Source of the DNA: an uncultured Lachnospiraceae bacterium
GTDB taxonomy: Bacteria > Bacillota > Clostridia > Lachnospirales > Lachnospiraceae
NCBI GenBank assembly: GCA_947588995.1
Contig: CANPZI010000006.1
Location: 62,001-126,000 of the forward strand
Length of the DNA: 64,000 bases
Reading direction: 5' to 3'
Positions within the stretch are counted from its first letter, which is position 1. Every line of letters starts with the position of its first letter. The position numbers and the translations under genes were made by a program. Below are positions 1 through 64,000 of the stretch, in pieces. The notes beneath the pieces were generated by a model, which was given only the letters and a program-made list of their open reading frames with translations, had not been told where the DNA came from and did no database searches.

Positions 1-2
1 TG

Positions 3-1538
3 TTCATGACCGTCATGATCGCGCAGAACATTCTCTCCAACTATTTTCACACGCTCTTCTATTCGCGGGCGATCCGAAACGTGGAGAAAGATCTGCGAGG
101 CGCGCTGGTGCGCAAGCTGCAGCAGCTCTCCATCACTTACCACAACGAGATGCAGTCCGGCAGGCTGCAGTCCAAGATCATGAGGGACGTGGAACAGGTC
201 GAGACGCTCTCGAGGCAGGTTTTTATCTCGATCTTAAGCATTATTATGAATATTGTCGTGGCGTTCGGCGTGGTGATCTCGAACAGCCTTACGGTATTCT
301 GCTTCTTCTTAGCCACCGTGCCGGTGGCCGTCTGCATCATGGTGGTGTTCAAGGGCAAGATTAAGAGCTACAACAGGGAGTTCCGCAAGGATATGGAGGA
401 GACATCGGCGCAGGTGATGGAGATGATCGAGATGATCCCTGTGACCAGGGCCCACGCGCTGGAAGAGATGGAGACGGACAAGATGAACCACAGGCTCCGC
501 CATGTGGCCACGTCGGGACTCAGGCTTGACATGGTGCAGTCCTATTTCTCCTCCATCAGCTGGGTGGCGTTCCAGATTTTTCAGGTATTATGCCTGGGCT
601 TCACGGGTTATCTGGCCAGCAGAGGGCGGATCAGCGTGGGCGAAGTGGTGATGTACCAGACTTACTTCAGCACCATCGTGGCGCAGGTGTCCAATATCAT
701 CACGCTGCTGCCTATCATCTCCAAGGGACTGGAATCCGTGGATTCCATCGGCGACGTGCTGCTCTGTCTGGACGTGGAGGACAATACGGACAAGGAGAAA
801 CTGCCCTCTCTGCGGGGAGATATCCGGTTTGAGGATGTGGGCTTCCGCTATAAGGACGGCGACGGCGACGTCTTTGCACACCTGAATCTGGCGATTGAGG
901 CCGGCAGGACCGTCGCTTTCGTGGGAGAGTCCGGCGCGGGCAAGACCACAATCTTAAATATGGTGATCGGTTTCCTGCACGCGACCGAGGGACGGGTGCT
1001 GATCGACGGCCACGATATCGAGGGGCTGGATTTGGGCAGTTACAGGAGCCACATTGCGGTGGTACCGCAGACACCGATTCTGTTCAGCGGCACCCTGCGG
1101 GAGAATATCACCTATGGGCAGGAGGATATCTCCGACGAAAAACTGTGGGAGATTATCGAGGCCGCGAACTTGACTGATATGGTCAATAAAATGCCGCAGG
1201 GAATTGACACGAATGTCATGGAGCACGGCAGCAACCTGTCCGGCGGGCAGAGGCAGCGCGTCTCCATCGCCCGCGCTTTCGTGCGCAACCCGAAAATCCT
1301 CATTCTGGACGAGGCCACGTCGGCGCTCGACAGCGTGGCGGAGGAAAAGATCCGCGTCGCCACGGAACGGCTGGTAAAAGACAGGACGACTCTGATCGTG
1401 GCGCACAGGCTTTCCACGATCAAGAATGCGGATCTGATCGCCGTGATCGGACACGGCGGCCTGCAGGAGATCGGCAGCTATGAGGAACTGATGGAGAAGC
1501 AGGGTGAGTTCTACAAGCTCAGACAGCTGCAGATGTGA
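3..1538 (+). CDS. ABC exporter, fused permease/ATPase (5' end outside window)
   Basis: Half-transporter of the type I exporter class, in which a membrane domain is fused to a nucleotide-binding domain. The frame is open to the window edge and the first membrane helices are missing, so the true start lies upstream. Residues counted from the ATG at 6: about 1-260 are the remaining membrane domain and about 270-510 the ATPase. The Walker A motif GESGAGKTT lies near residue 310, the signature LSGGQRQRVSIARA near 408, Walker B ILILDEATSALD near 431-442 and the switch histidine in IVAHR near 464, so the ATPase looks intact. The substrate cannot be read from sequence. Many such exporters act as heterodimers, and a partner may lie upstream of the window. 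Confidence 0.9.
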   Translation, partial: FMTVMIAQNILSNYFHTLFYSRAIRNVEKDLRGALVRKLQQLSITYHNEMQSGRLQSKIMRDVEQVETLSRQVFISILSIIMNIVVAFGVVISNSLTVFCFFLATVPVAVCIMVVFKGKIKSYNREFRKDMEETSAQVMEMIEMIPVTRAHALEEMETDKMNHRLRHVATSGLRLDMVQSYFSSISWVAFQIFQVLCLGFTGYLASRGRISVGEVVMYQTYFSTIVAQVSNIITLLPIISKGLESVDSIGDVLLCLDVEDNTDKEKLPSLRGDIRFEDVGFRYKDGDGDVFAHLNLAIEAGRTVAFVGESGAGKTTILNMVIGFLHATEGRVLIDGHDIEGLDLGSYRSHIAVVPQTPILFSGTLRENITYGQEDISDEKLWEIIEAANLTDMVNKMPQGIDTNVMEHGSNLSGGQRQRVSIARAFVRNPKILILDEATSALDSVAEEKIRVATERLVKDRTTLIVAHRLSTIKNADLIAVIGHGGLQEIGSYEELMEKQGEFYKLRQLQM

Positions 1539-1658
1539 GCGGCGGCTCTGCTGCCGGTCCGGCCGTACGGCACAGGCGCGGCGGCATGGTATGGCCGTCG
1601 AAAACGGGTTGTCGGCCATCGACAGACAGCGGCAGACAGAAAAACATCGCCGCCGCCC

Positions 1659-1687
1659 TTGTGGAAAACGGGAATTGATGCTACAAT
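1659..1687 (+). promoter_or_regulatory. candidate sigma-A promoter for the DUF6465 gene
   Basis: TTGTGG at 1659-1664 and TACAAT at 1682-1687 are separated by 17 bp, about 90 bp before the gene at 1775. Only the -10 element is close to consensus. Confidence 0.35.
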
Positions 1688-1774
1688 ACAGACAGGGATA
1701 TCAGATACGACGGCTTTGGCACACGGAAGCGTCCGCCGCGGCAGCAGCGGGCGGAAGAATAAGGGGGAGTTCTC

Positions 1775-2065
1775 ATGGGAACTGCGGAGAATACGAAACA
1801 AACGGTGCAGGAAGAGCAGAAAAGCACATCTGAGAAGCAGGCTGCCGGACAGGTCGATGCGGCGCCCGAGGTAGTTTTGCAGTATCGAGGCTATGAGGTG
1901 GACATCGAGGCGGTGACCGAGAGAGTTAAAAAGCATTACTACTCCAAGGGCTACAAAAAGGGATCCATCAACAATCTCCAGATTTATATGAAGCCGGAGG
2001 AGTTTACGGCCTACTATGTGATCAACGACGGCGTGGTGGGCAAGGTCAATCTGTTCTACGACTGA
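1775..2065 (+). CDS. DUF6465 family protein
   Basis: Small cytosolic protein of 96 residues. Residues 1-32 are polar, low complexity and rich in Gln, Glu and Lys. The folded part runs from about residue 33 and contains VLQYRGYEVDIEAV and MKPEEFTAYYVIND, which match my memory of the DUF6465 family common in Lachnospiraceae. No biochemical role is known to me. The start is supported by GGGGGAG at 1763-1769 in front of the ATG. A probable terminator follows at 2166-2211, so it looks monocistronic. Confidence 0.65.
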   Translation: MGTAENTKQTVQEEQKSTSEKQAAGQVDAAPEVVLQYRGYEVDIEAVTERVKKHYYSKGYKKGSINNLQIYMKPEEFTAYYVINDGVVGKVNLFYD

Positions 2066-2165
2066 GCGGTATGGATGTCATACATGCCGGAACAGCCTGA
2101 CAGGGTTATCATAACTTTACGAATCATGAATCATAGGTAATGCGGATCATAGGCATAGAAGAAAT

Positions 2166-2211
2166 GAAGCTGACGGATCGCCGGGGAGGCGTGAGGGCGG
2201 CTTCTTTTTTT
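2166..2211 (+). terminator. probable intrinsic terminator after the DUF6465 gene
   Basis: GAAGC at 2166-2170 pairs with GCTTC at 2200-2204, with further interrupted G+C-rich pairing inside, followed by a run of seven T at 2205-2211. Confidence 0.5.
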
Positions 2212-2212
2212 A

Positions 2213-2247
2213 TACAATAGGAAATTCCTTCGTCATTTCCTATTGTA
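2213..2247. repeat. perfect 13-bp inverted repeat
   Basis: TACAATAGGAAAT (2213-2225) and its exact complement ATTTCCTATTGTA (2235-2247) flank a 9-nt loop. It follows directly on the T-run of the preceding terminator. It could be a second hairpin on either strand or a remnant of a mobile palindrome. The rest of 2066-2483 holds only this, the terminator and the PadR promoter/operator region. Confidence 0.6.
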
Positions 2248-2316
2248 CAAAAAGCCCTCCGGGCAGGATCGCACTGCGGCAATGACGAGTCTGTCCGGCA
2301 ATTTTCAAAATATATG

Positions 2317-2345
2317 TTGACAGATAATATTATATGACGTATAGT
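2317..2345 (+). promoter_or_regulatory. sigma-A promoter of the PadR operon
   Basis: TTGACA at 2317-2322 and TATAGT at 2340-2345 with exactly 17 bp between them. The -10 element lies inside the upstream operator-like sequence, which would suit repression by the PadR protein encoded downstream. Confidence 0.7.
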
Positions 2346-2380
2346 ATCAATAGAAACAATATTATACGCTGTATAATATT
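2326..2380. promoter_or_regulatory. paired operator-like palindromes, probable PadR sites
   Basis: AATATTATAC at 2358-2367 and GTATAATATT at 2371-2380 form a perfect 10-bp inverted repeat with a 3-bp centre. A degenerate copy (AATATTATAT, GAC, GTATAGTAT) starts at 2326. The two copies are 32 bp apart, about three helical turns, and the first covers the -10 box. PadR regulators commonly bind A+T-rich palindromes in their own promoters; that this PadR binds here is inference. Confidence 0.6.
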
Positions 2381-2483
2381 ATAAAATAGAACAGTATCAA
2401 TGGGGGAAGAGGATCGGCATGGCGGAAGCAAGACGGAACAGTCTGCTGTGAGACAGCTAAAAGACAGGAAAGGAGTTTATCGC

Positions 2484-2810
2484 ATGGTTTTTAACACGGG
2501 TGCGGCGCTTCTGGACGCGATCGTGCTGGCGGTGGTATCCGGGGAGACGGAAGGAACCTACGGCTACAAGATCACGCAGGAGGTGCGGCAGGTTATTGAG
2601 ATATCGGAATCCACGCTCTATCCTGTGCTCAGGCGCCTGCAGAAAGACGGGTGTCTGGAGGTCTACGACATGGAGTGCGCGGGCAGGAACAGGCGATATT
2701 ACAAGGTGACGGAGAGAGGGCGGGCGCAGCTCAACCTGTATATCAGCGAGTGGTATCGGTATTCTGCGAAGCTGAACAGTATCTTTGAGGGAGGATTGAG
2801 GCATGAATAG
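2484..2810 (+). CDS. PadR family transcriptional regulator
   Basis: Winged-helix repressor of 108 residues, the short PadR form. Residues about 10-85 form the PadR domain: GTYGYKITQEV, the recognition region SESTLYPVLRRLQKDG and the wing GRNRRYYKVTERG. The start at 2484 is chosen because AGGAG at 2471-2475 lies 8 nt upstream; a longer reading frame from 2400 has no ribosome site. The stop overlaps the next gene, so it is the first gene of a PadR, HAAS, DUF4097, PspC operon. Such regulators often sit with a HAAS protein and control membrane-stress functions. Autoregulation through the palindromes upstream is likely. Confidence 0.88.
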   Translation: MVFNTGAALLDAIVLAVVSGETEGTYGYKITQEVRQVIEISESTLYPVLRRLQKDGCLEVYDMECAGRNRRYYKVTERGRAQLNLYISEWYRYSAKLNSIFEGGLRHE

Positions 2811-3699
2811 AGCGGAATTTATGAGGCGGCTGACGGAACTGCTGGGCGATGTGCCGCCGGCGGAGCGCGACGAGGCCATTCAGTATTACAACGATTACTT
2901 TGAGGACGCGGGCGCGGAGAACGAGAGCAGCGTCATCGCGTCGCTTGGCACGCCGGAGGAGCTGGCCAGGGCGATCAAGGCAGGCTTAAACGACGGCGGC
3001 GCGGGCGGCGAGTTCACGGAGACGGGCTTTAGCGGCTATGCGCAGACGCATAAAGACGAGATCATGAAAGCCGGGGCGGAGGCCGGCGGCGGTGCGGGAA
3101 AGGCTGCTTCCGGCAATCCGTACGGCGCACAGCCGGGCGCATCGGGCAACGCTTACTATCAGGACGATTACTACAGACGCACGGGTGGCAGAGGCATCTA
3201 CGGCGGCAGGAAAGATGGCAGGCAGAACAATGACCCATATAGTCAACAAACGATGGGCGGCGCTGCTGCGGGTAATGCCGGCGGAAGCGAACAGGCGTCG
3301 CAGGGAGCGGCCGCGCAGCCGCGGAAGAGAGGGATATCCGGCGGCACGATCGCGCTGATCGTGGTTGTGGTGATCCTGACCTTTCCGATTTGGGTCGGTG
3401 TCGTTGGGGCGCTGTTCGGGGTGGCGGTTGCGCTGCTGGCAACGGTATTCGCGCTCTTTCTGGCCTTTCTGGCGGTCGGGCTGGCACTGATCGTAGCCGC
3501 TGTCGCCCTGTTCGTCACGGGCTGTATGCTGCTGGTCCATGCGCCGCTCGCCGGCGTGAGCACGATCGGCGTGTCGCTCGTCCTCTTCGGGCTGGGGCTT
3601 CTGGCCGTCTGGCTGATGGTGTGGGGTATGGTGGCGCTTTTTAAGGGATGCGCGGCGTTAATCAGGAAGATTTTTCACAGGGGAGGTGCGAGAGCATGA
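2803..3699 (+). CDS. HAAS/DUF1700 domain membrane protein
   Basis: Protein of 298 residues. Residues 1-65 match the HAAS (DUF1700) signalling domain, including FMRRLTELL, DEAIQYYNDYFEDAG and SLGTPEELARAI. Residues about 66-180 are a Gly/Ala/Gln-rich linker of low complexity. Residues about 183-285 hold several strongly hydrophobic membrane segments and a short basic tail. Its ATG overlaps the padR stop by 8 bp and its stop overlaps the DUF4097 start (ATGA), so translation is coupled. HAAS domains usually accompany PadR regulators and are thought to transmit membrane signals; the exact role here is inferred from context. Confidence 0.85.
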   Translation: MNRAEFMRRLTELLGDVPPAERDEAIQYYNDYFEDAGAENESSVIASLGTPEELARAIKAGLNDGGAGGEFTETGFSGYAQTHKDEIMKAGAEAGGGAGKAASGNPYGAQPGASGNAYYQDDYYRRTGGRGIYGGRKDGRQNNDPYSQQTMGGAAAGNAGGSEQASQGAAAQPRKRGISGGTIALIVVVVILTFPIWVGVVGALFGVAVALLATVFALFLAFLAVGLALIVAAVALFVTGCMLLVHAPLAGVSTIGVSLVLFGLGLLAVWLMVWGMVALFKGCAALIRKIFHRGGARA

Positions 3700-4883
3700 C
3701 TGATAGGGTCAATGAAAACAGGACGAATACGGCCATGATAAACGATAATGTGACGATGACAAACGATAACAGGAACAGCGGCCCGGACATGGCTGCGGGC
3801 GCAGGCGGGAACGCGGGCGGCACGGGCGGATCCGCGTGCGGGAAGCGGCCCTGCAGGAAAAACAGATGGAGCAGGTGCTGCCTGTACACGGCGTTTATTG
3901 CGCTGGGGCTGGGCGCGGTGCTGTGCGGCGTGGGCAGGCTGTTCGGCGGTTTCAGGCAGCTTTCTGAGTTGGATGTCGAAGGACTCACGGGAATCCCCTT
4001 TGTCTACAACGGCCACGCTTTCGGGTTTGTGTCGTTCCCGCCTTTCGGAGACAGTGAATGGGACAGCCGGTATGACGGCTGGAGCCGGCTCGAGTACGGC
4101 GTGGGGGACGAGGACGGCGGCATGATGAGCGGCGTGCGCCTCGACCTCACGGCGGATACGCTGCGGGAGCTGGATCTCGAGACGGGCGGCGGTCTGGTGG
4201 TGATCGAGGAGTCCGCGGACGATCATGTACGGCTTACCGTGGACGGGGATATGGAGCAGTTCCGCTATCTGGCGGAGGACGGCACACTGCGGATCGCGCA
4301 GAAGCCGCGGCGCTTCAGTGTAGGGGACGTGAACAATACGATCCGCATCCGGCTGCCGCGGGGGACTTATCTGGACCGTCTGCAGGCGGAGATCGGCGCT
4401 GGGCAGATTGAGTGCGGCAGGCTGACCGTGCGGGACGCCGAAATCGGGGTGGGCGCGGGACGGTGCGCTGTCGACAGGCTTGCGGCAGACGGTACGGTGA
4501 CGCTCTCCGTGGGCGCGGGGGAGATGATTATGGATGCCCTTGTGTGCCGGAAAGGGGAATTCTCCGTGGGCATGGGTGATCTGGAGATCGCGGATCTGAC
4601 GGCGGCGGACGCGGAGGTCGAGATGAGCATGGGCGAGGTGAACCTGGACGGTGAGATAAACGGCAGCCTGGAAGTGGAGTGCAGCACGGGTGAGGTGAAC
4701 CTGAACCTGCTCGGCACACCGGAAGAGCACAATTACGTGATTGACTGCTCCATGGGGACGGTCAGCGTGGACGGGGCAGACTATACGGGCCTGGCCGTCG
4801 AGCGCCGCATCGACAACGGCGCGGACAGCAATTATACCATCGACTGCTCCATGGGCACGGTCACTGTCACGTTTGCGCGGTGA
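3696..4883 (+). CDS. DUF4097 family beta-repeat membrane protein
   Basis: Protein of 395 residues. The start at 3696 is chosen because GGGAGG at 3681-3686 precedes it and ATGA overlaps the previous stop. After a polar N-terminus a Cys-rich basic stretch leads into one membrane helix near residues 60-85 (YTAFIALGLGAVLCG). The remainder is a repetitive beta-strand region of the DUF4097/DUF4098 type, with repeated units such as SVGAGEMIM, SVGMGDLEI and SMGEVNLDG, ending in two copies of an NYxIDCSMGTVxV unit. B. subtilis YvlB belongs to the same family and is encoded beside a PspC protein, so an envelope-stress role is plausible. The function is unproven. Confidence 0.82.
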   Translation: MTDRVNENRTNTAMINDNVTMTNDNRNSGPDMAAGAGGNAGGTGGSACGKRPCRKNRWSRCCLYTAFIALGLGAVLCGVGRLFGGFRQLSELDVEGLTGIPFVYNGHAFGFVSFPPFGDSEWDSRYDGWSRLEYGVGDEDGGMMSGVRLDLTADTLRELDLETGGGLVVIEESADDHVRLTVDGDMEQFRYLAEDGTLRIAQKPRRFSVGDVNNTIRIRLPRGTYLDRLQAEIGAGQIECGRLTVRDAEIGVGAGRCAVDRLAADGTVTLSVGAGEMIMDALVCRKGEFSVGMGDLEIADLTAADAEVEMSMGEVNLDGEINGSLEVECSTGEVNLNLLGTPEEHNYVIDCSMGTVSVDGADYTGLAVERRIDNGADSNYTIDCSMGTVTVTFAR

Positions 4884-5004
4884 GACAGGAGACGTAAGGG
4901 ACGCCGGAGGCTTAAGCGACACCTGCGGACACAGAGACCGCGGCACGGCGTGACGGAAGACAGACAATCAGGCAATGACAGGAACAGGACAAGGAGGAAA
5001 GACT

Positions 5005-5214
5005 ATGGGAAACGATTACAGGAAACTGATGCGCTCCCGCACAGACAGGATGCTCTGCGGCGTGTGCGGCGGTATCGGAGAGTATCTGCGCATGGATCCG
5101 ACGCTGGTGCGGCTGATCTGGGTGCTGTGTTCGCTGGCGGGCTGCGGCATGGGGCTGATCCTCTATATCGTGGCGGCCATCATCATCCCGGAGGATGACG
5201 GCGTGGCGGGCTAG
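5005..5214 (+). CDS. PspC domain protein
   Basis: Membrane protein of 69 residues made almost entirely of a PspC domain: SRTDRMLCGVCGGIGEYLRMDP followed by a hydrophobic segment LIWVLCSLAGCGMGLILYIV and IPEDD. The family usually has 60-120 residues, so it is complete. The start at 5005 has AAGGAGG at 4991-4997; an upstream ATG at 4975 lacks one. It is probably the last gene of the PadR operon, 121 bp after DUF4097. PspC domains act in membrane-stress responses. Confidence 0.88.
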   Translation: MGNDYRKLMRSRTDRMLCGVCGGIGEYLRMDPTLVRLIWVLCSLAGCGMGLILYIVAAIIIPEDDGVAG

Positions 5215-5255
5215 GGCCGCGGACAGGCCCGGCCTGCCGGAACGGCTGGAACATT

Positions 5256-5283
5256 TTGACAAAAAACGGAAACAAAATATGGT
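5256..5283 (+). promoter_or_regulatory. candidate promoter for the GGDEF-EAL gene
   Basis: TTGACA at 5256-5261 and TATGGT at 5278-5283 with a 16-bp spacer, about 100 bp before the start at 5384. Confidence 0.4.
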
Positions 5284-5383
5284 ACTTTATTTCGGGAAAA
5301 CGTGTGGCGAAATGGATATGCTCATGTTAAAATATTGTTTAACTGGGGAGTGTTGCCTTGTATGAGAAGGACATGGTGAGAGA

Positions 5384-7042
5384 ATGAGCGATATTTTTAA
5401 CAATGAGCTGTTCGAGGCGTTTGCGTCCGCGTCGGACAACGTCTATATCTATGTGTGTGACATGAAGACCGATGTCTCGCGCTGGTCGAAAGCGTCTGTG
5501 GACTATTTCGGGCTGGATGGGGAGTATATCAGGAATGCCGCCAATGTCTGGGCGGAGCATATCCATCCGGAAGACCTGGATATCTATCTGGAGGACATCA
5601 ATGGGGTGTTCTCCGGCGCGAAGCGCTATCACGACTGCCAGTACAGAGCGAGGAACCGTCAGGGGGAGTATGTCTGGGTGGAATGTAAGGGCAGTGTGAT
5701 TCGGGATGCGGAGGGGACGCCGATCATCTTCGCCGGGCTGATGACAAGGATAGACGGACAGAGCAAGTATGACACGCTCACAGGGCTTCTGACCATACCG
5801 GAACTGCGCCACTTCGATTTCTCCGCACTGACGGGGACGGCGCTGCTGATCGGACTGGACGGTTTCCGCAGAGTCGTGGGAAACTACGGCTACAACACGT
5901 CGGACGAAATTCTGATTGAGTTTGCCAACAGGATCAAGGAACTGAGCGATCCGGACTGGAAAGTCTTCCGCTTCAGCGGCGATGAATTTCTGGTGGTGGC
6001 TTTCGGTGCGGACAAGGAGACGATGTCGGCCTACTATGAGAGACTCTGTCGGGAGACGGAGGTGATCGAACTGCAGAACGAGCAGCGCATCGGCATCTCA
6101 GCGTCGGCGGGAGGAGTCCGCTTTCCGCAGGATGCGGCAGAGCGTGAGGATATGATCAACAAGCTGGAACACTCTCTGGAGCACGCGAAGAACAATCAGC
6201 GCGGCACGCTTGTGTTCTTCTCTGAGGAGATTGCAAGGAAGCATGAGAGAGGACTGGCGCTCAGAGAGGATCTGAAGCGGTGCATCAAGCAGGATTTCAA
6301 GGGCTTTGAGCTGTATTTTCAGCCTTTTGTCATGCCGGGCACCCATGACATCAGGGGCTGCGAGTGCCTGCTTCGCTGGCAGGGCGAGAGGATCCGGGAC
6401 TCCTATCCGATGGAGTTCGTCAAGGTGCTGGAGGATTACGGCGACATCAGAGAGGTCGGCTTCTGGGTTATGGAGCAGGCGATCAGGCAGCAGGTGGCGT
6501 GGCGCGATACATACGGCGAACTGTGGGTGAGCTTCAACGTGTCCTATCAGCAGTTTCTGGATGAAACTTTTGAGGACAGGCTGGCGGCCTGTGCCGCGAA
6601 GTACGGGGTGAACCCCGAATATATCATTATCGAGCTGACGGAGAGCTGTCAGGTGGACAACCCGGAGGAGCTGGCGGCGATGTTCGACAGGCTGCGGGGC
6701 AGAGGCTTCAAGATGGCGCTGGATGATTTCGGGACGGCCTATGCCTCGCTGGAGATGCTGAAGTGCCTGCATGTGGACTACATCAAGATCGAGCACTCTT
6801 TTGTCAGGGAACTCTCCGAGCCGGGACATGAGATCGATTACGTGATTATCGACAATCTTCTGGAGATGTGCAGAAGACTCGGATATGATTCCATCGTGGA
6901 GGGCGTGGAGAACAGCAGGGTAGCCCAGATCGTGGGGGAGATGAACGCCACGCTCTTACAGGGCTACTACTATTCCCGTCCCGTGTGCAGGGAAGACTTC
7001 GAGAAGCTGATGGAGGCAAGGGTACATCCGGGAACAGAGTAG
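5384..7042 (+). CDS. PAS-GGDEF-EAL protein (c-di-GMP turnover)
   Basis: Protein of 552 residues with no membrane segment. Residues about 10-125 form a PAS-like sensor (HPEDLDIYLEDI, then YVWVECKGSVIRDAEGTP), about 130-285 a GGDEF domain and about 300-545 an EAL domain. The GGDEF signature reads SGDEF, so cyclase activity is uncertain. The EAL domain reads ECLLRW in place of EALLRW but keeps the other key positions: FNVS, ELTES, DDFGTAYASL, DYIKIEHSF, EGVEN and LQGYYYSRP. A c-di-GMP phosphodiesterase is therefore the best guess. The ribosome site before the ATG is weak. It is followed by a terminator and is probably transcribed alone. Confidence 0.9.
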   Translation: MSDIFNNELFEAFASASDNVYIYVCDMKTDVSRWSKASVDYFGLDGEYIRNAANVWAEHIHPEDLDIYLEDINGVFSGAKRYHDCQYRARNRQGEYVWVECKGSVIRDAEGTPIIFAGLMTRIDGQSKYDTLTGLLTIPELRHFDFSALTGTALLIGLDGFRRVVGNYGYNTSDEILIEFANRIKELSDPDWKVFRFSGDEFLVVAFGADKETMSAYYERLCRETEVIELQNEQRIGISASAGGVRFPQDAAEREDMINKLEHSLEHAKNNQRGTLVFFSEEIARKHERGLALREDLKRCIKQDFKGFELYFQPFVMPGTHDIRGCECLLRWQGERIRDSYPMEFVKVLEDYGDIREVGFWVMEQAIRQQVAWRDTYGELWVSFNVSYQQFLDETFEDRLAACAAKYGVNPEYIIIELTESCQVDNPEELAAMFDRLRGRGFKMALDDFGTAYASLEMLKCLHVDYIKIEHSFVRELSEPGHEIDYVIIDNLLEMCRRLGYDSIVEGVENSRVAQIVGEMNATLLQGYYYSRPVCREDFEKLMEARVHPGTE

Positions 7043-7072
7043 AAAAGTTTTAAGGGATGTTAAAAACAGACA

Positions 7073-7124
7073 GGGCTGTCACTTTCACGAATGAAAATTC
7101 GGGGAGGCGGCAGCCCCGTTTTTT
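7073..7124 (+). terminator. intrinsic terminator after the GGDEF-EAL gene
   Basis: GGGCTG at 7073-7078 pairs with CAGCCC at 7111-7116, followed by six T at 7119-7124. The remaining spacer to 7299 has a short G+C-rich hairpin (GGGCGG/CCGCCT region, 7144-7160) and no gene that I can support. Confidence 0.7.
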
Positions 7125-7298
7125 ATGCGGGCAATGAGTCGGGCGGACAAGCCCGCCTGTCAATTTGGCGGACGCGGGCTGCGCAGAAAATGAAACCTTA
7201 CGGGCGCGCCGTTACCCTATCATAGTGAACAGACCGGTTTGTGAAAGAAAGTAAAATCTTTCGACCGTCGTCGCGAGGCGGCCGGGGAGGGCAGAAAA

Positions 7299-7835
7299 GT
7301 GCAACGGGAAGAACTGGAACGAATCATGGAGGCATACGGCAGGGATCTTTTTTCGTTCTGCTGCTTCGTGACCCGCGACAGGCAGGACGCGGAGAAGCTG
7401 TATCAGGACACGTTCTTAAAGCTGTATGAGAGCAGGGAAAAACTGCATATCGACAAAAACGCCAAGAGTTTTCTGATGAGCGTCGCCCTCAATCTGTATC
7501 GGAATTACAGGCGCAAGCGCTCTGTCAGGGAGCGGATCGCGGGAACGGCATACTCCGCGGAGGAGAGCTGGCGGGAAGTGCCGGACGAGAGAGAGAACGT
7601 GGAGGAGCGCGCTCTTGCCGGGGAGGCGTGCCGGGCGCTGCGGGAGGCGGTGCGCAGGCTGCCGGACAAGTACAGGCTGCCGGTGCTGCTGTACTATATG
7701 GAGAACCTGACACAGCGGGAGATCGCGCGCCTCATGGGGCTGCCGGAAGAGACGGTCAAGACCAGGCTGCGCCGGGCGAGAGCGATTCTCAGGAAAGATA
7801 TGGAGGGACAGGGTTATGAGAGATCATATGGATGA
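7299..7835 (+). CDS. ECF-type RNA polymerase sigma factor
   Basis: Sigma-70 family protein of 178 residues with only regions 2 and 4. Region 2 is near residues 10-75 (DRQDAEKLYQDTFLKLY) and region 4 near 120-168 (YRLPVLLYYMENLTQREIAR, then LPEETVKTRLRRARAIL). The linker is Glu/Arg rich. The start is GTG at 7299 with GGGGAGG at 7284-7290. The stop overlaps the next gene, which encodes a single-pass membrane protein with the layout of an anti-sigma factor. The stimulus and the target promoters are unknown. Confidence 0.9.
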   Translation: MQREELERIMEAYGRDLFSFCCFVTRDRQDAEKLYQDTFLKLYESREKLHIDKNAKSFLMSVALNLYRNYRRKRSVRERIAGTAYSAEESWREVPDERENVEERALAGEACRALREAVRRLPDKYRLPVLLYYMENLTQREIARLMGLPEETVKTRLRRARAILRKDMEGQGYERSYG

Positions 7836-9018
7836 ACTGCTGCGCGTGGCGCTCGCTCCGTCGAAAGAGCCGGATGAACTCCTGAATCGCCGGGTTCTGA
7901 GACGAATGGAAACGGAGGAGCGTATCATGAGAAAGAGAGAAGATCAGGGGAAGAGAAGAACGGAAAAGCGGAGGCGGATTCCCGCCGCGGTTGTCGGCTT
8001 TGGCGCGCTGTGCATCGCTTCCGCGACGGCCTATGCGGCGTACCGCTATCTGAGTCCGTCCCAGGTGGCCGGGCATCTGGCGGATCAGGGGCTTGCGGCG
8101 GCTTTTCAGGGAGAGGACGCGGTGGAGGTCAACGAGACGCAGGTGAGCGGCGGCTACCGCATCACGCTGCTCGGCAGCGCGGCGGGCAGGAATATCAGCG
8201 ACTATCTGCGAAGCACCGACGGACAGGTCAGGGAGGACGGCATCTACACGGTGGTGGCTATCGAGCGGGAGGACGGCACACCCATGCCGGACACTTCCTC
8301 GGATGAATACGGGGAGGAACCGTTCTTCGTGTCACCCTATGTCCGCGGCCTTAATCCGGTACGGTACAATGCGGCGACTATGGGCGGCGGCTACAGCGAG
8401 TTCGTGCAGGACGGCGTCATGTACAGGCTGGTGCAGACGGACAACGTGGAGATGTTCGCGGACCGCGGCATCTATGTGGGCGTGAACAGCGGCACGTTCT
8501 ATGACGCGGGCGCTTACCGCTATGACGAAAGCACCGGCGAGATGACGAGAAATGAGGCTTACAGCGGCGCAAACGCCCTGTTTGTGCTGCCGGTGGACGA
8601 GACGAGAGCCGATCCGGAGGCCGCGGTGACCTGTGTGGCGCGCTGGGAGGAAGAAAGGAACGGTTCAGGTGAGGAGGATGAGACGGAGGTGCCGGAGATT
8701 CCCACGGATGCGGCGGCTTTCATGGAGAAGCTGACCCCGGAGAATCTGGACGAGTACGCCGCGCCGGTGGAGTACACCCGCATGGTGTGCACACCGGATG
8801 CGGAGGGGATGATCAGCTACGGCTACCGCATGGAGAGCGGCGCCGGCAGCGCGAACCAGAGAGCGCGGGTGGACTGGCTCTTTCCGGAGGACCGGGAGAG
8901 CAACGTGGAGATCGGCGGCTGGAGCTGCAGCGACGACGATCTTGCCACCCTCGTCATCGAGGTGTTTACACTGCGGGAGGACGGCACGGTGGAGTATGTG
9001 ATCTACCAGCCGAAGTAG
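7816..9018 (+). CDS. probable membrane anti-sigma factor
   Basis: Protein of 400 residues starting 20 bp inside the ECF sigma gene. The N-terminal about 55 residues are cytosolic and charged. One membrane helix near 57-75 (IPAAVVGFGALCIASATAYA) leads to a large acidic extracytoplasmic region with no domain I can name. Gene order, overlap and topology fit an anti-sigma factor holding the upstream sigma factor at the membrane, but no zinc-binding anti-sigma motif is visible, so the role is inferred. The long exported part may be the sensor. Confidence 0.6.
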   Translation: MRDHMDELLRVALAPSKEPDELLNRRVLRRMETEERIMRKREDQGKRRTEKRRRIPAAVVGFGALCIASATAYAAYRYLSPSQVAGHLADQGLAAAFQGEDAVEVNETQVSGGYRITLLGSAAGRNISDYLRSTDGQVREDGIYTVVAIEREDGTPMPDTSSDEYGEEPFFVSPYVRGLNPVRYNAATMGGGYSEFVQDGVMYRLVQTDNVEMFADRGIYVGVNSGTFYDAGAYRYDESTGEMTRNEAYSGANALFVLPVDETRADPEAAVTCVARWEEERNGSGEEDETEVPEIPTDAAAFMEKLTPENLDEYAAPVEYTRMVCTPDAEGMISYGYRMESGAGSANQRARVDWLFPEDRESNVEIGGWSCSDDDLATLVIEVFTLREDGTVEYVIYQPK

Positions 9019-9052
9019 GGAATGTCTGCCGGGAGGCGGGCAGAAGACACAG

Positions 9053-9084
9053 AAAAAGCGTCGTCCGTGAGGGCGGCGCCTTTT
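9053..9084. terminator. bidirectional terminator between convergent genes
   Basis: AAAAAGCGTCGTCC at 9053-9066 and GGGCGGCGCCTTTT at 9071-9084 pair with G-U pairs and one bulge. The A-run and T-run allow use from both sides, between the anti-sigma gene and the minus-strand transporter gene. Confidence 0.65.
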
Positions 9085-9102
9085 CGATGTAAAGGAGGCT
9101 GT

Positions 9103-9729
9103 CTATGCTTCCGCTTTCTTTTCCGTGCTTCCGGTTTCCTGATGTCCGGAGCCGATCGTAAAGAACAGGCCGGACTTCTTCAGCGCGGGTCTGAGTGCCA
9201 TGTATACCGCCACAGAGACGACGGTGGAGGTCACGGCGTTGAGGGCAGTGATGGGGATGCTCCAGGCCAGCGTCAGTTCGGCGGCGGGTTTGCCGAGGAT
9301 CAGCAGCTTGTAGTAGTAGCCTACGATCGGGTCGAAGACGGCGTTGAACAGCAGGCCGCCCACAGCCGCGAGAATGGTCCATTTCCACACCTTGCGGGTG
9401 TCCGTCTCCGTGGAGAGATGACCGATCCTGTGGGCGATCAGGCCGGTGATCAGGCCGATGCACAGCTTTAACAGGAAAGTCTTGGGGGCGGTCATCACAT
9501 AGACCGGGTCGAACAGGTCGCCGATGGTCATGCCGATGGCGCCGCCGATTCCGCCGTAGAGCCCGCCGAGGAGCAGGGCGCCCAGCACGCAGACGGCGTT
9601 GCCGAGGTGGATGGAGACCGCGCCCGCTCCCGGCAGGGTGATCTTGATCTGCAGGAAAGTGAACACGACGTAGGACAGCGCCGCGAACAATCCCGTGAAC
9701 ACGACTTTCAATACTTTCTCATTTTTCAT
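9103..9729 (-). CDS. ECF transporter S component
   Basis: Hydrophobic protein of 208 residues with about five to six membrane helices. N-terminal features are GLFAALSYVVFTFLQIKI, AVSIHLGNAVCVLGALLLGG and GGIGGAIGMTIGDL, which resemble substrate-binding S components of vitamin ECF transporters of the PF07155 type. The tail is polar (about 25 residues). No energizing module (EcfA/EcfT) is nearby, so it would share one encoded elsewhere. The ligand is not readable; no vitamin riboswitch was recognised upstream. The start is supported by GGAGG on the minus strand about 9 nt before the ATG. Confidence 0.8.
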   Translation of the reverse strand: MKNEKVLKVVFTGLFAALSYVVFTFLQIKITLPGAGAVSIHLGNAVCVLGALLLGGLYGGIGGAIGMTIGDLFDPVYVMTAPKTFLLKLCIGLITGLIAHRIGHLSTETDTRKVWKWTILAAVGGLLFNAVFDPIVGYYYKLLILGKPAAELTLAWSIPITALNAVTSTVVSVAVYMALRPALKKSGLFFTIGSGHQETGSTEKKAEA

Positions 9730-9933
9730 AATGACTTCACTCCTCCGCTTTGTATTTGCTGATACCCACTATACACCAATATGGCATCTTTGAAAGTGCC
9801 AATTTGATATTTTTTGACCATGCCAGAAAAACAAAAGAACGCCAATTTTAGCGAGACAAATCATTGACGGTGTGATACAATTATTAATAATGGTTTTTTG
9901 AACCGAAAACGGGAGTGTCGATCGGGGGAGCGT

Positions 9934-11010
9934 ATGGATACGGAAAAAAACATTATTCTGGTCGTGGACGACGACAAGGCGAACCTGACGCTTGCGCAGA
10001 ACATTCTGGCGCCGCGTTACCGCATCGCCGCCTCCAACTCCGGGCGGGCGGCCCTCAAGTATCTGGAAAGCCACAGGCCGGATCTGATTCTTCTGGACAT
10101 CAACATGCCGGAGATGGACGGCTTCGAGGTGATGGCGCAGATCAGGCAGAGGGAGGAGACGAAAGCGATCCCTGTCATCTTCCTGACGGCGGACAGTCTG
10201 GCGGAGACGGAGATCAAGTGCTTCCAGATGGGGGCGATGGATTACGTCACCAAGCCTTTCGTGCCGGATATTCTCCTAAGCCGCGTGGACAAGACAATCG
10301 AGCTGGACCAGTACCGGCACAATCTGGAGAAGATGGTCAGGCAGCAGGCGGAGAAGATCACGGAGGATGCCAGACGCATCAGCGCGATTCAGGATTCCGT
10401 CATCAGCGGGATGGCGAATCTGATCGAGAGCCGGGACGGCAGCACGGGCCGGCATGTGAAGAATACGCAGAATTATGTACAGCTGATCGCCGGCGAGCTG
10501 CGCGCGAGAGGGCTTTTCGCCGATGTGCTGACGGACGACTACATAGAGAACCTGTGCAAGGCCGCGCCTCTGCACGACGTGGGCAAGATCAAGGTGTCGG
10601 ATGCCATCCTGCAGAAGCCGGGCAGGCTGACGCCGGAAGAGTATGATACCATGAAGCTCCACACGACATACAGCGGAAAGATTATCCAGACGATTCTGGG
10701 CGATCTGGAGGACAGACATTACGTGAAGATGGCGGAGGATATCGCCATGTACCATCATGAGCGGTGGGACGGATCGGGTTATCCCACCGGGCTTGCGGGG
10801 GAGGATATTCCGCTGTCGGCCCGCATCATGGCTGTGGCGGACGTCTTCGACGCCCTCTATGAGGAGCGCGTCTACAAGCCGCCGGTCAGGCCGATCGAGC
10901 GGATCATGCAGATCATGTCGGAGGGGCGGGGCACACAGTTCGATCCGACCATCATCGACGTGTTCGTGGAGATGCTGCCAAAGCTGAAAGCACATCTCGG
11001 CATCGCGTGA
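9934..11010 (+). CDS. response regulator with HD-GYP phosphodiesterase domain
   Basis: RpfG-like protein of 358 residues. Residues about 5-120 are a receiver domain (ILVVDDDKANL, phosphoacceptor Asp in LILLDINMPEMDG, the Lys in TKPF). A short coiled segment leads to an HD-GYP domain from about 165 (PLHDVGKIKVSD, AMYHHERWDGSGYP, DVFDALYEERVYKP), expected to hydrolyse c-di-GMP. The start at 9934 has GGGGGAG at 9924-9930. It is followed after 35 bp by a hybrid kinase with an Hpt domain, which is the obvious candidate phosphodonor. Confidence 0.92.
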   Translation: MDTEKNIILVVDDDKANLTLAQNILAPRYRIAASNSGRAALKYLESHRPDLILLDINMPEMDGFEVMAQIRQREETKAIPVIFLTADSLAETEIKCFQMGAMDYVTKPFVPDILLSRVDKTIELDQYRHNLEKMVRQQAEKITEDARRISAIQDSVISGMANLIESRDGSTGRHVKNTQNYVQLIAGELRARGLFADVLTDDYIENLCKAAPLHDVGKIKVSDAILQKPGRLTPEEYDTMKLHTTYSGKIIQTILGDLEDRHYVKMAEDIAMYHHERWDGSGYPTGLAGEDIPLSARIMAVADVFDALYEERVYKPPVRPIERIMQIMSEGRGTQFDPTIIDVFVEMLPKLKAHLGIA

Positions 11011-11045
11011 CTGCGCTGCAGAGCGGAAAGGACCGGTAGTTTATC

Positions 11046-13892
11046 TTGGAGAACAGATCATTTGACCATGAAAAAATGAATCGGAAGCTGGAACACAGCG
11101 TGCTGGGCATCTACACGGTATTTTCGCTCGGCACTTTCGTCTCGGCGATCCTGCTTCACTGGAACATCTTTGTCATAGAAATCCTGGCGGTCACCACCGT
11201 GGCGCCGTGGGTAATCTGCGTCGGCAATTTCAGGCAGTTTTCCTTTCGCGCCAGGCTGATCGCTCTTTTGTCGTGGCTCAACTTTACCATCTATGCGGTG
11301 CACTCCGACAACTTTACCTCCATGCTGTCCACCATGTTTGCGGTGATCGTGCTGATGGGGGTTTTCTCTATCCCGGAGATTGTCTACATGGGCGTCGGCT
11401 TCACGACGCTGATCATCGGCCTGCACATGTTTGTGCTGCACACGGTCACGGCGGATGCGCCGAACGAGGTCATCCGGATCGTACTGCACGTCATATCCGC
11501 CTATGTGATTTCCCTTGTCATCTGGATTACGATACGCACGAGACTGGAGACGAACGAACTCCTCATGGAAAATATCCGCGAGCTGGAGGAGGTAGAACAG
11601 AGTAAAGATGATTTCCTGGTGAACATCTCGCATGAGATCCGCACGCCCATCAACGCGGTGTGCGGCATGAGCGAGGCGATCCTGCAGGAGGAGCTGCCCG
11701 AGAGCGTCAGGGGCGATATCATCGACATACAGGCGGCGGGGCGGAACCTCCTCGCCACGGTCAGCAACATCCTGGACTTTTCGGAGCTGGAGAGCGGCAA
11801 GATGGAGCCGGTGGAGGAGAGTTACAACATCACTTCCACCATCACGGACATCATCAATATGGCCGTGACCAAGGAGAACGGCAAGAAGCTGGAGCTGATC
11901 GTGGACTGTGACGCGGCGCTGCCGAGCAATCTGGTGGGCGACGAGCAGAAGCTGCGGCGCATCGTGATGAATCTGCTCGACAATGCCATCAAGTTCACGC
12001 AGGCGGGAGGCGTGGTCATGCGCCTCACTTTCCGCAGAGAGGAGTACGGGATCAACCTGATCGTCGAGATCAGGGATTCCGGCATCGGCATCAGCCGCGC
12101 GGACATGGAAAAAATCTTCGGCAGTTTCAGCCAGGTGGACTCGCGGCGAAACCGAAAAGAGGGTGGTGTGGGGCTGGGGCTGTCCATCACGCAGGCGCTC
12201 GTGCAGAATATGGGCGGTTTTCTCACGGTGGAGAGCGAGGAAGGGGTCGGGACGGCGTTCCGTTTCGCGATTCCGCAGAAAGTGCTGGACGAGACGCCCA
12301 TCGTCTCCATCAGGAACAAGGGCAGTCTCTACGCCGCCTGCTATATCAATATGGATAAGTACGACTCGCCGGTGGTGCGCGAGGGGTATGAGAAGAGCAT
12401 CCGCCACATGGCCGAGCAGTTCGGCATCCTGTTCCGCGTCTGCAGGAACCTGCCGGAACTGAAGCGCCGCAGGCAGATCGAAAATTATTCCCATGTGTTC
12501 ATCGGCTGGGAGGAATACTGCGAGGACAGGGCTTTCTTCGAGGAGCTGGCAAGAGAGCTCACGGTCGTCCTGGTCATGGACTATGAGCAGGAGGTGGAGG
12601 CCGGCAGCGATATGCTGCGCATCTATAAGCCTTTTACGGTCCTGTCCATCGCGGCGGTTTTCAACGGGCAGCGGGCAATGCAGCCGGAGGATCTGCACGG
12701 CGATATCAGGCACCGCTTCGTCGCGCCGGCGGCCAAAGTTCTCGTGGTGGACGACAACGCCATGAACCTGAAAGTCATGGCCAGGCTGCTTCTGCCCTAT
12801 CGGATTAAAACCGTGTCGGCTCTCGGCGGTCAGGAAGCGCTGGAGAAGATCAACAGCATGGATTACGACTGTGTGTTTCTGGACCACATGATGCCGGACA
12901 TGGACGGCGTGGAGACGCTGCACAGGATGCGCCAGAAGCCGGGGAACTATTTTCAGTCCGTGCCGATTATCGCGTTCACCGCGAATGCCATCGGCGGCGC
13001 GCGGGAAATGTTCATGGGGGAGGGCTTTGACGATTTTATTGCCAAACCCATCGAGCTGAGCGTTCTGGAGCGCATGCTGCGCCGCTATATTCCGAAACAG
13101 AAACAGATTCCCGCGGATATGGCCGGGGAGATCCGGAATGCGGATGGCGCAGCGGCTGACGAGGCTGCGCGGACGGCCGGAGCGGGGGCCGCGGCGGCAG
13201 ACGGCGCAAAGAGTGAGGCCGGGACGGGAACGGACGGGCTGGAGGCGCTGGCGCAGGCGGGCATCAATATCAAGACAGGGCTTTCCTACTGCGGCGACAG
13301 GGAGGGCTTTAAGGATATCGTCAGAATGTACCACGAGCAGGGCGCGGGACGCAACGAGCAGCTTGCAAAGCTGTATGCGGAGGAAAACTGGAAAGATTAC
13401 GCCATCGCGGTGCATGCGCTGAAGAGCAATTCCAGGGGAATCGGCGCGGAGGCGCTGGCGGATATGGCCCTGCAGCTGGAGATGGCCGGCAAGGAAAACC
13501 GCGCCGACTATATCAGGGAGCATCACGGGGAACTGCTGGAGAAGCACACGGCCCTGCTTCATGCGCTGGCGGTCAATTCGTTCCTCTATCCCGACGGGTA
13601 TCATGCGCCGGAGGCGGAGCGGCAGGAGGCGGACGGCGCACAGCGCGTTTCCGCCGAGATCGACGTCGACGCGCTGCGGGAAAAACTCGCGCCGCTGCGG
13701 GAGAAGCTGGAGGGTTTCGAGAGCGAGGGCGTAGGCGAGATGCTGGAAGAGCTGAAAGGGCTCCGCTGCCGGGGTACGGAGCTTGCGGAGACGGCCGGGG
13801 TGATCGGCCGCAGCGTGGAGGAATTTGATTTCTTAGCTGCTGCTGCGGCTCTGGACGCGCTGGAAGAAAAACTTTCCGCGGCCGTAGTGTGA
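11046..13892 (+). CDS. membrane hybrid histidine kinase with receiver and Hpt domains
   Basis: Protein of about 948 residues. The N-terminal 165 residues hold about five to six membrane helices. The HisKA domain has NISHEIRTPIN with His near 196; the ATPase has NLLDNAIKF, DSGIGIS and GVGLGLSI. Residues about 420-545 resemble a degenerate receiver without its Asp. A full receiver follows (VLVVDDNAMNL, LDHMMPDMDG, Asp near 613), then an Ala/Gly-rich linker and an Hpt domain (VHALKSNSRGIGA, His near 790). The start is uncertain: TTG at 11046 with a distant AAAGGA, or ATG at 11076. It probably phosphorylates the HD-GYP regulator upstream. Confidence 0.9.
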   Translation: MENRSFDHEKMNRKLEHSVLGIYTVFSLGTFVSAILLHWNIFVIEILAVTTVAPWVICVGNFRQFSFRARLIALLSWLNFTIYAVHSDNFTSMLSTMFAVIVLMGVFSIPEIVYMGVGFTTLIIGLHMFVLHTVTADAPNEVIRIVLHVISAYVISLVIWITIRTRLETNELLMENIRELEEVEQSKDDFLVNISHEIRTPINAVCGMSEAILQEELPESVRGDIIDIQAAGRNLLATVSNILDFSELESGKMEPVEESYNITSTITDIINMAVTKENGKKLELIVDCDAALPSNLVGDEQKLRRIVMNLLDNAIKFTQAGGVVMRLTFRREEYGINLIVEIRDSGIGISRADMEKIFGSFSQVDSRRNRKEGGVGLGLSITQALVQNMGGFLTVESEEGVGTAFRFAIPQKVLDETPIVSIRNKGSLYAACYINMDKYDSPVVREGYEKSIRHMAEQFGILFRVCRNLPELKRRRQIENYSHVFIGWEEYCEDRAFFEELARELTVVLVMDYEQEVEAGSDMLRIYKPFTVLSIAAVFNGQRAMQPEDLHGDIRHRFVAPAAKVLVVDDNAMNLKVMARLLLPYRIKTVSALGGQEALEKINSMDYDCVFLDHMMPDMDGVETLHRMRQKPGNYFQSVPIIAFTANAIGGAREMFMGEGFDDFIAKPIELSVLERMLRRYIPKQKQIPADMAGEIRNADGAAADEAARTAGAGAAAADGAKSEAGTGTDGLEALAQAGINIKTGLSYCGDREGFKDIVRMYHEQGAGRNEQLAKLYAEENWKDYAIAVHALKSNSRGIGAEALADMALQLEMAGKENRADYIREHHGELLEKHTALLHALAVNSFLYPDGYHAPEAERQEADGAQRVSAEIDVDALREKLAPLREKLEGFESEGVGEMLEELKGLRCRGTELAETAGVIGRSVEEFDFLAAAAALDALEEKLSAAVV

Positions 13893-13920
13893 CGGGCGGC
13901 GGGAAAGGCTGGGGAGTGCA

Positions 13921-16620
13921 ATGGTCAAGAAGATACGCAGATTTTGGAAAAATCTTTTTCCCGACAAACTGAGTCTGGAGGATCGGATCAGCCGGATGGT
14001 TCTGCTGCTCGCGTTCTTTGGCTCGATCATCGGTATGGGCAGGGTGGCGCTGGGCGTGACGCCCGTCGTTCTCTTCGCGCTCGTGCCGATGTGCGTCGTG
14101 GCGGGCGTGGCCCTCTACATGGCCACGGAACAGCAGCAGACGAAACAGGCGTCGTGGGTGCTCGTCCTGGTCTACAATATCGTGCTGTTCCCTCTGGTCT
14201 TTATCATGAGCGGCGGCGTGGACAGCGGCACGCCGATCTGGCTGGTGCTTGGTCTGGTCTATATCTTCGTGCTGTTCAAAGGGCGGGACGTGGCGATCGC
14301 CATGGCCGTCTCCCTCGCGGCTTTTCTGGGCGCTTATCTCTTCACCTATACGCATCCGCAGTTCGTCATGGCGGTGAGCAACGAGTATACTTATCTGGAT
14401 TCCTGCATCACGCTGGTGGTGGTGAGCGTTTTCATCGGCACGCTGATGCGGATTCAGTTCGTGACCTATGACAAGGAGAGACGGCTGGCGCAGCAGCAGA
14501 AAGAGGAGATCGAGCAGATTGCGCGCTCGAAAGACGCTTTCTTCGCCAATATGAGCCACGAGATCCGCACGCCCATCAACACCATTATCGGCCTGAACGA
14601 AATGATCCTGCGGGAGGATATCTCCGACGAGATTGCCGAAAACGCGATCAATATCCAGAATGCCAGCAAGATGCTGCTCACCACGATCAATGATATCCTT
14701 GACCTGTCCAAGCTGGAATCCGGCAAGATGGAGATCATTCCCGCGCAGTATGAGATCAGCGCGATGTTCAGCAATCTGGTAAACCTGATCTGGATCCGCG
14801 CGCATCAGAAAGAACTGGAATTCAAAGTGGATATTGACCCTGAGCTTCCGTCTATGCTCTACGGGGACGAGGTGCGCATCAAACAGATCATCACCAATTT
14901 CTTGACCAATGCGGTCAAATATACGGAGAAAGGTTCCGTCACACTGGCGGCCAAGGCGGAGCGCACCGCGCCGGATGAGATCCTGCTGCGCGTGTCGGTG
15001 TCCGACACGGGCATGGGCATCCGCAAGGAGGATCTGGATCATCTGTTCAGTTCTTTCAGGCGCGTGGATGAGCGGGAGAACCGCAATATCGAGGGCACGG
15101 GTCTGGGCCTCAATATCTCCAGGCAGCTCGCGGAGATGATGGGCGGCAGGCTGTATGTGGACAGTATTTATCGCCAGGGTTCCACGTTCACGCTGGAGGT
15201 GAAACAGCGCATTGTCAATGTGCGGCCTATCGGCACGATCAATTTTGCGGCGCAGAAACAGCTGAGCCAGCGCGCCAGGTACAAACAGAGCTTCACGGCG
15301 CCGGACGCCAATATCCTCGTGGTGGACGACAACGAGATGAACCGCATGGTGGCCGTCAAGCTCCTGCGCGGCACGGGCATGACGGTGGAGACGGCGGCAA
15401 GCGGCAGGGAGTGTCTGCAGAAGACCGCGGAGAAAGCCTACCATGTGATTCTCATGGATCACATGATGCCGGATATGGACGGCGAGGAGACGATGAAAGC
15501 CGTGCGTTCCCAGGCCAAAGGCTACTGCCAGAAAGTGCCGATCCTGGCGCTGACGGCCAATGTCATGACGAACGCGGAGCAGGTCTACCGGGATATGGGC
15601 TTCGACGGCTATCTCGCGAAGCCGATCAACTCGGCGCTTCTCGAGGCGAGCCTGCTCAAATATCTGCCGCCGGAACTGGTGGAGTACACCGCCGCCGCGC
15701 AGGAGGAAGAGGATGGGCAGGAGACCGCGGTCAGCCAGGTGACCAGCCGGAGGAAGCGAAAGATCGCCGTCACCGCGGACTGCATCTGCGATCTGCCGAA
15801 AGAGTTTTTGGAGAAATATCAGATCAGGCTGATGTACTGCTATGTCCACACGAAAGAAGGGCGCTTCTGTGATCTCTTCGAGGTGGCCAGCGACGGTATT
15901 CTGGAGTATCTGAAGACGGAGGGTAATTACGCCCATTCCTCCACCGCGGAGCCGGAGAAATATGAAGAGTTCTTCTCGGATACGCTTAAGGAGGCCGAAC
16001 ACGTCCTGCATATCACCGCGACGACGGGTTTGAGCGGCGCTTACCCGAACGCTCTGCAGGCGAGCCGGAGTTTCGGCAATGTGACGGTGTTCAATTCCGC
16101 CCACATCAGCAGCGGACACGGCCTGATGGTGCTGCGCGCGGCGCAGCTGGCGGAGGAGGGTAAGAGTATCGAAGAAATCTGTCAGGATCTGGAGGAGTTC
16201 AAGAATGATGTCTGCTCCAATTTCCTCGTGCCGAGCACGGAAGCGCTGTTTAGAAACGGCAAGCTTGGCGGCGCGGTGCACGGCTTATGCCGCGCGCTGA
16301 ATCTGCATCCTGTGCTCCATATGTCGCAGAACAGTCTGAAACTGTGGAAGATTGAGGCGGGAAATATGAAGAGGGCCAGACACAGATATGTGAAGCAGAT
16401 CCTGGCTCATGCCAGACAGATCGACAGGAGAATTCTGTTTCTCACCTATGCCGGCTGCAGTGTGCGGCAGCTGGAGGAGATCATGGGGGAGGTGGAGAAG
16501 TACATCCACTTCGACAGAGTCATTCTGCAGAAAGCGTCGGCTACGGTGTCCAGCAACTGCGGCGTGGGTGTGTTCGGCCTGATGTATGTCCGCGGGAAGA
16601 ATGAACCCACGTGGCTCTAG
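13921..16620 (+). CDS. membrane hybrid histidine kinase fused to a DegV-like domain
   Basis: Protein of 899 residues. Residues about 20-185 hold five to six membrane helices. The HisKA domain has NMSHEIRTPIN with His near 213; the ATPase has NFLTNAVKY, DTGMGIR and GTGLGLNIS; the receiver has ILVVDDNEMNR and LMDHMMPDMDG with Asp near 513. From about residue 612 to the end the sequence matches a whole DegV/FakB-type fatty-acid-binding protein: KIAVTADCICDLPKEF, HSSTAEPEKYEEFF, ITATTGLSGAYPNALQAS, GLCRALNLHPVL and GVGVFGLMYV. There is no Hpt domain. The reading frame is continuous across the junction. It starts 28 bp after the first kinase, so both are probably co-transcribed. Lipid sensing by the C-terminus is inference. 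Confidence 0.88.
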   Translation: MVKKIRRFWKNLFPDKLSLEDRISRMVLLLAFFGSIIGMGRVALGVTPVVLFALVPMCVVAGVALYMATEQQQTKQASWVLVLVYNIVLFPLVFIMSGGVDSGTPIWLVLGLVYIFVLFKGRDVAIAMAVSLAAFLGAYLFTYTHPQFVMAVSNEYTYLDSCITLVVVSVFIGTLMRIQFVTYDKERRLAQQQKEEIEQIARSKDAFFANMSHEIRTPINTIIGLNEMILREDISDEIAENAINIQNASKMLLTTINDILDLSKLESGKMEIIPAQYEISAMFSNLVNLIWIRAHQKELEFKVDIDPELPSMLYGDEVRIKQIITNFLTNAVKYTEKGSVTLAAKAERTAPDEILLRVSVSDTGMGIRKEDLDHLFSSFRRVDERENRNIEGTGLGLNISRQLAEMMGGRLYVDSIYRQGSTFTLEVKQRIVNVRPIGTINFAAQKQLSQRARYKQSFTAPDANILVVDDNEMNRMVAVKLLRGTGMTVETAASGRECLQKTAEKAYHVILMDHMMPDMDGEETMKAVRSQAKGYCQKVPILALTANVMTNAEQVYRDMGFDGYLAKPINSALLEASLLKYLPPELVEYTAAAQEEEDGQETAVSQVTSRRKRKIAVTADCICDLPKEFLEKYQIRLMYCYVHTKEGRFCDLFEVASDGILEYLKTEGNYAHSSTAEPEKYEEFFSDTLKEAEHVLHITATTGLSGAYPNALQASRSFGNVTVFNSAHISSGHGLMVLRAAQLAEEGKSIEEICQDLEEFKNDVCSNFLVPSTEALFRNGKLGGAVHGLCRALNLHPVLHMSQNSLKLWKIEAGNMKRARHRYVKQILAHARQIDRRILFLTYAGCSVRQLEEIMGEVEKYIHFDRVILQKASATVSSNCGVGVFGLMYVRGKNEPTWL

Positions 16621-16720
16621 CCCGTATGGCGCGCTGTGTGCGGCGCTTCCGGCACGGCCCACGGCGGCGTGTGCGCTGCGGTGCCGCGGTATGCGGATTG
16701 CCGTGCGGCGCAAATCGCCC

Positions 16721-16749
16721 TTGACAAAGTGCCCGGCAAGTGCTATATA
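16721..16749 (+). promoter_or_regulatory. strong sigma-A promoter
   Basis: TTGACA at 16721-16726 and TATATA at 16744-16749 with a 17-bp spacer. A strong terminator hairpin begins only about 30 bp after the expected transcription start, so this promoter either makes a short RNA or drives the downstream operon through an attenuator. Confidence 0.7.
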
Positions 16750-16755
16750 AAGTAA

Positions 16756-16817
16756 TGTAGAACAGAAGAATCACTGACAGGAGACGAAGGCGTCCGGAAA
16801 TTCCGGACGCCTTTTTT
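16756..16817 (+). ncRNA. candidate short RNA or attenuator leader
   Basis: The expected transcript from the promoter at 16721-16749 would start near 16756 and end at the terminator T-run at 16817, about 60 nt. There is no open frame of note. It may be a free small RNA or the prematurely ended leader of the ATP-grasp operon. No known RNA family was recognised. Confidence 0.35.
16787..16817 (+). terminator. strong intrinsic terminator
   Basis: AAGGCGTCCGGAA (16787-16799) and TTCCGGACGCCTT (16801-16813) are perfectly complementary, and six T end at 16817. It lies between a strong promoter and the ATP-grasp operon and is followed without gap by a copy of the terminator-associated repeat. Confidence 0.85.
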
Positions 16818-16890
16818 GCGCGAATAAGCAGAGCCGGAAAGCGGACGAAGACGACGGCCTGCCTGCAATCCCGAGTCTGCTTATTCGCAG
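16818..16890. repeat. terminator-associated hairpin repeat, copy A
   Basis: Perfect 13-bp arms GCGAATAAGCAGA (16820-16832) and TCTGCTTATTCGC (16876-16888) around a 43-nt loop containing GCCGGAAAGCGGAC and ACGACGGCCTGCCTGC. The motif GCAGAGCCGGAAAG recurs at 16893-16906, where it forms part of the ribosome site of the next gene. Related copies lie at 25876, 25971 and 46376. Confidence 0.75.
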
Positions 16891-16922
16891 GCAGAGCAGA
16901 GCCGGAAAGGAGGACGAAAATT

Positions 16923-18239
16923 ATGGAGATAGAACTGACCAGACGGGCGGAGACGGTGAACGAGCTGCTGGCGCGTTACGGCGTCAAATTCGGCATATAC
17001 AAGAACAACGAATTCAAGGAGCAGCTTTTTCCGTTCGACACGATCCCGCGGATCATTAAGAAAGAGGAGTTCGCCTACCTGGAAAAAGGCTTAAAACAGC
17101 GGGTCATGGCCTTAAACTGCTTCATCCGGGATGTCTACGGCGACAGGAAGATCATACGCGACAAGGTTGTGCCGGAGGAGTTTGTGTATATCTCGTCCGG
17201 TTATCTGGCGCCCTGTGACGGCGTCGTGCCGCCCAGGGGGATTTACACCCATATCGCGGGCATCGATCTGGTGCAGGGCAAAGACGGAAGCTGGTATGTG
17301 CTGGAGGACAATCTGCGCGTGCCGTCCGGCGCCTCCTATCCGATGATCGCCAGGGAGATCTGCAGAAAGAGCAGTCCGGGTACCTTTGAGGAGTATCATG
17401 TGGAGGATAACCGCGACTATGCGAAGCTGCTGCGCTGGACGATGGACTATGTCAATACGGGAGGACATACGGTGATCCTGACGCCGGGACGCTACAATGC
17501 GGCCTACTTTGAGCACTCCTACTTCGCGGAGAAGACGGGCGCGCACCTGGCGACGGGCAGGGAGCTTACGGTGGAGGACGATTATCTGTACTTCGTCGAT
17601 TACTCCGGCAGACGGGAAAAGGTGGGCGCGGTCTATCGCAGGATCTCCGACGAGTATCTTGACCCGATGACATTCAACGAGGAGTCGGTGATCGGCATCC
17701 CGCACATCTACGATGTGTACCGCAAGGGACATGTGGCGCTCTTAAACGCGCCGGGCAACGGCGTCGCGGACGACAAGGGCATCTACTATTTCGTGCCGAA
17801 GATGGTGCGGTACTATCTCGGAGAGGAACCGATCTTACAGAATGCGCCGACCTATCTGCCCTACTATGAGGAGGACATGCAGTATGTGCTGGAGCATTTC
17901 GACGATCTGGTCTTAAAGGATGTGGCGGAGGCCGGCGGCTACGGCGTCGTCTTCGCGAACAAGATGACTGCCGGGCAGAAAGAAGACTTCATCGCGCTCT
18001 TAAAAAGAGAACCGAGGCGCTTTATCGCGCAGGAGGTCATCGACTTTAAAGACATCGATATTGTGGAGAACGCGAAGCGTGTGCCGCGCAAGGCGGATCT
18101 GCGGGCGTTCGTGCTCATGGTGGACGAACCGGTTGTCTGGAAGAGCGGCCTGACGCGCTTTTCCAGGAATCCGGATTCCTTTATCGTCAACTCGTCGCAG
18201 GGAGGAGGTTTCAAGGACACATGGGTATTATCTCAGTAG
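16923..18239 (+). CDS. circularly permuted ATP-grasp protein (DUF404/DUF407)
   Basis: Protein of 438 residues of the circularly permuted ATP-grasp type 2 family. Recognisable stretches are RVMALNCFIRDVYGDRKI, GIYTHIAGIDLVQGKDGSWY, VLEDNLRVPSGASYP, NAPGNGVADDKGIYYFVP and VLKDVAEAGGYGVVF. The family is predicted to form amide or peptide bonds using ATP; the substrate is unknown. The start has AAAGGAGG at 16905-16912. It is the first of five tightly packed genes and overlaps the alpha-E gene by 19 bp. Pairing with alpha-E and transglutaminase-like proteins is a known conserved arrangement and points to a peptide-modifying pathway. Confidence 0.9.
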   Translation: MEIELTRRAETVNELLARYGVKFGIYKNNEFKEQLFPFDTIPRIIKKEEFAYLEKGLKQRVMALNCFIRDVYGDRKIIRDKVVPEEFVYISSGYLAPCDGVVPPRGIYTHIAGIDLVQGKDGSWYVLEDNLRVPSGASYPMIAREICRKSSPGTFEEYHVEDNRDYAKLLRWTMDYVNTGGHTVILTPGRYNAAYFEHSYFAEKTGAHLATGRELTVEDDYLYFVDYSGRREKVGAVYRRISDEYLDPMTFNEESVIGIPHIYDVYRKGHVALLNAPGNGVADDKGIYYFVPKMVRYYLGEEPILQNAPTYLPYYEEDMQYVLEHFDDLVLKDVAEAGGYGVVFANKMTAGQKEDFIALLKREPRRFIAQEVIDFKDIDIVENAKRVPRKADLRAFVLMVDEPVVWKSGLTRFSRNPDSFIVNSSQGGGFKDTWVLSQ

Positions 18240-18889
18240 AAAATATGGACAGACTGTTCTGGCTCGGCAGATACTCCGAGCGGGTCTATACCTCGGCCAG
18301 GCTGTTTGCGGACAGCTTCGACAGAATGATAGACATGGATATGGACAACTACGCGGTGTTCTGCAGCCGGCTGGACATCCCGAATATCTACGGGTCCAAA
18401 GAGGATTTCTGTGAGCGCTACATCACGGACGAGGAGGATCCGAACTCAATCTACTCCAATCTGATGCGGGCCTATGACAATGCCATCGTTCTGCGCAATG
18501 AGATCGGCAGCGAACCCATCACCTACATCCAGCTCTCGGTGTACGACATGAAAAAGAGCAGGGTGATGCGGGCGCCGCTTGTGGGCCTGCAGAAAGTGGA
18601 GGACGATATTCTGGCGTTCTGGGGCATCGTGGACGACATGATCGAGGATGAAAATATGCGCAACATCATCAAGGTCGGCAAGCGGGTCGAGCGCCTTGAT
18701 CTGTATGGCCGGCTGCAGATGAACAGGGAAAGCATCGTCAGAGAGGTGCACCGCCTCACGGGGCGGATCGCGCGCACCAATCTGCGCTATGACGAGAAAA
18801 ATCTGAAAGAGCTGAAAAAACTTGCGGAAGAAGAACAGATAGACTATGATAGGGTCGTAGCGTTGGCTGACACATTGCGCAAGGATTGA
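18221..18889 (+). CDS. alpha-E (DUF403) domain protein
   Basis: Mostly helical protein of 222 residues. The N-terminus NMDRLFWLGRYSERVYTSAR is the hallmark of the alpha-E family; later stretches include AFWGIVDDMIEDENMRNIIK and GKRVERLDLYGR. Usual alpha-E proteins are about 300 residues, so this is a short version. It overlaps the ATP-grasp gene (GGAGGAGG at 18199-18206 precedes the ATG) and ends 4 bp before the transglutaminase gene. The biochemical role is unknown; the family is nearly always found with the permuted ATP-grasp. Confidence 0.87.
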   Translation: MGIISVENMDRLFWLGRYSERVYTSARLFADSFDRMIDMDMDNYAVFCSRLDIPNIYGSKEDFCERYITDEEDPNSIYSNLMRAYDNAIVLRNEIGSEPITYIQLSVYDMKKSRVMRAPLVGLQKVEDDILAFWGIVDDMIEDENMRNIIKVGKRVERLDLYGRLQMNRESIVREVHRLTGRIARTNLRYDEKNLKELKKLAEEEQIDYDRVVALADTLRKD

Positions 18890-18893
18890 CCAG

Positions 18894-19679
18894 ATGAAAA
18901 CATTACAATTCCACTATCATATGGAGATCGCTTTCTCCGAACCGGTGCACAGCCATGTCTATACGCTGAAGTGCCTGCCGGTGACGGGAGCTGCGCAGCG
19001 GATCGAGGCGTGCGCTTATCGGATATCCCCGGAGAGCAGGGTGCGGGAGGGCATGGATTCTTTCGGCAACCGGATGCTGTATGGCACGGTGGAGGAGGCA
19101 CACAGCCTCTTTACGGTGGACGTGAGCGGCACGGCGGTGACGGACGTGCCGCGGCCTGTTCCGGAGGGAGATCGGCGGGAACCCTCGGCCTATCGCTACC
19201 AGACGCCGCTGACGAGAGCCGGGGAGCGGATCAGGCGTCTGCTGGCGGACTGTGGCGGGACTGCCGGTATGCCGGTGTGTGACAGGGTGCGCGGCTACAT
19301 GGAGGCGGTGCACGAGAGCCTCCGCTATGAAAAGGGCGTGACGGACATCGCCACTGCCGCCGAGGATGCGCTGGCGCTCGGCCGCGGCGTCTGTCAGGAT
19401 TATGCCCACATCCTGCTGTCCCTGTGCAGGGAGGAGAGAATACCGGCGAGGTATGTGGTGGGTATGCTGATCGGCGAGGGTGAGAGCCATGCCTGGGTGG
19501 AGGTTTATGACGGTGAGCGCTGGCGGGGATTTGATCCCACCAACAACGTGGCGGTGGAGGACGCGCATATCAAGATTTCCCACGGCAGGGATTATCGGGA
19601 CTGTTCCATCAACCGGGGCGTTTTTACCGGGCAGGCCGGACAGAGCCAGACCATTCTGGTCGAGGTGGCGGAGACCTAG
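18894..19679 (+). CDS. transglutaminase-like cysteine protease family protein
   Basis: Protein of 261 residues. Residues 1-100 form a beta-rich N-terminal region typical of bacterial transglutaminase-like proteins. The papain-like core carries the full triad: Cys in GRGVCQDYAHI, His in GESHAWVEVYDG and Asp in WRGFDPTNNVAVEDAHI. No signal peptide is visible, so it is probably cytosolic. Proteins of this type encoded beside permuted ATP-grasp enzymes are predicted to be peptidases or amidases acting on the ligase product. The catalytic residues look intact. Confidence 0.88.
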   Translation: MKTLQFHYHMEIAFSEPVHSHVYTLKCLPVTGAAQRIEACAYRISPESRVREGMDSFGNRMLYGTVEEAHSLFTVDVSGTAVTDVPRPVPEGDRREPSAYRYQTPLTRAGERIRRLLADCGGTAGMPVCDRVRGYMEAVHESLRYEKGVTDIATAAEDALALGRGVCQDYAHILLSLCREERIPARYVVGMLIGEGESHAWVEVYDGERWRGFDPTNNVAVEDAHIKISHGRDYRDCSINRGVFTGQAGQSQTILVEVAET

Positions 19680-19717
19680 CGGCAGTTGCTGATGTAATGT
19701 TTCGGAGAGGATAAGAG

Positions 19718-20662
19718 ATGATTGAGACGGTGGTACAGGTCGATCTGCCGGTCGACGAGGCGCTGCGGATCCGCAGGATGCGGCTGCAGCCTGAGAACGG
19801 CGGAAACGGCAGGAGAATCAGCGTCGTCACCGGCATTCACGGGGACGAGCTGGAGGGACAGTACGTGTGCTATAAGCTGTCCGACTATGTACAGAAAAAC
19901 ATTGGATGTCTGCGGGGAACGGTCGATATCTATCCGGCCTTAAACCCTTTTGGCATCGACTCCATCACGCGGGGCATTCCGGCTTTTGACCTGGATATGA
20001 ACCGCATTTTTCCGGGCAGCGCGGAGGGGGATATGAACGAGTACCTGGCGGCGCAGATCGTGCGCGGCGTGGCGGGTTCCGATCTGGTCCTGGACATCCA
20101 CGCCAGCAATATCTTTCTGACGGAGGTGCCGCAGATCCGCATCAACGAACTGCACGCCGACAGACTGCTGCCCTGGGCGAGAGAGGCCAACGTGGATTTT
20201 ATCTGGATCCACGGCGCGAGCACGGTGTTGGAATCCACTTTTGCTCACAGCCTGAACACGGCGGACACGCCGACGCTGGTGGTGGAGATGGGCGTCGGTA
20301 TGCGCATCACGCAGAGTTACGGCGATCAGCTCTTCGCGGGCATCGTCCACCTGATGAAGCGCCTCGGCATCTGGGACGGGGAGGACTTTGCCGTGCGGAC
20401 GCCTGTCGTCTCCGCGGACAATGACGATGTCTGCTTCTTGAATGCCTCCGCGTCCGGCATATTCTTAAAGAACGTCAATCACGGCGCTTCCCTGCGGGCG
20501 GGCGATCTGATCGGCAGGATCGTGAATCCCCTGACGGGAGAGGTGATCGACGAGATCAAATCGCCGGCGGACGGCTGGCTTTTTACCATCAGAGAATACC
20601 CCGTGGTCAGCGAGGGTTCCCTGCTGGGGAGGATACTGTATGGAAAAAAAGGTTCTGTTTGA
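19718..20662 (+). CDS. succinylglutamate desuccinylase/aspartoacylase (M14-like) protein, intact
   Basis: Zinc-dependent amidohydrolase-like protein of 314 residues. The metal motif HGDE (His near 41, Glu 44) lies in VVTGIHGDELEGQ, the second His near 128 in LVLDIHASN and the probable catalytic Glu near 190 in LVVEMGVGM. The C-terminal about 75 residues form a beta-rich domain (GDLIGRIVNPLTGEVIDEIK). The start has GGAGAGG at 19704-19710. Its stop lies 22 bp inside the next gene, a paralogue lacking these residues. It probably removes acyl or aminoacyl groups from a product of the upstream ligase; the substrate is unknown. Confidence 0.85.
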   Translation: MIETVVQVDLPVDEALRIRRMRLQPENGGNGRRISVVTGIHGDELEGQYVCYKLSDYVQKNIGCLRGTVDIYPALNPFGIDSITRGIPAFDLDMNRIFPGSAEGDMNEYLAAQIVRGVAGSDLVLDIHASNIFLTEVPQIRINELHADRLLPWAREANVDFIWIHGASTVLESTFAHSLNTADTPTLVVEMGVGMRITQSYGDQLFAGIVHLMKRLGIWDGEDFAVRTPVVSADNDDVCFLNASASGIFLKNVNHGASLRAGDLIGRIVNPLTGEVIDEIKSPADGWLFTIREYPVVSEGSLLGRILYGKKGSV

Positions 20663-21578
20663 GATCAAGGCGCTGTACCGCGACGACTTCCGCGTGACCG
20701 GCTATTCTTTCGGACAGGGAGAGCGGGCGGCGTGCGTCGTGGGCAGCATGAGGGGCAACGAAAACCAGCAGCTCTACTGCTGTTCCCAGCTGGTCAGGAA
20801 ACTGAGGGAACTGGAGGCGGCAGGACGCATCAGGGAGGGCAGGGAAATCCTGGTCGTCCCCTGCGTCAATCCCTATTCCATGAATATCAAAAAGCGCTTC
20901 TGGAGTATCGACAACACGGACATCAACAGGATGTTCCCCGGATATCGTGAGGGGGAGACGACACAGCGCATCGCGGGCGGGCTCTTCGAGGCGATTCAGG
21001 ATTATCGGTATGGTCTGCAGTTTGCCTCTTTTTATATGCCGGGCAGGTTCGTGCCCCACATCCGCGTGATGAAGACGGGCTTTGAGGATGTGGAGCTGGC
21101 GAAACAATTCGGCTTTCCCTATGTGCTGCTGCACACGCCGCGCCCGTTCGACACTGCCACGCTCAACTATAACTGGCAGATCTGGGAGACGAAAGCTTTT
21201 TCCGTCTACACGACCACCACGGAGGAGATCGACAGAGCCAGCGCCAGACAGGCTGTGGAGTCCGTGTTAAACTTCCTGCGCAAGGCGGATGTGATCGACT
21301 GTGACGGCTTCGAGGGATATGTGTCCAAGGTCGTCTCCACCGAGGAGATGGTGACGGTGCGCAACCGCTCGGCGGGATTCTTCGAGGGCAAGGCGGAGGC
21401 GGGAGAGCATGTGCGCAAAGGCCAGGTGTTAGCCTGCATCGCGGACTGCTATGAGGGAGAAGTGATCGACGAGATCCGCTCGCCCATAGACGGCACGCTC
21501 CTGTTTGCCCACGCCGAGCCGCGGGTGTACCAGAACACGGCGGTCTACAAGATCATCCCCGAGCGGGAGGAGTGGTAG
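20640..21578 (+). CDS. M14/AspA-like paralogue, probably catalytically inactive
   Basis: Protein of 312 residues with the same two-domain layout as the preceding gene; both end with a similar GEVIDEIxSPxDG segment. The metal-site positions have changed: the HGDE motif reads MRGNE (Arg near 38 for His), the DIHASN region reads QFASFY, and the VVEMGVG region reads FSVYTTTT. Only the Glu of the first motif remains. It starts inside the end of its partner with GGGGAGG about 7 nt before the ATG, so the two are translationally coupled. A structural or regulatory subunit of a heteromeric enzyme is the likeliest reading, by inference. Confidence 0.75.
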   Translation: MEKKVLFEIKALYRDDFRVTGYSFGQGERAACVVGSMRGNENQQLYCCSQLVRKLRELEAAGRIREGREILVVPCVNPYSMNIKKRFWSIDNTDINRMFPGYREGETTQRIAGGLFEAIQDYRYGLQFASFYMPGRFVPHIRVMKTGFEDVELAKQFGFPYVLLHTPRPFDTATLNYNWQIWETKAFSVYTTTTEEIDRASARQAVESVLNFLRKADVIDCDGFEGYVSKVVSTEEMVTVRNRSAGFFEGKAEAGEHVRKGQVLACIADCYEGEVIDEIRSPIDGTLLFAHAEPRVYQNTAVYKIIPEREEW

Positions 21579-21782
21579 GGATGAGAGGAGAGAAAACTCC
21601 GGCAGCGTCGAATACCGGTCACTGCCTTGATAAGTCCATTCTGCCTCTTACGAATCAATTTCTTCAACTATATGTCTCGTTTAATTAGCATGTCGCGTGT
21701 CTCTTATTGAATTTTTTTGAGAGTTATCACATTTTCTAAGAAAAACCCGGAAATGCACACCCCTCGAAAAATCAGATTTATA

Positions 21783-21811
21783 TTGACAGCAATGTGCATA
21801 TTGATTATAAT
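21783..21811 (+). promoter_or_regulatory. consensus sigma-A promoter of the GntR/ABC cassette, with possible operator
   Basis: TTGACA at 21783-21788 and TATAAT at 21806-21811 with a 17-bp spacer, a perfect consensus. Two near-identical 10-mers, AATGTGCATA (21791-21800) and AATGTGTATG (21809-21818), flank and overlap the -10 box 18 bp apart and may be operators for the GntR protein. The preceding spacer 21579-21780 is A+T rich and shows no gene. Confidence 0.7.
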
Positions 21812-21856
21812 GTGTATGTCTAAACATCACATCAAAAGAAAGGAGAAAGGGGTTTA

Positions 21857-22231
21857 TTGAAAATACTGATTTCAAACACTTCCGATACACCTTTATACCA
21901 GCAGATTAAAGATCAAATCAAAGACGCCATTCTGAAAGAAGAATTGGTTGAGGGGGACGCACTTCCTTCTATCCGTGCCTTTGCGGGAGATCTGAAAGTT
22001 AGCGTCCTGACAATCCGACGGGTATATGAAGAATTAGAGCAAGAGGGGTTTATCGTAAGTCAAGTAGGAATAGGGACGTTTGTATCTGCGAGCAATCTTG
22101 AATTGCTCCGAGACTCTAAACGACGCCTTGTAGAACAAAAAATGCTGGACATGATAAAGACAGCAAAATCATTAAAAATCAGTAAAGAAGAACTTAACGA
22201 CATGATGGATATTCTTTACGAGGAGGAATAG
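21857..22231 (+). CDS. GntR family regulator, YtrA type
   Basis: Protein of 124 residues with an N-terminal winged helix (PLYQQIKDQIKDAILKEELV, LPSIRAFAGDLKVSVLTIRR, VYEELEQEGFIVSQVGIGTF) and a short helical tail, the size of the YtrA subfamily that controls ABC transporter operons. The start is TTG at 21857 after an AAAGGAGAAAGGGG ribosome site; no in-frame ATG fits. It ends 1 bp before the ABC ATPase gene. Base composition is clearly more A+T rich than the chromosome on either side. Confidence 0.88.
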   Translation: MKILISNTSDTPLYQQIKDQIKDAILKEELVEGDALPSIRAFAGDLKVSVLTIRRVYEELEQEGFIVSQVGIGTFVSASNLELLRDSKRRLVEQKMLDMIKTAKSLKISKEELNDMMDILYEEE

Positions 22232-22232
22232 A

Positions 22233-23090
22233 ATGAACGACATTCTTACAGTCAACGGCTTGAACAAGTCGTATGGTGATTTTTATTTAAGAGATGTAAC
22301 ATTCTCTTTGCCGGAGGGATGTATCACGGGTTTTATTGGAGTCAATGGAGCTGGAAAGACAACAACGCTGCGAGCTATTTTAGGATTGACAACAAAGCTG
22401 TCCGGCAATATTCAATTTTTTGGATTGGATTTTGACAAGAACGAAAAACAGATCAAAGATCGTATTGGTGTTGTTTTGGACGACGGATGCTTTTATGAAG
22501 AACTCTCCCTGTCTGAAATGAAAAGTATTATTTCGTCCGCATACACATCATGGTCTGAGCAGGACTTTAAGCGATACATGGATATGTTTTCGCTTGACCC
22601 GAAACAAAAAATCAATACGCTTTCTAAAGGTATGAAGATGAAATATGCCCTTGCTTTGGCACTCTCTCATAATGCGGAGCTTTTGATTATGGACGAGCCG
22701 ACGAGCGGACTTGACCCGCTGATCAGAAGCCAGCTTCTGAAAACCCTGATCGAATATATGAAGAATGGCGGCAAAGGAGTTTTCTTCTCTACACATATTA
22801 CATCGGATCTTGATAAGATAGCGGATACTCTCATAATGATTGATAACGGGCGTATCATCTTTCAAGAGGAAAAGGATACCTTGCTTGACACATATCGAAT
22901 TGTGAAAGGGGACAGTCAATCTTTAACAACCGATGTACGCAAGCTGTTCCTGTCTATATCGGAAACTGATTTCGGATTTACAGGACTAACAAAGCAAATA
23001 TCCGAAGTACGGTCTTGTATTCCCGACGTTTTGATTGAGCGTCCGACGATCGAGGATATTATGCTTGGAAATATCGGAGGTGAAAAATGA
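22233..23090 (+). CDS. ABC transporter ATP-binding protein
   Basis: ATPase of 285 residues of the BcrA/YtrB-like group. Walker A is GVNGAGKTTT, the signature reads LSKGMKMKYALALAL, Walker B is LLIMDEPTSGLDPL and the switch His is in FFSTHITSD. The last about 70 residues are an accessory domain. It overlaps the permease gene by 4 bp. With the GntR regulator upstream the group resembles the ytr or antibiotic-induced transporter cassettes of Firmicutes; the substrate is unknown. Confidence 0.9.
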   Translation: MNDILTVNGLNKSYGDFYLRDVTFSLPEGCITGFIGVNGAGKTTTLRAILGLTTKLSGNIQFFGLDFDKNEKQIKDRIGVVLDDGCFYEELSLSEMKSIISSAYTSWSEQDFKRYMDMFSLDPKQKINTLSKGMKMKYALALALSHNAELLIMDEPTSGLDPLIRSQLLKTLIEYMKNGGKGVFFSTHITSDLDKIADTLIMIDNGRIIFQEEKDTLLDTYRIVKGDSQSLTTDVRKLFLSISETDFGFTGLTKQISEVRSCIPDVLIERPTIEDIMLGNIGGEK

Positions 23091-23728
23091 TGCTGCTTGC
23101 CCTGCTGAAAAAGGATTTTCTGATCGTCAAAAAATATGTGCTGATTATGGTTGTGGTCGCCGCCCTTATCCCGCCGTTTATGCGTTGGCGGACGCCGGAG
23201 TTTATGGGGGATTTTGGTTTTATCCTATCTGTTATTTTTTCGGTTTTTATGCTGCTGCAGTATGTATCCATAAAAGAGTATCAGTTTCCAAAAGCTGCGA
23301 CGTACTTATGCGCAGCGCCGTTTTCACGAAAGATGATGGTTTTATCAAAATATGTCTTCTGCATGGTCATCTATGTGCTTTGTTGTGTCATCTACGGGAT
23401 CGAAACTTTTGTTCTTCCCGGATTGGGCGCATTAGACATAAAACTATTTGCGCTTATGTTTTTGGCGATATCCGCTTTTATCGGTATTTATCTGCCGATA
23501 CAATATAAACTGGGTTTTGATAAAACAAAATATATCTTTGCGGTGATAATTATATTTTCTCCCATGTACCTGCCGGTTCTTATGAGGATGAAAAATCCGG
23601 GTTTGGGTTTCCATTCTGTGTTGCCGACGTACTTTCTTTACAGCAGTATCGTTTTAATCGGTTTTGCGGTTTTAGCAATATCCGCGTCTTTGTCTGTAAA
23701 GATCTACACTAAAGCAGACTTGGCATAA
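23087..23728 (+). CDS. ABC-2 type permease
   Basis: Hydrophobic protein of 213 residues with about six membrane helices and a basic N-terminus (LLKKDFLIVKKYVLI). The stretch KEYQFPKAATYLCAAPFSRK MMV resembles the loop common to small ABC-2 permeases that remodel the envelope or export peptides. The ATG overlaps the ATPase stop (ATGA), so it forms one complex with that protein. Low G+C like its neighbours. Confidence 0.8.
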   Translation: MMLLALLKKDFLIVKKYVLIMVVVAALIPPFMRWRTPEFMGDFGFILSVIFSVFMLLQYVSIKEYQFPKAATYLCAAPFSRKMMVLSKYVFCMVIYVLCCVIYGIETFVLPGLGALDIKLFALMFLAISAFIGIYLPIQYKLGFDKTKYIFAVIIIFSPMYLPVLMRMKNPGLGFHSVLPTYFLYSSIVLIGFAVLAISASLSVKIYTKADLA

Positions 23729-23744
23729 AAAGAGAGGTGGGACT

Positions 23745-24128
23745 ATGGATAGAGATACTGTTTTCCTCTATATCATCTCCGGAGCAGCATTATGTTTTGG
23801 TCTGGTAAACTGTATTCAATTCCTTTTGAAACGGAACAGGACGGCGCGGACGGTCGGTACAATAACCTCTATCAAGACGCCAAATCCTGCAAACTCAAAA
23901 TTTCGCAATTCAAAATGGGCGACAATTTCCTATAAGGTAAACGGAAAGCACTATCAATCTCAAAACCGCATACAAGTGTCAATGGCGTCACAGATCGGAA
24001 CTACCGTTACCGTGCGCTATGACACGCAAAATCCCGAAAAGCTGTATAGCTTTTCAGTTTTGAAGATTGTTGTATCACTTGTAGTTGCTGCTATCTGTAT
24101 TGTGGAGGCTGTATTCAATCTTGCATGA
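23745..24128 (+). CDS. DUF3592 domain membrane protein
   Basis: Protein of 127 residues with an N-terminal helix (YIISGAALCFGLVNCIQFLL), a beta-rich middle (GTITSIKTP, WATISYKVNGKHYQSQNRI, TVTVRYDTQNPEKLY) and a C-terminal helix. This two-helix arrangement is that of DUF3592. The start has GAGAGG about 8 nt upstream. It is the last gene of the A+T-rich cassette; a role with the transporter is inferred only from position. Confidence 0.7.
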   Translation: MDRDTVFLYIISGAALCFGLVNCIQFLLKRNRTARTVGTITSIKTPNPANSKFRNSKWATISYKVNGKHYQSQNRIQVSMASQIGTTVTVRYDTQNPEKLYSFSVLKIVVSLVVAAICIVEAVFNLA

Positions 24129-24343
24129 TGAAAAGAGAAAGCAGCGTATACCACATTTCCAGGTTTGGTTCGTAGTAATATGTATTTTGGATAGTCTGCC
24201 TATGGGTAAGCTGTAACCTAATGGGGCTTTTTGATGACCCTTGGAAAAGGGGTTAGCTTGTTGCATTATGGTTTTAGTGATGATAAAATAGAGCTACGGA
24301 TGGAGAGAATGTGCTGTCGGTTTCATGTGGAGAGGAGAAAAAC

Positions 24344-25390
24344 ATGAATTTATTCGGACAGCGCGAAAGCTTGGACTTTTCCAGGGAGAAACAGCACACT
24401 GTGATGCCTGTGCCGACTGAGATCGCACAGAACCTAAAAACGGCAGACGCAGACGATTCTTTTCAGTATGATGAGTCGGCGAGGAACCTGGTGGCCCAGA
24501 AGTCGGTTCTGGCATATATCTTAAAGAGCGCACTTGACGAGTATGCGGCGTACACGGTGCAGGAGATCGCGGAGAGGTTTATCGAGGGCGAGCCTGAACT
24601 GAGAAAGACTGCGGTCCATCAGGATCATCCGGACAGGAAGGACGATTCCGGCATGATGGGCGGGGATGACAGGATAGAAGGGAAACCGACTGCCGACAAA
24701 TCCCAGAAGGACGGCACGGTTTATTTTGATATCCGTTTTATTGCAGTCCTTCCGTCTGACGGCAGCCTGATCGAGATTTTGATCAACTGTGAAATTCAAA
24801 ATAATGATACGCCGGGTTATCCGATCCCGAAGCGCGGCATCTATTATACGGCAAGGATGATTTCTTCCCAGCGGGGTATAATATTTAAAGACCAGGAGTA
24901 CGAGAAGATCAAAAAATGCGTGAGCATCTGGCTGTGTGAGGATACGGCAGATGTCCGGTCCGACACCATCAACCGCTATTCTTTCACGGAAGAGTGCCTG
25001 AGAGGGGACTTTCATGAGGCGAAAAAGGACTATGACCTGATGACGGTTGTGGTGCTTCGGTTAGGACGCAAGGGAGAAGAAAGTAAAGATAATGCGATCC
25101 GGCTGTTGAGCAAGATGTTTTCTACAAATCTCAGCTATGAGGATAAGCTGGAGGCGCTGCAGAATGAGTTTAAGATCCGTGTGAGCAGGGAAATGGACGA
25201 GGAGGTGCTGAACGTGTGTAATTTGAGTATGGGCGTTTTGAATAAAGGAGAGATGAAAAAGGCCAAAGAGATAGTGTATAAATTGCAGGATATGGAGTTT
25301 CCTATTGAAAAAATAGCCTATGCTGTAGAAGTAGACATAGATACGGTTCGTGCGTGGCTTGCGGAACGTGAGGAGATGCTTGTAAAGTAA
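24344..25390 (+). CDS. PD-(D/E)XK nuclease family transposase-like protein
   Basis: Protein of 348 residues. The start at 24344 is chosen for AGGAG at 24333-24337. The nuclease core has YFDIRFIAVLPSDG and LIEILINCEIQNNDTPGYP, fitting the Asp and Glu-x-Gln positions of the family often annotated as Rpn-like or PDDEXK_2 transposase. The C-terminal half is helical (LSKMFSTNLSYEDKLEALQ, YAVEVDIDTVRAWLAERE), ending in a helix-turn-helix-like segment. These proteins are numerous in Clostridia; whether they move DNA is uncertain. It lies at the junction between the A+T-rich cassette and valS. No terminal repeats were found apart from a palindrome at 25475-25511. Confidence 0.65.
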   Translation: MNLFGQRESLDFSREKQHTVMPVPTEIAQNLKTADADDSFQYDESARNLVAQKSVLAYILKSALDEYAAYTVQEIAERFIEGEPELRKTAVHQDHPDRKDDSGMMGGDDRIEGKPTADKSQKDGTVYFDIRFIAVLPSDGSLIEILINCEIQNNDTPGYPIPKRGIYYTARMISSQRGIIFKDQEYEKIKKCVSIWLCEDTADVRSDTINRYSFTEECLRGDFHEAKKDYDLMTVVVLRLGRKGEESKDNAIRLLSKMFSTNLSYEDKLEALQNEFKIRVSREMDEEVLNVCNLSMGVLNKGEMKKAKEIVYKLQDMEFPIEKIAYAVEVDIDTVRAWLAEREEMLVK

Positions 25391-25474
25391 CAGGCAGTGG
25401 TTCGTGCAGGAACAGAATAAAACAGCTTTATAAAAGGTGCGTAGAGATTGCGTGCCTTTTGGCACAGTAGATAA

Positions 25475-25511
25475 ATGCAGATGTTGGAGTGTAGTTTACA
25501 TTCTGGTATCT
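25475..25511. repeat. long imperfect palindrome downstream of the PD-(D/E)XK gene
   Basis: GCAGAT at 25475-25480 pairs with ATCTGC at 25506-25511, and the intervening bases pair almost completely when G-U is allowed, leaving a 3-nt loop. There is no T-run, so it is not a classical terminator. Confidence 0.45.
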
Positions 25512-25540
25512 GCAACTACGGAAACTCAAGAAGTTTTGCC

Positions 25541-25569
25541 TTGACAAAAAAACCGTACGTCACTATAGT
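25541..25569 (+). promoter_or_regulatory. sigma-A promoter of the valS T-box transcript
   Basis: TTGACA at 25541-25546 and TATAGT at 25564-25569 with a 17-bp spacer. The expected start near 25576 gives a leader of about 475 nt before valS. Confidence 0.8.
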
Positions 25570-25575
25570 AATATC

Positions 25576-25874
25576 AGAAACAAAAGGCCATAGGCCTGTG
25601 ACAAAGGTGATGACAGAGAGGAGTACGCGGCGGCCGCCGCCAGAGAGAGAAGCCATGTGCTGGAAGGCTTTTTCGGAGAGGCATCGCGGAAAGTAGCTCT
25701 GGAACCTGGGCGCAGAAGGGTGATGCCGCAGTAAGAGAGAGCAGCCGCCGCAGTAGGCGTTCACGCCTGATCCCCGTTAGCGGATCGGATCCTGTCAGGG
25801 ATCACAGAGTGATAAATGAAGGTGGTACCGCGTATGATGCGCCCTTTGCTGATAGATCGGCAGAGGGCGCTTTC
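25576..25874 (+). ncRNA. T-box leader upstream of valS
   Basis: The conserved T-box core GGTGGTACCGCG lies at 25821-25832 and is followed by the terminator stem GCGCCCT (25839-25845) with AGGGCGC (25864-25870). Upstream about 240 nt is rich in paired segments as expected for stems I to III. T-box RNAs bind uncharged tRNA and then favour an antiterminator; the gene downstream indicates tRNA-Val. I did not assign the specifier codon by eye. Confidence 0.88.
25839..25874 (+). terminator. T-box regulated terminator
   Basis: GCGCCCTTTGC pairs with GCAGAGGGCGC around a short loop, followed by TTTCT. The T-run is short because a hairpin repeat begins immediately after. Confidence 0.75.
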
Positions 25875-25875
25875 T

Positions 25876-25950
25876 GCGCGTATCAGCAGAGCCGGAAAGC
25901 GGACACAGACGACGGCCTGCCTGCAGAGCATTGCAAGTCTGCTGATACGG
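25876..25950. repeat. terminator-associated hairpin repeat, copy B
   Basis: Perfect 12-bp arms CGTATCAGCAGA (25879-25890) and TCTGCTGATACG (25938-25949). The loop has the same GCCGGAAAGCGGAC and ACGACGGCCTGCCTGC blocks as copy A, while the arms differ from copy A in two base pairs with both sides changed together. It starts right after the T-box terminator. Confidence 0.75.
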
Positions 25951-25970
25951 GAGGGAGCGGACGGAAGCCT

Positions 25971-26016
25971 TCAGCAGACGACGGCCTGTCCGCAGGGCAT
26001 CGTGAGTCTGCTGATA
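25971..26016. repeat. terminator-associated hairpin repeat, copy C (short)
   Basis: TCAGCAGA (25971-25978) pairs with TCTGCTGA (26007-26014). The loop keeps CGACGGCCTG and a GCAGGGCATCG block homologous to copy B but lacks the GCCGGAAAGCGG block. It is a tandem, partly deleted neighbour of copy B, between the T-box and valS. Confidence 0.65.
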
Positions 26017-26051
26017 TGCGGGGAAGCCGCCGGCAGAGAAAGGAGACAACC

Positions 26052-28751
26052 ATGAGCAAGGAACTGGCAAAAACCTACGATCCGAAAGGAATAGAGGACA
26101 GACTGTACCGGAAGTGGATGGACAAAAAGTATTTTCACGCGGAGGTGGACGAGACGAAGAAACCGTTCACCATCGTGATTCCGCCCCCGAACATCACAGG
26201 TCAGCTCCACATGGGGCATGCGCTGGACAATACCATGCAGGATATCCTGATCCGCTATAAGAGGATGCAGGGGTATAATGCGCTCTGGCAGCCGGGCACC
26301 GACCATGCTTCCATCGCGACGGAGGTGCGCATCATCGAGAAGCTGAAAGAGGAGGGCATCTCAAAAGAAGATCTGGGGCGCGAGGGCTTCTTAAAGCGCG
26401 CCTGGGCGTGGAAAGAGGAGTACGGCGGCCGCATCATCAGCCAGCTCAAGAAGCTGGGCTCCTCCTGCGACTGGGACAGGGAGCGCTTCACGATGGACGA
26501 GGGATGCAACCGGGCGGTCACCGAAGTCTTCTGCAAGATGCACGAAAAAGGCTGGATTTACAAAGGCAGCAGGATTATCAACTGGTGCCCCGTGTGCAAT
26601 ACCTCGATTTCCGACGCGGAAGTGGAATACGAGGAACAGGTCGGACATTTCTGGCACATCAAATATCCGCTTGTGGACGAGAACGGACAGCCCAGCAAAA
26701 CGGAGTTTCTGGAGTTCGCTACCACACGTCCCGAGACGATGCTGGGCGATACCGCGGTGGCGGTCAACCCGAATGACGAAAGATACACTTATTTGAAAGG
26801 CAGACAGGTCTGGCTGCCGATCGTGAACAAGGCCATCCCTGTGGTGGAAGACGAGTATGTCGATATGGAGTTCGGTACGGGCGTGGTAAAGATCACGCCG
26901 GCACATGACCCGAATGACTTCGAGGTGGGCAGACGCCACAATCTGCCCGAGATCAACATCATGAACGACGATGCCACAATCAATGAGAACGGCGGCAGAT
27001 ATGCCGGTCTGGACCGCTATGAGGCGCGCAGGCAGATTGTGGAGGAGCTTGACCGGGAGGGGCTTCTCGTGCGCATCGAGGACTATACTCACAATGTGGG
27101 CACCCATGACCGCTGCGGGACGACCATTGAACCGCTGATCAAAAAACAGTGGTTCGTGAAGATGGATGAACTGATCAAACCGGCGGTAGAGGCTGTGAAG
27201 AACGGTGAGATTAAGCTGATTCCCGAACGTATGGACAAAACCTATTTCAACTGGACGGACAATATCCGCGACTGGTGCATCAGCCGGCAGCTCTGGTGGG
27301 GACATCGGATTCCGGCATACTACTGTGACAAGTGCGGCGAGGTGATTGTCGCAAAAGAGATGCCGAAAGTCTGCCCGAAGTGCGGCGAGACGCATTTCAC
27401 GCAGGATCCCGACACGCTGGACACCTGGTTTTCCTCGGCGCTGTGGCCGTTCTCCACGCTGGGCTGGCCTGACGAGACGCCGGAACTCAAGTATTTCTAT
27501 CCGACGGACGTGCTGGTGACGGGTTACGATATCATCTTTTTCTGGGTGATCCGCATGATCTTCTCCGGCTATGAGCAGATGGGTGAGAAACCGTTCCACA
27601 CCGTACTCTTCCATGGGCTGGTGCGCGACTCGCAGGGGCGCAAGATGAGCAAATCCCTCGGCAACGGCATCGATCCGCTGGAGATTATTGACAAATACGG
27701 CGCGGACGCGCTGCGCCTCACCCTGATCACGGGCAATGCGCCGGGCAACGATATGCGCTTCTACTATGAGAGAGTGGAGGCGAGCCGGAACTTCGCCAAC
27801 AAGGTGTGGAACGCGTCGCGCTTTATCATGATGAATATGGAACAGGCCGAGGAGAAGACAGGGGAGCGCGGCTGGGAAGTCTCCTATGATGAGATCAGGG
27901 CGCACCTGGAGCCGGCGGACAAGTGGATCCTGTCAAAACTGAACACGCTGATCGGTGAAATGACGGACAATATTGAACACTATGAGCTGGGCATCGCCGT
28001 GCAGAAAGTGTACGACTTTATCTGGGATGAATTCTGCGACTGGTACATCGAGATGGTGAAGCCGCGCCTGTACCAGAAAGATACGAAAGGGCATGACAGC
28101 AACAATGCGGCGCTGTGGACGTTAAAGACCGTTCTGATCGACGCCCTGAAGCTGCTGCATCCGTATATGCCTTTCATCACCGAGGAAATCTTCTGCACGA
28201 TCCAGAGTGAGGAGGAATCCATCATGATCTCTTCGTGGCCGAAGACGACGGACGACAGAGCCTACGGAACCGAGGAGCAGGCGATCGAGCTGATCAAGGA
28301 GGCGGTGCGCGGCATCCGCAATATCCGCACGCAGATGAATGTGGCGCCGAGCAGGAAAGCGGCGGTCTGTGTGGTCAGCGGCAGCGAGACGGTGCGCGCC
28401 GTTTTTGAGGAGGGCAGACTGTTCTTCGCCTCCCTCGCGGGCGCGTCCGAGGTGACGGTGCAGGCGGACAAGAGCGGCATCGCCGACGACGCGGTGTCGG
28501 TGGTGATTCCCGACGCCACGGTCTATATCCCTTTTGCGGAGCTGGTGGATATCAGTCAGGAGATCGAGCGCCTCACAAAAGAGGCGAAGCGTCTGGAGGG
28601 AGAGCTGGCGCGCGTAAACGGTATGCTGAACAACGAGCGCTTTATGGCGAAAGCGCCCGAGGCGAAAGTGGCGGAAGAGCGCGCGAAGCTGCAGAAGTAC
28701 ACACAGATGGCCGAGCAGGTGAGAGAGCGCCTGGGGCAGCTGCAGGGATAA
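26052..28751 (+). CDS. valS: valyl-tRNA synthetase
   Basis: Class Ia aminoacyl-tRNA synthetase of 899 residues, the usual length. The HIGH-type motif is in PPPNITGQLHMGHALD near residue 45, the editing domain in the middle, KMSKSLGNGIDP near 535, and a C-terminal coiled coil (ELVDISQEIERLTKEAKRLE) as in ValRS. The start at 26052 (MSKELAKTYDP) has AAAGGAG at 26038-26044; the frame is open farther upstream through repeats B and C, which is not protein coding in my view. It is controlled by the T-box leader and charges tRNA-Val. Confidence 0.97.
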   Translation: MSKELAKTYDPKGIEDRLYRKWMDKKYFHAEVDETKKPFTIVIPPPNITGQLHMGHALDNTMQDILIRYKRMQGYNALWQPGTDHASIATEVRIIEKLKEEGISKEDLGREGFLKRAWAWKEEYGGRIISQLKKLGSSCDWDRERFTMDEGCNRAVTEVFCKMHEKGWIYKGSRIINWCPVCNTSISDAEVEYEEQVGHFWHIKYPLVDENGQPSKTEFLEFATTRPETMLGDTAVAVNPNDERYTYLKGRQVWLPIVNKAIPVVEDEYVDMEFGTGVVKITPAHDPNDFEVGRRHNLPEINIMNDDATINENGGRYAGLDRYEARRQIVEELDREGLLVRIEDYTHNVGTHDRCGTTIEPLIKKQWFVKMDELIKPAVEAVKNGEIKLIPERMDKTYFNWTDNIRDWCISRQLWWGHRIPAYYCDKCGEVIVAKEMPKVCPKCGETHFTQDPDTLDTWFSSALWPFSTLGWPDETPELKYFYPTDVLVTGYDIIFFWVIRMIFSGYEQMGEKPFHTVLFHGLVRDSQGRKMSKSLGNGIDPLEIIDKYGADALRLTLITGNAPGNDMRFYYERVEASRNFANKVWNASRFIMMNMEQAEEKTGERGWEVSYDEIRAHLEPADKWILSKLNTLIGEMTDNIEHYELGIAVQKVYDFIWDEFCDWYIEMVKPRLYQKDTKGHDSNNAALWTLKTVLIDALKLLHPYMPFITEEIFCTIQSEEESIMISSWPKTTDDRAYGTEEQAIELIKEAVRGIRNIRTQMNVAPSRKAAVCVVSGSETVRAVFEEGRLFFASLAGASEVTVQADKSGIADDAVSVVIPDATVYIPFAELVDISQEIERLTKEAKRLEGELARVNGMLNNERFMAKAPEAKVAEERAKLQKYTQMAEQVRERLGQLQG

Positions 28752-28752
28752 T

Positions 28753-28812
28753 ATCTGTAACAGTTCGGCATCAGCGCAGCGGTTTGGCTGAAAGCGTGAC
28801 TGTTGCAAATAT
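28753..28812. repeat. imperfect inverted repeat between valS and the FapA gene
   Basis: ATATCTGTAACAGT (28753-28766) pairs at 12 of 14 positions with ACTGTTGCAAATAT (28799-28812), and the loop itself contains CAGC/GCTG pairing. The inner block GCGCAGCGGTTTGG resembles part of the repeats at 30.45-30.68 kb. It could terminate valS or be a degenerate dispersed repeat. Confidence 0.45.
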
Positions 28813-28912
28813 CTTGCCGTCTTGTGCATTTAAGACTGGAAAAATAGGGAGAGTTAGTGTAAAGTATTATTAGAGATAGTATGTTCGCAGAGAAAAGAGG
28901 CAGGTGAGTTGC

Positions 28913-30448
28913 GTGGCGGAGGTGCAATTTTCCGCAGATCAGCTGAATAAATTGAAAAACGCCATGACGCGCGCGTCACAGTCGGAGGGCGCGGCAAAGC
29001 CGGAGGCACCGGGAAGCCCGGCGGCGCCTCTTCACCAGCCGACGAGGGCGGGCGGCGAGATGTTCGCCGAGCCGGAGGATCGTCTGGCGAGAGGAACCTA
29101 TCTGCGCGTCGAGAAAGACGCGATGACGGCGTGGCTCTATCTGATGCCGCCCGAGGAGGGGCAGTATTACACTAAGCGAGATCTGGAGACTTTCCTGGAG
29201 CACAGGGGCGTCATCAAGGGCTTTCACAGCTCCAACCTCTCCGCGATGATCAAGAAAAAGGTCTACAACCGGGAGATCATCGTGGCGCAGGGACAGCAGA
29301 GCGTGGACGGCAAGGACGGCTATTTCGAGTATCTCTTCTCGCCCGACGAGTACGGAGCGCCCAAGATCAGGGAGGACGGCTCCGTGGATTATACCAATAT
29401 GAGCGCGCTGCAGAATGTGCGCCAGGGCGACAAGGTTGCGATTTATCACTATGCGGTGCAGGGCATAGACGGCTATACGGTGTACGGCGGGGAACTGAAG
29501 TCCAAGCCGGCCAAGGATCTGCCGCCCATCAGAGGCAGAGGCATCACGAGGGAGAATAACGAGTACTTCGCGCTGTCCGACGGCAAGATCGAGGCGAAGC
29601 AGGGCAAGATTGATATTCAGAAAGTGCATCAGATCGTGGGCGATGTGACCATGATCATCGGCAAGATCGAATTTTTTGGCGATGTCATCATCAACGGCAA
29701 TGTGGAGAGCGGCGTCACGATCCGCGCGGGGCGCAATATCGAGGTACACGGCACGACGGGGTGTGCGTCTCTCTTTGCGGGAGGCGACGTGATCCTTTCG
29801 CGCGGTATTCAGGGCGGCGGCAAGATATCCGCCCGCGGGAGCGTGTTCGCGGATTTTATCGAGAATACGACGGTGGAGGCAGGCGGAACGGTGCAGTCCA
29901 ACACCATCCTGAACGCGCAGATTTATGCGAAAGATAAAGTGATTACCACGGGAAAGAGAGGCTGCATCATCGGCGGCTATACACACGGCCTGAAAGGCAT
30001 CGAGGCTATGGCGGTGGGCAGCGACGTGGAGGTGCGGACGATCCTGCACTGCGGATACGAGCCGGAGGCTTACGAGCGGCTGGTGGAGATGCGCAGACAG
30101 GAGACGGAGGCGAAAGAGGCGCTGGCAAATCTGGTCGAGGCCATGACGGACGCGCTGCGCGAGAAGCGTCTTCGGGGTTCCAGCACGTCGGCGGCGACGG
30201 AGGCGAAGCTCTCCGCCTGGAATAAACAGAAAGATTTGCTCTTCTCGCAGCTGGATGCGATCAGCCAGGAGAGGGAGCAGCTGGAGGAACTGGTGGAGAG
30301 CAGCAGGGGCGCCAGCATCAAGGTAGACGGCTATGTCTACCGCAACGTCATCATCGGCATCAACGCGGAGCAGATGGTGGTGGAGAAAGATACCCGTTTC
30401 ATGCGCTACAGCGCCGACAAAGGCATCATAGAAGCAAGCGTCATGTGA
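28913..30448 (+). CDS. FapA family (DUF342) protein
   Basis: Protein of about 511 residues with the DUF342/FapA beta-solenoid core: KGFHSSNLSAMIKKKVYNRE, GNVESGVTIRAGRNIEVHGT, GGDVILSRGIQGGGKISARG and FIENTTVEAGGTVQSNTIL. A C-terminal coiled coil (AWNKQKDLLFSQLDAISQER) follows. The start is chosen as GTG at 28913, with AGGTGAG at 28902-28908; GTG at 28904 is too close to its ribosome site. The family is named for a flagellar assembly protein but no flagellar genes are in the window, so another role is possible. The preceding spacer (28752-28912) holds a long imperfect hairpin. Confidence 0.82.
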   Translation: MAEVQFSADQLNKLKNAMTRASQSEGAAKPEAPGSPAAPLHQPTRAGGEMFAEPEDRLARGTYLRVEKDAMTAWLYLMPPEEGQYYTKRDLETFLEHRGVIKGFHSSNLSAMIKKKVYNREIIVAQGQQSVDGKDGYFEYLFSPDEYGAPKIREDGSVDYTNMSALQNVRQGDKVAIYHYAVQGIDGYTVYGGELKSKPAKDLPPIRGRGITRENNEYFALSDGKIEAKQGKIDIQKVHQIVGDVTMIIGKIEFFGDVIINGNVESGVTIRAGRNIEVHGTTGCASLFAGGDVILSRGIQGGGKISARGSVFADFIENTTVEAGGTVQSNTILNAQIYAKDKVITTGKRGCIIGGYTHGLKGIEAMAVGSDVEVRTILHCGYEPEAYERLVEMRRQETEAKEALANLVEAMTDALREKRLRGSSTSAATEAKLSAWNKQKDLLFSQLDAISQEREQLEELVESSRGASIKVDGYVYRNVIIGINAEQMVVEKDTRFMRYSADKGIIEASVM

Positions 30449-30451
30449 CGA

Positions 30452-30500
30452 GCGCAGAGGAAAACCAAGCGACGCGCAGCGGCATTTGGTTTTCCTGCGC
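30452..30500. repeat. long hairpin directly after the FapA gene
   Basis: GCGCA (30452-30456) and GGAAAACCAA (30459-30468) pair with TTGGTTTTCC (30486-30495) and TGCGC (30496-30500), leaving a GA bulge. The 29-bp core from 30463 to 30491 recurs identically at 30655-30683. Confidence 0.75.
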
Positions 30501-30535
30501 CGTCAACGAGCAAGCCGTCTGCGCAGCAGACCCGG

Positions 30536-30638
30536 AAGCGCCGATAGGCGCGGGCTTGCGAGTCTGCATTAAAAGCAGAGGAAAAGCAAGCGTAAAGCAA
30601 GCGCCGACAGGCGCAGGCTTGCGAGTCTGCATTAGAAG
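30536..30638. repeat. two 40-bp direct repeats in the FapA-folC spacer
   Basis: Segment 30536-30575 recurs at 30599-30638 with three differences. Each unit has AAGCGCCGA, AGGCGC and GGCTTGCGAGTCTGCATTA; TTGCGAGTCTGC is shared with repeat copy D at 46 kb. The whole 250-bp spacer is built from these units and the hairpin units on either side. Confidence 0.75.
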
Positions 30639-30654
30639 CGTTAGAGCAGAAAGA

Positions 30655-30683
30655 AACCAAGCGACGCGCAGCGGCATTTGGTT
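30655..30683. repeat. second copy of the 29-bp hairpin repeat
   Basis: Identical to 30463-30491, with arms AACCAA (30655-30660) and TTGGTT (30678-30683). It lies just before the ribosome site of folC. Confidence 0.75.
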
Positions 30684-30698
30684 GGCTTTAGGATAATC

Positions 30699-32021
30699 AT
30701 GTTGGAACAAATCACGACTTACGCCGCAGCCGAGGATTATATTAACGCTATCCCCCGCTTTACCGGCAAGAGCAGTATTGAAGATACCCGCAGGTTTCTG
30801 GCGCACATGGGGAATCCGGGCACAGACAGAAAGATCATACACATCGCCGGCACAAACGGAAAAGGTTCTGTTTGTGCCTATTTGTGTTCTGTCTTTCGCC
30901 GGGCCGGCATCTCGGCGGGCATGTTCACCTCGCCCCACCTAGTTGCCATGCGGGAGCGCATGGCGGTGAACGGGCGGATTGCCGCTGAGGAGGAATTTCT
31001 GGAGGCTTTCCGTTTTGTGGCGGACAGGCTGGGAGACCTGCCCCCCGAATTGGCGGCAAAGTCGTATCACCCGAGTTTTTTTGAGTTTTTGTTCTTTATG
31101 GCGATGTATTTCTTCGACCGCGCGGGCGCGGAGTATATTGTGCTGGAGACGGGACTCGGCGGCAGGCTGGATGCCACCAATGCGGTGACGGAGAAAGCGC
31201 TGTGCGTCATCACTTCCATCGGGTACGATCACATGGAATATCTGGGGGACACCCTGGGGGACATTGCGGCCGAGAAAGCGGGCATTCTGCGCCGGGGCGT
31301 GCCGGTGGTTTACCCTGTGCTGCAGCCGGAGGCGACGGCGCGCATCGAGGTCTGCGCCGCCGAAGCGGGGGCGGTCTGTGTGCCGGTTTCGCCCGAGGCG
31401 ATAAAAGAAATAAAGATTCGGCATAAAACGATTGATTTTTCTCTTCAATTCAACTATGATGAATATATTGGCTTTACTGTGTCCACGCCGGCACTCTATC
31501 AGGTTCAGAATGCCGCGCTGGCTGTCAGAGCGCTGTTGTGCCTGGAGGACGGGCGCATTACGGTACCGGTCATGCAGGAGGGCATCCGCGGGATGGTCTG
31601 GGAGGGCAGAATGGAGGAAATCCTGCCGTCCGTCTACCTCGACGGCGCCCACAACATAGACGGGATACGCGCTTTTTTGGATACGGTGAAAGCACAGCCC
31701 GGCAGCGGGAGGCGGAAGCTGCTGTTCTCGGTGGTGAGAGATAAGCAGTATCAGGCACTGATCCGTGAGATTGCGCTGTCAGGTCTGTTTGACGAGATCG
31801 GCGTGGTGCAGCTTCACGGTGAGCGCGCACTGCCGCTGGACATGCTGCAGGATACTTTCGGACAATATACAGATCTGCCGTGCACGGCATACGGCGATCT
31901 GCGGGACGCCGTGGCGGATCTTAAGGCCGTCGGGGACGCCGGAGACAGAGCGTATATTGTCGGTTCACTATATTTGGCGGGCGAGATCAAAGCCCTTTTA
32001 AGGAGGCCCGGACGTGATTGA
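30699..32021 (+). CDS. folC: folylpolyglutamate synthase/dihydrofolate synthase
   Basis: Mur-ligase family enzyme of 440 residues that adds glutamate to folates. The P-loop is AGTNGKGSVCAYL, followed by MFTSPHLVAMRERM, GLGGRLDATNAV, TSIGYDHMEYLGDTLGDIA (with the family KAGI motif after it) and SVYLDGAHNIDG. The start at 30699 has AGGA at 30689-30692. It ends 3 bp inside a small downstream gene. The region before it is made of repeats, so its promoter is unclear. Confidence 0.93.
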   Translation: MLEQITTYAAAEDYINAIPRFTGKSSIEDTRRFLAHMGNPGTDRKIIHIAGTNGKGSVCAYLCSVFRRAGISAGMFTSPHLVAMRERMAVNGRIAAEEEFLEAFRFVADRLGDLPPELAAKSYHPSFFEFLFFMAMYFFDRAGAEYIVLETGLGGRLDATNAVTEKALCVITSIGYDHMEYLGDTLGDIAAEKAGILRRGVPVVYPVLQPEATARIEVCAAEAGAVCVPVSPEAIKEIKIRHKTIDFSLQFNYDEYIGFTVSTPALYQVQNAALAVRALLCLEDGRITVPVMQEGIRGMVWEGRMEEILPSVYLDGAHNIDGIRAFLDTVKAQPGSGRRKLLFSVVRDKQYQALIREIALSGLFDEIGVVQLHGERALPLDMLQDTFGQYTDLPCTAYGDLRDAVADLKAVGDAGDRAYIVGSLYLAGEIKALLRRPGRD

Positions 32022-32166
32022 TTTTGAGGAAGAGCTGAAGAAATTCCATCCCAGTCTGGAAGTGGAGGACGCGGAGGAAGCGATATACAATCAGGATCTG
32101 ACGGATATGGCGGATCTGATGGTTAAGGTAGTCAAGGAATCGAAGAAGACGAATGTGACGGAATAG
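32014..32166 (+). CDS. small conserved-looking acidic protein, 50 residues
   Basis: GTG start at 32014 with a perfect AGGAGG at 32001-32006, 7 nt upstream, overlapping the folC stop by 8 bp. The product begins MIDFEEELKKFHPSLEVEDA and ends KESKKTNVTE; it is acidic at the start and Lys rich at the end, with probable helices and no signal. It ends 13 bp before the TPR gene, so it is translated within a folC operon. I recognise no family. The strong ribosome site and tight spacing argue that it is real. Confidence 0.65.
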   Translation: MIDFEEELKKFHPSLEVEDAEEAIYNQDLTDMADLMVKVVKESKKTNVTE

Positions 32167-32179
32167 GGGATTGGCATAG

Positions 32180-33595
32180 ATGGTTTGTTATCAGTGCGGC
32201 TGTACGCTGTCCGAACATGATTTCTGTACAAGCTGCGGCGCCGATGTAGCCCTATACAAAAAAATTATCTATATCTCCAACCGTTTTTACAACGAGGGCT
32301 TGGAGAGGGCGAATGTCAGAGATCTGACGGGCGCTGTCACCAGTTTGCGGCAGAGCTTAAAATTTAATAAAAATAACGTGGAGGCACGAAACCTGCTGGG
32401 GCTTGTCTATTTCGAGACGGGCGAGGTGGTGGCGGCCTTGAGCGAGTGGGTGATCAGCAAGAATCTGCGGCCCAGGAAGAATATCGCGGACGACTATATC
32501 GACATGATCCAGACGAACCAGAGCCGTCTGGACATCATCAATCAGACGATTAAAAAATACAATCAGGCGCTCACCTACTGCAATCAGGAAAGCCTGGATC
32601 TTGCGGTGATTCAGCTGAAGAAAGTCCTGTCCTTAAATCCGAAGTTTGTCCGGGCGCATCAGCTTCTGGCGCTTTTGTATATCAACGGCGAAGAGTGGGA
32701 GAAAGCCAAGCGGGAATTGACAAAATGTCTCGAGATCGATACGAACAACACGGTGACGCTGCGCTATCTGAAAGAAGTGGACGAGATGCTGCTGCCGGAG
32801 GATGGCGTCAGAAATTCGTCGAAGAAGCGGAAGTCCGAGGAGATTGTCAAGTACCAGAGCGGTAACGAGACGATCATTCAGCCCGTGAATATGAAAGAGG
32901 GAAAGAGCGTCACCTCGCTGCTCAACCTCGGTATCGGTGTGGCCATCGGCGTGGCTATCGCCTTTTTCCTGATTCTGCCGGCGAGAATACAGACGGCAAA
33001 GGCGGGGATCGACGAGCAGCTGCGCAAGGTGAGCGAACAGTCGGACGCGAAGACCGCGACGATCGACGAACTGCAGCTTCAGCTGAGCCAGCTGACGGCT
33101 GACAACGATGCGCTGCAGCAGGATCTGGAGGGGTATCTCGGCACGGACGGCACGCTGAAATCCGTGGACAGTCTGATGCAGGCGGCGCAGGCCTATCTCA
33201 ATAACCCGGAGGATGTCACTGCGGTGGCGGACTATCTGGAGGAGATTGAGGAGGAGGAGCCCGGGACGGAGACGGATCGCTCCGAGGCTTACACGAACCT
33301 CTACGATACGCTGATCTCTCTGGTGGGCGCGGATATCGCGGCGGCGTATTACGACGACGGATACGAGGCGTACCGGCAGGACAACTACGAGGATGCGATT
33401 CCGAATCTGGAGAAAGCGTTCAAGTACGATCCCGGCAACGGCGAGGCGCTTTATGACCTCGCGAATTCCTACTATCGGGCGGGGCAGGAAGATAAGGCCA
33501 GAGAGACTTACCAGAAAGTTATCGAACTGTTCCCGGATACGGAGAAAGCAAGCAAATCCGAAGAGTTTCTGGCGGGTTTGGAGAATCAGGACTGA
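32180..33595 (+). CDS. zinc-ribbon TPR membrane protein
   Basis: Protein of 471 residues. Residues 3-25 form a small zinc ribbon with CYQCG and CTSCG. Cytosolic TPR-like repeats follow at about 30-200 (AVTSLRQSLKFNKNNVEARN, VIQLKKVLSLNPKFVRAHQL). A single membrane helix lies near 250-272 (LGIGVAIGVAIAFFLILP), then a coiled coil and a second TPR set outside (YEAYRQDNYEDAIPNLEKAF, NSYYRAGQEDKARETYQKVI). TPRs on both sides of the membrane suggest an assembly scaffold. The function is unknown. The ribosome site is weak. Confidence 0.75.
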   Translation: MVCYQCGCTLSEHDFCTSCGADVALYKKIIYISNRFYNEGLERANVRDLTGAVTSLRQSLKFNKNNVEARNLLGLVYFETGEVVAALSEWVISKNLRPRKNIADDYIDMIQTNQSRLDIINQTIKKYNQALTYCNQESLDLAVIQLKKVLSLNPKFVRAHQLLALLYINGEEWEKAKRELTKCLEIDTNNTVTLRYLKEVDEMLLPEDGVRNSSKKRKSEEIVKYQSGNETIIQPVNMKEGKSVTSLLNLGIGVAIGVAIAFFLILPARIQTAKAGIDEQLRKVSEQSDAKTATIDELQLQLSQLTADNDALQQDLEGYLGTDGTLKSVDSLMQAAQAYLNNPEDVTAVADYLEEIEEEEPGTETDRSEAYTNLYDTLISLVGADIAAAYYDDGYEAYRQDNYEDAIPNLEKAFKYDPGNGEALYDLANSYYRAGQEDKARETYQKVIELFPDTEKASKSEEFLAGLENQD

Positions 33596-33622
33596 AGAGA
33601 AACCACATAGAAGTACGAAAGA

Positions 33623-33656
33623 GAAAGGACATGGCATACGCCGTGTCCTTTCTTGC
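33623..33656 (+). terminator. terminator hairpin between the TPR gene and spoIIAA
   Basis: GAAAGGACA (33623-33631) pairs perfectly with TGTCCTTTC (33644-33652). The T-run is interrupted (TTTCTTGCG), so some read-through into the spoIIA operon is possible. Confidence 0.7.
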
Positions 33657-33713
33657 GTGCAGAAGTCTGCCGGGAGGCGCGCAGAGACAGGTGGCAAAGG
33701 AGGTATGCACAGC

Positions 33714-34031
33714 GTGGAAGACTTTCAGGTGATAAATCACTATCTGATGATAAGACTGCCGGAGGAGATCGATCATCACGAATCGGTTGACATCAGTTCC
33801 AGAGCGGACCGCTATATTCTGTCCGGCAGCGTGGAGAACGTAGTTTTCGATTTTGAGCGGACGACCTTTATGGACAGTTCCGGAATCGGGATCATTCTGG
33901 GGAGATACAGGAAGGTTTCCTGTTTCGGCGGCAAGGTGTATGCCGTCAACGCGGACAGCCGGATCCGGCGGATTCTGTTGATGTCCGGTCTTGAAAATGT
34001 GGTGGAGATCATGGAGCCGCAGAAGAAGTGA
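33714..34031 (+). CDS. spoIIAA: anti-sigma F factor antagonist SpoIIAA
   Basis: STAS-domain protein of about 105 residues that releases sigma F when dephosphorylated. The phosphorylation site is in FMDSSGIGIILGRYR, with Ser near residue 55. The start is taken as GTG at 33714, because AAAGGAGG at 33697-33704 touches the ATG at 33705 directly and would leave no spacing. It is followed by spoIIAB and sigF, the classical order, but separated from spoIIAB by an unusual structured insert of about 150 bp. No sigma-H promoter was recognised in the short upstream region. Confidence 0.92.
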   Translation: MEDFQVINHYLMIRLPEEIDHHESVDISSRADRYILSGSVENVVFDFERTTFMDSSGIGIILGRYRKVSCFGGKVYAVNADSRIRRILLMSGLENVVEIMEPQKK

Positions 34032-34035
34032 GAAT

Positions 34036-34189
34036 GGAGGTTAGTGTGAAAAATCACACTGATGTGCTGATTCTTCACACGGGAGTTTGTGCCGGAGCGT
34101 CACAAACTCCCCTGATGGCAGACGCGAATTTGAGATTCGCGTCGCCCCGTCGCGAGAACGCTCCGGAAAGGAGGTAGTGTGAAAAATGA
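34036..34189 (+). other. structured insert between spoIIAA and spoIIAB
   Basis: The ribosome site and start region of spoIIAB (GGAGG, then TAGTGTGAAAAAT, 34170-34187) has an upstream copy at 34036-34054 differing by one extra T. Between them lie a 7-bp hairpin (34043-34060), a perfect 11-bp hairpin GGGAGTTTGTG/CACAAACTCCC (34081-34091, 34101-34111) and a perfect 9-bp hairpin (34121-34129, 34135-34143). The 9-nt loop CCGGAGCGT (34092-34100) is exactly complementary to ACGCTCCGG (34158-34166), which abuts the spoIIAB ribosome site. It looks like an inserted element with a duplicated flank, and may act as an RNA switch. Confidence 0.7.
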
Positions 34190-34674
34190 TCGAGATAGCG
34201 GAAAAGAGAGAGATCGGGGCGGTGACCAATGAGATCAGGGTGGAGCTCGCCGCGGTGTCCGACAATGAGGCCTTTGCGAGGATGGCTGTGGCGGCGTTTA
34301 TCGCGCCGCTCAATCCGACGTTAGAGGAGATGGCGGATGTCAAGACCGCCGTGTCCGAGGCGGTCACGAACGCCGTCATACACGGTTACGAGAACAGGGA
34401 GGACAAAGACGACAAGGTACTTATGGTATGCGCGCTTCGGGGCGACGTGCTGGAGGTGGAGATCTCGGATCAGGGCGTGGGCATCGAGGACGTGGAAGCC
34501 GCGATGACGCCCATGTACACGAGCAAGCCGGATCTGGAGCGTTCCGGGATGGGATTTTCCTTTATGGAGGCCTTTATGGACGACCTGGAGGTACATTCCG
34601 AGCCGGGCTGCGGGACGAGCGTGAAAATGTGCAAGAAGATCGGCACACGTCCGTGGATCGACAGCGAGGAATAG
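34186..34674 (+). CDS. spoIIAB: anti-sigma F factor SpoIIAB
   Basis: GHKL-type serine kinase and anti-sigma factor of 162 residues (about 145 in Bacillus). The N-box is KTAVSEAVTNAVIHGYE, G1 is ISDQGVGIED, G2 is RSGMGFSFMEAFMD. It binds sigma F and phosphorylates SpoIIAA. The ATG at 34186 has AAAGGAGG at 34167-34174, 11 nt upstream. It ends 3 bp before sigF. Translation may be affected by the structured element in front of it. Confidence 0.94.
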   Translation: MIEIAEKREIGAVTNEIRVELAAVSDNEAFARMAVAAFIAPLNPTLEEMADVKTAVSEAVTNAVIHGYENREDKDDKVLMVCALRGDVLEVEISDQGVGIEDVEAAMTPMYTSKPDLERSGMGFSFMEAFMDDLEVHSEPGCGTSVKMCKKIGTRPWIDSEE

Positions 34675-34677
34675 CCG

Positions 34678-35445
34678 ATGGAAGAGACTGCCGTATTGAT
34701 TGAACGTTCACAGGCAGGAGATAAAGAGGCAAGAGAGAGACTGATTGAGGAAAATTTAGGGCTGGTGCGTCATATCGTCAGGCGCTTTGCGGGGCGGGGA
34801 CATGACGCGGAAGATCTCTTTCAGATCGGCTGTATCGGCCTGATCAAGGCGATCGACAAATTTGATCTACAGTATGACGTGCGCTTCTCCACCTACGCGG
34901 TGCCGATGATCCAGGGAGAGATCAAGCGGTTCCTCCGGGACGACGGCATGGTCAAGGTGAGCCGCACGCTCAAGGAGGCGGGCGTTAAAGTCAAACAGGC
35001 GGCGGCGAGACTGCAGCAGGAGCGCGGGAGGGAGGCGACGCTTGCGGAACTGTCGGAGGCGACCGGCCTGCCGGTTGAGGAGATCGTGATGGCGTTAGAC
35101 GCCAATGTGGAAGTGGAATCGATCTACAGGTCCGTCTATCAGTCGGACGGCAGTGAGATTTATCTGGTGGATCAGGTGGTCAGTGAGAGCGGCGGATATG
35201 CCGGCGTGGGACAGACGGCATCGGGCGGAGGATGGGGAGACGCGGAGAAAGAGAAAGTGCTGAACCATATGCTGTTGGAGCAGCTTCTGGAGCGGCTGGA
35301 TGAGCGCGAGAGGACACTGATCCGGATGCGGTATTTTCAGGATAAGACACAGGTGGAAGTGGCGAGATGCATGGGCATCAGCCAGGTGCAGGTCAGCCGC
35401 ATGGAGAAGCGTATTTTGTTGCAACTGCGGGAGGAAGTGTGCTAA
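34678..35445 (+). CDS. sigF: forespore RNA polymerase sigma-F factor
   Basis: Sigma-70 family factor of 255 residues with regions 2 (LVRHIVRRFAGRGHDAEDLF, GLIKAIDKFDLQYDVRFSTYA), 3 (VSRTLKEAGVKVKQAAARLQ) and 4 (ERTLIRMRYFQDKTQVEVAR, MGISQVQVSRMEKRIL). Order and similarity identify sigma F, the first forespore-specific factor, so the organism is expected to sporulate. A short Gly-rich insert lies near residue 170-185. Its PilZ neighbour starts 57 bp downstream. Confidence 0.92.
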   Translation: MEETAVLIERSQAGDKEARERLIEENLGLVRHIVRRFAGRGHDAEDLFQIGCIGLIKAIDKFDLQYDVRFSTYAVPMIQGEIKRFLRDDGMVKVSRTLKEAGVKVKQAAARLQQERGREATLAELSEATGLPVEEIVMALDANVEVESIYRSVYQSDGSEIYLVDQVVSESGGYAGVGQTASGGGWGDAEKEKVLNHMLLEQLLERLDERERTLIRMRYFQDKTQVEVARCMGISQVQVSRMEKRILLQLREEVC

Positions 35446-35502
35446 TATATAATCGTATTGTTATGTGCCAAAGAGTAAGAGGCTGCGGACGGGAGTATAC
35501 GG

Positions 35503-36078
35503 ATGAACGAGAGCGAAGTGAAAAACCGCAGAATACTGATCAAGAATGCGGAGGACGGACAGGTCATCGCGGACACCAGGATACTCCGGTTTGACAGTCT
35601 GACGAATTCCGTGCTGATCAGTGCGGACAGTCTGCGCGACAGGAAATACTACAATATCTCGGCCTATGTCTTTGCGGAAGAGGGCCTGTACGAGTTCTCC
35701 GGCACGATCCGCGGCGTACTCGTGGACAACGAGATCGAGGTTTTCCTCGGCAGGAGCAGGGAGAAAGAGGACAGGGCCAGGACCAGATATCCCGTCGCGA
35801 TGGACGGCAATGTCGTCTGCGTCTATGCGGGAGGCAAGAAAGTCAGGCTGGCCAGGCCGATGCCGGTGGAGACGATTAACATGAGCGCAAGCGGGGTGCT
35901 GGTGAAAGCGGACTGCGGCTGTTTTCATATCGGGGATTCCTTTACCCTGCAGCTGATTGTGGAGGAGGGCGAGATCGATCTGGACTGTGAGCTTGTCAGG
36001 ATACAGAACGCTACGATGCTGACGGAGGAGTACGGCTGCCGTATTTTTGAGATATGGATAGAGAGAAAGAACGCATAG
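35503..36078 (+). CDS. PilZ domain c-di-GMP receptor
   Basis: Protein of 191 residues with a YcgR-like N-terminal beta domain (1-90) and a PilZ domain (about 95-185). The c-di-GMP motifs are complete: RARTR (RxxxR, near residue 91) and NMSASGV ((D/N)xSxxG). It lies directly after sigF and overlaps an HD-GYP phosphodiesterase gene by 25 bp. This makes a receptor and degrading enzyme pair. Flagellar or envelope targets are not evident. Confidence 0.88.
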   Translation: MNESEVKNRRILIKNAEDGQVIADTRILRFDSLTNSVLISADSLRDRKYYNISAYVFAEEGLYEFSGTIRGVLVDNEIEVFLGRSREKEDRARTRYPVAMDGNVVCVYAGGKKVRLARPMPVETINMSASGVLVKADCGCFHIGDSFTLQLIVEEGEIDLDCELVRIQNATMLTEEYGCRIFEIWIERKNA

Positions 36079-37175
36079 GGACACATAAGGGAAAAAACAG
36101 GCGGCTGCAGACGCTGCCGGCAGAGTTTTTGTGGGACGGCCTGGTATTGAAAGAGGATATCTTCAATCACACGGGCGCGGTTCTGCTCCTGCCCAAGGGA
36201 GAGACGATCACCAAGTCCAGACTGGAGAAGCTGATGGGCTTCTACGGGGACAATAAGAACATCATGGTGTATGAGGAGACTTATCTGGAGATCATGATGG
36301 ATGAGCACACTTCGCCGGAGGCGCGGCAGAAGATGATGGAGAGCCATGTCGGCTACGCGCGCCTGCAGCGGGATATCGGTGATCTCTTCGAGCGGCGGGA
36401 CTATGACGCCTGGCTGAACAGGGAAAAACTGGCGCCGCTGATCCGGGAGGTCGCCTCCAGACTGGAAAATTTCGATCCCGTGACGATCCTGTCCTGCATC
36501 AACTTTCCGCGCCCCATGGACGAAGGGCTGCAGCGCCACTCGCTCAATGTGGCGCTCTTAAACGGTATGCAGGCGGAATGGCTCGATCTGCCACCGGACG
36601 ACGTGAATACGCTGGTTCTGGCCGGGCTGGTGCATGACATCGGCAAGACGATGATCCCGGAGGAGATTCTGAATGCGCCCAGACGGCTGACGAATGAAGA
36701 ACTGGCGGTCATGCGCCATCATCCGGTCTACTCGGACGAGCTTCTGAGCGGCAAGTTCGACGACAATGTCCGGCTGGCGGCGCGGCACCACCATGAAAAG
36801 CTGGACGGGAGCGGCTATCCGGACGGCATAGCGGGGGAGCAGCTCGGATTCTGTACCAGAATCACGGCGATCTCCGACATCTATGACGCGATGGTTTCGG
36901 CGAGGAGCTACAAGGGCGCCAGGCTGCCGCTTGACGTGTTTGACATGTTCTACCGCGAGGAGTTCGACGGCTTGGACCGAAGCCTTGTCGTCACGTTCTT
37001 AAAGAATATGCGCGAGAGGTATACGAACAGACAGGTGATCATGTCCGACGGACGCCGGGGCGAGATCCTGTATATCCCCTATAACGATGCCGAGCATCCG
37101 ATTATCAGGCAGGGGGAAGAGGTGCGCCAGACGGACGAGGACTGGTACTGCAAGGAGATACTTGCGGCGGATTGA
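36054..37175 (+). CDS. HD-GYP domain phosphodiesterase
   Basis: Protein of 373 residues. Residues 1-150 form an N-terminal region without an assigned domain. The HD-GYP domain runs from about 155 to 345: HSLNVALLNGMQ, LVHDIGKTMIPEEIL, HHPVYSDELL, RHHHEKLDGSGYPDG and SDIYDAMVSARSY. All metal and signature positions look present, so c-di-GMP hydrolysis is likely. It starts inside the PilZ gene with a weak ribosome site, so coupling is expected. It has no receiver domain, unlike the HD-GYP protein at 9.9 kb. Confidence 0.9.
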   Translation: MDREKERIGTHKGKNRRLQTLPAEFLWDGLVLKEDIFNHTGAVLLLPKGETITKSRLEKLMGFYGDNKNIMVYEETYLEIMMDEHTSPEARQKMMESHVGYARLQRDIGDLFERRDYDAWLNREKLAPLIREVASRLENFDPVTILSCINFPRPMDEGLQRHSLNVALLNGMQAEWLDLPPDDVNTLVLAGLVHDIGKTMIPEEILNAPRRLTNEELAVMRHHPVYSDELLSGKFDDNVRLAARHHHEKLDGSGYPDGIAGEQLGFCTRITAISDIYDAMVSARSYKGARLPLDVFDMFYREEFDGLDRSLVVTFLKNMRERYTNRQVIMSDGRRGEILYIPYNDAEHPIIRQGEEVRQTDEDWYCKEILAAD

Positions 37176-37217
37176 TGATTGATGTAGAATGGCAGATAAG
37201 GGAAACGGAGGGATACC

Positions 37218-37496
37218 ATGGATTTTTTGGATAAGCTCGGCGAGACGCTCTCGACGAAAGGCAGGGAAGTATCGGACAAGGCAAAAGATATGGCGGAGAT
37301 CGTCAATTTGAAAGGGCAGGTTCACACCTGCGAGGAGCTGATCAGGAAGCGCTATATGGAGATCGGGAAGATCTACTATGAGCGGCACGGCTCCACGCCG
37401 GAGGAGGACTATATCGACGCCTGCAGGGATATTGAGAACGCGCAGAACGCAATCATTGATCTGGAGGCGCGCATGAAAGAATTGAAAGGCGTCTGA
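37218..37496 (+). CDS. small helical protein of unknown function
   Basis: Protein of 92 residues, mostly predicted helix and coiled coil (GREVSDKAKDMAEIVNLKGQ, HTCEELIRKRYMEIGKIYYE, NAIIDLEARMKEL). Similar small proteins occur in Lachnospiraceae, some with a C-terminal zinc ribbon that is absent here. The start has CGGAGGG about 8 nt upstream. A terminator follows. No function is assigned. Confidence 0.7.
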   Translation: MDFLDKLGETLSTKGREVSDKAKDMAEIVNLKGQVHTCEELIRKRYMEIGKIYYERHGSTPEEDYIDACRDIENAQNAIIDLEARMKELKGV

Positions 37497-37551
37497 GATG
37501 ATTTTCGAAGTGCGGGGAGCATGAAGTCCCGGAGCATACAGACAGAACAGA

Positions 37552-37592
37552 AAGAGGTATCGAGGCCGCAGACGGCTTCGGTACCTCTTGTT
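37552..37592. terminator. terminator between convergent genes
   Basis: AAGAGGTA (37552-37559) with GAGGCCG pairs with CGGCTTCGG TACCTCTT (to 37589), followed by TTGTTACTTCTT. It serves the small helical protein and possibly the minus-strand PBP gene. Confidence 0.6.
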
Positions 37593-37627
37593 ACTTCTTA
37601 TTGGTTTCGTGACGTGCCGGCCGTGGT

Positions 37628-40366
37628 TTATTCCGCGGGCGGCTGCTCTGCGGGAGGCTGTTCGGCCTGCTGCGCAGCCTGGGCCGCCGCCGCGGCCTCC
37701 GCGGCGCGCTGCGCCATCTCGGCGCGCTGGGCGTTGACGACATTCTCCCAGTCGGGGTTGGCGAAGAATTCCGCGTTGTGCGGGCACATATTTGTCTGCT
37801 GGGCAGGCGCGGGCGTGACCGTGCCGTCCTCATTTGTCACCACCTCGCCGGGCGGCGTCTCGGGTACGGCTTCCGGCTGCGGCAGACCCAGCGCCATCGC
37901 CGTGCCGCTCTGCAGGGAGATGTCCTCCACAGGCGTCATCTCGATCACACCCTCTGTCTTGAACGGGCAGCCCTCGCAGGCGGGCAGATTGCTGTAGGTG
38001 CAGACCTGACCGCCGTAGTGTACGTCGCAGCTCTCCGTGGGCACAGTACCCTCCGCGAAGTATTCCGTGCGCAGTGTGGCGTCGCAGAGCCCTTCGATGG
38101 GCAGCTTGCCGGACTTGGAGCATACGGTGGCGGTCACGACGCCGGCCGGAGGGCCGCTAAAACCTTCGTTGGGCAGACCTTCGTGGATCTTGGCCATCGT
38201 GGTGCGCCACAGTTTTTTGGCCAGATTGTTCTCCGTGCTGTTGAGCTTGACATTGTTGTCGAAGCCGGCCCATACGGTGGCCGTATAGTAAGGCGTGTAG
38301 CCTGCGAACCATGCGTCTGTGGGGCCTGTGGTCGTACCGGTCTTGCCGGCGATGGCCATGCCGCCGAAATTGACGGAACCGCCCGTGCCGACGGTGACGA
38401 CATCCACCATGGCGCTGGTCAGAAGAAATGCTGTGGACTCCTTGATCACCTGTCTGGACTGCGGTATGGTGTTGTCCAGGATGATGTTGCCGTCGTGGTC
38501 GAGCACTTTCGTGTACAGCTTCGGTTTGATGTAGGTGCCGCCGTTGGCGATGCAGGCGTAGGCCGCGTTCAGCTCCTCGTTCGTCACGCCGTCGGTGATG
38601 CCGCCCAGCGCCAGGGACTGCTGGATATCGGAGAATACTTCATTGCCGACCTCCTTGCGCTCCACCAGCGTGGTGAAGCCGAAGTTCAGCAGATAGTCAT
38701 AGCCCAGCTGCGGCGTGATCTGTGTGAGCGTCTTGACCGTCACGACGTTGAGGGACTGCTCAATGCCGTAGCGGAGAGAGCAGAGACCCTTGTAACCGGA
38801 ACTGTACCAGTTGTTGACGGGCCGTCCGTCCGCGTAGCAGAAAGGCGCGTCGTTCATGACGGTGGCCAGTGTCATGCCTGCGCTGTCGAGGGCGGGCGCG
38901 TAGGTCGATACGATCTTGAAAGTGGAACCGGGCTGTCTGACGGTGTCCGTCGCGCGGTTCAGGGTACGGCTGGCGGACTTGGCGCCGCGGCCGCCCTCCA
39001 TCGCCACGATATAGCCGGTCTGCTGATCTTCCACGACGAGGGAAACCTGCGGCTGCGGCGTCAGGCTGATCGTCTCGGCAAACACCTCGTCGCCGGCGCC
39101 CATGATGGCATCTTTATAGGCTTCGATGTCCGCGTAGGCCTCCTCCTGGGAGGTATAGATCAGGTTGTAGGCGGAGGAGCGGTTCTCTTTCCAGTAAGAC
39201 TGGAACATCTCGGTGCTGTGGTTTTCCTTGTCGCCGTTCGCCTTTTCCACCGTGAGTTCATAGTTCAGATACCATTTCGTGTTCTCCGGGAAGTTCGCCG
39301 CGTCATTGAATACGTCGTCGCAGATTCTCTGAATCTTCGGATCCTGCGTGGAGTAGATCTTCAGGCCGCCGCTGTAGAGCAGGGTGAATGCCTGCGTCTC
39401 GTTGTAGCCGGCCGCGATCAGATCCTCCAGAACGTCGTCTGTCAGCGCATCCACAAAATATGTATTGACAGTGGTATCGTCGTTCTCGGAGTCCGCGATC
39501 TGGATGCGGGAGTAGACGTCGTCGGCTTTCGCCTCGTCGTACTCCTCCTGCGTGATGTAGCCCTGATCTTTCATATCTTTTAACACCTTGTCACGGCGCT
39601 CCGCATTCTTGTCGGGGTGCGTGATCGGGTTATATTTGGAAGGGTTCTGCGTGATGCCGGCGATGACCGCGCACTCGGACAGGGTCAGGTCGCTGACGGA
39701 CTTGTCGAAATAGCGCAGGGAGGCCGCCTGTACGCCGAGGGTATTCTGCCCCAGGTTGATCGTGTTCATGTAGTTGATCAGGATATCCTCCTTGCTCATG
39801 ACTTTTTCCAGTTCCAGCGCGAGATACTGCTCCTGGAATTTACGCTTGAATTTGTCCGCCAGGGTTTCCTCGCTCGTCCAGTCGGTGAAGACATTGTTCT
39901 TCAGAAGCTGCTGGGTGATCGTGCTGGCGCCCTGTGAGAAATCTCCGCTTGTCAGGGCAACGTAGCCGGCGCGGACAATACCCTTGATGTCGATGCCGTT
40001 GTGTTCATAGAAACGCTCGTCCTCGACAGCCACGAAAGCGTCCTGTAAGTCCTGCGGAACCATGTCGATGGTGACGGGGATGCGGTTGGAGTCGGTGGAT
40101 ACCAGCTTCGCGGTCTGGTTGCCCTCAAGGTCGTACACAAAAGTGGAAAAGCCGGTCGGTGTCACGTCGATGTTGCCGATGTCGGGAGCGGTCGCCAGGA
40201 CGCCCTTAAAAAGACCGATTCCCGCGCTGACGCCGATGATTCCCGCGCCGATGGCACAGATCAGGAATACCTGTACAAAAGTAAAGGCGATCTTCCTCGT
40301 CCATTTTTTGGACGTGGCGTGAAGCGCCTGCTGTTTTTTGCGGACCCCTCTTTTTCCGTAATTCAT
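37628..40366 (-). CDS. class A penicillin-binding protein (PBP1A type)
   Basis: Bifunctional peptidoglycan glycosyltransferase and transpeptidase of about 912 residues. A basic N-terminus leads to one membrane helix near 30-52. The GT51 domain has VEDERFYEHNGIDIKGIVRA and STITQQLLKN. The transpeptidase has the active Ser in QPGSTFK, SLN in QSLNVVTVK and KTGTT. The C-terminal about 100 residues include a Cys-rich segment (CDVHYGGQVC, CEGCPF) and an Ala/Gln/Pro low-complexity tail. The start is taken at 40366, since GGAG lies 6 nt upstream; 40378 is an alternative. Acts outside the membrane. Confidence 0.93.
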   Translation of the reverse strand: MNYGKRGVRKKQQALHATSKKWTRKIAFTFVQVFLICAIGAGIIGVSAGIGLFKGVLATAPDIGNIDVTPTGFSTFVYDLEGNQTAKLVSTDSNRIPVTIDMVPQDLQDAFVAVEDERFYEHNGIDIKGIVRAGYVALTSGDFSQGASTITQQLLKNNVFTDWTSEETLADKFKRKFQEQYLALELEKVMSKEDILINYMNTINLGQNTLGVQAASLRYFDKSVSDLTLSECAVIAGITQNPSKYNPITHPDKNAERRDKVLKDMKDQGYITQEEYDEAKADDVYSRIQIADSENDDTTVNTYFVDALTDDVLEDLIAAGYNETQAFTLLYSGGLKIYSTQDPKIQRICDDVFNDAANFPENTKWYLNYELTVEKANGDKENHSTEMFQSYWKENRSSAYNLIYTSQEEAYADIEAYKDAIMGAGDEVFAETISLTPQPQVSLVVEDQQTGYIVAMEGGRGAKSASRTLNRATDTVRQPGSTFKIVSTYAPALDSAGMTLATVMNDAPFCYADGRPVNNWYSSGYKGLCSLRYGIEQSLNVVTVKTLTQITPQLGYDYLLNFGFTTLVERKEVGNEVFSDIQQSLALGGITDGVTNEELNAAYACIANGGTYIKPKLYTKVLDHDGNIILDNTIPQSRQVIKESTAFLLTSAMVDVVTVGTGGSVNFGGMAIAGKTGTTTGPTDAWFAGYTPYYTATVWAGFDNNVKLNSTENNLAKKLWRTTMAKIHEGLPNEGFSGPPAGVVTATVCSKSGKLPIEGLCDATLRTEYFAEGTVPTESCDVHYGGQVCTYSNLPACEGCPFKTEGVIEMTPVEDISLQSGTAMALGLPQPEAVPETPPGEVVTNEDGTVTPAPAQQTNMCPHNAEFFANPDWENVVNAQRAEMAQRAAEAAAAAQAAQQAEQPPAEQPPAE

Positions 40367-40529
40367 AAGATTCTCCATTCCGGAGCGTTTGCGCGCTCCA
40401 TTGACCTATCTTGCATTATAGCAAATCTTACCGGTGAAATAAAGTTTTTTTCTGCTCCTTAAGAATAGATTAAGGAATCCATCAAGGATTGTTCACCGTT
40501 TGCGGCGCTTTTATACATGCGGCTTGCGC

Positions 40530-40559
40530 TTGACGCGCGGGCGTGCGGGGTAGTAGTAT
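40530..40559 (+). promoter_or_regulatory. candidate promoter for the YigZ gene
   Basis: TTGACG at 40530-40535 and TAGTAT at 40554-40559 with an 18-bp spacer, about 55 bp before the start codon. Confidence 0.4.
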
Positions 40560-40621
40560 AGAAGAGCGCAGGGGGAAATGCCGTTCCGGCGGGATGCGGC
40601 CTGCGCGAAGACGGAGTGAAG

Positions 40622-41263
40622 ATGGAAACCGACAGAGAGTTTGCACCATACAAAATCATTGCGCGCGGGGGCAGCGGGGAGATCGAGGAGAAGAAGTCCC
40701 GCTTTATCGCGCATACGGCGGCTGCCGCCACGGAGGAGGCGGCGCTCGCTTTCATTGAGGAAAAGCGGAAGAAATTCTGGGACGCGAGGCACAACTGCTA
40801 CGCCTATGTGATCGGCGGCGACGCGCAGACGCTGCGCTTCTCCGACGACGGCGAGCCGTCGGGGACGGCGGGCCGGCCGATTCTGGATGTACTTCTCTCG
40901 GCGGGGCTCAGGGACGCCGTGATTGTCGTGACCCGATATTTCGGTGGGACGCTGCTCGGCACGGGCGGCCTGGTGCGCGCCTACACCCGGGCGGCGCAGG
41001 CGGGGCTCGCGGCGAGTGTCGTGAGAGACATGTGCAGAGGACATGAAGTGAAAGTGGTGACGGACTATAACGGTGTCGGCAGGATACAGTACCTGCTGGG
41101 CTTGAGGGGAATTTCCGCCGAGGCGGATTACGCGGGAGAGGTGACGCTGCGTTTCCATGTGCCCTGTGAGGAGAGGAATGCCGTGGTGGGAGAGATCACG
41201 GAGGCGACGGCGGGACGGGCGCAGATTGCCGTCTCCGAGCCGCTGTATTATAAGAGAGAGTAA
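40622..41263 (+). CDS. YigZ/IMPACT family protein
   Basis: Protein of 213 residues with the IMPACT-type fold: EEKKSRFIAHTAAAATEEAA, ARHNCYAYVIGGD, RFSDDGEPSGTAGRPILDVL and VVTRYFGGTLLGTGGLVRAY. These are the core family motifs. The C-terminal part is a smaller ferredoxin-like domain. The start at 40622 has CGGAG 5 nt upstream. Its molecular role in bacteria is not settled; a link to translation has been suggested for the family. Confidence 0.9.
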   Translation: METDREFAPYKIIARGGSGEIEEKKSRFIAHTAAAATEEAALAFIEEKRKKFWDARHNCYAYVIGGDAQTLRFSDDGEPSGTAGRPILDVLLSAGLRDAVIVVTRYFGGTLLGTGGLVRAYTRAAQAGLAASVVRDMCRGHEVKVVTDYNGVGRIQYLLGLRGISAEADYAGEVTLRFHVPCEERNAVVGEITEATAGRAQIAVSEPLYYKRE

Positions 41264-41293
41264 CCGGTTGAAGCATGGTGCTGGGGGAGAGTC

Positions 41294-42727
41294 ATGAGCG
41301 AGAACAGGGAATTGCAAAACGGCACACAGGTAGTCAGGGAGGCTGAGACAGCGCAGGAGAGGGAAGCCTGCGACAGCTATGCAGATTTCGGCAAGGAAGA
41401 GATACTGGAACTTCTCAGGAAAGGACAGTACACGAAGCTGCGGCACGCGGTGCAGGAGTTAAACGACGCGGATATTGCCGACTATATAGAAGATATGGAC
41501 GAGGAGGAGATCGTGAAGATCTTCCGGATTCTGCCCAAAGATATGGCGGCCAGCGTGTTTTCCTATCTGGAGATCGGCCTGCAGCAGCTCGTCATCACTT
41601 CGCTCTCCGACAAGGACGCGGGTACCATCATCGACAACATGATGTCGGATGATGCCAAGGAACTGATGGAGGAAATGCCGGCAAACATTGTGAAGCGGCT
41701 GATCGCGAACACCAGTACCGACACCCGCAAGGCGATCAATCATCTGATGCGCTACCCGGAAGACTCCGCCGGCAGCATCATGACCGTGGAGTATATCGAC
41801 CTCAAGGAGAACCAGACCGTGGAAGAGGCGATCGAGCGGATCCGCAAGATGGGGCTGGACAGCGAGACGATCAATATCTGCTATGTGCTGGACAATAAGA
41901 GAACCCTGGTCGGCACCGTGGCGATCCGTTATCTGCTGCTGAGCGAGCCGGAGGATGTCATCGGCGACATCATGCATAAGAACGTCGTCTCCCTGCACAC
42001 GCTGATGGATCAGGAAGAGGTCGCCCGGATGTTCCGCAAGTACGAGTTCACGGCGATGCCGGTGGTGGACAATGAAGACCGGCTGGTGGGCATCATCACG
42101 ATGGACGACGTGGTGGACATCATGGAGGAGGAGACTACGGAGGATATCGAGAAGATGGCGGCCGTGATGCCGTCGGATAAGCCTTATCTGAAAACCTCCA
42201 TCTTTGACGCGTATAAGAAAAGGATCCCGTGGCTGCTGCTCTTGATGATCTCGGCGACCTTTACGGGCAGGATCATCACTTCTTTTGAAAACGCGCTGAG
42301 CCGGTATGTGGTGCTCACCGCTTTTATCCCGATGCTGATGGACACGGGCGGCAATGCCGGCGGCCAGGCCAGCGCCATCATCATCCGCGGCCTGTCCCTG
42401 GATGAGATCGAGTTTAGCGACTGGTTCACCGTGGTGTGGAAAGAGATCCGCACCGCCGTGCTGTGCGGTCTTACACTGGCGCTGTGCAATTTCCTGCGGC
42501 TGCTCTGGTTCGACAAGGTGAGCGTGGCGGTGGCATTTGTGGTCTGCGTCACGCTGCTGATCGCGGTGGTGGTGGCGAAGTTCGTCGGCGCCACGCTGCC
42601 GATGTTAGCCAAGAAAATAGGAATGGACCCGGCCGTTATGGCGAGTCCGTTCATCACGACGATCGTGGACGCCATCTCTCTGCTGATCTATTTTCGGGTG
42701 GCGTCGATCGTGCTGGGGCTGGCGTGA
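41294..42727 (+). CDS. mgtE: magnesium transporter MgtE
   Basis: Mg2+ channel/transporter of 477 residues. The cytosolic N domain (about 35-155), two CBS domains (DSAGSIMTVEYIDL and MHKNVVSLHTLMDQ, VDNEDRLVGIITMDDVVDIM) and a five-helix membrane domain (PWLLLLMISATFTGRIITSF, PMLMDTGGNAGGQASAIIIR, with the conserved GGNAG filter region) are in the usual order. Mg2+ binding to the cytosolic part closes the pore in the family. Convergent with typA; only 43 bp separate the stops and no clear terminator was seen. Confidence 0.95.
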   Translation: MSENRELQNGTQVVREAETAQEREACDSYADFGKEEILELLRKGQYTKLRHAVQELNDADIADYIEDMDEEEIVKIFRILPKDMAASVFSYLEIGLQQLVITSLSDKDAGTIIDNMMSDDAKELMEEMPANIVKRLIANTSTDTRKAINHLMRYPEDSAGSIMTVEYIDLKENQTVEEAIERIRKMGLDSETINICYVLDNKRTLVGTVAIRYLLLSEPEDVIGDIMHKNVVSLHTLMDQEEVARMFRKYEFTAMPVVDNEDRLVGIITMDDVVDIMEEETTEDIEKMAAVMPSDKPYLKTSIFDAYKKRIPWLLLLMISATFTGRIITSFENALSRYVVLTAFIPMLMDTGGNAGGQASAIIIRGLSLDEIEFSDWFTVVWKEIRTAVLCGLTLALCNFLRLLWFDKVSVAVAFVVCVTLLIAVVVAKFVGATLPMLAKKIGMDPAVMASPFITTIVDAISLLIYFRVASIVLGLA

Positions 42728-42770
42728 GCTTTGCCCGTTTCGGATCCCTGCCGCGGCGCGCGGCTGAGCG

Positions 42771-44615
42771 CTACTGCTGTTTCGCAGCCGCGGAGATCGC
42801 GGCTCTCTTCCGGAGCGTGGGATCGAGAATCTTCTTGCGGATGCGCAGATTCTGCGGGGTCACCTCCAGCAGTTCATCCGTGTCGATGAATTCCAGCGCC
42901 TGTTCCAGACTTAAGATTTTCGGCGGCGTGAGACGCAACGCCTCGTCCGCGCTGGAAGAGCGGGTGTTGGTCAGCTGTTTCTTCTTGCAGACATTCAGCT
43001 CGATATCCTCCCCGCGCCCGTTCTGGCCGACCACCATGCCGGAGTAGACTTTCGTGCCCGGGCCGATGAAGAGCGTGCCGCGCTCCTGGGCGTTGTACAG
43101 GCCATAGGTGATGGCCTCGCCCGCCTCGAAAGCGATCAGCGAGCCCTGTTTGCGGTACTGGATATCGCCCTTGTAGGGGCCGTAGCCGTCGAAGATGGTG
43201 TTCATGATGCCGTTGCCTTTCGTGTCCGTCATGAACTCGCCGCGGTAGCCGATCAGGCCGCGGGAGGGGATGGAGAATTCCAGACGGCTGTAGCCGCCGG
43301 AGGCCACACCCATATTGAGCAGTTCGCCTTTGCGCTGGCTCAGTTTTTCGATGACCGTGCCGGAGAATTCTTCGGGCACGTCGATGTAGCACAGTTCCAT
43401 CGGTTCCGTCTTTTTGCCGTTTTCGTCCGTCTTGTACAAAACTTCCGCCTTGCTGACCGCGAACTCATAGCCCTCACGGCGCATATTCTCGATCAGGACG
43501 GAGAGATGCAGTTCCCCGCGCCCGGAGACTTTGAACGTCTCTGTCGAATCCGTCTCCTCCACGCGCAGGGACACATCGGTATTTAACTCGCGGAAGAGCC
43601 TGTCGCGCAGATGCCGGCTGGTCACGTATTTGCCCTCCTGCCCGGCAAGCGGCGAGTCGTTGACGATAAAGTGCATGGCGATCGTCGGCTCGGAAATCTT
43701 CTGAAAGGGGATGGGCTTCGGGTTTTCGGGCGAGCAGAGCGTGTCGCCGATGTGGATGTCCGCGATGCCGGAGATGGCCACGATGGAGCCGATGCCCGCC
43801 TCTTTTACTTCCACCTTGTTCAGACCGTCGAACTCATACAGCTTGCTGACCTTGACTTTCTGCAGCTTGTCCGGGTCATGGTGGTTGACGATGACCACCT
43901 CCTGGTTGACGCTGATCGAACCGTTGTCCACCTTGCCCACGCCGATGCGCCCTACATACTCGTTGTAGTCGATGGTGCTGATGAGGATCTGGGTGCCCGC
44001 GTCGGGGTCGCCCTCGGGCGCCGGAATGTGCTCCAGAATCGTGTCGAAGAGCGGCGTCATGTCCTTTCCCTTGACGGTGAGCTGCGTGCTCGCCGTGCCG
44101 GCTTTGGCGGAGGCGTAGACAAACGGGCAGTCGAGCTGCTTGTCGTTGGCGTCCAGATCCATCAGAAGTTCCAGCACTTCATCGACCACCTGGATGGGTC
44201 TGGCTTCCGGCCGGTCACATTTGTTGATGCAGACGATGACGGACAGATCGAGTTCCAGGGCCTTTTTCAGCACGAATTTCGTCTGCGGCATGGGGCCCTC
44301 GAAAGCGTCCACCACCAGGATGACGCCGTTGACCATCTTGAGGACGCGCTCTACCTCCCCGCCAAAATCCGCGTGGCCGGGGGTGTCGATGATGTTGATC
44401 TTCACGCCCTTGTACATGACCGCCGTGTTCTTGGACAGGATTGTGATCCCGCGCTCCTTTTCGAGATCGTTCGAGTCCATGACGCGCTCGGCCACTTCCT
44501 GATTTTCCCTGAATACGCCGCTCTGCTTTAACAGCTCGTCCACCAGTGTGGTCTTGCCGTGGTCTACATGGGCGATGATCGCTATATTCCTGACGTCTTC
44601 TCTTGTCGTGTTCAT
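42771..44615 (-). CDS. typA: ribosome-associated GTPase TypA/BipA
   Basis: Translational GTPase of 614 residues. G1 is AHVDHGKTTLVDELL, G2 region EKERGITILSKN, G3 DTPGHADFGGEVERVL, G4 NKCDRPEARP, with a C-terminal EF-G-like and family-specific part (SRGLIGYRGEFMTDTKGNGI). The start is at 44615 (MNTTREDVRN), the typical family N-terminus; the frame extends 13 codons upstream without a better start. The divergent SSB-like gene begins at 44881 and the A+T-rich spacer between them probably holds both promoters. Confidence 0.95.
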   Translation of the reverse strand: MNTTREDVRNIAIIAHVDHGKTTLVDELLKQSGVFRENQEVAERVMDSNDLEKERGITILSKNTAVMYKGVKINIIDTPGHADFGGEVERVLKMVNGVILVVDAFEGPMPQTKFVLKKALELDLSVIVCINKCDRPEARPIQVVDEVLELLMDLDANDKQLDCPFVYASAKAGTASTQLTVKGKDMTPLFDTILEHIPAPEGDPDAGTQILISTIDYNEYVGRIGVGKVDNGSISVNQEVVIVNHHDPDKLQKVKVSKLYEFDGLNKVEVKEAGIGSIVAISGIADIHIGDTLCSPENPKPIPFQKISEPTIAMHFIVNDSPLAGQEGKYVTSRHLRDRLFRELNTDVSLRVEETDSTETFKVSGRGELHLSVLIENMRREGYEFAVSKAEVLYKTDENGKKTEPMELCYIDVPEEFSGTVIEKLSQRKGELLNMGVASGGYSRLEFSIPSRGLIGYRGEFMTDTKGNGIMNTIFDGYGPYKGDIQYRKQGSLIAFEAGEAITYGLYNAQERGTLFIGPGTKVYSGMVVGQNGRGEDIELNVCKKKQLTNTRSSSADEALRLTPPKILSLEQALEFIDTDELLEVTPQNLRIRKKILDPTLRKRAAISAAAKQQ

Positions 44616-44880
44616 TGTCTTACCGTGCCTTTCCTGCAACAAAATTCTTTCCAAACTGAATTAGTATAACACTATCTTATGGGGGATGCAAGTGCGCGCG
44701 GCACGGCGGCCCGCCTGCTTTGCCGTTTTTCCTTTTTTCGACCTTTTCCGGCAGATTTGCGCGACCCATTACAGTTCTATTTTGCGCCGATTTTTTATAT
44801 AGTGATATTACAATACTATAAAGGAATTTTTATGGGCAGCCATAAAGAGACGGTTCCAAAAGGGTAGAAGGGAGAAAAAC

Positions 44881-45516
44881 ATGACGGATAAGGTGATTGA
44901 AAACAACCAGGCGGCGATCATAGGGGAAATTGTGAGCGATTTCACTTTCAGCCACGAGATTTTCGGAGAGGGCTTCTATATGGTGGACATCAGTGTGGAT
45001 CGCCTGAGCGATTCCAGGGATATCATTCCGGTGATGGTATCGGAGCGGCTCCTCGACGTGAACGAAGACTACAAGGGTATGAAAATCAGCATTACGGGAC
45101 AGTTCCGCTCCTATAACAGGCATGAGGAGAGAAAAAACAGGCTGGTGCTGTCCGTGTTCGCGAGGGAGATTGAGTTCGTGGACGAGATTCCGGAGAGCGC
45201 CAGGACGAATCAGATCTTTCTGGACGGCTATATCTGCAAGGCGCCGATTTATCGCAAGACGCCGCTTGGGAGGGAGATCGCGGATCTGCTGCTGGCCGTA
45301 AACAGGCCTTATGGAAAATCCGATTACATTCCCTGTATCTGTTGGGGACGCAATGCCAGATTTGCCAGCAGCTTCGAGGTGGGAAGCCGCTGCGCCATCT
45401 GGGGACGCATCCAGAGCAGAGAATATATGAAGAAACTGGCAGAGGATCAATTGGAGAGAAGAGTGGCCTACGAAGTCTCCGTCAGCAAGCTGGAGATCGT
45501 GGAAGAGGAGGCCTGA
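44881..45516 (+). CDS. single-stranded DNA-binding-like protein with two OB folds
   Basis: Protein of 211 residues. Two consecutive OB-fold-like halves can be seen: about 8-100 (AAIIGEIVSDFTFSHEIFGE, GFYMVDISVDRLSDSRDIIP) and about 108-208 (NQIFLDGYICKAPIYRKTPL, SDYIPCICWGRNARFASSFE, GSRCAIWGRIQSREY). The second half has the SSB pattern. A normal bacterial SSB has one OB fold and an acidic tail; here the tail is EIVEEEA only. The start has AGAAGGGAG about 8 nt upstream. Role: ssDNA binding by family, exact use unknown. Confidence 0.75.
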   Translation: MTDKVIENNQAAIIGEIVSDFTFSHEIFGEGFYMVDISVDRLSDSRDIIPVMVSERLLDVNEDYKGMKISITGQFRSYNRHEERKNRLVLSVFAREIEFVDEIPESARTNQIFLDGYICKAPIYRKTPLGREIADLLLAVNRPYGKSDYIPCICWGRNARFASSFEVGSRCAIWGRIQSREYMKKLAEDQLERRVAYEVSVSKLEIVEEEA

Positions 45517-45617
45517 GAGATAAATTTACGGGAGAAGTTGCACGGGAATCACATTTGTGCTATGATTGACGCAGTCAAAGGCCAAATACATAACACGGGG
45601 TGTGGGTGAGAATTCCT

Positions 45618-46118
45618 ATGAAAAAGGGCATGATTCAGATCTATAGCGGCGAAGGCCACGGCAAATCTCCGGCGGCGCTGGGGAGAGCGGTACAGACCGC
45701 CTGCAGAGGCGGCAGCGTGGTGATTATACAGTTTCTGAAAGGGCGGGGGCTTACGGAATCGGAATTCGTGAAGCGCCTGGAGCCGGAGATCAAGATTTTT
45801 CGCTTCGAGAAGTCCGAGGAGGATTTCAAGAATCTGGCGAAAGAGCGGCAGACGGAAGAGTGCCAGAACATCAGGAACGGCCTGAATTTCGCCAAGAAAG
45901 TGATGAATACGGGTGAGTGCTCCCTGCTGATTCTGGATGAGGTCCTGGGCTTAATCGACAACGGTATCATTACCGTGGAGGAGCTCAAGACGCTGCTTGC
46001 GTCCAAGCCGGAGGACATGGAGATCATTATGACGGGGATTTCCATGAACGATGAGGCTTGTTTCCTGGCGGACGAGGTGACGAAAGTGGAAACCATGCAG
46101 TTTAAAATATGGGAGTAG
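45618..46118 (+). CDS. CobA/BtuR-like P-loop ATPase (cobalamin adenosyltransferase family)
   Basis: Protein of 166 residues. The Walker A motif is IYSGEGHGKSPAALGRAV, followed by VVIIQFLKG and Walker-B-like LLILDEVLGLIDNG, which is the CobA/BtuR/CobO pattern of corrinoid adenosyltransferases. It is divergent: the usual TTAA after the P-loop reads SPAA, and the later TGR motif reads TGISMND. No other cobalamin gene is near. Activity is therefore uncertain. The start at 45618 has GGGTGAG about 7 nt upstream. It is followed by the lysine riboswitch promoter. Confidence 0.75.
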   Translation: MKKGMIQIYSGEGHGKSPAALGRAVQTACRGGSVVIIQFLKGRGLTESEFVKRLEPEIKIFRFEKSEEDFKNLAKERQTEECQNIRNGLNFAKKVMNTGECSLLILDEVLGLIDNGIITVEELKTLLASKPEDMEIIMTGISMNDEACFLADEVTKVETMQFKIWE

Positions 46119-46122
46119 ACGG

Positions 46123-46152
46123 TTGACAGACAACCCGCTATGGTGCTATGAT
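46123..46152 (+). promoter_or_regulatory. promoter of the dapA leader
   Basis: TTGACA at 46123-46128 and TATGAT at 46147-46152 with an 18-bp spacer, directly before the lysine riboswitch. Confidence 0.75.
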
Positions 46153-46159
46153 GATGGCA

Positions 46160-46340
46160 ACAAAATAAAGAGATAGAGGTTGCGTGCTTCATCAGTAACG
46201 GCTCGTATGTGGCAGACACAGAGGAGGGGCCGTGAAAGGGGAGGACGCCGAAAGGAAGAGTAATCTGCGGACTCTTGCCTTGGGCGCACAGTTAAGAACT
46301 GTGTGACTGTCATCTAAGGATGGGGCGCTATCGGTTTATG
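46160..46340 (+). ncRNA. lysine riboswitch (L-box) upstream of dapA
   Basis: The leader has the ordered L-box features: AGATAGAGGTTGCG, ATCAGTAA, a GGGCC GTGAAAGGGGAGGACGCCG block with CCGAAAG, a CTTGGGCGC hairpin block, ACTGTCATC and closing GGCGCTATC. These match the lysine aptamer family from memory. Bound lysine should end transcription, lowering dapA and dapB expression. Boundaries are approximate. Confidence 0.88.
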
Positions 46341-46347
46341 AAAATCA

Positions 46348-46374
46348 AAGCCGGCCCTGTGTGGCCGGCTTCGT
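46348..46374 (+). terminator. expression-platform hairpin of the lysine riboswitch
   Basis: AAGCCGGCC (46348-46356) pairs with GGCCGGCTT (46363-46371). The tract after it is TTCGTT, a poor T-run, and repeat copy D follows at once. Confidence 0.6.
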
Positions 46375-46375
46375 T

Positions 46376-46411
46376 GCGCGAATAAGCAGAGTTGCGAGTC
46401 TGCTTATTCGC
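46376..46411. repeat. terminator-associated hairpin repeat, copy D (minimal)
   Basis: Perfect 13-bp arms GCGAATAAGCAGA (46378-46390) and TCTGCTTATTCGC (46399-46411), identical to copy A, with only an 8-nt loop GTTGCGAG. The whole inner block of copies A and B is absent. It lies between the riboswitch hairpin and dapA. Confidence 0.8.
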
Positions 46412-46448
46412 AAACATGAAAACCCTGAAACCCCGGGAAGGAGCGAGT

Positions 46449-47333
46449 ATGGCAATTTTTAAGGGAGCGGGTGTGGCGATTGTCACGCCGTTTCACGAGG
46501 ACGGAAGCATCAATTATGAGAAGTTTGAGGAGCTGGTGGAGGAGCAGATCGCGGGCGGCACGGATGCGATCATCGTGTGCGGCACCACGGGAGAGGCTTC
46601 CACGCTGACCCATGAGGAGCATCTGGATCTGATCCGGTTCTGCGCGGAAAAAGTGAAAGGCCGGATCCCCGTCATCGCGGGTACGGGTTCCAACTGCACG
46701 GACACGGCGGTGTATCTCTCCACGGAGGCGGAGAAGTACGGTGTGGACGGGCTGCTGGTGGTGACGCCCTACTATAATAAGGCGACCCAGAACGGACTTT
46801 TCCTGCACTACAAGAAGATTGCCGACGCGGTGAAGCTGCCGATCATTCTCTACAATGTGCCGAGCCGGACGGGCTGCAATATCCTGCCGCAGACGGTCGT
46901 AAGGCTGTGCACGGAGGTCAGCAATATCGTGGGTATCAAGGAGGCCAGCGGCAACATCTCTCAGGTGGTGAAGCTGATGTCTCTGGCGCAGGGAAAGATT
47001 GACCTCTACTCCGGCAACGACGACCAGGTAGTGCCGCTTCTGTCGATGGGCGGACTCGGTGTGATTTCCGTAGTTTCCAATGTGGCGCCGAAGCAGGTAC
47101 ACGATATGTGCCGACTGTTCTTTGACGGCGACGTGGCCGGCAGCGCCAGGGAGCAGATGCGCCTGATCGAGCTGTCCGACGCACTCTTTAGCGAGGTCAA
47201 TCCGATTCCGGTGAAGACGGCCATGAACCTGATGGGCAAGAATGTGGGACCGCTGCACATGCCGCTCTCGGAGATGGAGCCGAAGAATGTGGAAACTTTA
47301 AAGCGGGCGATGAAGAATTACGGGATCTTATAG
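46449..47333 (+). CDS. dapA: 4-hydroxy-tetrahydrodipicolinate synthase
   Basis: TIM-barrel aldolase of 294 residues joining pyruvate and aspartate semialdehyde in lysine and diaminopimelate synthesis. Motifs: GVAIVTPFHEDGSINY, IVCGTTGEASTLTHEEH, VTPYYNKATQNGLFLHYK and LYNVPSRTGCNI; the Schiff-base Lys is in VGIKEASGN. The start at 46449 has AAGGAG about 5 nt upstream. Regulated by the riboswitch before it and followed by dapB. Confidence 0.96.
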   Translation: MAIFKGAGVAIVTPFHEDGSINYEKFEELVEEQIAGGTDAIIVCGTTGEASTLTHEEHLDLIRFCAEKVKGRIPVIAGTGSNCTDTAVYLSTEAEKYGVDGLLVVTPYYNKATQNGLFLHYKKIADAVKLPIILYNVPSRTGCNILPQTVVRLCTEVSNIVGIKEASGNISQVVKLMSLAQGKIDLYSGNDDQVVPLLSMGGLGVISVVSNVAPKQVHDMCRLFFDGDVAGSAREQMRLIELSDALFSEVNPIPVKTAMNLMGKNVGPLHMPLSEMEPKNVETLKRAMKNYGIL

Positions 47334-47423
47334 AGAAGTTAAGCTGTCTGCCGGTGGTGTCGTCATCTCCGGCAGACACTTTTCGTTATCAATACGGCAA
47401 AGCGAATGGAGGATAGTGTGACA

Positions 47424-48194
47424 ATGGGTAACACGGTGACAAGAGTGATTATGCACGGCTGTAACGGCAAGATGGGCCAGACCATCACGGATCTGATCGC
47501 GGCGGACGACGGGATTGAGATTGTGGCGGGTGTGGATGCCCGTGACGACGGTCACAATCCGTATCCGGTATTTACGGCCATCGGCGACTGTGATGTGGCG
47601 GCGGATGCCGTCATCGACTTCAGCGCCGCGGCTGCCGCGGACAACCTGCTCGACTACTGCGTGGAGCGGCAGATTCCCTGTGTGCTGTGCACCACGGGAC
47701 TCTCTGAGGAGCAGCTCGCCAGGGTGAAAGAGGCCTCCGGCAAGGTGGCGGTCTTAAAGTCGGCGAACATGTCCCTGGGCATCAACATGCTGTTGAAACT
47801 GCTGAAAGATGCGACGGCGATTCTCGCGCCGGCAGGTTTCGATATCGAGATTGTGGAGAAGCATCACAACCAGAAAGTGGACGCGCCCAGCGGGACGGCG
47901 CTGGCACTGGCGGATGCCGTCAACGGGGAGCTGGACAACGCGTACCGCTATGTCTATGACAGAAGTCAGGTGCGGGAGAAGCGCGCGAGACAGGAGATCG
48001 GTATCAGCGCGGTCAGGGGCGGTACGATCGTGGGAGATCACGATGTGATCTTCGCCGGGGCGGACGAGGTCGTCACTTTTTCCCACAGGGCCTATTCCAA
48101 GGCCGTGTTCGGCAAGGGCGCAATCCAGGCGGCGAAGTTCCTGGCGGGCAAGCCGGCGGGGCTGTATGACATGAGCGACGTGATTAACGGCTGA
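47424..48194 (+). CDS. dapB: 4-hydroxy-tetrahydrodipicolinate reductase
   Basis: NAD(P)H-dependent reductase of about 256 residues. Motifs: RVIMHGCNGKMGQTI (nucleotide binding), DFSAAAAADNLL, CTTGLSEEQL, EIVEKHHNQKVDAPSGTALA (catalytic His/Lys region) and SAVRGGTIVGDHDVIFAG. The start is either ATG 47424, 11 nt after GGAGG, or GTG 47418. It acts on the DapA product and probably shares its lysine-controlled transcript. Confidence 0.94.
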   Translation: MGNTVTRVIMHGCNGKMGQTITDLIAADDGIEIVAGVDARDDGHNPYPVFTAIGDCDVAADAVIDFSAAAAADNLLDYCVERQIPCVLCTTGLSEEQLARVKEASGKVAVLKSANMSLGINMLLKLLKDATAILAPAGFDIEIVEKHHNQKVDAPSGTALALADAVNGELDNAYRYVYDRSQVREKRARQEIGISAVRGGTIVGDHDVIFAGADEVVTFSHRAYSKAVFGKGAIQAAKFLAGKPAGLYDMSDVING

Positions 48195-48327
48195 AAGCGT
48201 GCGCTTTGAACGGGCAGAAGAGAGCGCCCGAATGAAAGGGCAAAACTATACCAATAGGTAAGAGTTTTGAACAAAACTACGGATTATTCGCGTAAAATGA
48301 TAGATTATACGCGCAGCGGAGGAATTC

Positions 48328-50301
48328 ATGGACGAGTTAGAGTTAAAATATCTGAAAAGCCTGGCCAAGCAGTATCCCACTATCGCGGCGGCTTCCACGG
48401 AGATCATCAATCTGCAGGCGATCCTGAATCTGCCGAAAGGGACGGAGCACTTCATGACGGACATACACGGCGAGTATGAGCAGTTCAACCATGTCCTGAA
48501 GAACGGTTCCGGCTCCGTGCGCCGCACCATCGACGAGGAGTTCGGCAACACGCTGAGCATCAAGGACAAGAAGAGTCTGGCGACGCTGATCTACTATCCG
48601 CAGGAGAAGCTGGATCTGGTGCTGCGCGAGGAGGACGAAAATTCCATCGAGGACTGGTACAAGATCACGCTGCACAGGCTGGTGCAGATCACGAAGCGCG
48701 TCTCCTCCAAGTACACCCGCTCCAAGGTGCGCAAGGCGCTGCCGGCGGATTTCTCCTATATTATTGAGGAGCTGATCACGGAGAAAGCGGAGATTCAGGA
48801 CAAGGAGGCGTACTACAACGAGATCATCCACACCATCATCAGGATCGGCAGGGCGCAGGAGTTCATCGTCGCGCTGAGCAATCTGATTCAGCGCCTGGTC
48901 ATCGATCATCTCCATATTGTGGGGGACATCTACGACAGAGGGCCGGGGCCGCACATCGTCATGGACACACTGTGCCATTATCACTCCGTGGACGTACAGT
49001 GGGGCAATCACGATATCGCCTGGATGGGCGCGGCAAGCGGCCATCTCGCCTGTATTGCCAACGTCATCAGGATGGCGGCGCGCTATGGCAATCTGGACAC
49101 GCTGGAGGAGGGTTACGGTATCAACCTGATCCCGCTGGCCACGTTTGCGCTGGACGTCTACAAAGACACTGACTGCAGCGCTTTTGCAATCAAATACAAC
49201 ACCGACTACGACACGAAAGACTTAAGCCTGGATATGAAAATCCACAAGGCCATCACCATGATCCAGTTTAAGCTGGAGGGGCAGCTGATCATGCGCAGGC
49301 CGGAGTTCGGCATGGCGGACAGGCTGCTGCTGGACAAGATCGACTATGAGCATAAGGCACTGGTGATAGACGGCGTCTCCTATCCCATGAAAGATGTGGA
49401 TTTCCCGACGGTCAACAGGGAGCGCCCTTATGAGCTGACGGCGGAGGAAGAGCAGGTCATGGAACGGCTCAGACTGGCTTTCGTCAAGTGCGAGAAGCTG
49501 CAGAAGCATGTCAGGTTCCTCTTTTCCAAGGGCGGCCTGTACAAGATCCACAACTCCAACCTGCTCTATCACGGCTGCGTGCCCATGGATGCGGAAGGCA
49601 ATTTTAACAAGGTCAACGTGTACGGGGAGGAATACAGCGGCAAGGCGCTGTACGACGTGCTGGAGCATTACGCCCGCAGGGGTTATTACGCCAACCATGA
49701 CCTGAAAGAAAAGTTAAAGGGACAGGATATCATCTGGTATCTCTGGACGGGGCCCAATTCTCCCGTGTTCGGCAAGGACAAGATGGCCACTTTCGAGCGG
49801 TATTTTCTGGATGACGAGACGATGCGGAAAGAGACGAAGAACAGCTATTATCAGCTTCTCGACAATGAGGAGGTGATCGGGCGCATCTTTCAGGAGTTCG
49901 GGCTGGACGAGGAGCACTCCCACATCGTCAACGGGCATGTGCCCGTGGAGCGAAAAAAAGGGGAGTCGCCCATCAAGTGCGGCGGCAAGCTGCTTATCAT
50001 CGACGGCGGCTTCTCCAAGGCGTATCAGGATAAGACGGGAATCGCCGGTTACACGCTGGTGGTCAATTCCCACGGCATGCGCCTCGTGGCGCACGAGCCT
50101 TTCGAGTCCACAGAGGCGGCGATTCTGCACGAGTCGGATATCTTCTCGGACTCCATCATTCTGGAGACGAGCAGTATGCGGCAGAAGATCGCCGATACGG
50201 ATATCGGTGCGGAGCTGCGGGAGAGCATCCATCAGCTTGAGGAACTGCTGCAGGCATACAGGGACGGCATCATCACGGAACGGTATGACAGGCAGACATA
50301 G
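48328..50301 (+). CDS. fbp: fructose-1,6-bisphosphatase class III
   Basis: Firmicutes-type gluconeogenic phosphatase of 657 residues, the usual length. Metallophosphatase motifs: FMTDIHGEYEQFNHVLKNGS, VGDIYDRGPGPHIVMD, VQWGNHDIAWMGAASG and HIVNGHVPVERKKGESP. The start has GGAGGAAT about 8 nt upstream. A strong terminator follows at 50314-50352. The preceding spacer is A+T rich and probably holds the promoter (TAAAAT at 48293-48298). Confidence 0.96.
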   Translation: MDELELKYLKSLAKQYPTIAAASTEIINLQAILNLPKGTEHFMTDIHGEYEQFNHVLKNGSGSVRRTIDEEFGNTLSIKDKKSLATLIYYPQEKLDLVLREEDENSIEDWYKITLHRLVQITKRVSSKYTRSKVRKALPADFSYIIEELITEKAEIQDKEAYYNEIIHTIIRIGRAQEFIVALSNLIQRLVIDHLHIVGDIYDRGPGPHIVMDTLCHYHSVDVQWGNHDIAWMGAASGHLACIANVIRMAARYGNLDTLEEGYGINLIPLATFALDVYKDTDCSAFAIKYNTDYDTKDLSLDMKIHKAITMIQFKLEGQLIMRRPEFGMADRLLLDKIDYEHKALVIDGVSYPMKDVDFPTVNRERPYELTAEEEQVMERLRLAFVKCEKLQKHVRFLFSKGGLYKIHNSNLLYHGCVPMDAEGNFNKVNVYGEEYSGKALYDVLEHYARRGYYANHDLKEKLKGQDIIWYLWTGPNSPVFGKDKMATFERYFLDDETMRKETKNSYYQLLDNEEVIGRIFQEFGLDEEHSHIVNGHVPVERKKGESPIKCGGKLLIIDGGFSKAYQDKTGIAGYTLVVNSHGMRLVAHEPFESTEAAILHESDIFSDSIILETSSMRQKIADTDIGAELRESIHQLEELLQAYRDGIITERYDRQT

Positions 50302-50313
50302 CGCAGAGAGCGG

Positions 50314-50352
50314 ATAAAATCCGTCCTACTGTTTAGGTGGGACGGATTTTAT
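50314..50352. terminator. bidirectional terminator between fbp and the lipoprotein gene
   Basis: ATAAAATCCGTCC (50314-50326) and GGACGGATTTTAT (50340-50352) are perfect complements with a 13-nt loop and A/T-rich ends usable in both directions. Confidence 0.8.
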
Positions 50353-50366
50353 GCGTTTGTATGCGC

Positions 50367-50816
50367 TTATTGGCCGGAGGATGCGCTGTGTGTGTCTGTA
50401 TCGGAATCCGCTGTCGTATCGCCAGCCCGGTCCGTCACGTCGTCAACTGCATTCTCAACGCCCTCGGCTGCGTCGTCGATCATGTCGGCTGCGGCGTTTC
50501 CGACATCGCCTGCCGCATCGCCCACGTCATTTAACAGCGAGCCGCCGTTTGCGGTGTCGCCCGCGGTCACATCGTTGACGTTCTCGTTGTCTGTTTTGTT
50601 TTCGTCCATGGCTTCCCGCACATCGGACGCCGTGCCGTCCATGGCGTCTCCTGCCTTGTCTGCCGCGTTATCGTCCGCGATATTCTGTCCGGCGGCCGTG
50701 CCGCTGCCAGCCGCGTCAGCGCCGCCGTTCGCAGAACCCCTGGTTCCGCCGCAGGCTGTCAGCGTCATGGACAGGGTCATCAGAGAGACCAGTAGTAACG
50801 CTTTTATCTTTTTCAT
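50367..50816 (-). CDS. small Asp/Ala-rich lipoprotein
   Basis: Protein of 149 residues with a lipoprotein signal (MKKIKALLLVSLMTLSMTLT, lipobox LTAC). The mature part is of low complexity, rich in Asp, Ala, Gly, Asn and Thr, with repeated short patterns such as DAAGDVGNAAADMIDDAAEG. It is probably anchored outside the membrane and unstructured. The start at 50816 has GGAGG upstream on the minus strand. Function unknown. Confidence 0.75.
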   Translation of the reverse strand: MKKIKALLLVSLMTLSMTLTACGGTRGSANGGADAAGSGTAAGQNIADDNAADKAGDAMDGTASDVREAMDENKTDNENVNDVTAGDTANGGSLLNDVGDAAGDVGNAAADMIDDAAEGVENAVDDVTDRAGDTTADSDTDTHSASSGQ

Positions 50817-51009
50817 AACTGCCTCCTTTTTTATTCTGCTGAAATAAGAATCTGTTGAAAAGGACAGAATGTTTTTGTGCAAAAACATCTGCTCCTATGT
50901 TATTATGTCTGATGGAAAGGAAAATATGCACGGCGCGCGTCCGCACCGGACGGCGCACGAACAGAGGCGGGCACGGCTTTGTGAGGGCCCGCGGAAAGGA
51001 TGGGAAAAA

Positions 51010-51783
51010 ATGGAATTTCGCCCCTGCATCGATATCCATAACGGAAGTGTCAAGCAGATCGTAGGCGGCAGCCTGAAAGATGAAGCGGACAGCGCGCTGG
51101 AAAATTTTGTCTCCGAGCAGGACGCCGCGTTCTATGCGAGGCTGTACCGTGCACACGGCATCCGAAACGGCCATGTCATCCTGCTGAACGCCGCCGATTC
51201 TCCTTACTATGAAAAGACGAAAGCGCAGGCGATGGCGGCGCTTGCGGCTTATCCGGGCGGACTGCAGGCAGGCGGAGGCATCACGCCTGAGAATGCGGCG
51301 GAGTATCTGCGGGCGGGGGCGAGCCATGTGATTGTCACTTCTTATGTGTTTCGGGACGGCCGGGTGCAGTATGACAGGCTGCGTGAGCTGGTGCGCGCGG
51401 TTGGCAGGGAAAATCTGGTACTCGATTTAAGCGTGCGGAAGAAAGAGGGCCGCTATCTTATTGTGACCGACAGATGGCAGAAGTATACCGAGACGGAACT
51501 GACGGCGCGCACGCTCGATGAACTTTCGGCATACTGCGATGAGTTTCTCGTCCATGCGGTGGATGTGGAGGGAAAAGCGAACGGCATCGAGGAGGAGCTG
51601 GCGGCGCTTCTGGGCAGCTGGGGCAGGATTCCCGTCACCTACGCCGGAGGCGTGCACAGCTTCGAAGATCTGCGCCTGCTAAAAGAACTCGGCAGGGACA
51701 GGGTGCATGTGACCGTCGGCAGTGCGCTTGATCTGTTCGGCGGCCCGATGAAGTTCGAGGATGTGCTGGCAGCGGTAAACTAA
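51010..51783 (+). CDS. hisA: HisA, eukaryote-like phosphoribosyl isomerase
   Basis: TIM-barrel enzyme of 257 residues of histidine synthesis. MEFRPCIDIHNGSVKQIVGG is the N-terminus typical of the HIS6-like group rather than classical bacterial HisA. Further motifs: GLQAGGGITPENAAEYLRAG, VLDLSVRKKEGRY, HAVDVEGKANGIEEEL and VTYAGGVHSFEDL. It stands alone, without other his genes. The start at 51010 has AAAGGATGG about 6 nt upstream; a longer frame from 50869 is not supported. A terminator follows. Confidence 0.88.
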   Translation: MEFRPCIDIHNGSVKQIVGGSLKDEADSALENFVSEQDAAFYARLYRAHGIRNGHVILLNAADSPYYEKTKAQAMAALAAYPGGLQAGGGITPENAAEYLRAGASHVIVTSYVFRDGRVQYDRLRELVRAVGRENLVLDLSVRKKEGRYLIVTDRWQKYTETELTARTLDELSAYCDEFLVHAVDVEGKANGIEEELAALLGSWGRIPVTYAGGVHSFEDLRLLKELGRDRVHVTVGSALDLFGGPMKFEDVLAAVN

Positions 51784-51785
51784 GC

Positions 51786-51822
51786 AAAAAAAATCTGCCT
51801 ATGATCGATAGGCAGGTTTTTT
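51786..51822. terminator. bidirectional terminator after hisA
   Basis: CTGCCTAT (51795-51802) pairs with ATAGGCAG (51808-51815), with an A-run before and TTTTTT after. Confidence 0.8.
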
Positions 51823-51929
51823 CTAATCCGTCATACAACAATACTGCAAATTCTAAATAAAATTCATCATTTATATTTAAGAACAGGCACATCGTGATAC
51901 TGATTATAGTGTTATAAGTTCGATGTATC

Positions 51930-52130
51930 TTATAACTTTGTTACATTTACGGCCTGAGGACCTTTCTCTCCGTTTACTACCTCGTACTCAACGGAAGCGC
52001 CCTCCTCAAGGGATTTGAAGCCTTCCATGTTCAGTCCGGAGTAATGAACGAATACATCGTTGCCCTGCTCATCGGAGATGAAGCCGTATCCTTTTTGGTT
52101 GTTAAACCATTTTACTGTACCTTTGTTCAT
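51930..52130 (-). CDS. cold-shock protein (CspA family)
   Basis: Nucleic-acid chaperone of 66 residues. RNP1 is KGYGFI, RNP2 is VFVHY, and the N-terminus [20 protein letters not shown] is typical. The start is at 52130 because GGAGG (minus strand, 52139-52143) lies 8 nt before it. The A+T-rich leader to about 52250 probably carries its promoter and 5' UTR. Confidence 0.96.
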
Positions 52131-52337
52131 AGTACATACCTCCAAAAAATTATGAATGTGTTGCTTATTGTGTCAACATTCATAGAATAGCACATGTCCT
52201 TATAAATGTAAAGCACTGTTTTGCGGTTTTTACATAAGTTTTCGGCGTGCAGACGCGCGAAAAAGAATATTATGTAAACAAATATTGCCATTTGTATGAT
52301 GATTATGGTATGATTAGAGCATCGGAGGTATTTATCA

Positions 52338-53087
52338 TTGAACGAAAACGAAACGGCAAATAAAAAGAAAAAGAGAAAAGTGAATTATATGCTGATGCTC
52401 TTTGCCGATTCCAAAGAAGGCAGAATCCGGCAGCTGGGCATCGGGCCGACGGCGGTGGAGACTGCAGCGCTTCTTGTGGCGGCGGTCGTGCTGATCCTTG
52501 CGCTGATCTGTTTTGTCGGCAGGATGCAGAACAGATCGCTGCAGGAGGAGATCGAGGCGCAGAGCGAGAGCATTCAGAAACTCACTGCGCAGAACGAGGC
52601 TCTCACCGAGGAGAATGCCGATCTTGTCGCTCTGCGGGAAGAACTGAATGACAAGGTGACGATCTTAAGCGATACCATCAATATGAAAGTGGAGGAAGAG
52701 GAGGCGCTGGAGCAGGAGAAAGCGCAGGCACACATGCCGGTTGGCTTTCCGATGTCCGCGTCGGCGTCCTTGGAGGAGACGGAGGGCGAGGAACCGATGG
52801 TCAAGCTGACCGGCAGCGAGGGCAGCAGCATCATCGCCTCAGCGGACGGCACGGTAGTCTCCGTCTCGTCCGACACCACCTATCTGCACTGCATCAGGAT
52901 AGATCACGGCAACGGTTACAACACGATCTATCGAAATGACGGAGATGTGATGATCAAGGAGGGCGACGAAGTGGTGCGCGGCGCCATCCTCTATGTGATC
53001 GGCGAGGACAACACGGAGCTGGGCTATCAGATCACTTACGACGACAAGTACATCGATCCGATGGAACTGATCAATATCGACGGCTGA
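52338..53087 (+). CDS. membrane-anchored degenerate LytM/M23-like protein
   Basis: Protein of 249 residues. A basic cytosolic N-terminus precedes one membrane helix near 40-62 (TAALLVAAVVLILALICFVG), a coiled coil near 65-120 and a LytM-like beta domain near 165-248 (SADGTVVSVSSDTTYLHCIR, IDHGNGYNTIYRNDGDVMIK). The zinc-site histidines of active M23 peptidases are not present: the usual Y-A-H segment reads YRND and the L-H-F segment reads LGYQ. It should be a non-catalytic cell-wall or partner-binding protein, as for some SpoIIQ and EnvC-type proteins. The start is TTG at 52338 with CGGAGG 10 nt upstream. Confidence 0.78.
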   Translation: MNENETANKKKKRKVNYMLMLFADSKEGRIRQLGIGPTAVETAALLVAAVVLILALICFVGRMQNRSLQEEIEAQSESIQKLTAQNEALTEENADLVALREELNDKVTILSDTINMKVEEEEALEQEKAQAHMPVGFPMSASASLEETEGEEPMVKLTGSEGSSIIASADGTVVSVSSDTTYLHCIRIDHGNGYNTIYRNDGDVMIKEGDEVVRGAILYVIGEDNTELGYQITYDDKYIDPMELINIDG

Positions 53088-53092
53088 CCGGT

Positions 53093-53383
53093 CTATGACT
53101 GTTTCAGACGCTCCAGTATCATGTCATAGCCGTCATTGCCGTAGTTGAGCGAACGGTTCACGCGGCTGATTGTCGCGGTGGACGCGCCGGTCTTCTCCGC
53201 AATCTCCAGATAAGTCCGGCCGCTTTTGAGCATCGCAGCCACGTCGAAGCGCTGTGAGAGCGAGAGCAGTTCGTTGACCGTGCACAGATCCTCAAAGAAG
53301 TTGTAGCACTCCTCTCTGGTTTTCAGGCACAGGACGGCATCAAACAATCGGTCTACGGCATCGGTTTTCAGTTTCTTATTCAT
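53093..53383 (-). CDS. YerC/YecD family TrpR-related protein
   Basis: Helix-turn-helix protein of 96 residues. DAVLCLKTREECYNFFEDLC and SLSQRFDVAAMLKSGRTYLE are followed by KTGASTATISRVNRSLNYG, as in the YerC/TrpR-like family of Firmicutes. The start at 53383 has AAAGGAG 6 nt upstream. Its targets are not known. Convergent with the LytM-like gene, with 5 bp between stops. Confidence 0.92.
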   Translation of the reverse strand: MNKKLKTDAVDRLFDAVLCLKTREECYNFFEDLCTVNELLSLSQRFDVAAMLKSGRTYLEIAEKTGASTATISRVNRSLNYGNDGYDMILERLKQS

Positions 53384-53602
53384 AGGCATCTCCTTTGGCC
53401 GCACACACAAGGTCGTATGCCGGCACTTTCACACGTTAAAACTTTACCACTGTTATGTATGAATATAACACAGAAAACAGAATTTGTAAATGGGCAGCCG
53501 CCAGCCTGACGGCAGACAAAGTGCTTGCCATGTAGTAATAAAAACTATATAATGAAACATATACGGAAACGATGCGGCTCTGAGGGGCAGAAGGGCGAGG
53601 CT

Positions 53603-54256
53603 ATGACGATCAACACGGAAAATTTGCTCGACAGCATACTGGCAAGCATGGACAGGATCGTGTATATCAAATCGGAGGATATTCCGGATATCGACCTGTA
53701 TATGGATCAGGTGACGACTTTTATGGAGACGCACCTGAAGCGATCTACGCGCAATCCCGGAGAAGACAAGATCCTGACGAAGACGATGATCAACAATTAC
53801 GCCAAGAACGATCTGCTGCCGCCGCCGGTCAAGAAGAAGTACAGCAAGGAGCATGTGCTTCTGCTGATTTTTATCTACTATTATAAAGGTATCCTGTCGA
53901 TCAGTGATATCCAGCAGCTCTTGGAGCCGATCACGGAGAAGTTCTTCCATACGGACGGAGAATTCGACCTGCAGGCGGTGTACGAGGAAGTGTTCGGCTT
54001 AGAGCGGGCGCAGACGGATGCCCTGAAAGCGGATATTGTCGATAAGTTCAAAACCGCGGAGCAGACTTTTGCGGATGCGCCCGAGGAGAGCAGGGAGTTT
54101 CTGCGGACATTCTCGTTCATCTGTATGCTCGGCTTCGACGTCTATATGAAGAAGCTGCTGATCGAAAAGATGATCGACGGAATGGCGGAGGGCAGGGATA
54201 AGGCCGAGCACAAAAAAGCAAAAAAACAGGAAAGCGCTAGCCAAGACGAAGGTTAA
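53603..54256 (+). CDS. DUF1836 domain protein
   Basis: Protein of 217 residues. DKILTKTMINNYAKNDLLPP, VKKKYSKEHVLLLIFIYYYK and SISDIQQLLEPI match DUF1836, a family with a MerR-like helix-turn-helix at its core. A Lys-rich tail follows. The start is ATG at 53603 with GGGCGAGG upstream; an in-frame ATG at 53525 has no ribosome site. The target is unknown; probably a DNA-binding protein by family. Confidence 0.8.
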   Translation: MTINTENLLDSILASMDRIVYIKSEDIPDIDLYMDQVTTFMETHLKRSTRNPGEDKILTKTMINNYAKNDLLPPPVKKKYSKEHVLLLIFIYYYKGILSISDIQQLLEPITEKFFHTDGEFDLQAVYEEVFGLERAQTDALKADIVDKFKTAEQTFADAPEESREFLRTFSFICMLGFDVYMKKLLIEKMIDGMAEGRDKAEHKKAKKQESASQDEG

Positions 54257-54310
54257 GTGCTATACTGGTAAGCACGGGCTGGTAAGCATGCGCAGGCACA
54301 AAGCAGGAAG

Positions 54311-54407
54311 CCCGTGCGAGCACGGTGGCTACAACCTGAGCGGGTACAAGCTTGACACACCGTGCAGACACGGTGACTACAACCTGAGCAGGTACAAAAC
54401 TGTCACA
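54311..54407. repeat. two 48-bp direct repeats upstream of the Hpt gene
   Basis: Unit one begins at 54311 and unit two at 54359, sharing CACGG, GCTACAACCTGAGC or GACTACAACCTGAGC, GGTACAA and a TGACACACCG-like end. Each contains a small hairpin (CCGTGC/GCACGG, CCGTG/CACGG). A partial third unit starts near 54407. The length is a multiple of three and the frame is open into the Hpt gene, but a strong ribosome site precedes the Hpt ATG. Confidence 0.7.
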
Positions 54408-54446
54408 CCGTGTCTAAGGATAGACGGAAACTTAGGGAGGTTTAGG

Positions 54447-54824
54447 ATGGAACCGGTTCATACGATTGAAGATTTGGCAAAGAGAGGCTTCGACGTCGAG
54501 GAAGGGATCGCGCTGTGCGCCGGAGATGAGGAAATCTACGTGGAGGTTTTGGAGGCGGCTTTGGAGGAAGGCAAGGAGAAGCTGCCGCTTCTGAAAGACT
54601 GTTATGAGAGAAAAGATTTCGAGCGTTACGGCATAGAGATGCACGGCCTGAAAAACGCCATGAAGTCCATCGGCGCGATCAAGCTGTCTGAGGCTGCCAA
54701 GGAACAGGAATTTGCGGTCAAGGAGAATAATCTGCAGCTCGTGGACGAGAAAGTGGAGGACGTGCTGGCGCAGTATCAGGATGTGGTGGACGCGCTGGAA
54801 GAGTTGATGGCGAATCTCGCATAA
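54447..54824 (+). CDS. free-standing Hpt phosphotransfer protein
   Basis: Helical protein of 125 residues with the Hpt motif EMHGLKNAMKSIGA, phospho-accepting His near residue 66. The start at 54447 has GGGAGG at 54435-54440. No kinase or receiver gene is adjacent. It could connect the kinase at 13.9 kb, which lacks an Hpt domain, to a response regulator, but that is inference. Upstream are 48-bp repeats; a terminator follows. Confidence 0.82.
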   Translation: MEPVHTIEDLAKRGFDVEEGIALCAGDEEIYVEVLEAALEEGKEKLPLLKDCYERKDFERYGIEMHGLKNAMKSIGAIKLSEAAKEQEFAVKENNLQLVDEKVEDVLAQYQDVVDALEELMANLA

Positions 54825-54849
54825 CAAACAGGCAGAATCCATAACAGAC

Positions 54850-54901
54850 AAAAAGAGAGGAGTTCCCGAAAACCGCCCGGCGGATCGGCACTCCTCTTTT
54901 T
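54850..54901. terminator. bidirectional terminator
   Basis: AAAAGAGAGGAGT (54851-54863) pairs with ACTCCTCTTTT (54890-54900), with A-run and T-run at the ends. It separates the Hpt gene from the minus-strand binding-protein gene. A short G+C-rich palindrome (CAAGCCGGCTTG, 54952-54963) follows. Confidence 0.75.
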
Positions 54902-54965
54902 ACGCGAGCAAAACTCGCAAAGCGTGTCTCGTTTCGTTATGCGAGCAATGAGCAAGCCGGCTTGC

Positions 54966-55967
54966 TTAGTGGGCGGCTCTCTGCGCGTAAGCGGTGTCCA
55001 CCAGATCGGCGTAGGGCACGCGGCCGTCCAGTTCTCCGGCTTCCTCCAGGATATTCTGCAGCAGATCGAAGCTGTCCTCCTCGAAGATCAGGTCGCTCTT
55101 CCACGTGTCCTGCGAGGCGTAGCGGTCCACAATGGTTGTGATTGTCTCAAGATCTGTCTCCGCAAACTGCGGCGCGATAACCTCGGCAATCTCGGCGGGC
55201 GTGTGGCTCTGTACATAGTCCATGCCTTTTTGCAGCGCGTCGGTGAAAGACTGAATGACTTCGGGGTGTGCTGCGATATAGCTCTTTCTGGCGGAAAAGG
55301 CGGTGTAGGGCACATAGCCCGAATCCTCTCCGAGAGAGGCGACCACATAGCCGTCGCCCTTTTCTTCCAGGGAAGTGGCGTGCGGCTCAAATTCCACCGT
55401 GAACTCGCCCTGCCCGCCGGAAAAGGCGGCCGCGGTCGCGCCGAAGTCGATGCTCTGATCGATGGAGAGATCCGCCGCGGGATCGATGCCGTTCTTTTTC
55501 AGGATAAATTCAAAGACCATCTCCGGCATCCCGCCGGCCCTGCCGCCGAGTACTTCTCTGCCGATCAGCATATCCCAGTGAAAATCGTCGATCGGTTCTC
55601 TCGAGACGAGGAAGTTGCCCGCCCGCTGCGTCAGCTGCGCGAAGTTGACCGCATAGTCGGAAGCGCCCTCCTTGTAGGTGTAGATGGTGCTCTCGCTGCC
55701 CATGAAGCCGATGTCCGCCTCGCCGGACAGAAGCGCCGTCATCGTCTTGTCTGCGCCGAAGCCCGTGACAAGCTTTAAGTCGATTCCCTCCTCGGCAAAA
55801 TATCCCTCCTCGATGGCCACATACATCGGCGCGTAGAAGATGGAGTGCGCCACCTCGTTCAGGACGACGGGCGTTCCGCCGTCCGCGTTCTCCTGCCCGG
55901 CGCAGGCGCAGAGGGAGGCGGCGACGAGCGCGGCCGCAAGAAACAAACACAATATTTTTTTTGTCAT
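54966..55967 (-). CDS. ABC transporter substrate-binding lipoprotein (NMT1/SsuA-like)
   Basis: Protein of 333 residues with a lipoprotein signal (MTKKILCLFLAAALVAASLC, lipobox SLCAC). The mature part resembles NMT1/THI5 and SsuA/TauA binding proteins: NEVAHSIFYAPMYVAIEEGY, FAEEGIDLKLVTG, ALLSGEADIGFMGSESTIY. The ligand may be a pyrimidine, sulfonate or related small molecule; sequence alone does not decide. No permease or ATPase gene is adjacent. The start at 55967 is preferred over an upstream ATG at 55991. Confidence 0.82.
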   Translation of the reverse strand: MTKKILCLFLAAALVAASLCACAGQENADGGTPVVLNEVAHSIFYAPMYVAIEEGYFAEEGIDLKLVTGFGADKTMTALLSGEADIGFMGSESTIYTYKEGASDYAVNFAQLTQRAGNFLVSREPIDDFHWDMLIGREVLGGRAGGMPEMVFEFILKKNGIDPAADLSIDQSIDFGATAAAFSGGQGEFTVEFEPHATSLEEKGDGYVVASLGEDSGYVPYTAFSARKSYIAAHPEVIQSFTDALQKGMDYVQSHTPAEIAEVIAPQFAETDLETITTIVDRYASQDTWKSDLIFEEDSFDLLQNILEEAGELDGRVPYADLVDTAYAQRAAH

Positions 55968-56190
55968 CTTTGCATACCTTGATGAAAGCATTTGTTATAG
56001 CCTATGCGGGAGGGAGGGAAAAGTGAAGCGTATCGAAAGGAAAGCAGCGTTGAAATCTGCCCGTAAGAATGCTATGATGAAATCTGTCGGAGAAGACAGG
56101 CATAACGGCAGGCATGGAAATTGCCGGCTGCGCTTCCGGTTACGGCTGCGTGAGAAGTGTCCGGATGCCGTAAAAACGGGCGCAAAAAAG

Positions 56191-56261
56191 AGCGGATAAC
56201 GGGAATCGAACCCGCCTCTCCAGCTTGGGAAGCTGGCGTTCTACCGATGAACTATATCCGC
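56191..56261 (-). tRNA. tRNA-Gly (anticodon CCC)
   Basis: Reverse strand folds as a tRNA: acceptor GCGGATA with TATCCGC, D-arm GTTCATCGGTAGAAC, anticodon stem CCAGC/GCTGG with loop TTCCCAA (anticodon CCC) and T-arm GCGGGTTCGATTCCCGT. CCA is not encoded. A T-run downstream on the minus strand (TCTTTTTTG) can terminate it. Confidence 0.95.
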
Positions 56262-56351
56262 GTACTGTATTAGTATAACAGCATTTGCCCAAAAAGGAAA
56301 GCACAAATATACAAAATTGACAGTCAAAATGGATAAGGACAGACAGAGAAC

Positions 56352-57209
56352 ATGTTGTGGATACCGTTGGTTTTACTGTACGGCGTACTAAAAGGCGTCA
56401 GGGAGATCGTAAAAAAGAAAGCATTGGAGAAAAACTCTACCATAGAGGTACTGTTTATGTACACTTTGCTCTCTTTTGTGATTGTCCTGCCGCAGGCGGG
56501 TGCGGCGATGGGGATGGAGACGAGGTTCTATCCGTATGTGGCGCTGAAATCTTTTGTCATCTTCCTGGCATGGCTGTTCAGTTTCCGGGCGATCAGGAAG
56601 ATGCCGATCAGCCTGTACGGCGTGCTGGATCTGTCGCGCGTCATGTTTGCGACGCTGTTCGGCGTGGCCCTGCTCCACGAGACGCTGGGCCTGTGGCAGA
56701 CGATTGGTCTGGTTCTCGTGTCGGCAGGGCTTCTGCTGCTCAAGTACAGGCCGCGGGGCGCAGGGGGACAGGGCGGAGAGCAGAAAGTTGCGGCCGGATA
56801 TGTGGTCATGGCCTTTGCCTCCTGTGCGCTCAACGCGGTGTCGGGACTGCTTGACAAGATTCTGATGCGGGATATCAGCAGCGCGCAGCTGCAGTTCTGG
56901 TATCTTTTTTTCCTGGCGCTCATGTATCTGCTCTTCCTGCCCGTAAGCCGTGAGCCCGTCGATCTGAGAAGCGCGGTGCGCAACAAGTGGGTATGGCTTC
57001 TCAGCCTGCTGATCGTCGTCGCTGACCGGGCACTCTTTGTCGCCAACGGCATGGAGGGCAGCCGCATCACCGTGATGACGCTCTTAAAGCAGTCCGGCTG
57101 TATCGTGACGATCCTGGCGGGCCGCTATCTGTTCAAAGAGAAAGACACGGCGCACAAGCTGGTGTGCGCGCTCATCATCGTGGCGGGCATCGTGGTCGCC
57201 GTGCTGTAG
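56352..57209 (+). CDS. EamA/DMT family transporter
   Basis: Membrane protein of 285 residues with about ten helices in two EamA halves. The end of the first half (YGVLDLSRVMFATLFGVALL, HETLGLWQTIGLVLVSAGLL) and of the second (ALFVANGMEGSRITVMTLLK, FKEKDTAHKLVCALIIVAGI) show the family pattern. Such proteins move amino acids, nucleobases or other metabolites. No substrate is evident. The ribosome site is weak (ACAGAGA). Confidence 0.82.
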   Translation: MLWIPLVLLYGVLKGVREIVKKKALEKNSTIEVLFMYTLLSFVIVLPQAGAAMGMETRFYPYVALKSFVIFLAWLFSFRAIRKMPISLYGVLDLSRVMFATLFGVALLHETLGLWQTIGLVLVSAGLLLLKYRPRGAGGQGGEQKVAAGYVVMAFASCALNAVSGLLDKILMRDISSAQLQFWYLFFLALMYLLFLPVSREPVDLRSAVRNKWVWLLSLLIVVADRALFVANGMEGSRITVMTLLKQSGCIVTILAGRYLFKEKDTAHKLVCALIIVAGIVVAVL

Positions 57210-57298
57210 CAAGGCCCTGCGCGGCATGGAAAAAGGTTGTGCAGGGTTAAGAGGTTATGGTAAAATAAACTCCATAGAAGAGCAAAGGGAGGAAGAGC

Positions 57299-58294
57299 AT
57301 GGGAATTTTTAAGAATCAGTTCGCCAATCTGGTGGAGTGGAACGAGAGCGACGCGGGCGTGCTGTTCTACAAGTGGCAGAATCAGGAGATCAAGAAAGGA
57401 TCGCGCCTGATCATCAGACCCGGACAGGACGCCATCTTTCTGTACAACGGCAAGGTGGAGGGCGTCTTTACGGAAGACGGCGACTACGATATCGAATCTG
57501 AGATTATTCCTTTTCTCACCACGCTGAAAAGTTTTAAGTTCGGATTCAACACGCCTCTCAGGGCGGAGGTGCTGTTTATCAACACCAAGGAGCTGCTGGT
57601 GAAATGGGGCACGAAGAACGCGATCAACATACAGGCGCCGGGGCTTCCGGGCGGTATGCCGATCCGCGCGTTCGGCACGTTCAACTGCCGCGTGACGGAC
57701 CATGACGTGCTCATCGAGAAACTGGCGGGCATCCGCCAAACCTACACGGTGGAGGATGTCAAGGAGCGCATCATCGCGAGCCTCGACCAGCTTCTGATGG
57801 GCTGGATCAGCAGGGAAGGACACGATATGTTCAACCTGCAGGCGGATGCCGCGAATATCGCTAAGGGCATTGAGGCCGATCTGGATACGGACATGCGCAA
57901 GCTGGGCATCGGCATCACCGCTTTTACCATCGAGAGCTTCTCCTATCCGGAAGAAGTCAGGAAGATGCAGGAGAAAGCGGCGGCACAGTCCATGGTCGCA
58001 GACGTGAACAAGTACACGCAGATGGCGGCTGCGGACGGCATGGCGCAGGGCGGCGGCAGAGGCGGCAGCGTGGCCGCGGATATGGTGGGGCTGCAGATGG
58101 GTATGGCGCTCGGACAGCAGGCGGTCAGCCAGATGATGCAGCCGGGCGCGGCGGCAGGACAGCCGCAGGCACAGCCGGGGACAGCGCAGCAGCCTGCGCA
58201 GCCGGGCGGTGCGGGACCGAAATTCTGCCCGAACTGCGGCACACCCACCACGGGGACAAAATTCTGCGGCAACTGCGGCACGCAGCTGTTTTGA
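57299..58294 (+). CDS. SPFH domain protein with C-terminal zinc ribbon
   Basis: Protein of 331 residues of the YdjI-like SPFH/virion-core group. Residues 1-235 form the SPFH part (ESDAGVLFYKWQNQEIKKGS, FGTFNCRVTDHDVLIEKLAG). Residues about 240-300 are Gly/Gln/Ala/Pro rich. The last about 25 residues form a zinc ribbon (FCPNCG, FCGNCG). The start has GGGAGGAAG 5 nt upstream. In Bacillus, YdjI relatives take part in membrane protection; here that is analogy. pcrA starts 13 bp after its stop. Confidence 0.87.
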   Translation: MGIFKNQFANLVEWNESDAGVLFYKWQNQEIKKGSRLIIRPGQDAIFLYNGKVEGVFTEDGDYDIESEIIPFLTTLKSFKFGFNTPLRAEVLFINTKELLVKWGTKNAINIQAPGLPGGMPIRAFGTFNCRVTDHDVLIEKLAGIRQTYTVEDVKERIIASLDQLLMGWISREGHDMFNLQADAANIAKGIEADLDTDMRKLGIGITAFTIESFSYPEEVRKMQEKAAAQSMVADVNKYTQMAAADGMAQGGGRGGSVAADMVGLQMGMALGQQAVSQMMQPGAAAGQPQAQPGTAQQPAQPGGAGPKFCPNCGTPTTGTKFCGNCGTQLF

Positions 58295-58307
58295 GGACCA
58301 TCAGGCA

Positions 58308-60728
58308 ATGAGCATATACGATACGCTAAACGATAAACAGAAGCAGGCCGTCATGCAGACGCAGGGGCCGGTGCTGATCCTGGCGGGCGCGGGTTCCGGC
58401 AAGACGAGAGTGCTGACGCACAGAGCCGCCTATCTGATCGATCAGGAGGGGGTGAAGCCCTACAACATCCTGGCGATCACTTTCACCAACAAGGCTGCGG
58501 GAGAGATGCGGGAGCGCGTGGATCAGATCGTGGGCTTCGGCGCGGAGCAGATCTGGGTTTCCACGTTTCACTCCACCTGCGTCAGGATCCTGCGGCGCTA
58601 TATCGACCGGATCGGGTTCGACAATCACTTTACCATCTACGACACGGACGATCAGAAAGGCATCATGAAAGACGTCTGCAAGAGACTGCAGATCGACACG
58701 AAGATGCTCAAGGAGCGGACGATCTTAAACGCCATCTCCGCGGCCAAGGACGAGCTGATCGACCCCGTGCAGTACGAGCTGCAGAACGGCTACGACTACA
58801 ACGGCAGCAGGATCGCCAAGGCGTACAGAGAGTACCAGGCGGTGCTGCACAAGAACAACGCCCTCGATTTCGACGATCTGCTCATGAAGACGGTGGAGCT
58901 GTTCCGGGCGGACAGCGAGGTGCTGAACAGTTATCAGGAGCGCTTCCGCTACATCATGGTGGACGAGTACCAGGACACAAACACGGCGCAGTTCGAGCTG
59001 ATCAGGCTGCTGGCGGACAAGTACAGGAATCTGTGCGTGGTGGGCGACGACGACCAGTCCATCTACAAGTTCCGCGGGGCTAACATCCGCAATATCCTCG
59101 ATTTTGAAAAAGTATATCCGGAGGCGTGCGTGATCAAGCTGGAGCAGAATTACCGTTCCACACAGGTCGTGCTGGACGCGGCCAACGCCGTCATTCGGAA
59201 CAATACCGGGCGCAAGGACAAGGCGCTCTGGACGGAGAAAAAAGAGGGAAGCCGCATCCACTTCCGGCAGTTTGACACCGCCTATGAGGAGGCGGAGTAC
59301 ATTGCCGCCGATGTCGCGGGAAAGCGGAAAAATCACGAGGCGGAGTACAGGGACTGCGCCGTGCTCTACCGCACCAACGCGCAGGCGCGTCTGCTGGAGG
59401 AACGCTTTATCATGGAGGGGATTCCCTACAATGTGGTCGGCGGCACGAACTTCTATGCCAGGCGGGAGATCAAAGATATCCTGGCCTACCTCAAGACCAT
59501 AGACAACGGGCGGGACGACGTGGCGGTGAAGCGCATCATCAATGTTCCCAGACGCGGGATCGGCGCGTCGACCATCACGCGCGTGCAGGAGTACGCGGAC
59601 GAGAGGCAGATCAGCTTCTACGATGCGCTGCGGGAAGCGGACCGAATCACGTCGATCGGGCGCAGCGGCGCCAAATTGCAGCCTTTCGTGACGATGATGC
59701 AGGCCTTTCGCAGCAAGCAGGAATTTTTCAGTCTGTCAGAACTGATCAAGGACGTGCTGGAGACGACCGGCTATGTGCGGGAACTGGAGGCGTCGGACGA
59801 GGAGGACGCCGAAGATCGGATTGAAAATATCGACGAGCTGATCAGCAAGGCGGCGGCCTACGAGGAGAGCCACGAGGAGGCGACGCTGAGCGAATTCCTC
59901 GAAGAGGTGGCGCTGGTTGCGGATATCGACCAAGTGGACGGGAACGGCAATAAAGTGCTGCTCATGACGCTGCACTCCGCCAAAGGACTGGAATTTCCGC
60001 ATGTCTATCTGGCGGGGATGGAGGACGGCATCTTTCCGAGCTATATGACCATCACGTCGGACGACCCGCTGGAGATCGAGGAGGAGAGGCGCCTCGCCTA
60101 TGTGGGGATCACGCGGGCGAAAGACGACCTGACACTCACCTGCGCGAGACAGCGCATGATCCGCGGCGAGACGCAGTATAATCCGGTGAGCCGCTTCGTC
60201 AGGGAGATCCCGCCGCTTCTGATGGACGACAGGCCGCCCGCACAGAAGAGACGCGACTATGAGGAGTACGGCGAGGACTCCCGCGAGAAGAGCCTCTTTA
60301 AGAGTAAGCCTTTTGGAGGGGTGCAGGGCTATGAGGAGACGCCGTACAGACGCCTTTCGGACACAGTGTTCGATAAGCCGCGGACGGCAGACAGAAGCGA
60401 TGTACAGTCGGGCACGGGGACCGCGCCATACGGCGGATCCTATGGAAAATCAAAGCCGAAAGCCGTCGTCAGACCGAAACGCACGGCGGCGGAGAACCAG
60501 CCCTATATTGCCGGCGCTTCGTCGCGGGTGGGAGCGGCGTCCCTCATCCCCGCGGGAGGCAGCCGTCCGGCGTACGACGTCGGCGACAGAGTGCGGCATA
60601 CGCGCTACGGCGAGGGAACGGTGCTGAAGATCGAGGACGGCCCCCGCGACGCGCAGGTGACGGTGGCGTTCGACGAGGCGGGGCAGAAAATCATGTACGC
60701 CGGCTTTGCCAAACTGGAAAAGGTGTAA
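58308..60728 (+). CDS. pcrA: UvrD/PcrA superfamily 1 DNA helicase
   Basis: ATP-dependent 3'-5' helicase of 806 residues. Q and Walker A regions LNDKQKQAV and LAGAGSGKTRVLTHRAAYLI, motif Ia FTNKAAGEMRERV, Walker B VDEYQDTN, motif III VGDDDQSIYKFRGA, motif V TLHSAKGLEFPHVYLAG and VI YVGITRAKDDL are all present. The C-terminal about 75 residues form the PcrA tudor-like end (GDRVRHTRYGEGTVLKIE). The start at 58308 has GAGGA 10 nt upstream and is 13 bp after the SPFH gene. Acts in repair and removal of obstacles to replication. Confidence 0.95.
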   Translation: MSIYDTLNDKQKQAVMQTQGPVLILAGAGSGKTRVLTHRAAYLIDQEGVKPYNILAITFTNKAAGEMRERVDQIVGFGAEQIWVSTFHSTCVRILRRYIDRIGFDNHFTIYDTDDQKGIMKDVCKRLQIDTKMLKERTILNAISAAKDELIDPVQYELQNGYDYNGSRIAKAYREYQAVLHKNNALDFDDLLMKTVELFRADSEVLNSYQERFRYIMVDEYQDTNTAQFELIRLLADKYRNLCVVGDDDQSIYKFRGANIRNILDFEKVYPEACVIKLEQNYRSTQVVLDAANAVIRNNTGRKDKALWTEKKEGSRIHFRQFDTAYEEAEYIAADVAGKRKNHEAEYRDCAVLYRTNAQARLLEERFIMEGIPYNVVGGTNFYARREIKDILAYLKTIDNGRDDVAVKRIINVPRRGIGASTITRVQEYADERQISFYDALREADRITSIGRSGAKLQPFVTMMQAFRSKQEFFSLSELIKDVLETTGYVRELEASDEEDAEDRIENIDELISKAAAYEESHEEATLSEFLEEVALVADIDQVDGNGNKVLLMTLHSAKGLEFPHVYLAGMEDGIFPSYMTITSDDPLEIEEERRLAYVGITRAKDDLTLTCARQRMIRGETQYNPVSRFVREIPPLLMDDRPPAQKRRDYEEYGEDSREKSLFKSKPFGGVQGYEETPYRRLSDTVFDKPRTADRSDVQSGTGTAPYGGSYGKSKPKAVVRPKRTAAENQPYIAGASSRVGAASLIPAGGSRPAYDVGDRVRHTRYGEGTVLKIEDGPRDAQVTVAFDEAGQKIMYAGFAKLEKV

Positions 60729-60834
60729 ATATTTTTATTTTTTCTGAAATCTGTATAGTAAAAAGTGCCGGGAAGTGGTATATTATATACAATGAGGCTT
60801 TCGGCAACGGGATGAAGAAAGAGAGGGTTATGCC

Positions 60835-61128
60835 ATGAGCAAAAGAGAGATTCTCAATAAATTGGACGATATTATGGAAAGTTCCGGCGTGAACGGAATC
60901 ATCGGCCGGAAGAAAGAGGAAGAGAAGAAGAGCAACACGCTCCTGTGGGTACTCGCCATCATCGGTGCGGTGGCAGCGGTTGCGGCGATCGCCTATGCGG
61001 TGTACCGCTATCTGACGCCGGATTATCTGGAGGACTTCGACGACGACTTTGACGATGATTTCGAGGACGACTTCTTCGAGGACGAGGAGGAAGAGGAGAC
61101 GGCCAAGGAGAAAGAGGAAAAGAAGTAA
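60835..61128 (+). CDS. small single-pass membrane protein with acidic tail
   Basis: Protein of 97 residues. A basic N-terminal part (1-36), one membrane helix near 37-60 (TLLWVLAIIGAVAAVAAIAY) and a cluster of Asp/Glu repeats (DFDDDFDDDFEDDFF) ending in Lys/Glu. The layout is common in Lachnospiraceae but I cannot name a family. The start has AGAGGG about 6 nt upstream. Promoter-like TATTAT (60780-60785) is upstream. Confidence 0.7.
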   Translation: MSKREILNKLDDIMESSGVNGIIGRKKEEEKKSNTLLWVLAIIGAVAAVAAIAYAVYRYLTPDYLEDFDDDFDDDFEDDFFEDEEEEETAKEKEEKK

Positions 61129-61195
61129 GTTCTCAGCAGATGCAGTTGCCCGGAGAAAGTGATTGCAGGAAATTACATGAGTTATGTAAACTTAA

Positions 61196-61220
61196 GCGAG
61201 ATGTACCACGTACATCTCGC
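61196..61220 (+). terminator. perfect hairpin upstream of rlmD (terminator or attenuator)
   Basis: GCGAGATGTAC (61196-61206) pairs perfectly with GTACATCTCGC (61210-61220), 3-nt loop, followed by ATTTGTGTTT. It is 28 nt before the rlmD start, so it may terminate the preceding gene or attenuate rlmD. Confidence 0.55.
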
Positions 61221-61247
61221 ATTTGTGTTTATGCGGACGGAGAGAAG

Positions 61248-62924
61248 ATGAAAAAAGGACAAGTGATCGAGGGAACCGTGCTGCGGACGGATTTTCCAAA
61301 CAAAGGGATCGTGGAGACGGGAGAGGGCGTCTGCGTGGTGAAAAACGCCCTGCCAGGACAGAAAGTAGAGTGCGTGGTCAGTAAGGCGCGGCACGGACGG
61401 GCGGAGGGCCGTCTGCTCAGGGTGCTTGCGCCCGCACCGGCGGAGTGTGCAAGCCCCTGCCCGCATTTCGGCCTGTGCGGCAGCTGTGTGTATCTGTCGC
61501 TGCCCTATGAGGAAGAACTGAAGATCAAAGAAGCGCAGGTGAAACGGCTGCTGGATGGTGTATTATGTAAACCTGTTTCCGATATCGATGGTATGAGGGA
61601 ATGCGAAGAGGGTGAGTTATGTAAACTTGATGGAATGAAAAATAGAAGCGAAGTTTACAGGTTCGAGGGAATTAAACCAAGTCCCGTGCCCTTCGGTTAT
61701 CGCAACAAGATGGAGTTCAGCTTCGGCGACGAGATAAAAGACGGGCCGCTGGCGCTGGGGATGCATAAGCGGGGCAGCTTCTACGACATCGTGTCCGTGA
61801 CGGGCTGCCAAATCGTGGATGAGGATTATCGTCAGATCTTGCAGTGCGCACTCTCGTATTTCGATGGCCTGCAGAGACAGGGGATAGATATCTCCTACTA
61901 TCACCGCCTGCGCCACACCGGTTATCTGCGCCATCTGCTCGTGCGCAAGGCCGCGAAGACAGGAGAGATCCTGGCGGCGCTCGTGACGACGACCCAGACA
62001 GACTTCGGCGTGAAGCGTGGCGGTGAGAAAGAGGCAGGGCCGGCAGGCGGCGATGAGGCGGCGGGACAGGCGCGGGCTGACGGCGTGCCGCCTGTCGAAA
62101 GCAGCCTGACGGAGGAAAAGATGCTGGCCGGGTTCCGGGATGCCCTGCTCGCGCTGCCCCTGCAGGGCAGGATCGTCGGCGTTCTGCACATCAAAAACGA
62201 TTCGCAGGCCGACGTGGTACAGAGCGACGGGACGGAGATCCTCTATGGGCAGGATTTCTTCTATGAAGAACTGCTGGGACTGCGGTTTCGGATTTCGCCG
62301 TTCTCCTTTTTCCAGACCAACAGCCTCGGCGCGGAAGTACTCTATGAGACGGCGCGGGAGTATATCGGAAAATATATCGCGGGCAAGCGTTACGAAAAAG
62401 CGGATACAGAAAAGGCAGTGCAAGACGGCCAGACGGATGCTGCGGAGTTGAGGGGTGCAGATGCAGCGCCGGAGCAGACGGGGAAGATCGTCTACGATCT
62501 CTACAGCGGCACGGGCACCATCGCCCAGCTCATGGCGCCCGTGGCGAAGAAAGTCATCGGCGTGGAGATCGTGGAGGAGGCGGTGGAGGCTGCCCGGCAG
62601 AATGCTGCCCTGAATGGTTTACATAACTGTGAATTCATCGCGGGTGACGTGCTGAAAGTATTGGATGAGATTACAGAGAAACCGGATGTCATTATCCTCG
62701 ATCCGCCGCGGGACGGCGTGCACCCGAAAGCACTGAAGAAAATTCTGGACTACGGCGTGGCGCATATCCTCTATATCTCCTGCAAACCGACGAGTCTCGT
62801 CAGGGATCTGGAGGCTTTTCTGGAGAAAGGTTACCGTGTGGAACGGGCCGTGGCGGTGGACATGTTCCCGTGGACGAGCGGGGTAGAGTGCGCAAGTCTG
62901 CTGGTCAAAGGCGATGTTCAGTAA
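61248..62924 (+). CDS. rlmD: 23S rRNA uracil-C5 methyltransferase (RlmD family)
   Basis: SAM-dependent RNA methyltransferase of 558 residues. A TRAM domain lies at 1-55, an iron-sulfur cluster site at CASPCPHFGLCGSC, then FGYRNKMEFSFGDE, the SAM site VYDLYSGTGTIAQLMAP, IILDPPRDGVHP and the catalytic Cys in ILYISCKPTSLVRDL. It is longer than usual because of polar inserts near residues 104-130, 260-290 and 385-415. The insert near 104 has two LCK...DGM units made from a repeated 14-bp DNA motif. The start at 61248 has GGAGAG upstream. RlmD against RlmCD or TrmA-like targets cannot be separated by sequence here. Confidence 0.88.
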   Translation: MKKGQVIEGTVLRTDFPNKGIVETGEGVCVVKNALPGQKVECVVSKARHGRAEGRLLRVLAPAPAECASPCPHFGLCGSCVYLSLPYEEELKIKEAQVKRLLDGVLCKPVSDIDGMRECEEGELCKLDGMKNRSEVYRFEGIKPSPVPFGYRNKMEFSFGDEIKDGPLALGMHKRGSFYDIVSVTGCQIVDEDYRQILQCALSYFDGLQRQGIDISYYHRLRHTGYLRHLLVRKAAKTGEILAALVTTTQTDFGVKRGGEKEAGPAGGDEAAGQARADGVPPVESSLTEEKMLAGFRDALLALPLQGRIVGVLHIKNDSQADVVQSDGTEILYGQDFFYEELLGLRFRISPFSFFQTNSLGAEVLYETAREYIGKYIAGKRYEKADTEKAVQDGQTDAAELRGADAAPEQTGKIVYDLYSGTGTIAQLMAPVAKKVIGVEIVEEAVEAARQNAALNGLHNCEFIAGDVLKVLDEITEKPDVIILDPPRDGVHPKALKKILDYGVAHILYISCKPTSLVRDLEAFLEKGYRVERAVAVDMFPWTSGVECASLLVKGDVQ

Positions 62925-63021
62925 TATATTGAAGTGAAAGCGAGTATGGCGGGGTGGAGCGAGTTGATAGTGAAGAAGCAGTAGAAAGTAAGGCAGATAG
63001 GGGAGATTTTGCCTAAACTTT

Positions 63022-63048
63022 TTGAAAAACATAGTTGTATGATATAAT
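63022..63048 (+). promoter_or_regulatory. extended -10 promoter for the terminal gene
   Basis: TATAAT at 63043-63048 preceded by TGA (extended -10) and TTGAAA at 63022-63027 with a 15-bp spacer. A leader of about 175 nt follows, containing a run of nine G (63167-63175) and a possible 35-codon leaderless frame (63057-63164) that I do not annotate. Confidence 0.55.
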
Positions 63049-63230
63049 TGAAATCTATGGAAATTATAGATACGTTTTCTACATATGTATTTCCACAGTT
63101 TGGATTCATAGATACATGCGAAAGTGGCAAAAACGGATATTGTGTTAGAATAATTGGGACTTGACCGGGGGGGGGCAATCCGGGGTATCATGTTTGAAAC
63201 AATAGTTTATCAAAAATTCGGAGGTTACAT

Positions 63231-64000
63231 ATGAGTGAAATAACAAATGGGAATAACACTAACGAACTTGAAACAGTTAGCGGTGAAAATGGATTGGTAG
63301 AGCTTACTGAAAATTTGCTTATGGATGCGAGGACTTCTATTAACAGTAATAAGGCATTAAGTGTTCCTATAGCTGAACTATCTGCTTTAGGGGCTGGCGT
63401 ATCGTCATTGCTCCCTGCCTTTAATACAGTTACGCAAACGACGTCTATTGCTACAGATGGTTTGTTCCGAGTGGCCAATGCTGCAGCAGGAGATACCTTA
63501 AAGATGGCAAAAAATGGAAACGCATGGGGTGCAATGAAAACTGCTGCTGGCGGTTCAAAGATGGTGCAGCTTGCTGAAGCTGTGCCTTTGTCAGCTACAA
63601 CACAAACAGTAGCAGCATTTAATCCTGCTACGATGATGATGGCAGCAGCACTCTATTCTATTGAAAAGGATATGAAAGAGATTGAAGAAACTCAGAAAAA
63701 GATACTCACATTTCTCGAGGTAGAAAACGAGTCTCAAATTGAAGCTGACGTTGAGTCTTTGCTGGAAATCGTAACAAATTATAAGTATAACTGGGATAAT
63801 GAGCTTTCGGTGGCAAGTAGTCACAAGTTAGTTATGGATATTCAGAATCGTGCTCGAAAGAATATGATCGCTTACCAGAAAAAAGTCACGGATACAATTT
63901 CGTCAAAGCAGCTTATAGTGGCTCAAAGTAAAGTGAATGCAGCGCTTTCCGATTTAGAAAAAAAATTCAAGTATTACAGATTGTCGTTGTATACATTTTC
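63231..64000 (+). CDS. A+T-rich gene of unknown function (3' end outside window)
   Basis: Open from ATG 63231 with GGAGG at 63220-63224 to the window edge, at least 256 codons. The product begins MSEITNGNNTNELETVSGEN. The middle has an Ala/Gly-rich, moderately hydrophobic part (VPIAELSALGAGVSSLLPAF, AFNPATMMMAAALYSIEKDM), then a charged helical part likely to form coiled coils (KDMKEIEETQKKILTFLEVE). I recall no named family with certainty. Base composition is much lower in G+C than rlmD next to it, which suggests an acquired region beginning near 62.93 kb. Confidence 0.7.
   Translation, partial: MSEITNGNNTNELETVSGENGLVELTENLLMDARTSINSNKALSVPIAELSALGAGVSSLLPAFNTVTQTTSIATDGLFRVANAAAGDTLKMAKNGNAWGAMKTAAGGSKMVQLAEAVPLSATTQTVAAFNPATMMMAAALYSIEKDMKEIEETQKKILTFLEVENESQIEADVESLLEIVTNYKYNWDNELSVASSHKLVMDIQNRARKNMIAYQKKVTDTISSKQLIVAQSKVNAALSDLEKKFKYYRLSLYTF

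Follow-up and report, generated by a model that had tools for sequence, protein, structure and literature searches.

A dispersed RNA element with a pseudoknot beside its Shine-Dalgarno sequence separates spoIIAA from spoIIAB in a Lachnospiraceae genome

In the IncI-alpha plasmid ColIb-P9, repZ reportedly has an activator pseudoknot, described by Asano and Mizobuchi in 1998, in which a hairpin loop pairs with the bases just upstream of the Shine-Dalgarno sequence (SD) and serves as a translational switch. The ColIb-P9 repZ system belongs to plasmid replication control, involves an antisense RNA and a required leader peptide, and has an upstream reading frame. In I-complex plasmids, repA needs a repB leader. 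Among repeats, PATE and REP are names of those mobilised through IS200/IS605 or RAYT. The pneumococcal repeats BOX, RUP, and SPRITE are short, structured, and dispersed, are thought to be parasitic, and may affect co-transcribed genes; families of this kind are described as likely MITEs that are rich in AT, bear terminal inverted repeats, and have target duplications, and they also occur in pseudogenes and regulatory sequences (PMC3049150). The pnuC motif is named for one gene and has a pseudoknot that pairs the ribosome-binding site itself (PMC8632094). A full-text literature search, covering mostly papers other than subscription ones, returned no description recognisable as the element reported here.

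Within the window, meaning the whole 64,000-nucleotide stretch analysed, a 154-nt gap separates the last position of spoIIAA (34031) from the first of spoIIAB (34186). The genes and the parts of this copy of the element are as follows.

33705..34031, + strand: spoIIAA (anti-anti-sigma F); TIGR02886 at 99.7 bits, below its 114.75 cut-off, and TIGR00377 above its cut-off
34036..34040, + strand: SD1, GGAGG; aligns by eye with the single SD of the empty sites L102, L103, L104, and L106
34044..34080, + strand: hairpin A, the variable 5' module (arms 34044-34056/34068-34080); found in 118/167 copies
34046..34177, + strand: open leader frame with a GTG start, 43 codons, ending in TAG
34081-34091/34101-34111, + strand: P1 hairpin, with the 9-nt loop L1 at 34092-34100
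34114-34116/34149-34151, + strand: P2, absent from minimal copies
34117-34129/34135-34146, + strand: P3, absent from minimal copies; arms 34121-34129/34135-34143 in the initial fold of the spacer
34152..34161, + strand: P4, a candidate local hairpin (GCG...CGC) that would compete with the pseudoknot
34158..34166, + strand: pseudoknot partner of L1, ACGCTCCGG, from complementarity and covariation
34170..34174, + strand: SD2, GGAGG, at the usual spacing upstream of spoIIAB
34175..34187, + strand: repeat of the element's first 13 nt, TAGTGTGAAAAAT (34042-34054 = 34175-34187), running into the ATG
34186..34674, + strand: spoIIAB (anti-sigma F); TIGR01925 at 197.7 bits, above its 135 cut-off
34678..35445, + strand: sigF; TIGR02885 at 301.7 bits, below its 321.45 cut-off, and TIGR02980 above its cut-off

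An earlier note on this DNA had pointed to strong hairpins and an exact 9-nt match between a loop and its partner in the spacer, and both are present beyond chance. The region 34020-34240 folds at -81.5 kcal/mol compared with -60.1 +/- 4.2 in 200 shuffles (z -5.12, 0/200 as low), and the P1 loop at 34092-34100 is the exact 9-nt complement of 34158-34166, a partner that three A's separate from the GGAGG core of SD2. SD1 is read as the native spoIIAB SD, which an insertion would have pushed upstream. A simple consensus scan found no promoter- or terminator-like sites in 33600-34300, and no Rfam 15 family reached its gathering threshold in the spacer, the best permissive match scoring 16.5 bits against 70. 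Elsewhere in the window, a lysine riboswitch aptamer (RF00168, 109.8 bits) occupies 46166-46338.

Searched at the DNA level, the window's own genome gave 49 matches at E <= 10, of which 25 at E < 1e-4. A covariance model, R1, was built on 20 own-genome copies; applied to the same genome it recovered these 20 at E < 1e-12 and gave 23 matches at E <= 0.01, and the DNA search that yielded 25 matches is independent of it. The sequence between spoIIAA and spoIIAB thus belongs to a family of dispersed RNA elements, each approximately 95 to 140 nt long. Within the genus, R1 matched 48 of 77 genomes at E <= 0.01, with at least 20 matches in 15 genomes. Across the family, with ten candidates scored in each genome, matches at E <= 1e-4 were found in 47 of the 397 genomes sampled, representing 42 of the 334 genera, and class-wide in 5 of 391 genomes, one of them outside the family. 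The carrier family is probably Lachnospiraceae, and records with the loop motif included, among the matches listed, many Lachnospiraceae, e.g., Acetatifactor, Eisenbergiella, Roseburia, Lachnospira, and Parablautia. Copies are present in Parablautia intestinalis D8-82, a culturable carrier, and likewise in Lachnospiraceae bacterium COE1. Loop-motif matches in Cycloclasticus (L216) and Pelagibacteraceae (L235) had no model match and were taken as chance. Plasmid and phage collections yielded no match to the element, and viral contigs gave two pattern matches (L324 and L325), with a model match in L325 alone. This 27-kb IMG/VR contig, classed as viral, bears one copy before an ORF and is a possible vehicle between hosts. 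Copies were pooled (n = 167) from the 20 of the window genome, 62 of 65 rows of one search, and 85 of 87 of another, leaving out three chance matches (L166:1360, L072 minus strand, and L075 plus strand) and two weak ones (L237:6362 and L238:6167).

The paired regions of these copies vary in a compensated manner. In 64 distinct rows, two-sided changes occurred in 29 of 35 pairs and 95.2% of cells paired, compared with at most 43.2% in slid controls, and 272 double-change cells were counted vs 67 in shuffles; the covariation counts from this alignment (A3), here and below, include three chance rows and related copies, and kinship makes the shuffle controls overstate significance. P1 showed two-sided changes in 10 of its 11 pairs (alignment A3). 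The pseudoknot helix, which lies outside R1, the model used for aligning, had 91.8% of cells paired against 24.8 to 46.9% when slid, two-sided changes in 6 of 9 pairs, and 29 double-change cells vs 6.0 in shuffles, all counted on A3 only, the reference row of alignment A4 having an altered partner. Compensations in this helix ran from GGAG/CUCC to GAAG/CUUC or UGAG/CUCA, and from GCG/CGC to GCA/UGC. Hence the pseudoknot adjoining the ribosome site, suggested earlier for this one spacer, is backed by covariation across other copies (64 distinct rows). Minimal copies (L268, L219, and L279) retain P1, the linker, the partner, and the SD only. In 62 copies there were 95 G-U cells compared with 22 A-C cells, and with P2 left out 53 compared with 21, as expected if the sense-strand RNA matters. 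The structure is well supported, and covariation shows that the loop-partner pseudoknot beside the SD is conserved.

P4 had a modest covariation excess, 8 double-change cells vs 1.6 when shuffled, on 3 pairs only, and a slide control came close to equalling it, the +2 slide scoring 0.158 vs 0.148. Pairing between CUCC and the SD could form in 90.6% of cells, but with no covariation excess over shuffles. A nested loop-partner fold is an alternative, with partner and SD base-paired to the loop and, in many copies, also to the 5' strand of P1. Its energy came within 7 kcal/mol of that of the P1 form in 18 of the 20 own-genome copies and fell below it in 4; it paired three of the four SD bases in 14 of the 20 and none in the window copy and four others. 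The arms of hairpin A comprise many different sequences yet remain complementary, although the finder allowed G-U, so its pair counts are biased. Additional pairings had also been proposed for the AGTGTGA preceding spoIIAB. The sequence is there, but the pairings are not conserved: AGTGTGA stands at the same place in 5 of 167 pooled copies and in the window falls within a repeat of the 13 nt with which the element begins, and the extra pairings are therefore not a family feature.

Copies are mostly found in sense orientation, a few bases upstream of a start codon, and carry an SD at their 3' end, the usual right end being TGGAG-ATTA-NN-ATG. A start codon 2 to 11 nt past the element, followed by at least 100 codons or a frame open to the read end, was found for 142 of 167 copies vs 110 of 830 random points placed on the same strand in the same loci. 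A looser ORF criterion, weak when taken alone, held for 157/167 copies vs 428/830 random points and 48/167 on the other side of the element. Failures numbered 10/167 under the loose criterion, two of them tandem arrays, and 25/167 under the strict one. Several copies in genomes G070 and G072 (L356, L371, L373, L385, and L387) lack a canonical start codon at the expected spacing, with ACG, ATA, or none in its place, and possibly mark dead genes or unusual starts. Short derivatives (L031, L033, L036, and L037) have only part of hairpin A, directly before an SD and ATG, as would result from an internal deletion. In head-to-tail arrays (L357, L358, L244, and L253) neighbouring elements share an SD, which ends the first copy and stands to the left of the copy that follows. 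An ATG inside the element's SD is often in frame with the downstream gene.

The genes that follow are diverse. The 20 strong copies of the window genome precede spoIIAB, clpB, pyrG, galT, ksgA, hslO, proA, cobM/cbiF, and others, with further downstream products including a sugar-nucleotide dehydrogenase, ABC transporter parts, a glycosyltransferase, a chemoreceptor, and a DUF3048 protein. A profile scan of 17 of the 20 downstream proteins, SpoIIAB included, revealed no common pathway, and two had no family. A metabolite riboswitch answering to one ligand would account for the compact conserved fold and the SD-adjacent pseudoknot, but it is very improbable given that no Rfam family matched, the annotated downstream genes have no pathway in common, and the P2/P3 domain is absent from some copies.

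The 5' side of the element carries a second set of translation signals. Of the 118 copies with hairpin A, 87 have GGAG, GAGG, or AGGA in the 14 nt to its left, vs 11/118 and 18/118 in the next two intervals; the left SD was lacking in the other 31 and, by eye, also in 5'-short copies, those at ksgA, proA, and pyrG among them. A start codon lay near the start of hairpin A in 110/118 copies, and the leader frame was open for at least 30 codons in 70/118 vs 6 and 13 in the other frames. All three counts favour a leader-peptide (uORF) attenuator, in which a short leader would be translated from SD1, its ribosome refolding the structure and coupling leader translation to that of the gene behind, but we consider this very improbable. 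In 26 copies, the commonest length class among leaders of at least 36 codons, unique variants fell at codon positions 52/47/48, 40 of 147 were synonymous vs 27.6% expected, and six were stop variants. The even codon positions and the expected synonymous share show no coding selection on the leader frame in these 26 copies. Furthermore, the frame is broken between subfamilies, 49 of 167 copies yielded no hairpin A, and at clpB and spoIIAB SD1 is explained as a displaced native SD. Leader translation as such could still be relevant.

Comparison with relatives gives a view of the sites without the element. For eight genes in four relatives, 27 of 29 junctions had no model match, the exceptions being clpB in G068, where the copy is decayed, and pyrG in G065. 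The clearest comparison is clpB, which in G065 is empty and reads AGGAGGCG-ATATC-ATG, and in the window genome is filled and reads AGGAGGCG-CG, the element, and GGAG-ATTATT-ATG. Here the element sits between the native SD, at its left (5') edge, and the start codon, and supplies a new SD on its right. For pyrG, the element was found in 2 of 30 genus loci fetched, those of the window genome and G065. P1 with its loop, and the partner with the SD, are identical in these orthologues; P3 has diverged yet still folds. In species without the element, another conserved hairpin, approximately AACTGC...GCGCAGTTA, lies upstream of pyrG just before the SD (L404, L411, L413, L416, and L417). At ksgA, and possibly at hslO and cbiF, the SD on the right seems to be the native one, and the copies at ksgA, proA, and pyrG are 5'-short with no left SD, which makes the ends of the element approximate.

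At spoIIA itself, the junction before spoIIAB in G065, G068, G069, and G073 is short, with a single SD and no element. The statement that spoIIAA and spoIIAB are normally almost contiguous holds for these four nearest relatives, where spacers are very short, but not throughout: in 11 of 30 loci, at least 97 nt separate the aligned SpoIIAA end from the SpoIIAB start, with no model match in that spacer. In another species group (L118, L120, L122, L127, and L129) the spacer contains a different long inverted repeat, which in L118 is GACATGAAGTTATACTAAGGC...GCCTAAGTATAACTAAGTCATGTC and perhaps represents another repeat family. When 50 genus spoIIA loci were searched with the model, the element was found between spoIIAA and spoIIAB in the window locus and, as a divergent copy, in L123 (G052). 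In L150 (G038) it lies upstream of spoIIAA.

The earlier note had assigned the element a role specific to this operon, setting the SpoIIAB to SpoIIAA ratio, and had looked to its retention in close relatives with normal sporulation. In its favour, the element does precede spoIIAB, G052 bears a related copy at the same junction, and an apparent remnant, seen by eye and without a model match, may persist in the spoIIA locus of G063 (L111). We nonetheless give this reading very little credence. The same element precedes approximately 20 different genes in this genome and occupies 2 of 50 genus spoIIA junctions, and a spoIIA-specific reading is thus unsupported. Nor was retention borne out at the level of DNA junctions, where the four nearest relatives lack a model match. 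A lineage-specific effect on SpoIIAB translation is possible; the element stands in place of the short junction seen in the nearest relatives and probably alters SpoIIAB initiation.

The manner of spread was considered from the distribution of copies and their flanks. Occurrence is dispersed and patchy, with tandem and nested copies that have an SD common to both at the junction, and an SD-like sequence often stands on both sides of a copy, conceivably a target-site duplication. Left and right flanks were more alike than permuted flanks (6.35 vs 5.99, 0/300 permutations, 106 copies), a likeness that includes, and is confounded by, subfamily effects. Shared junction SDs and flank resemblance fit insertion or recombination at SD sequences. 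Mean identity among compared copies was 0.92 to 0.93 within G070 and G072 and 0.92 between them, and identity within the window genome (0.83) was lower than that between it and G070/G072 (0.86). As copies are not clearly more alike within than between genomes, these identities do not point to a recent burst or recent activity.

The patchy dispersal, the tandem and nested copies, the flank likeness, and the decayed clpB copy in G068 would all suit a parasitic small repeat, MITE- or SINE-like, the structure of which serves its own mobility and the terminal SD of which merely lets the host survive insertion, with no regulation. We consider such a repeat possible but rather unlikely. No mobiliser was found among the Y1, reverse transcriptase, and IS110 families: Y1 transposases (IS200/IS605, RAYT type) were absent from the window genome at E <= 1e-5 and from 10 of 15 high-copy genomes, reverse transcriptases were absent from the window genome, rated 100% complete, at E <= 1e-8 and from 8/15, and IS110 was absent from 9/15. 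None of the three showed a significant rank correlation with copy number in the genus. Loss of a Y1 or reverse transcriptase mobiliser after spread is possible. No terminal inverted repeats were seen at the ends of copies inspected by eye. Moreover, the core of pseudoknot and SD outlasts the rest of the element in the smallest copies and in the pyrG pair, and the excess of G-U over A-C likewise argues against this reading.

We favour, with moderate confidence, a spreading, cis-acting translational module carried from gene to gene, which sets or conditions downstream expression. From the features described above we infer both the switching and the spreading. The element would act on the mRNA. 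With P1 formed, its loop would capture the partner CGCUCCGG and leave SD2 open. Were the pseudoknot not formed, SD2 could instead pair with the CUCC of the partner or, as many copies allow, with the U-rich 5' strand of P1, in either case lowering translation, and the whole would operate as a translational switch or set-point beside the SD. More tentatively, and with rather less than even confidence, we suggest a new class of mobile element: an RNA module homing to the junction of SD and start codon, where it would displace the native SD, bring in one of its own that the pseudoknot controls, and thereby rewire how dozens of unrelated genes across Lachnospiraceae are translated. If true, such a mobile translational switch would be to translation what a mobile promoter is to transcription. 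Repeats dispersed through bacterial genomes are commonly regarded as intergenic passengers, but here a repeat is found at the translation start with a ribosome site and a covarying pseudoknot. Should it control translation, a single unlisted RNA would affect the expression of genes for housekeeping, stress, transport, and sporulation in gut bacteria that are common, and would be a naturally occurring, portable part for translational control. Annotation is also at risk, since both the leader frame and an ATG within the SD can produce false small proteins and false N-terminal extensions.

Compared with the systems introduced at the outset, the element resembles the pnuC motif in that its pseudoknot involves the ribosome-binding region, but differs in preceding many genes and in that its loop pairs with bases adjoining the SD. 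Like BOX, RUP, and SPRITE, it is short, structured, and dispersed; unlike those repeats, it occurs mostly in one orientation before a start codon and ends in an SD. The likeness to the repZ activator pseudoknot is that the element's loop is predicted from complementarity and covariation to pair with bases beside the SD and that an upstream frame is present. Unlike ColIb-P9 repZ, it is a chromosomal repeat before unrelated genes, and its leader frame is without coding selection. The element appears, by analogy, to work most like the ColIb-P9 repZ pseudoknot and is distributed like the pneumococcal small repeats, with the defining features of either seen only in part.
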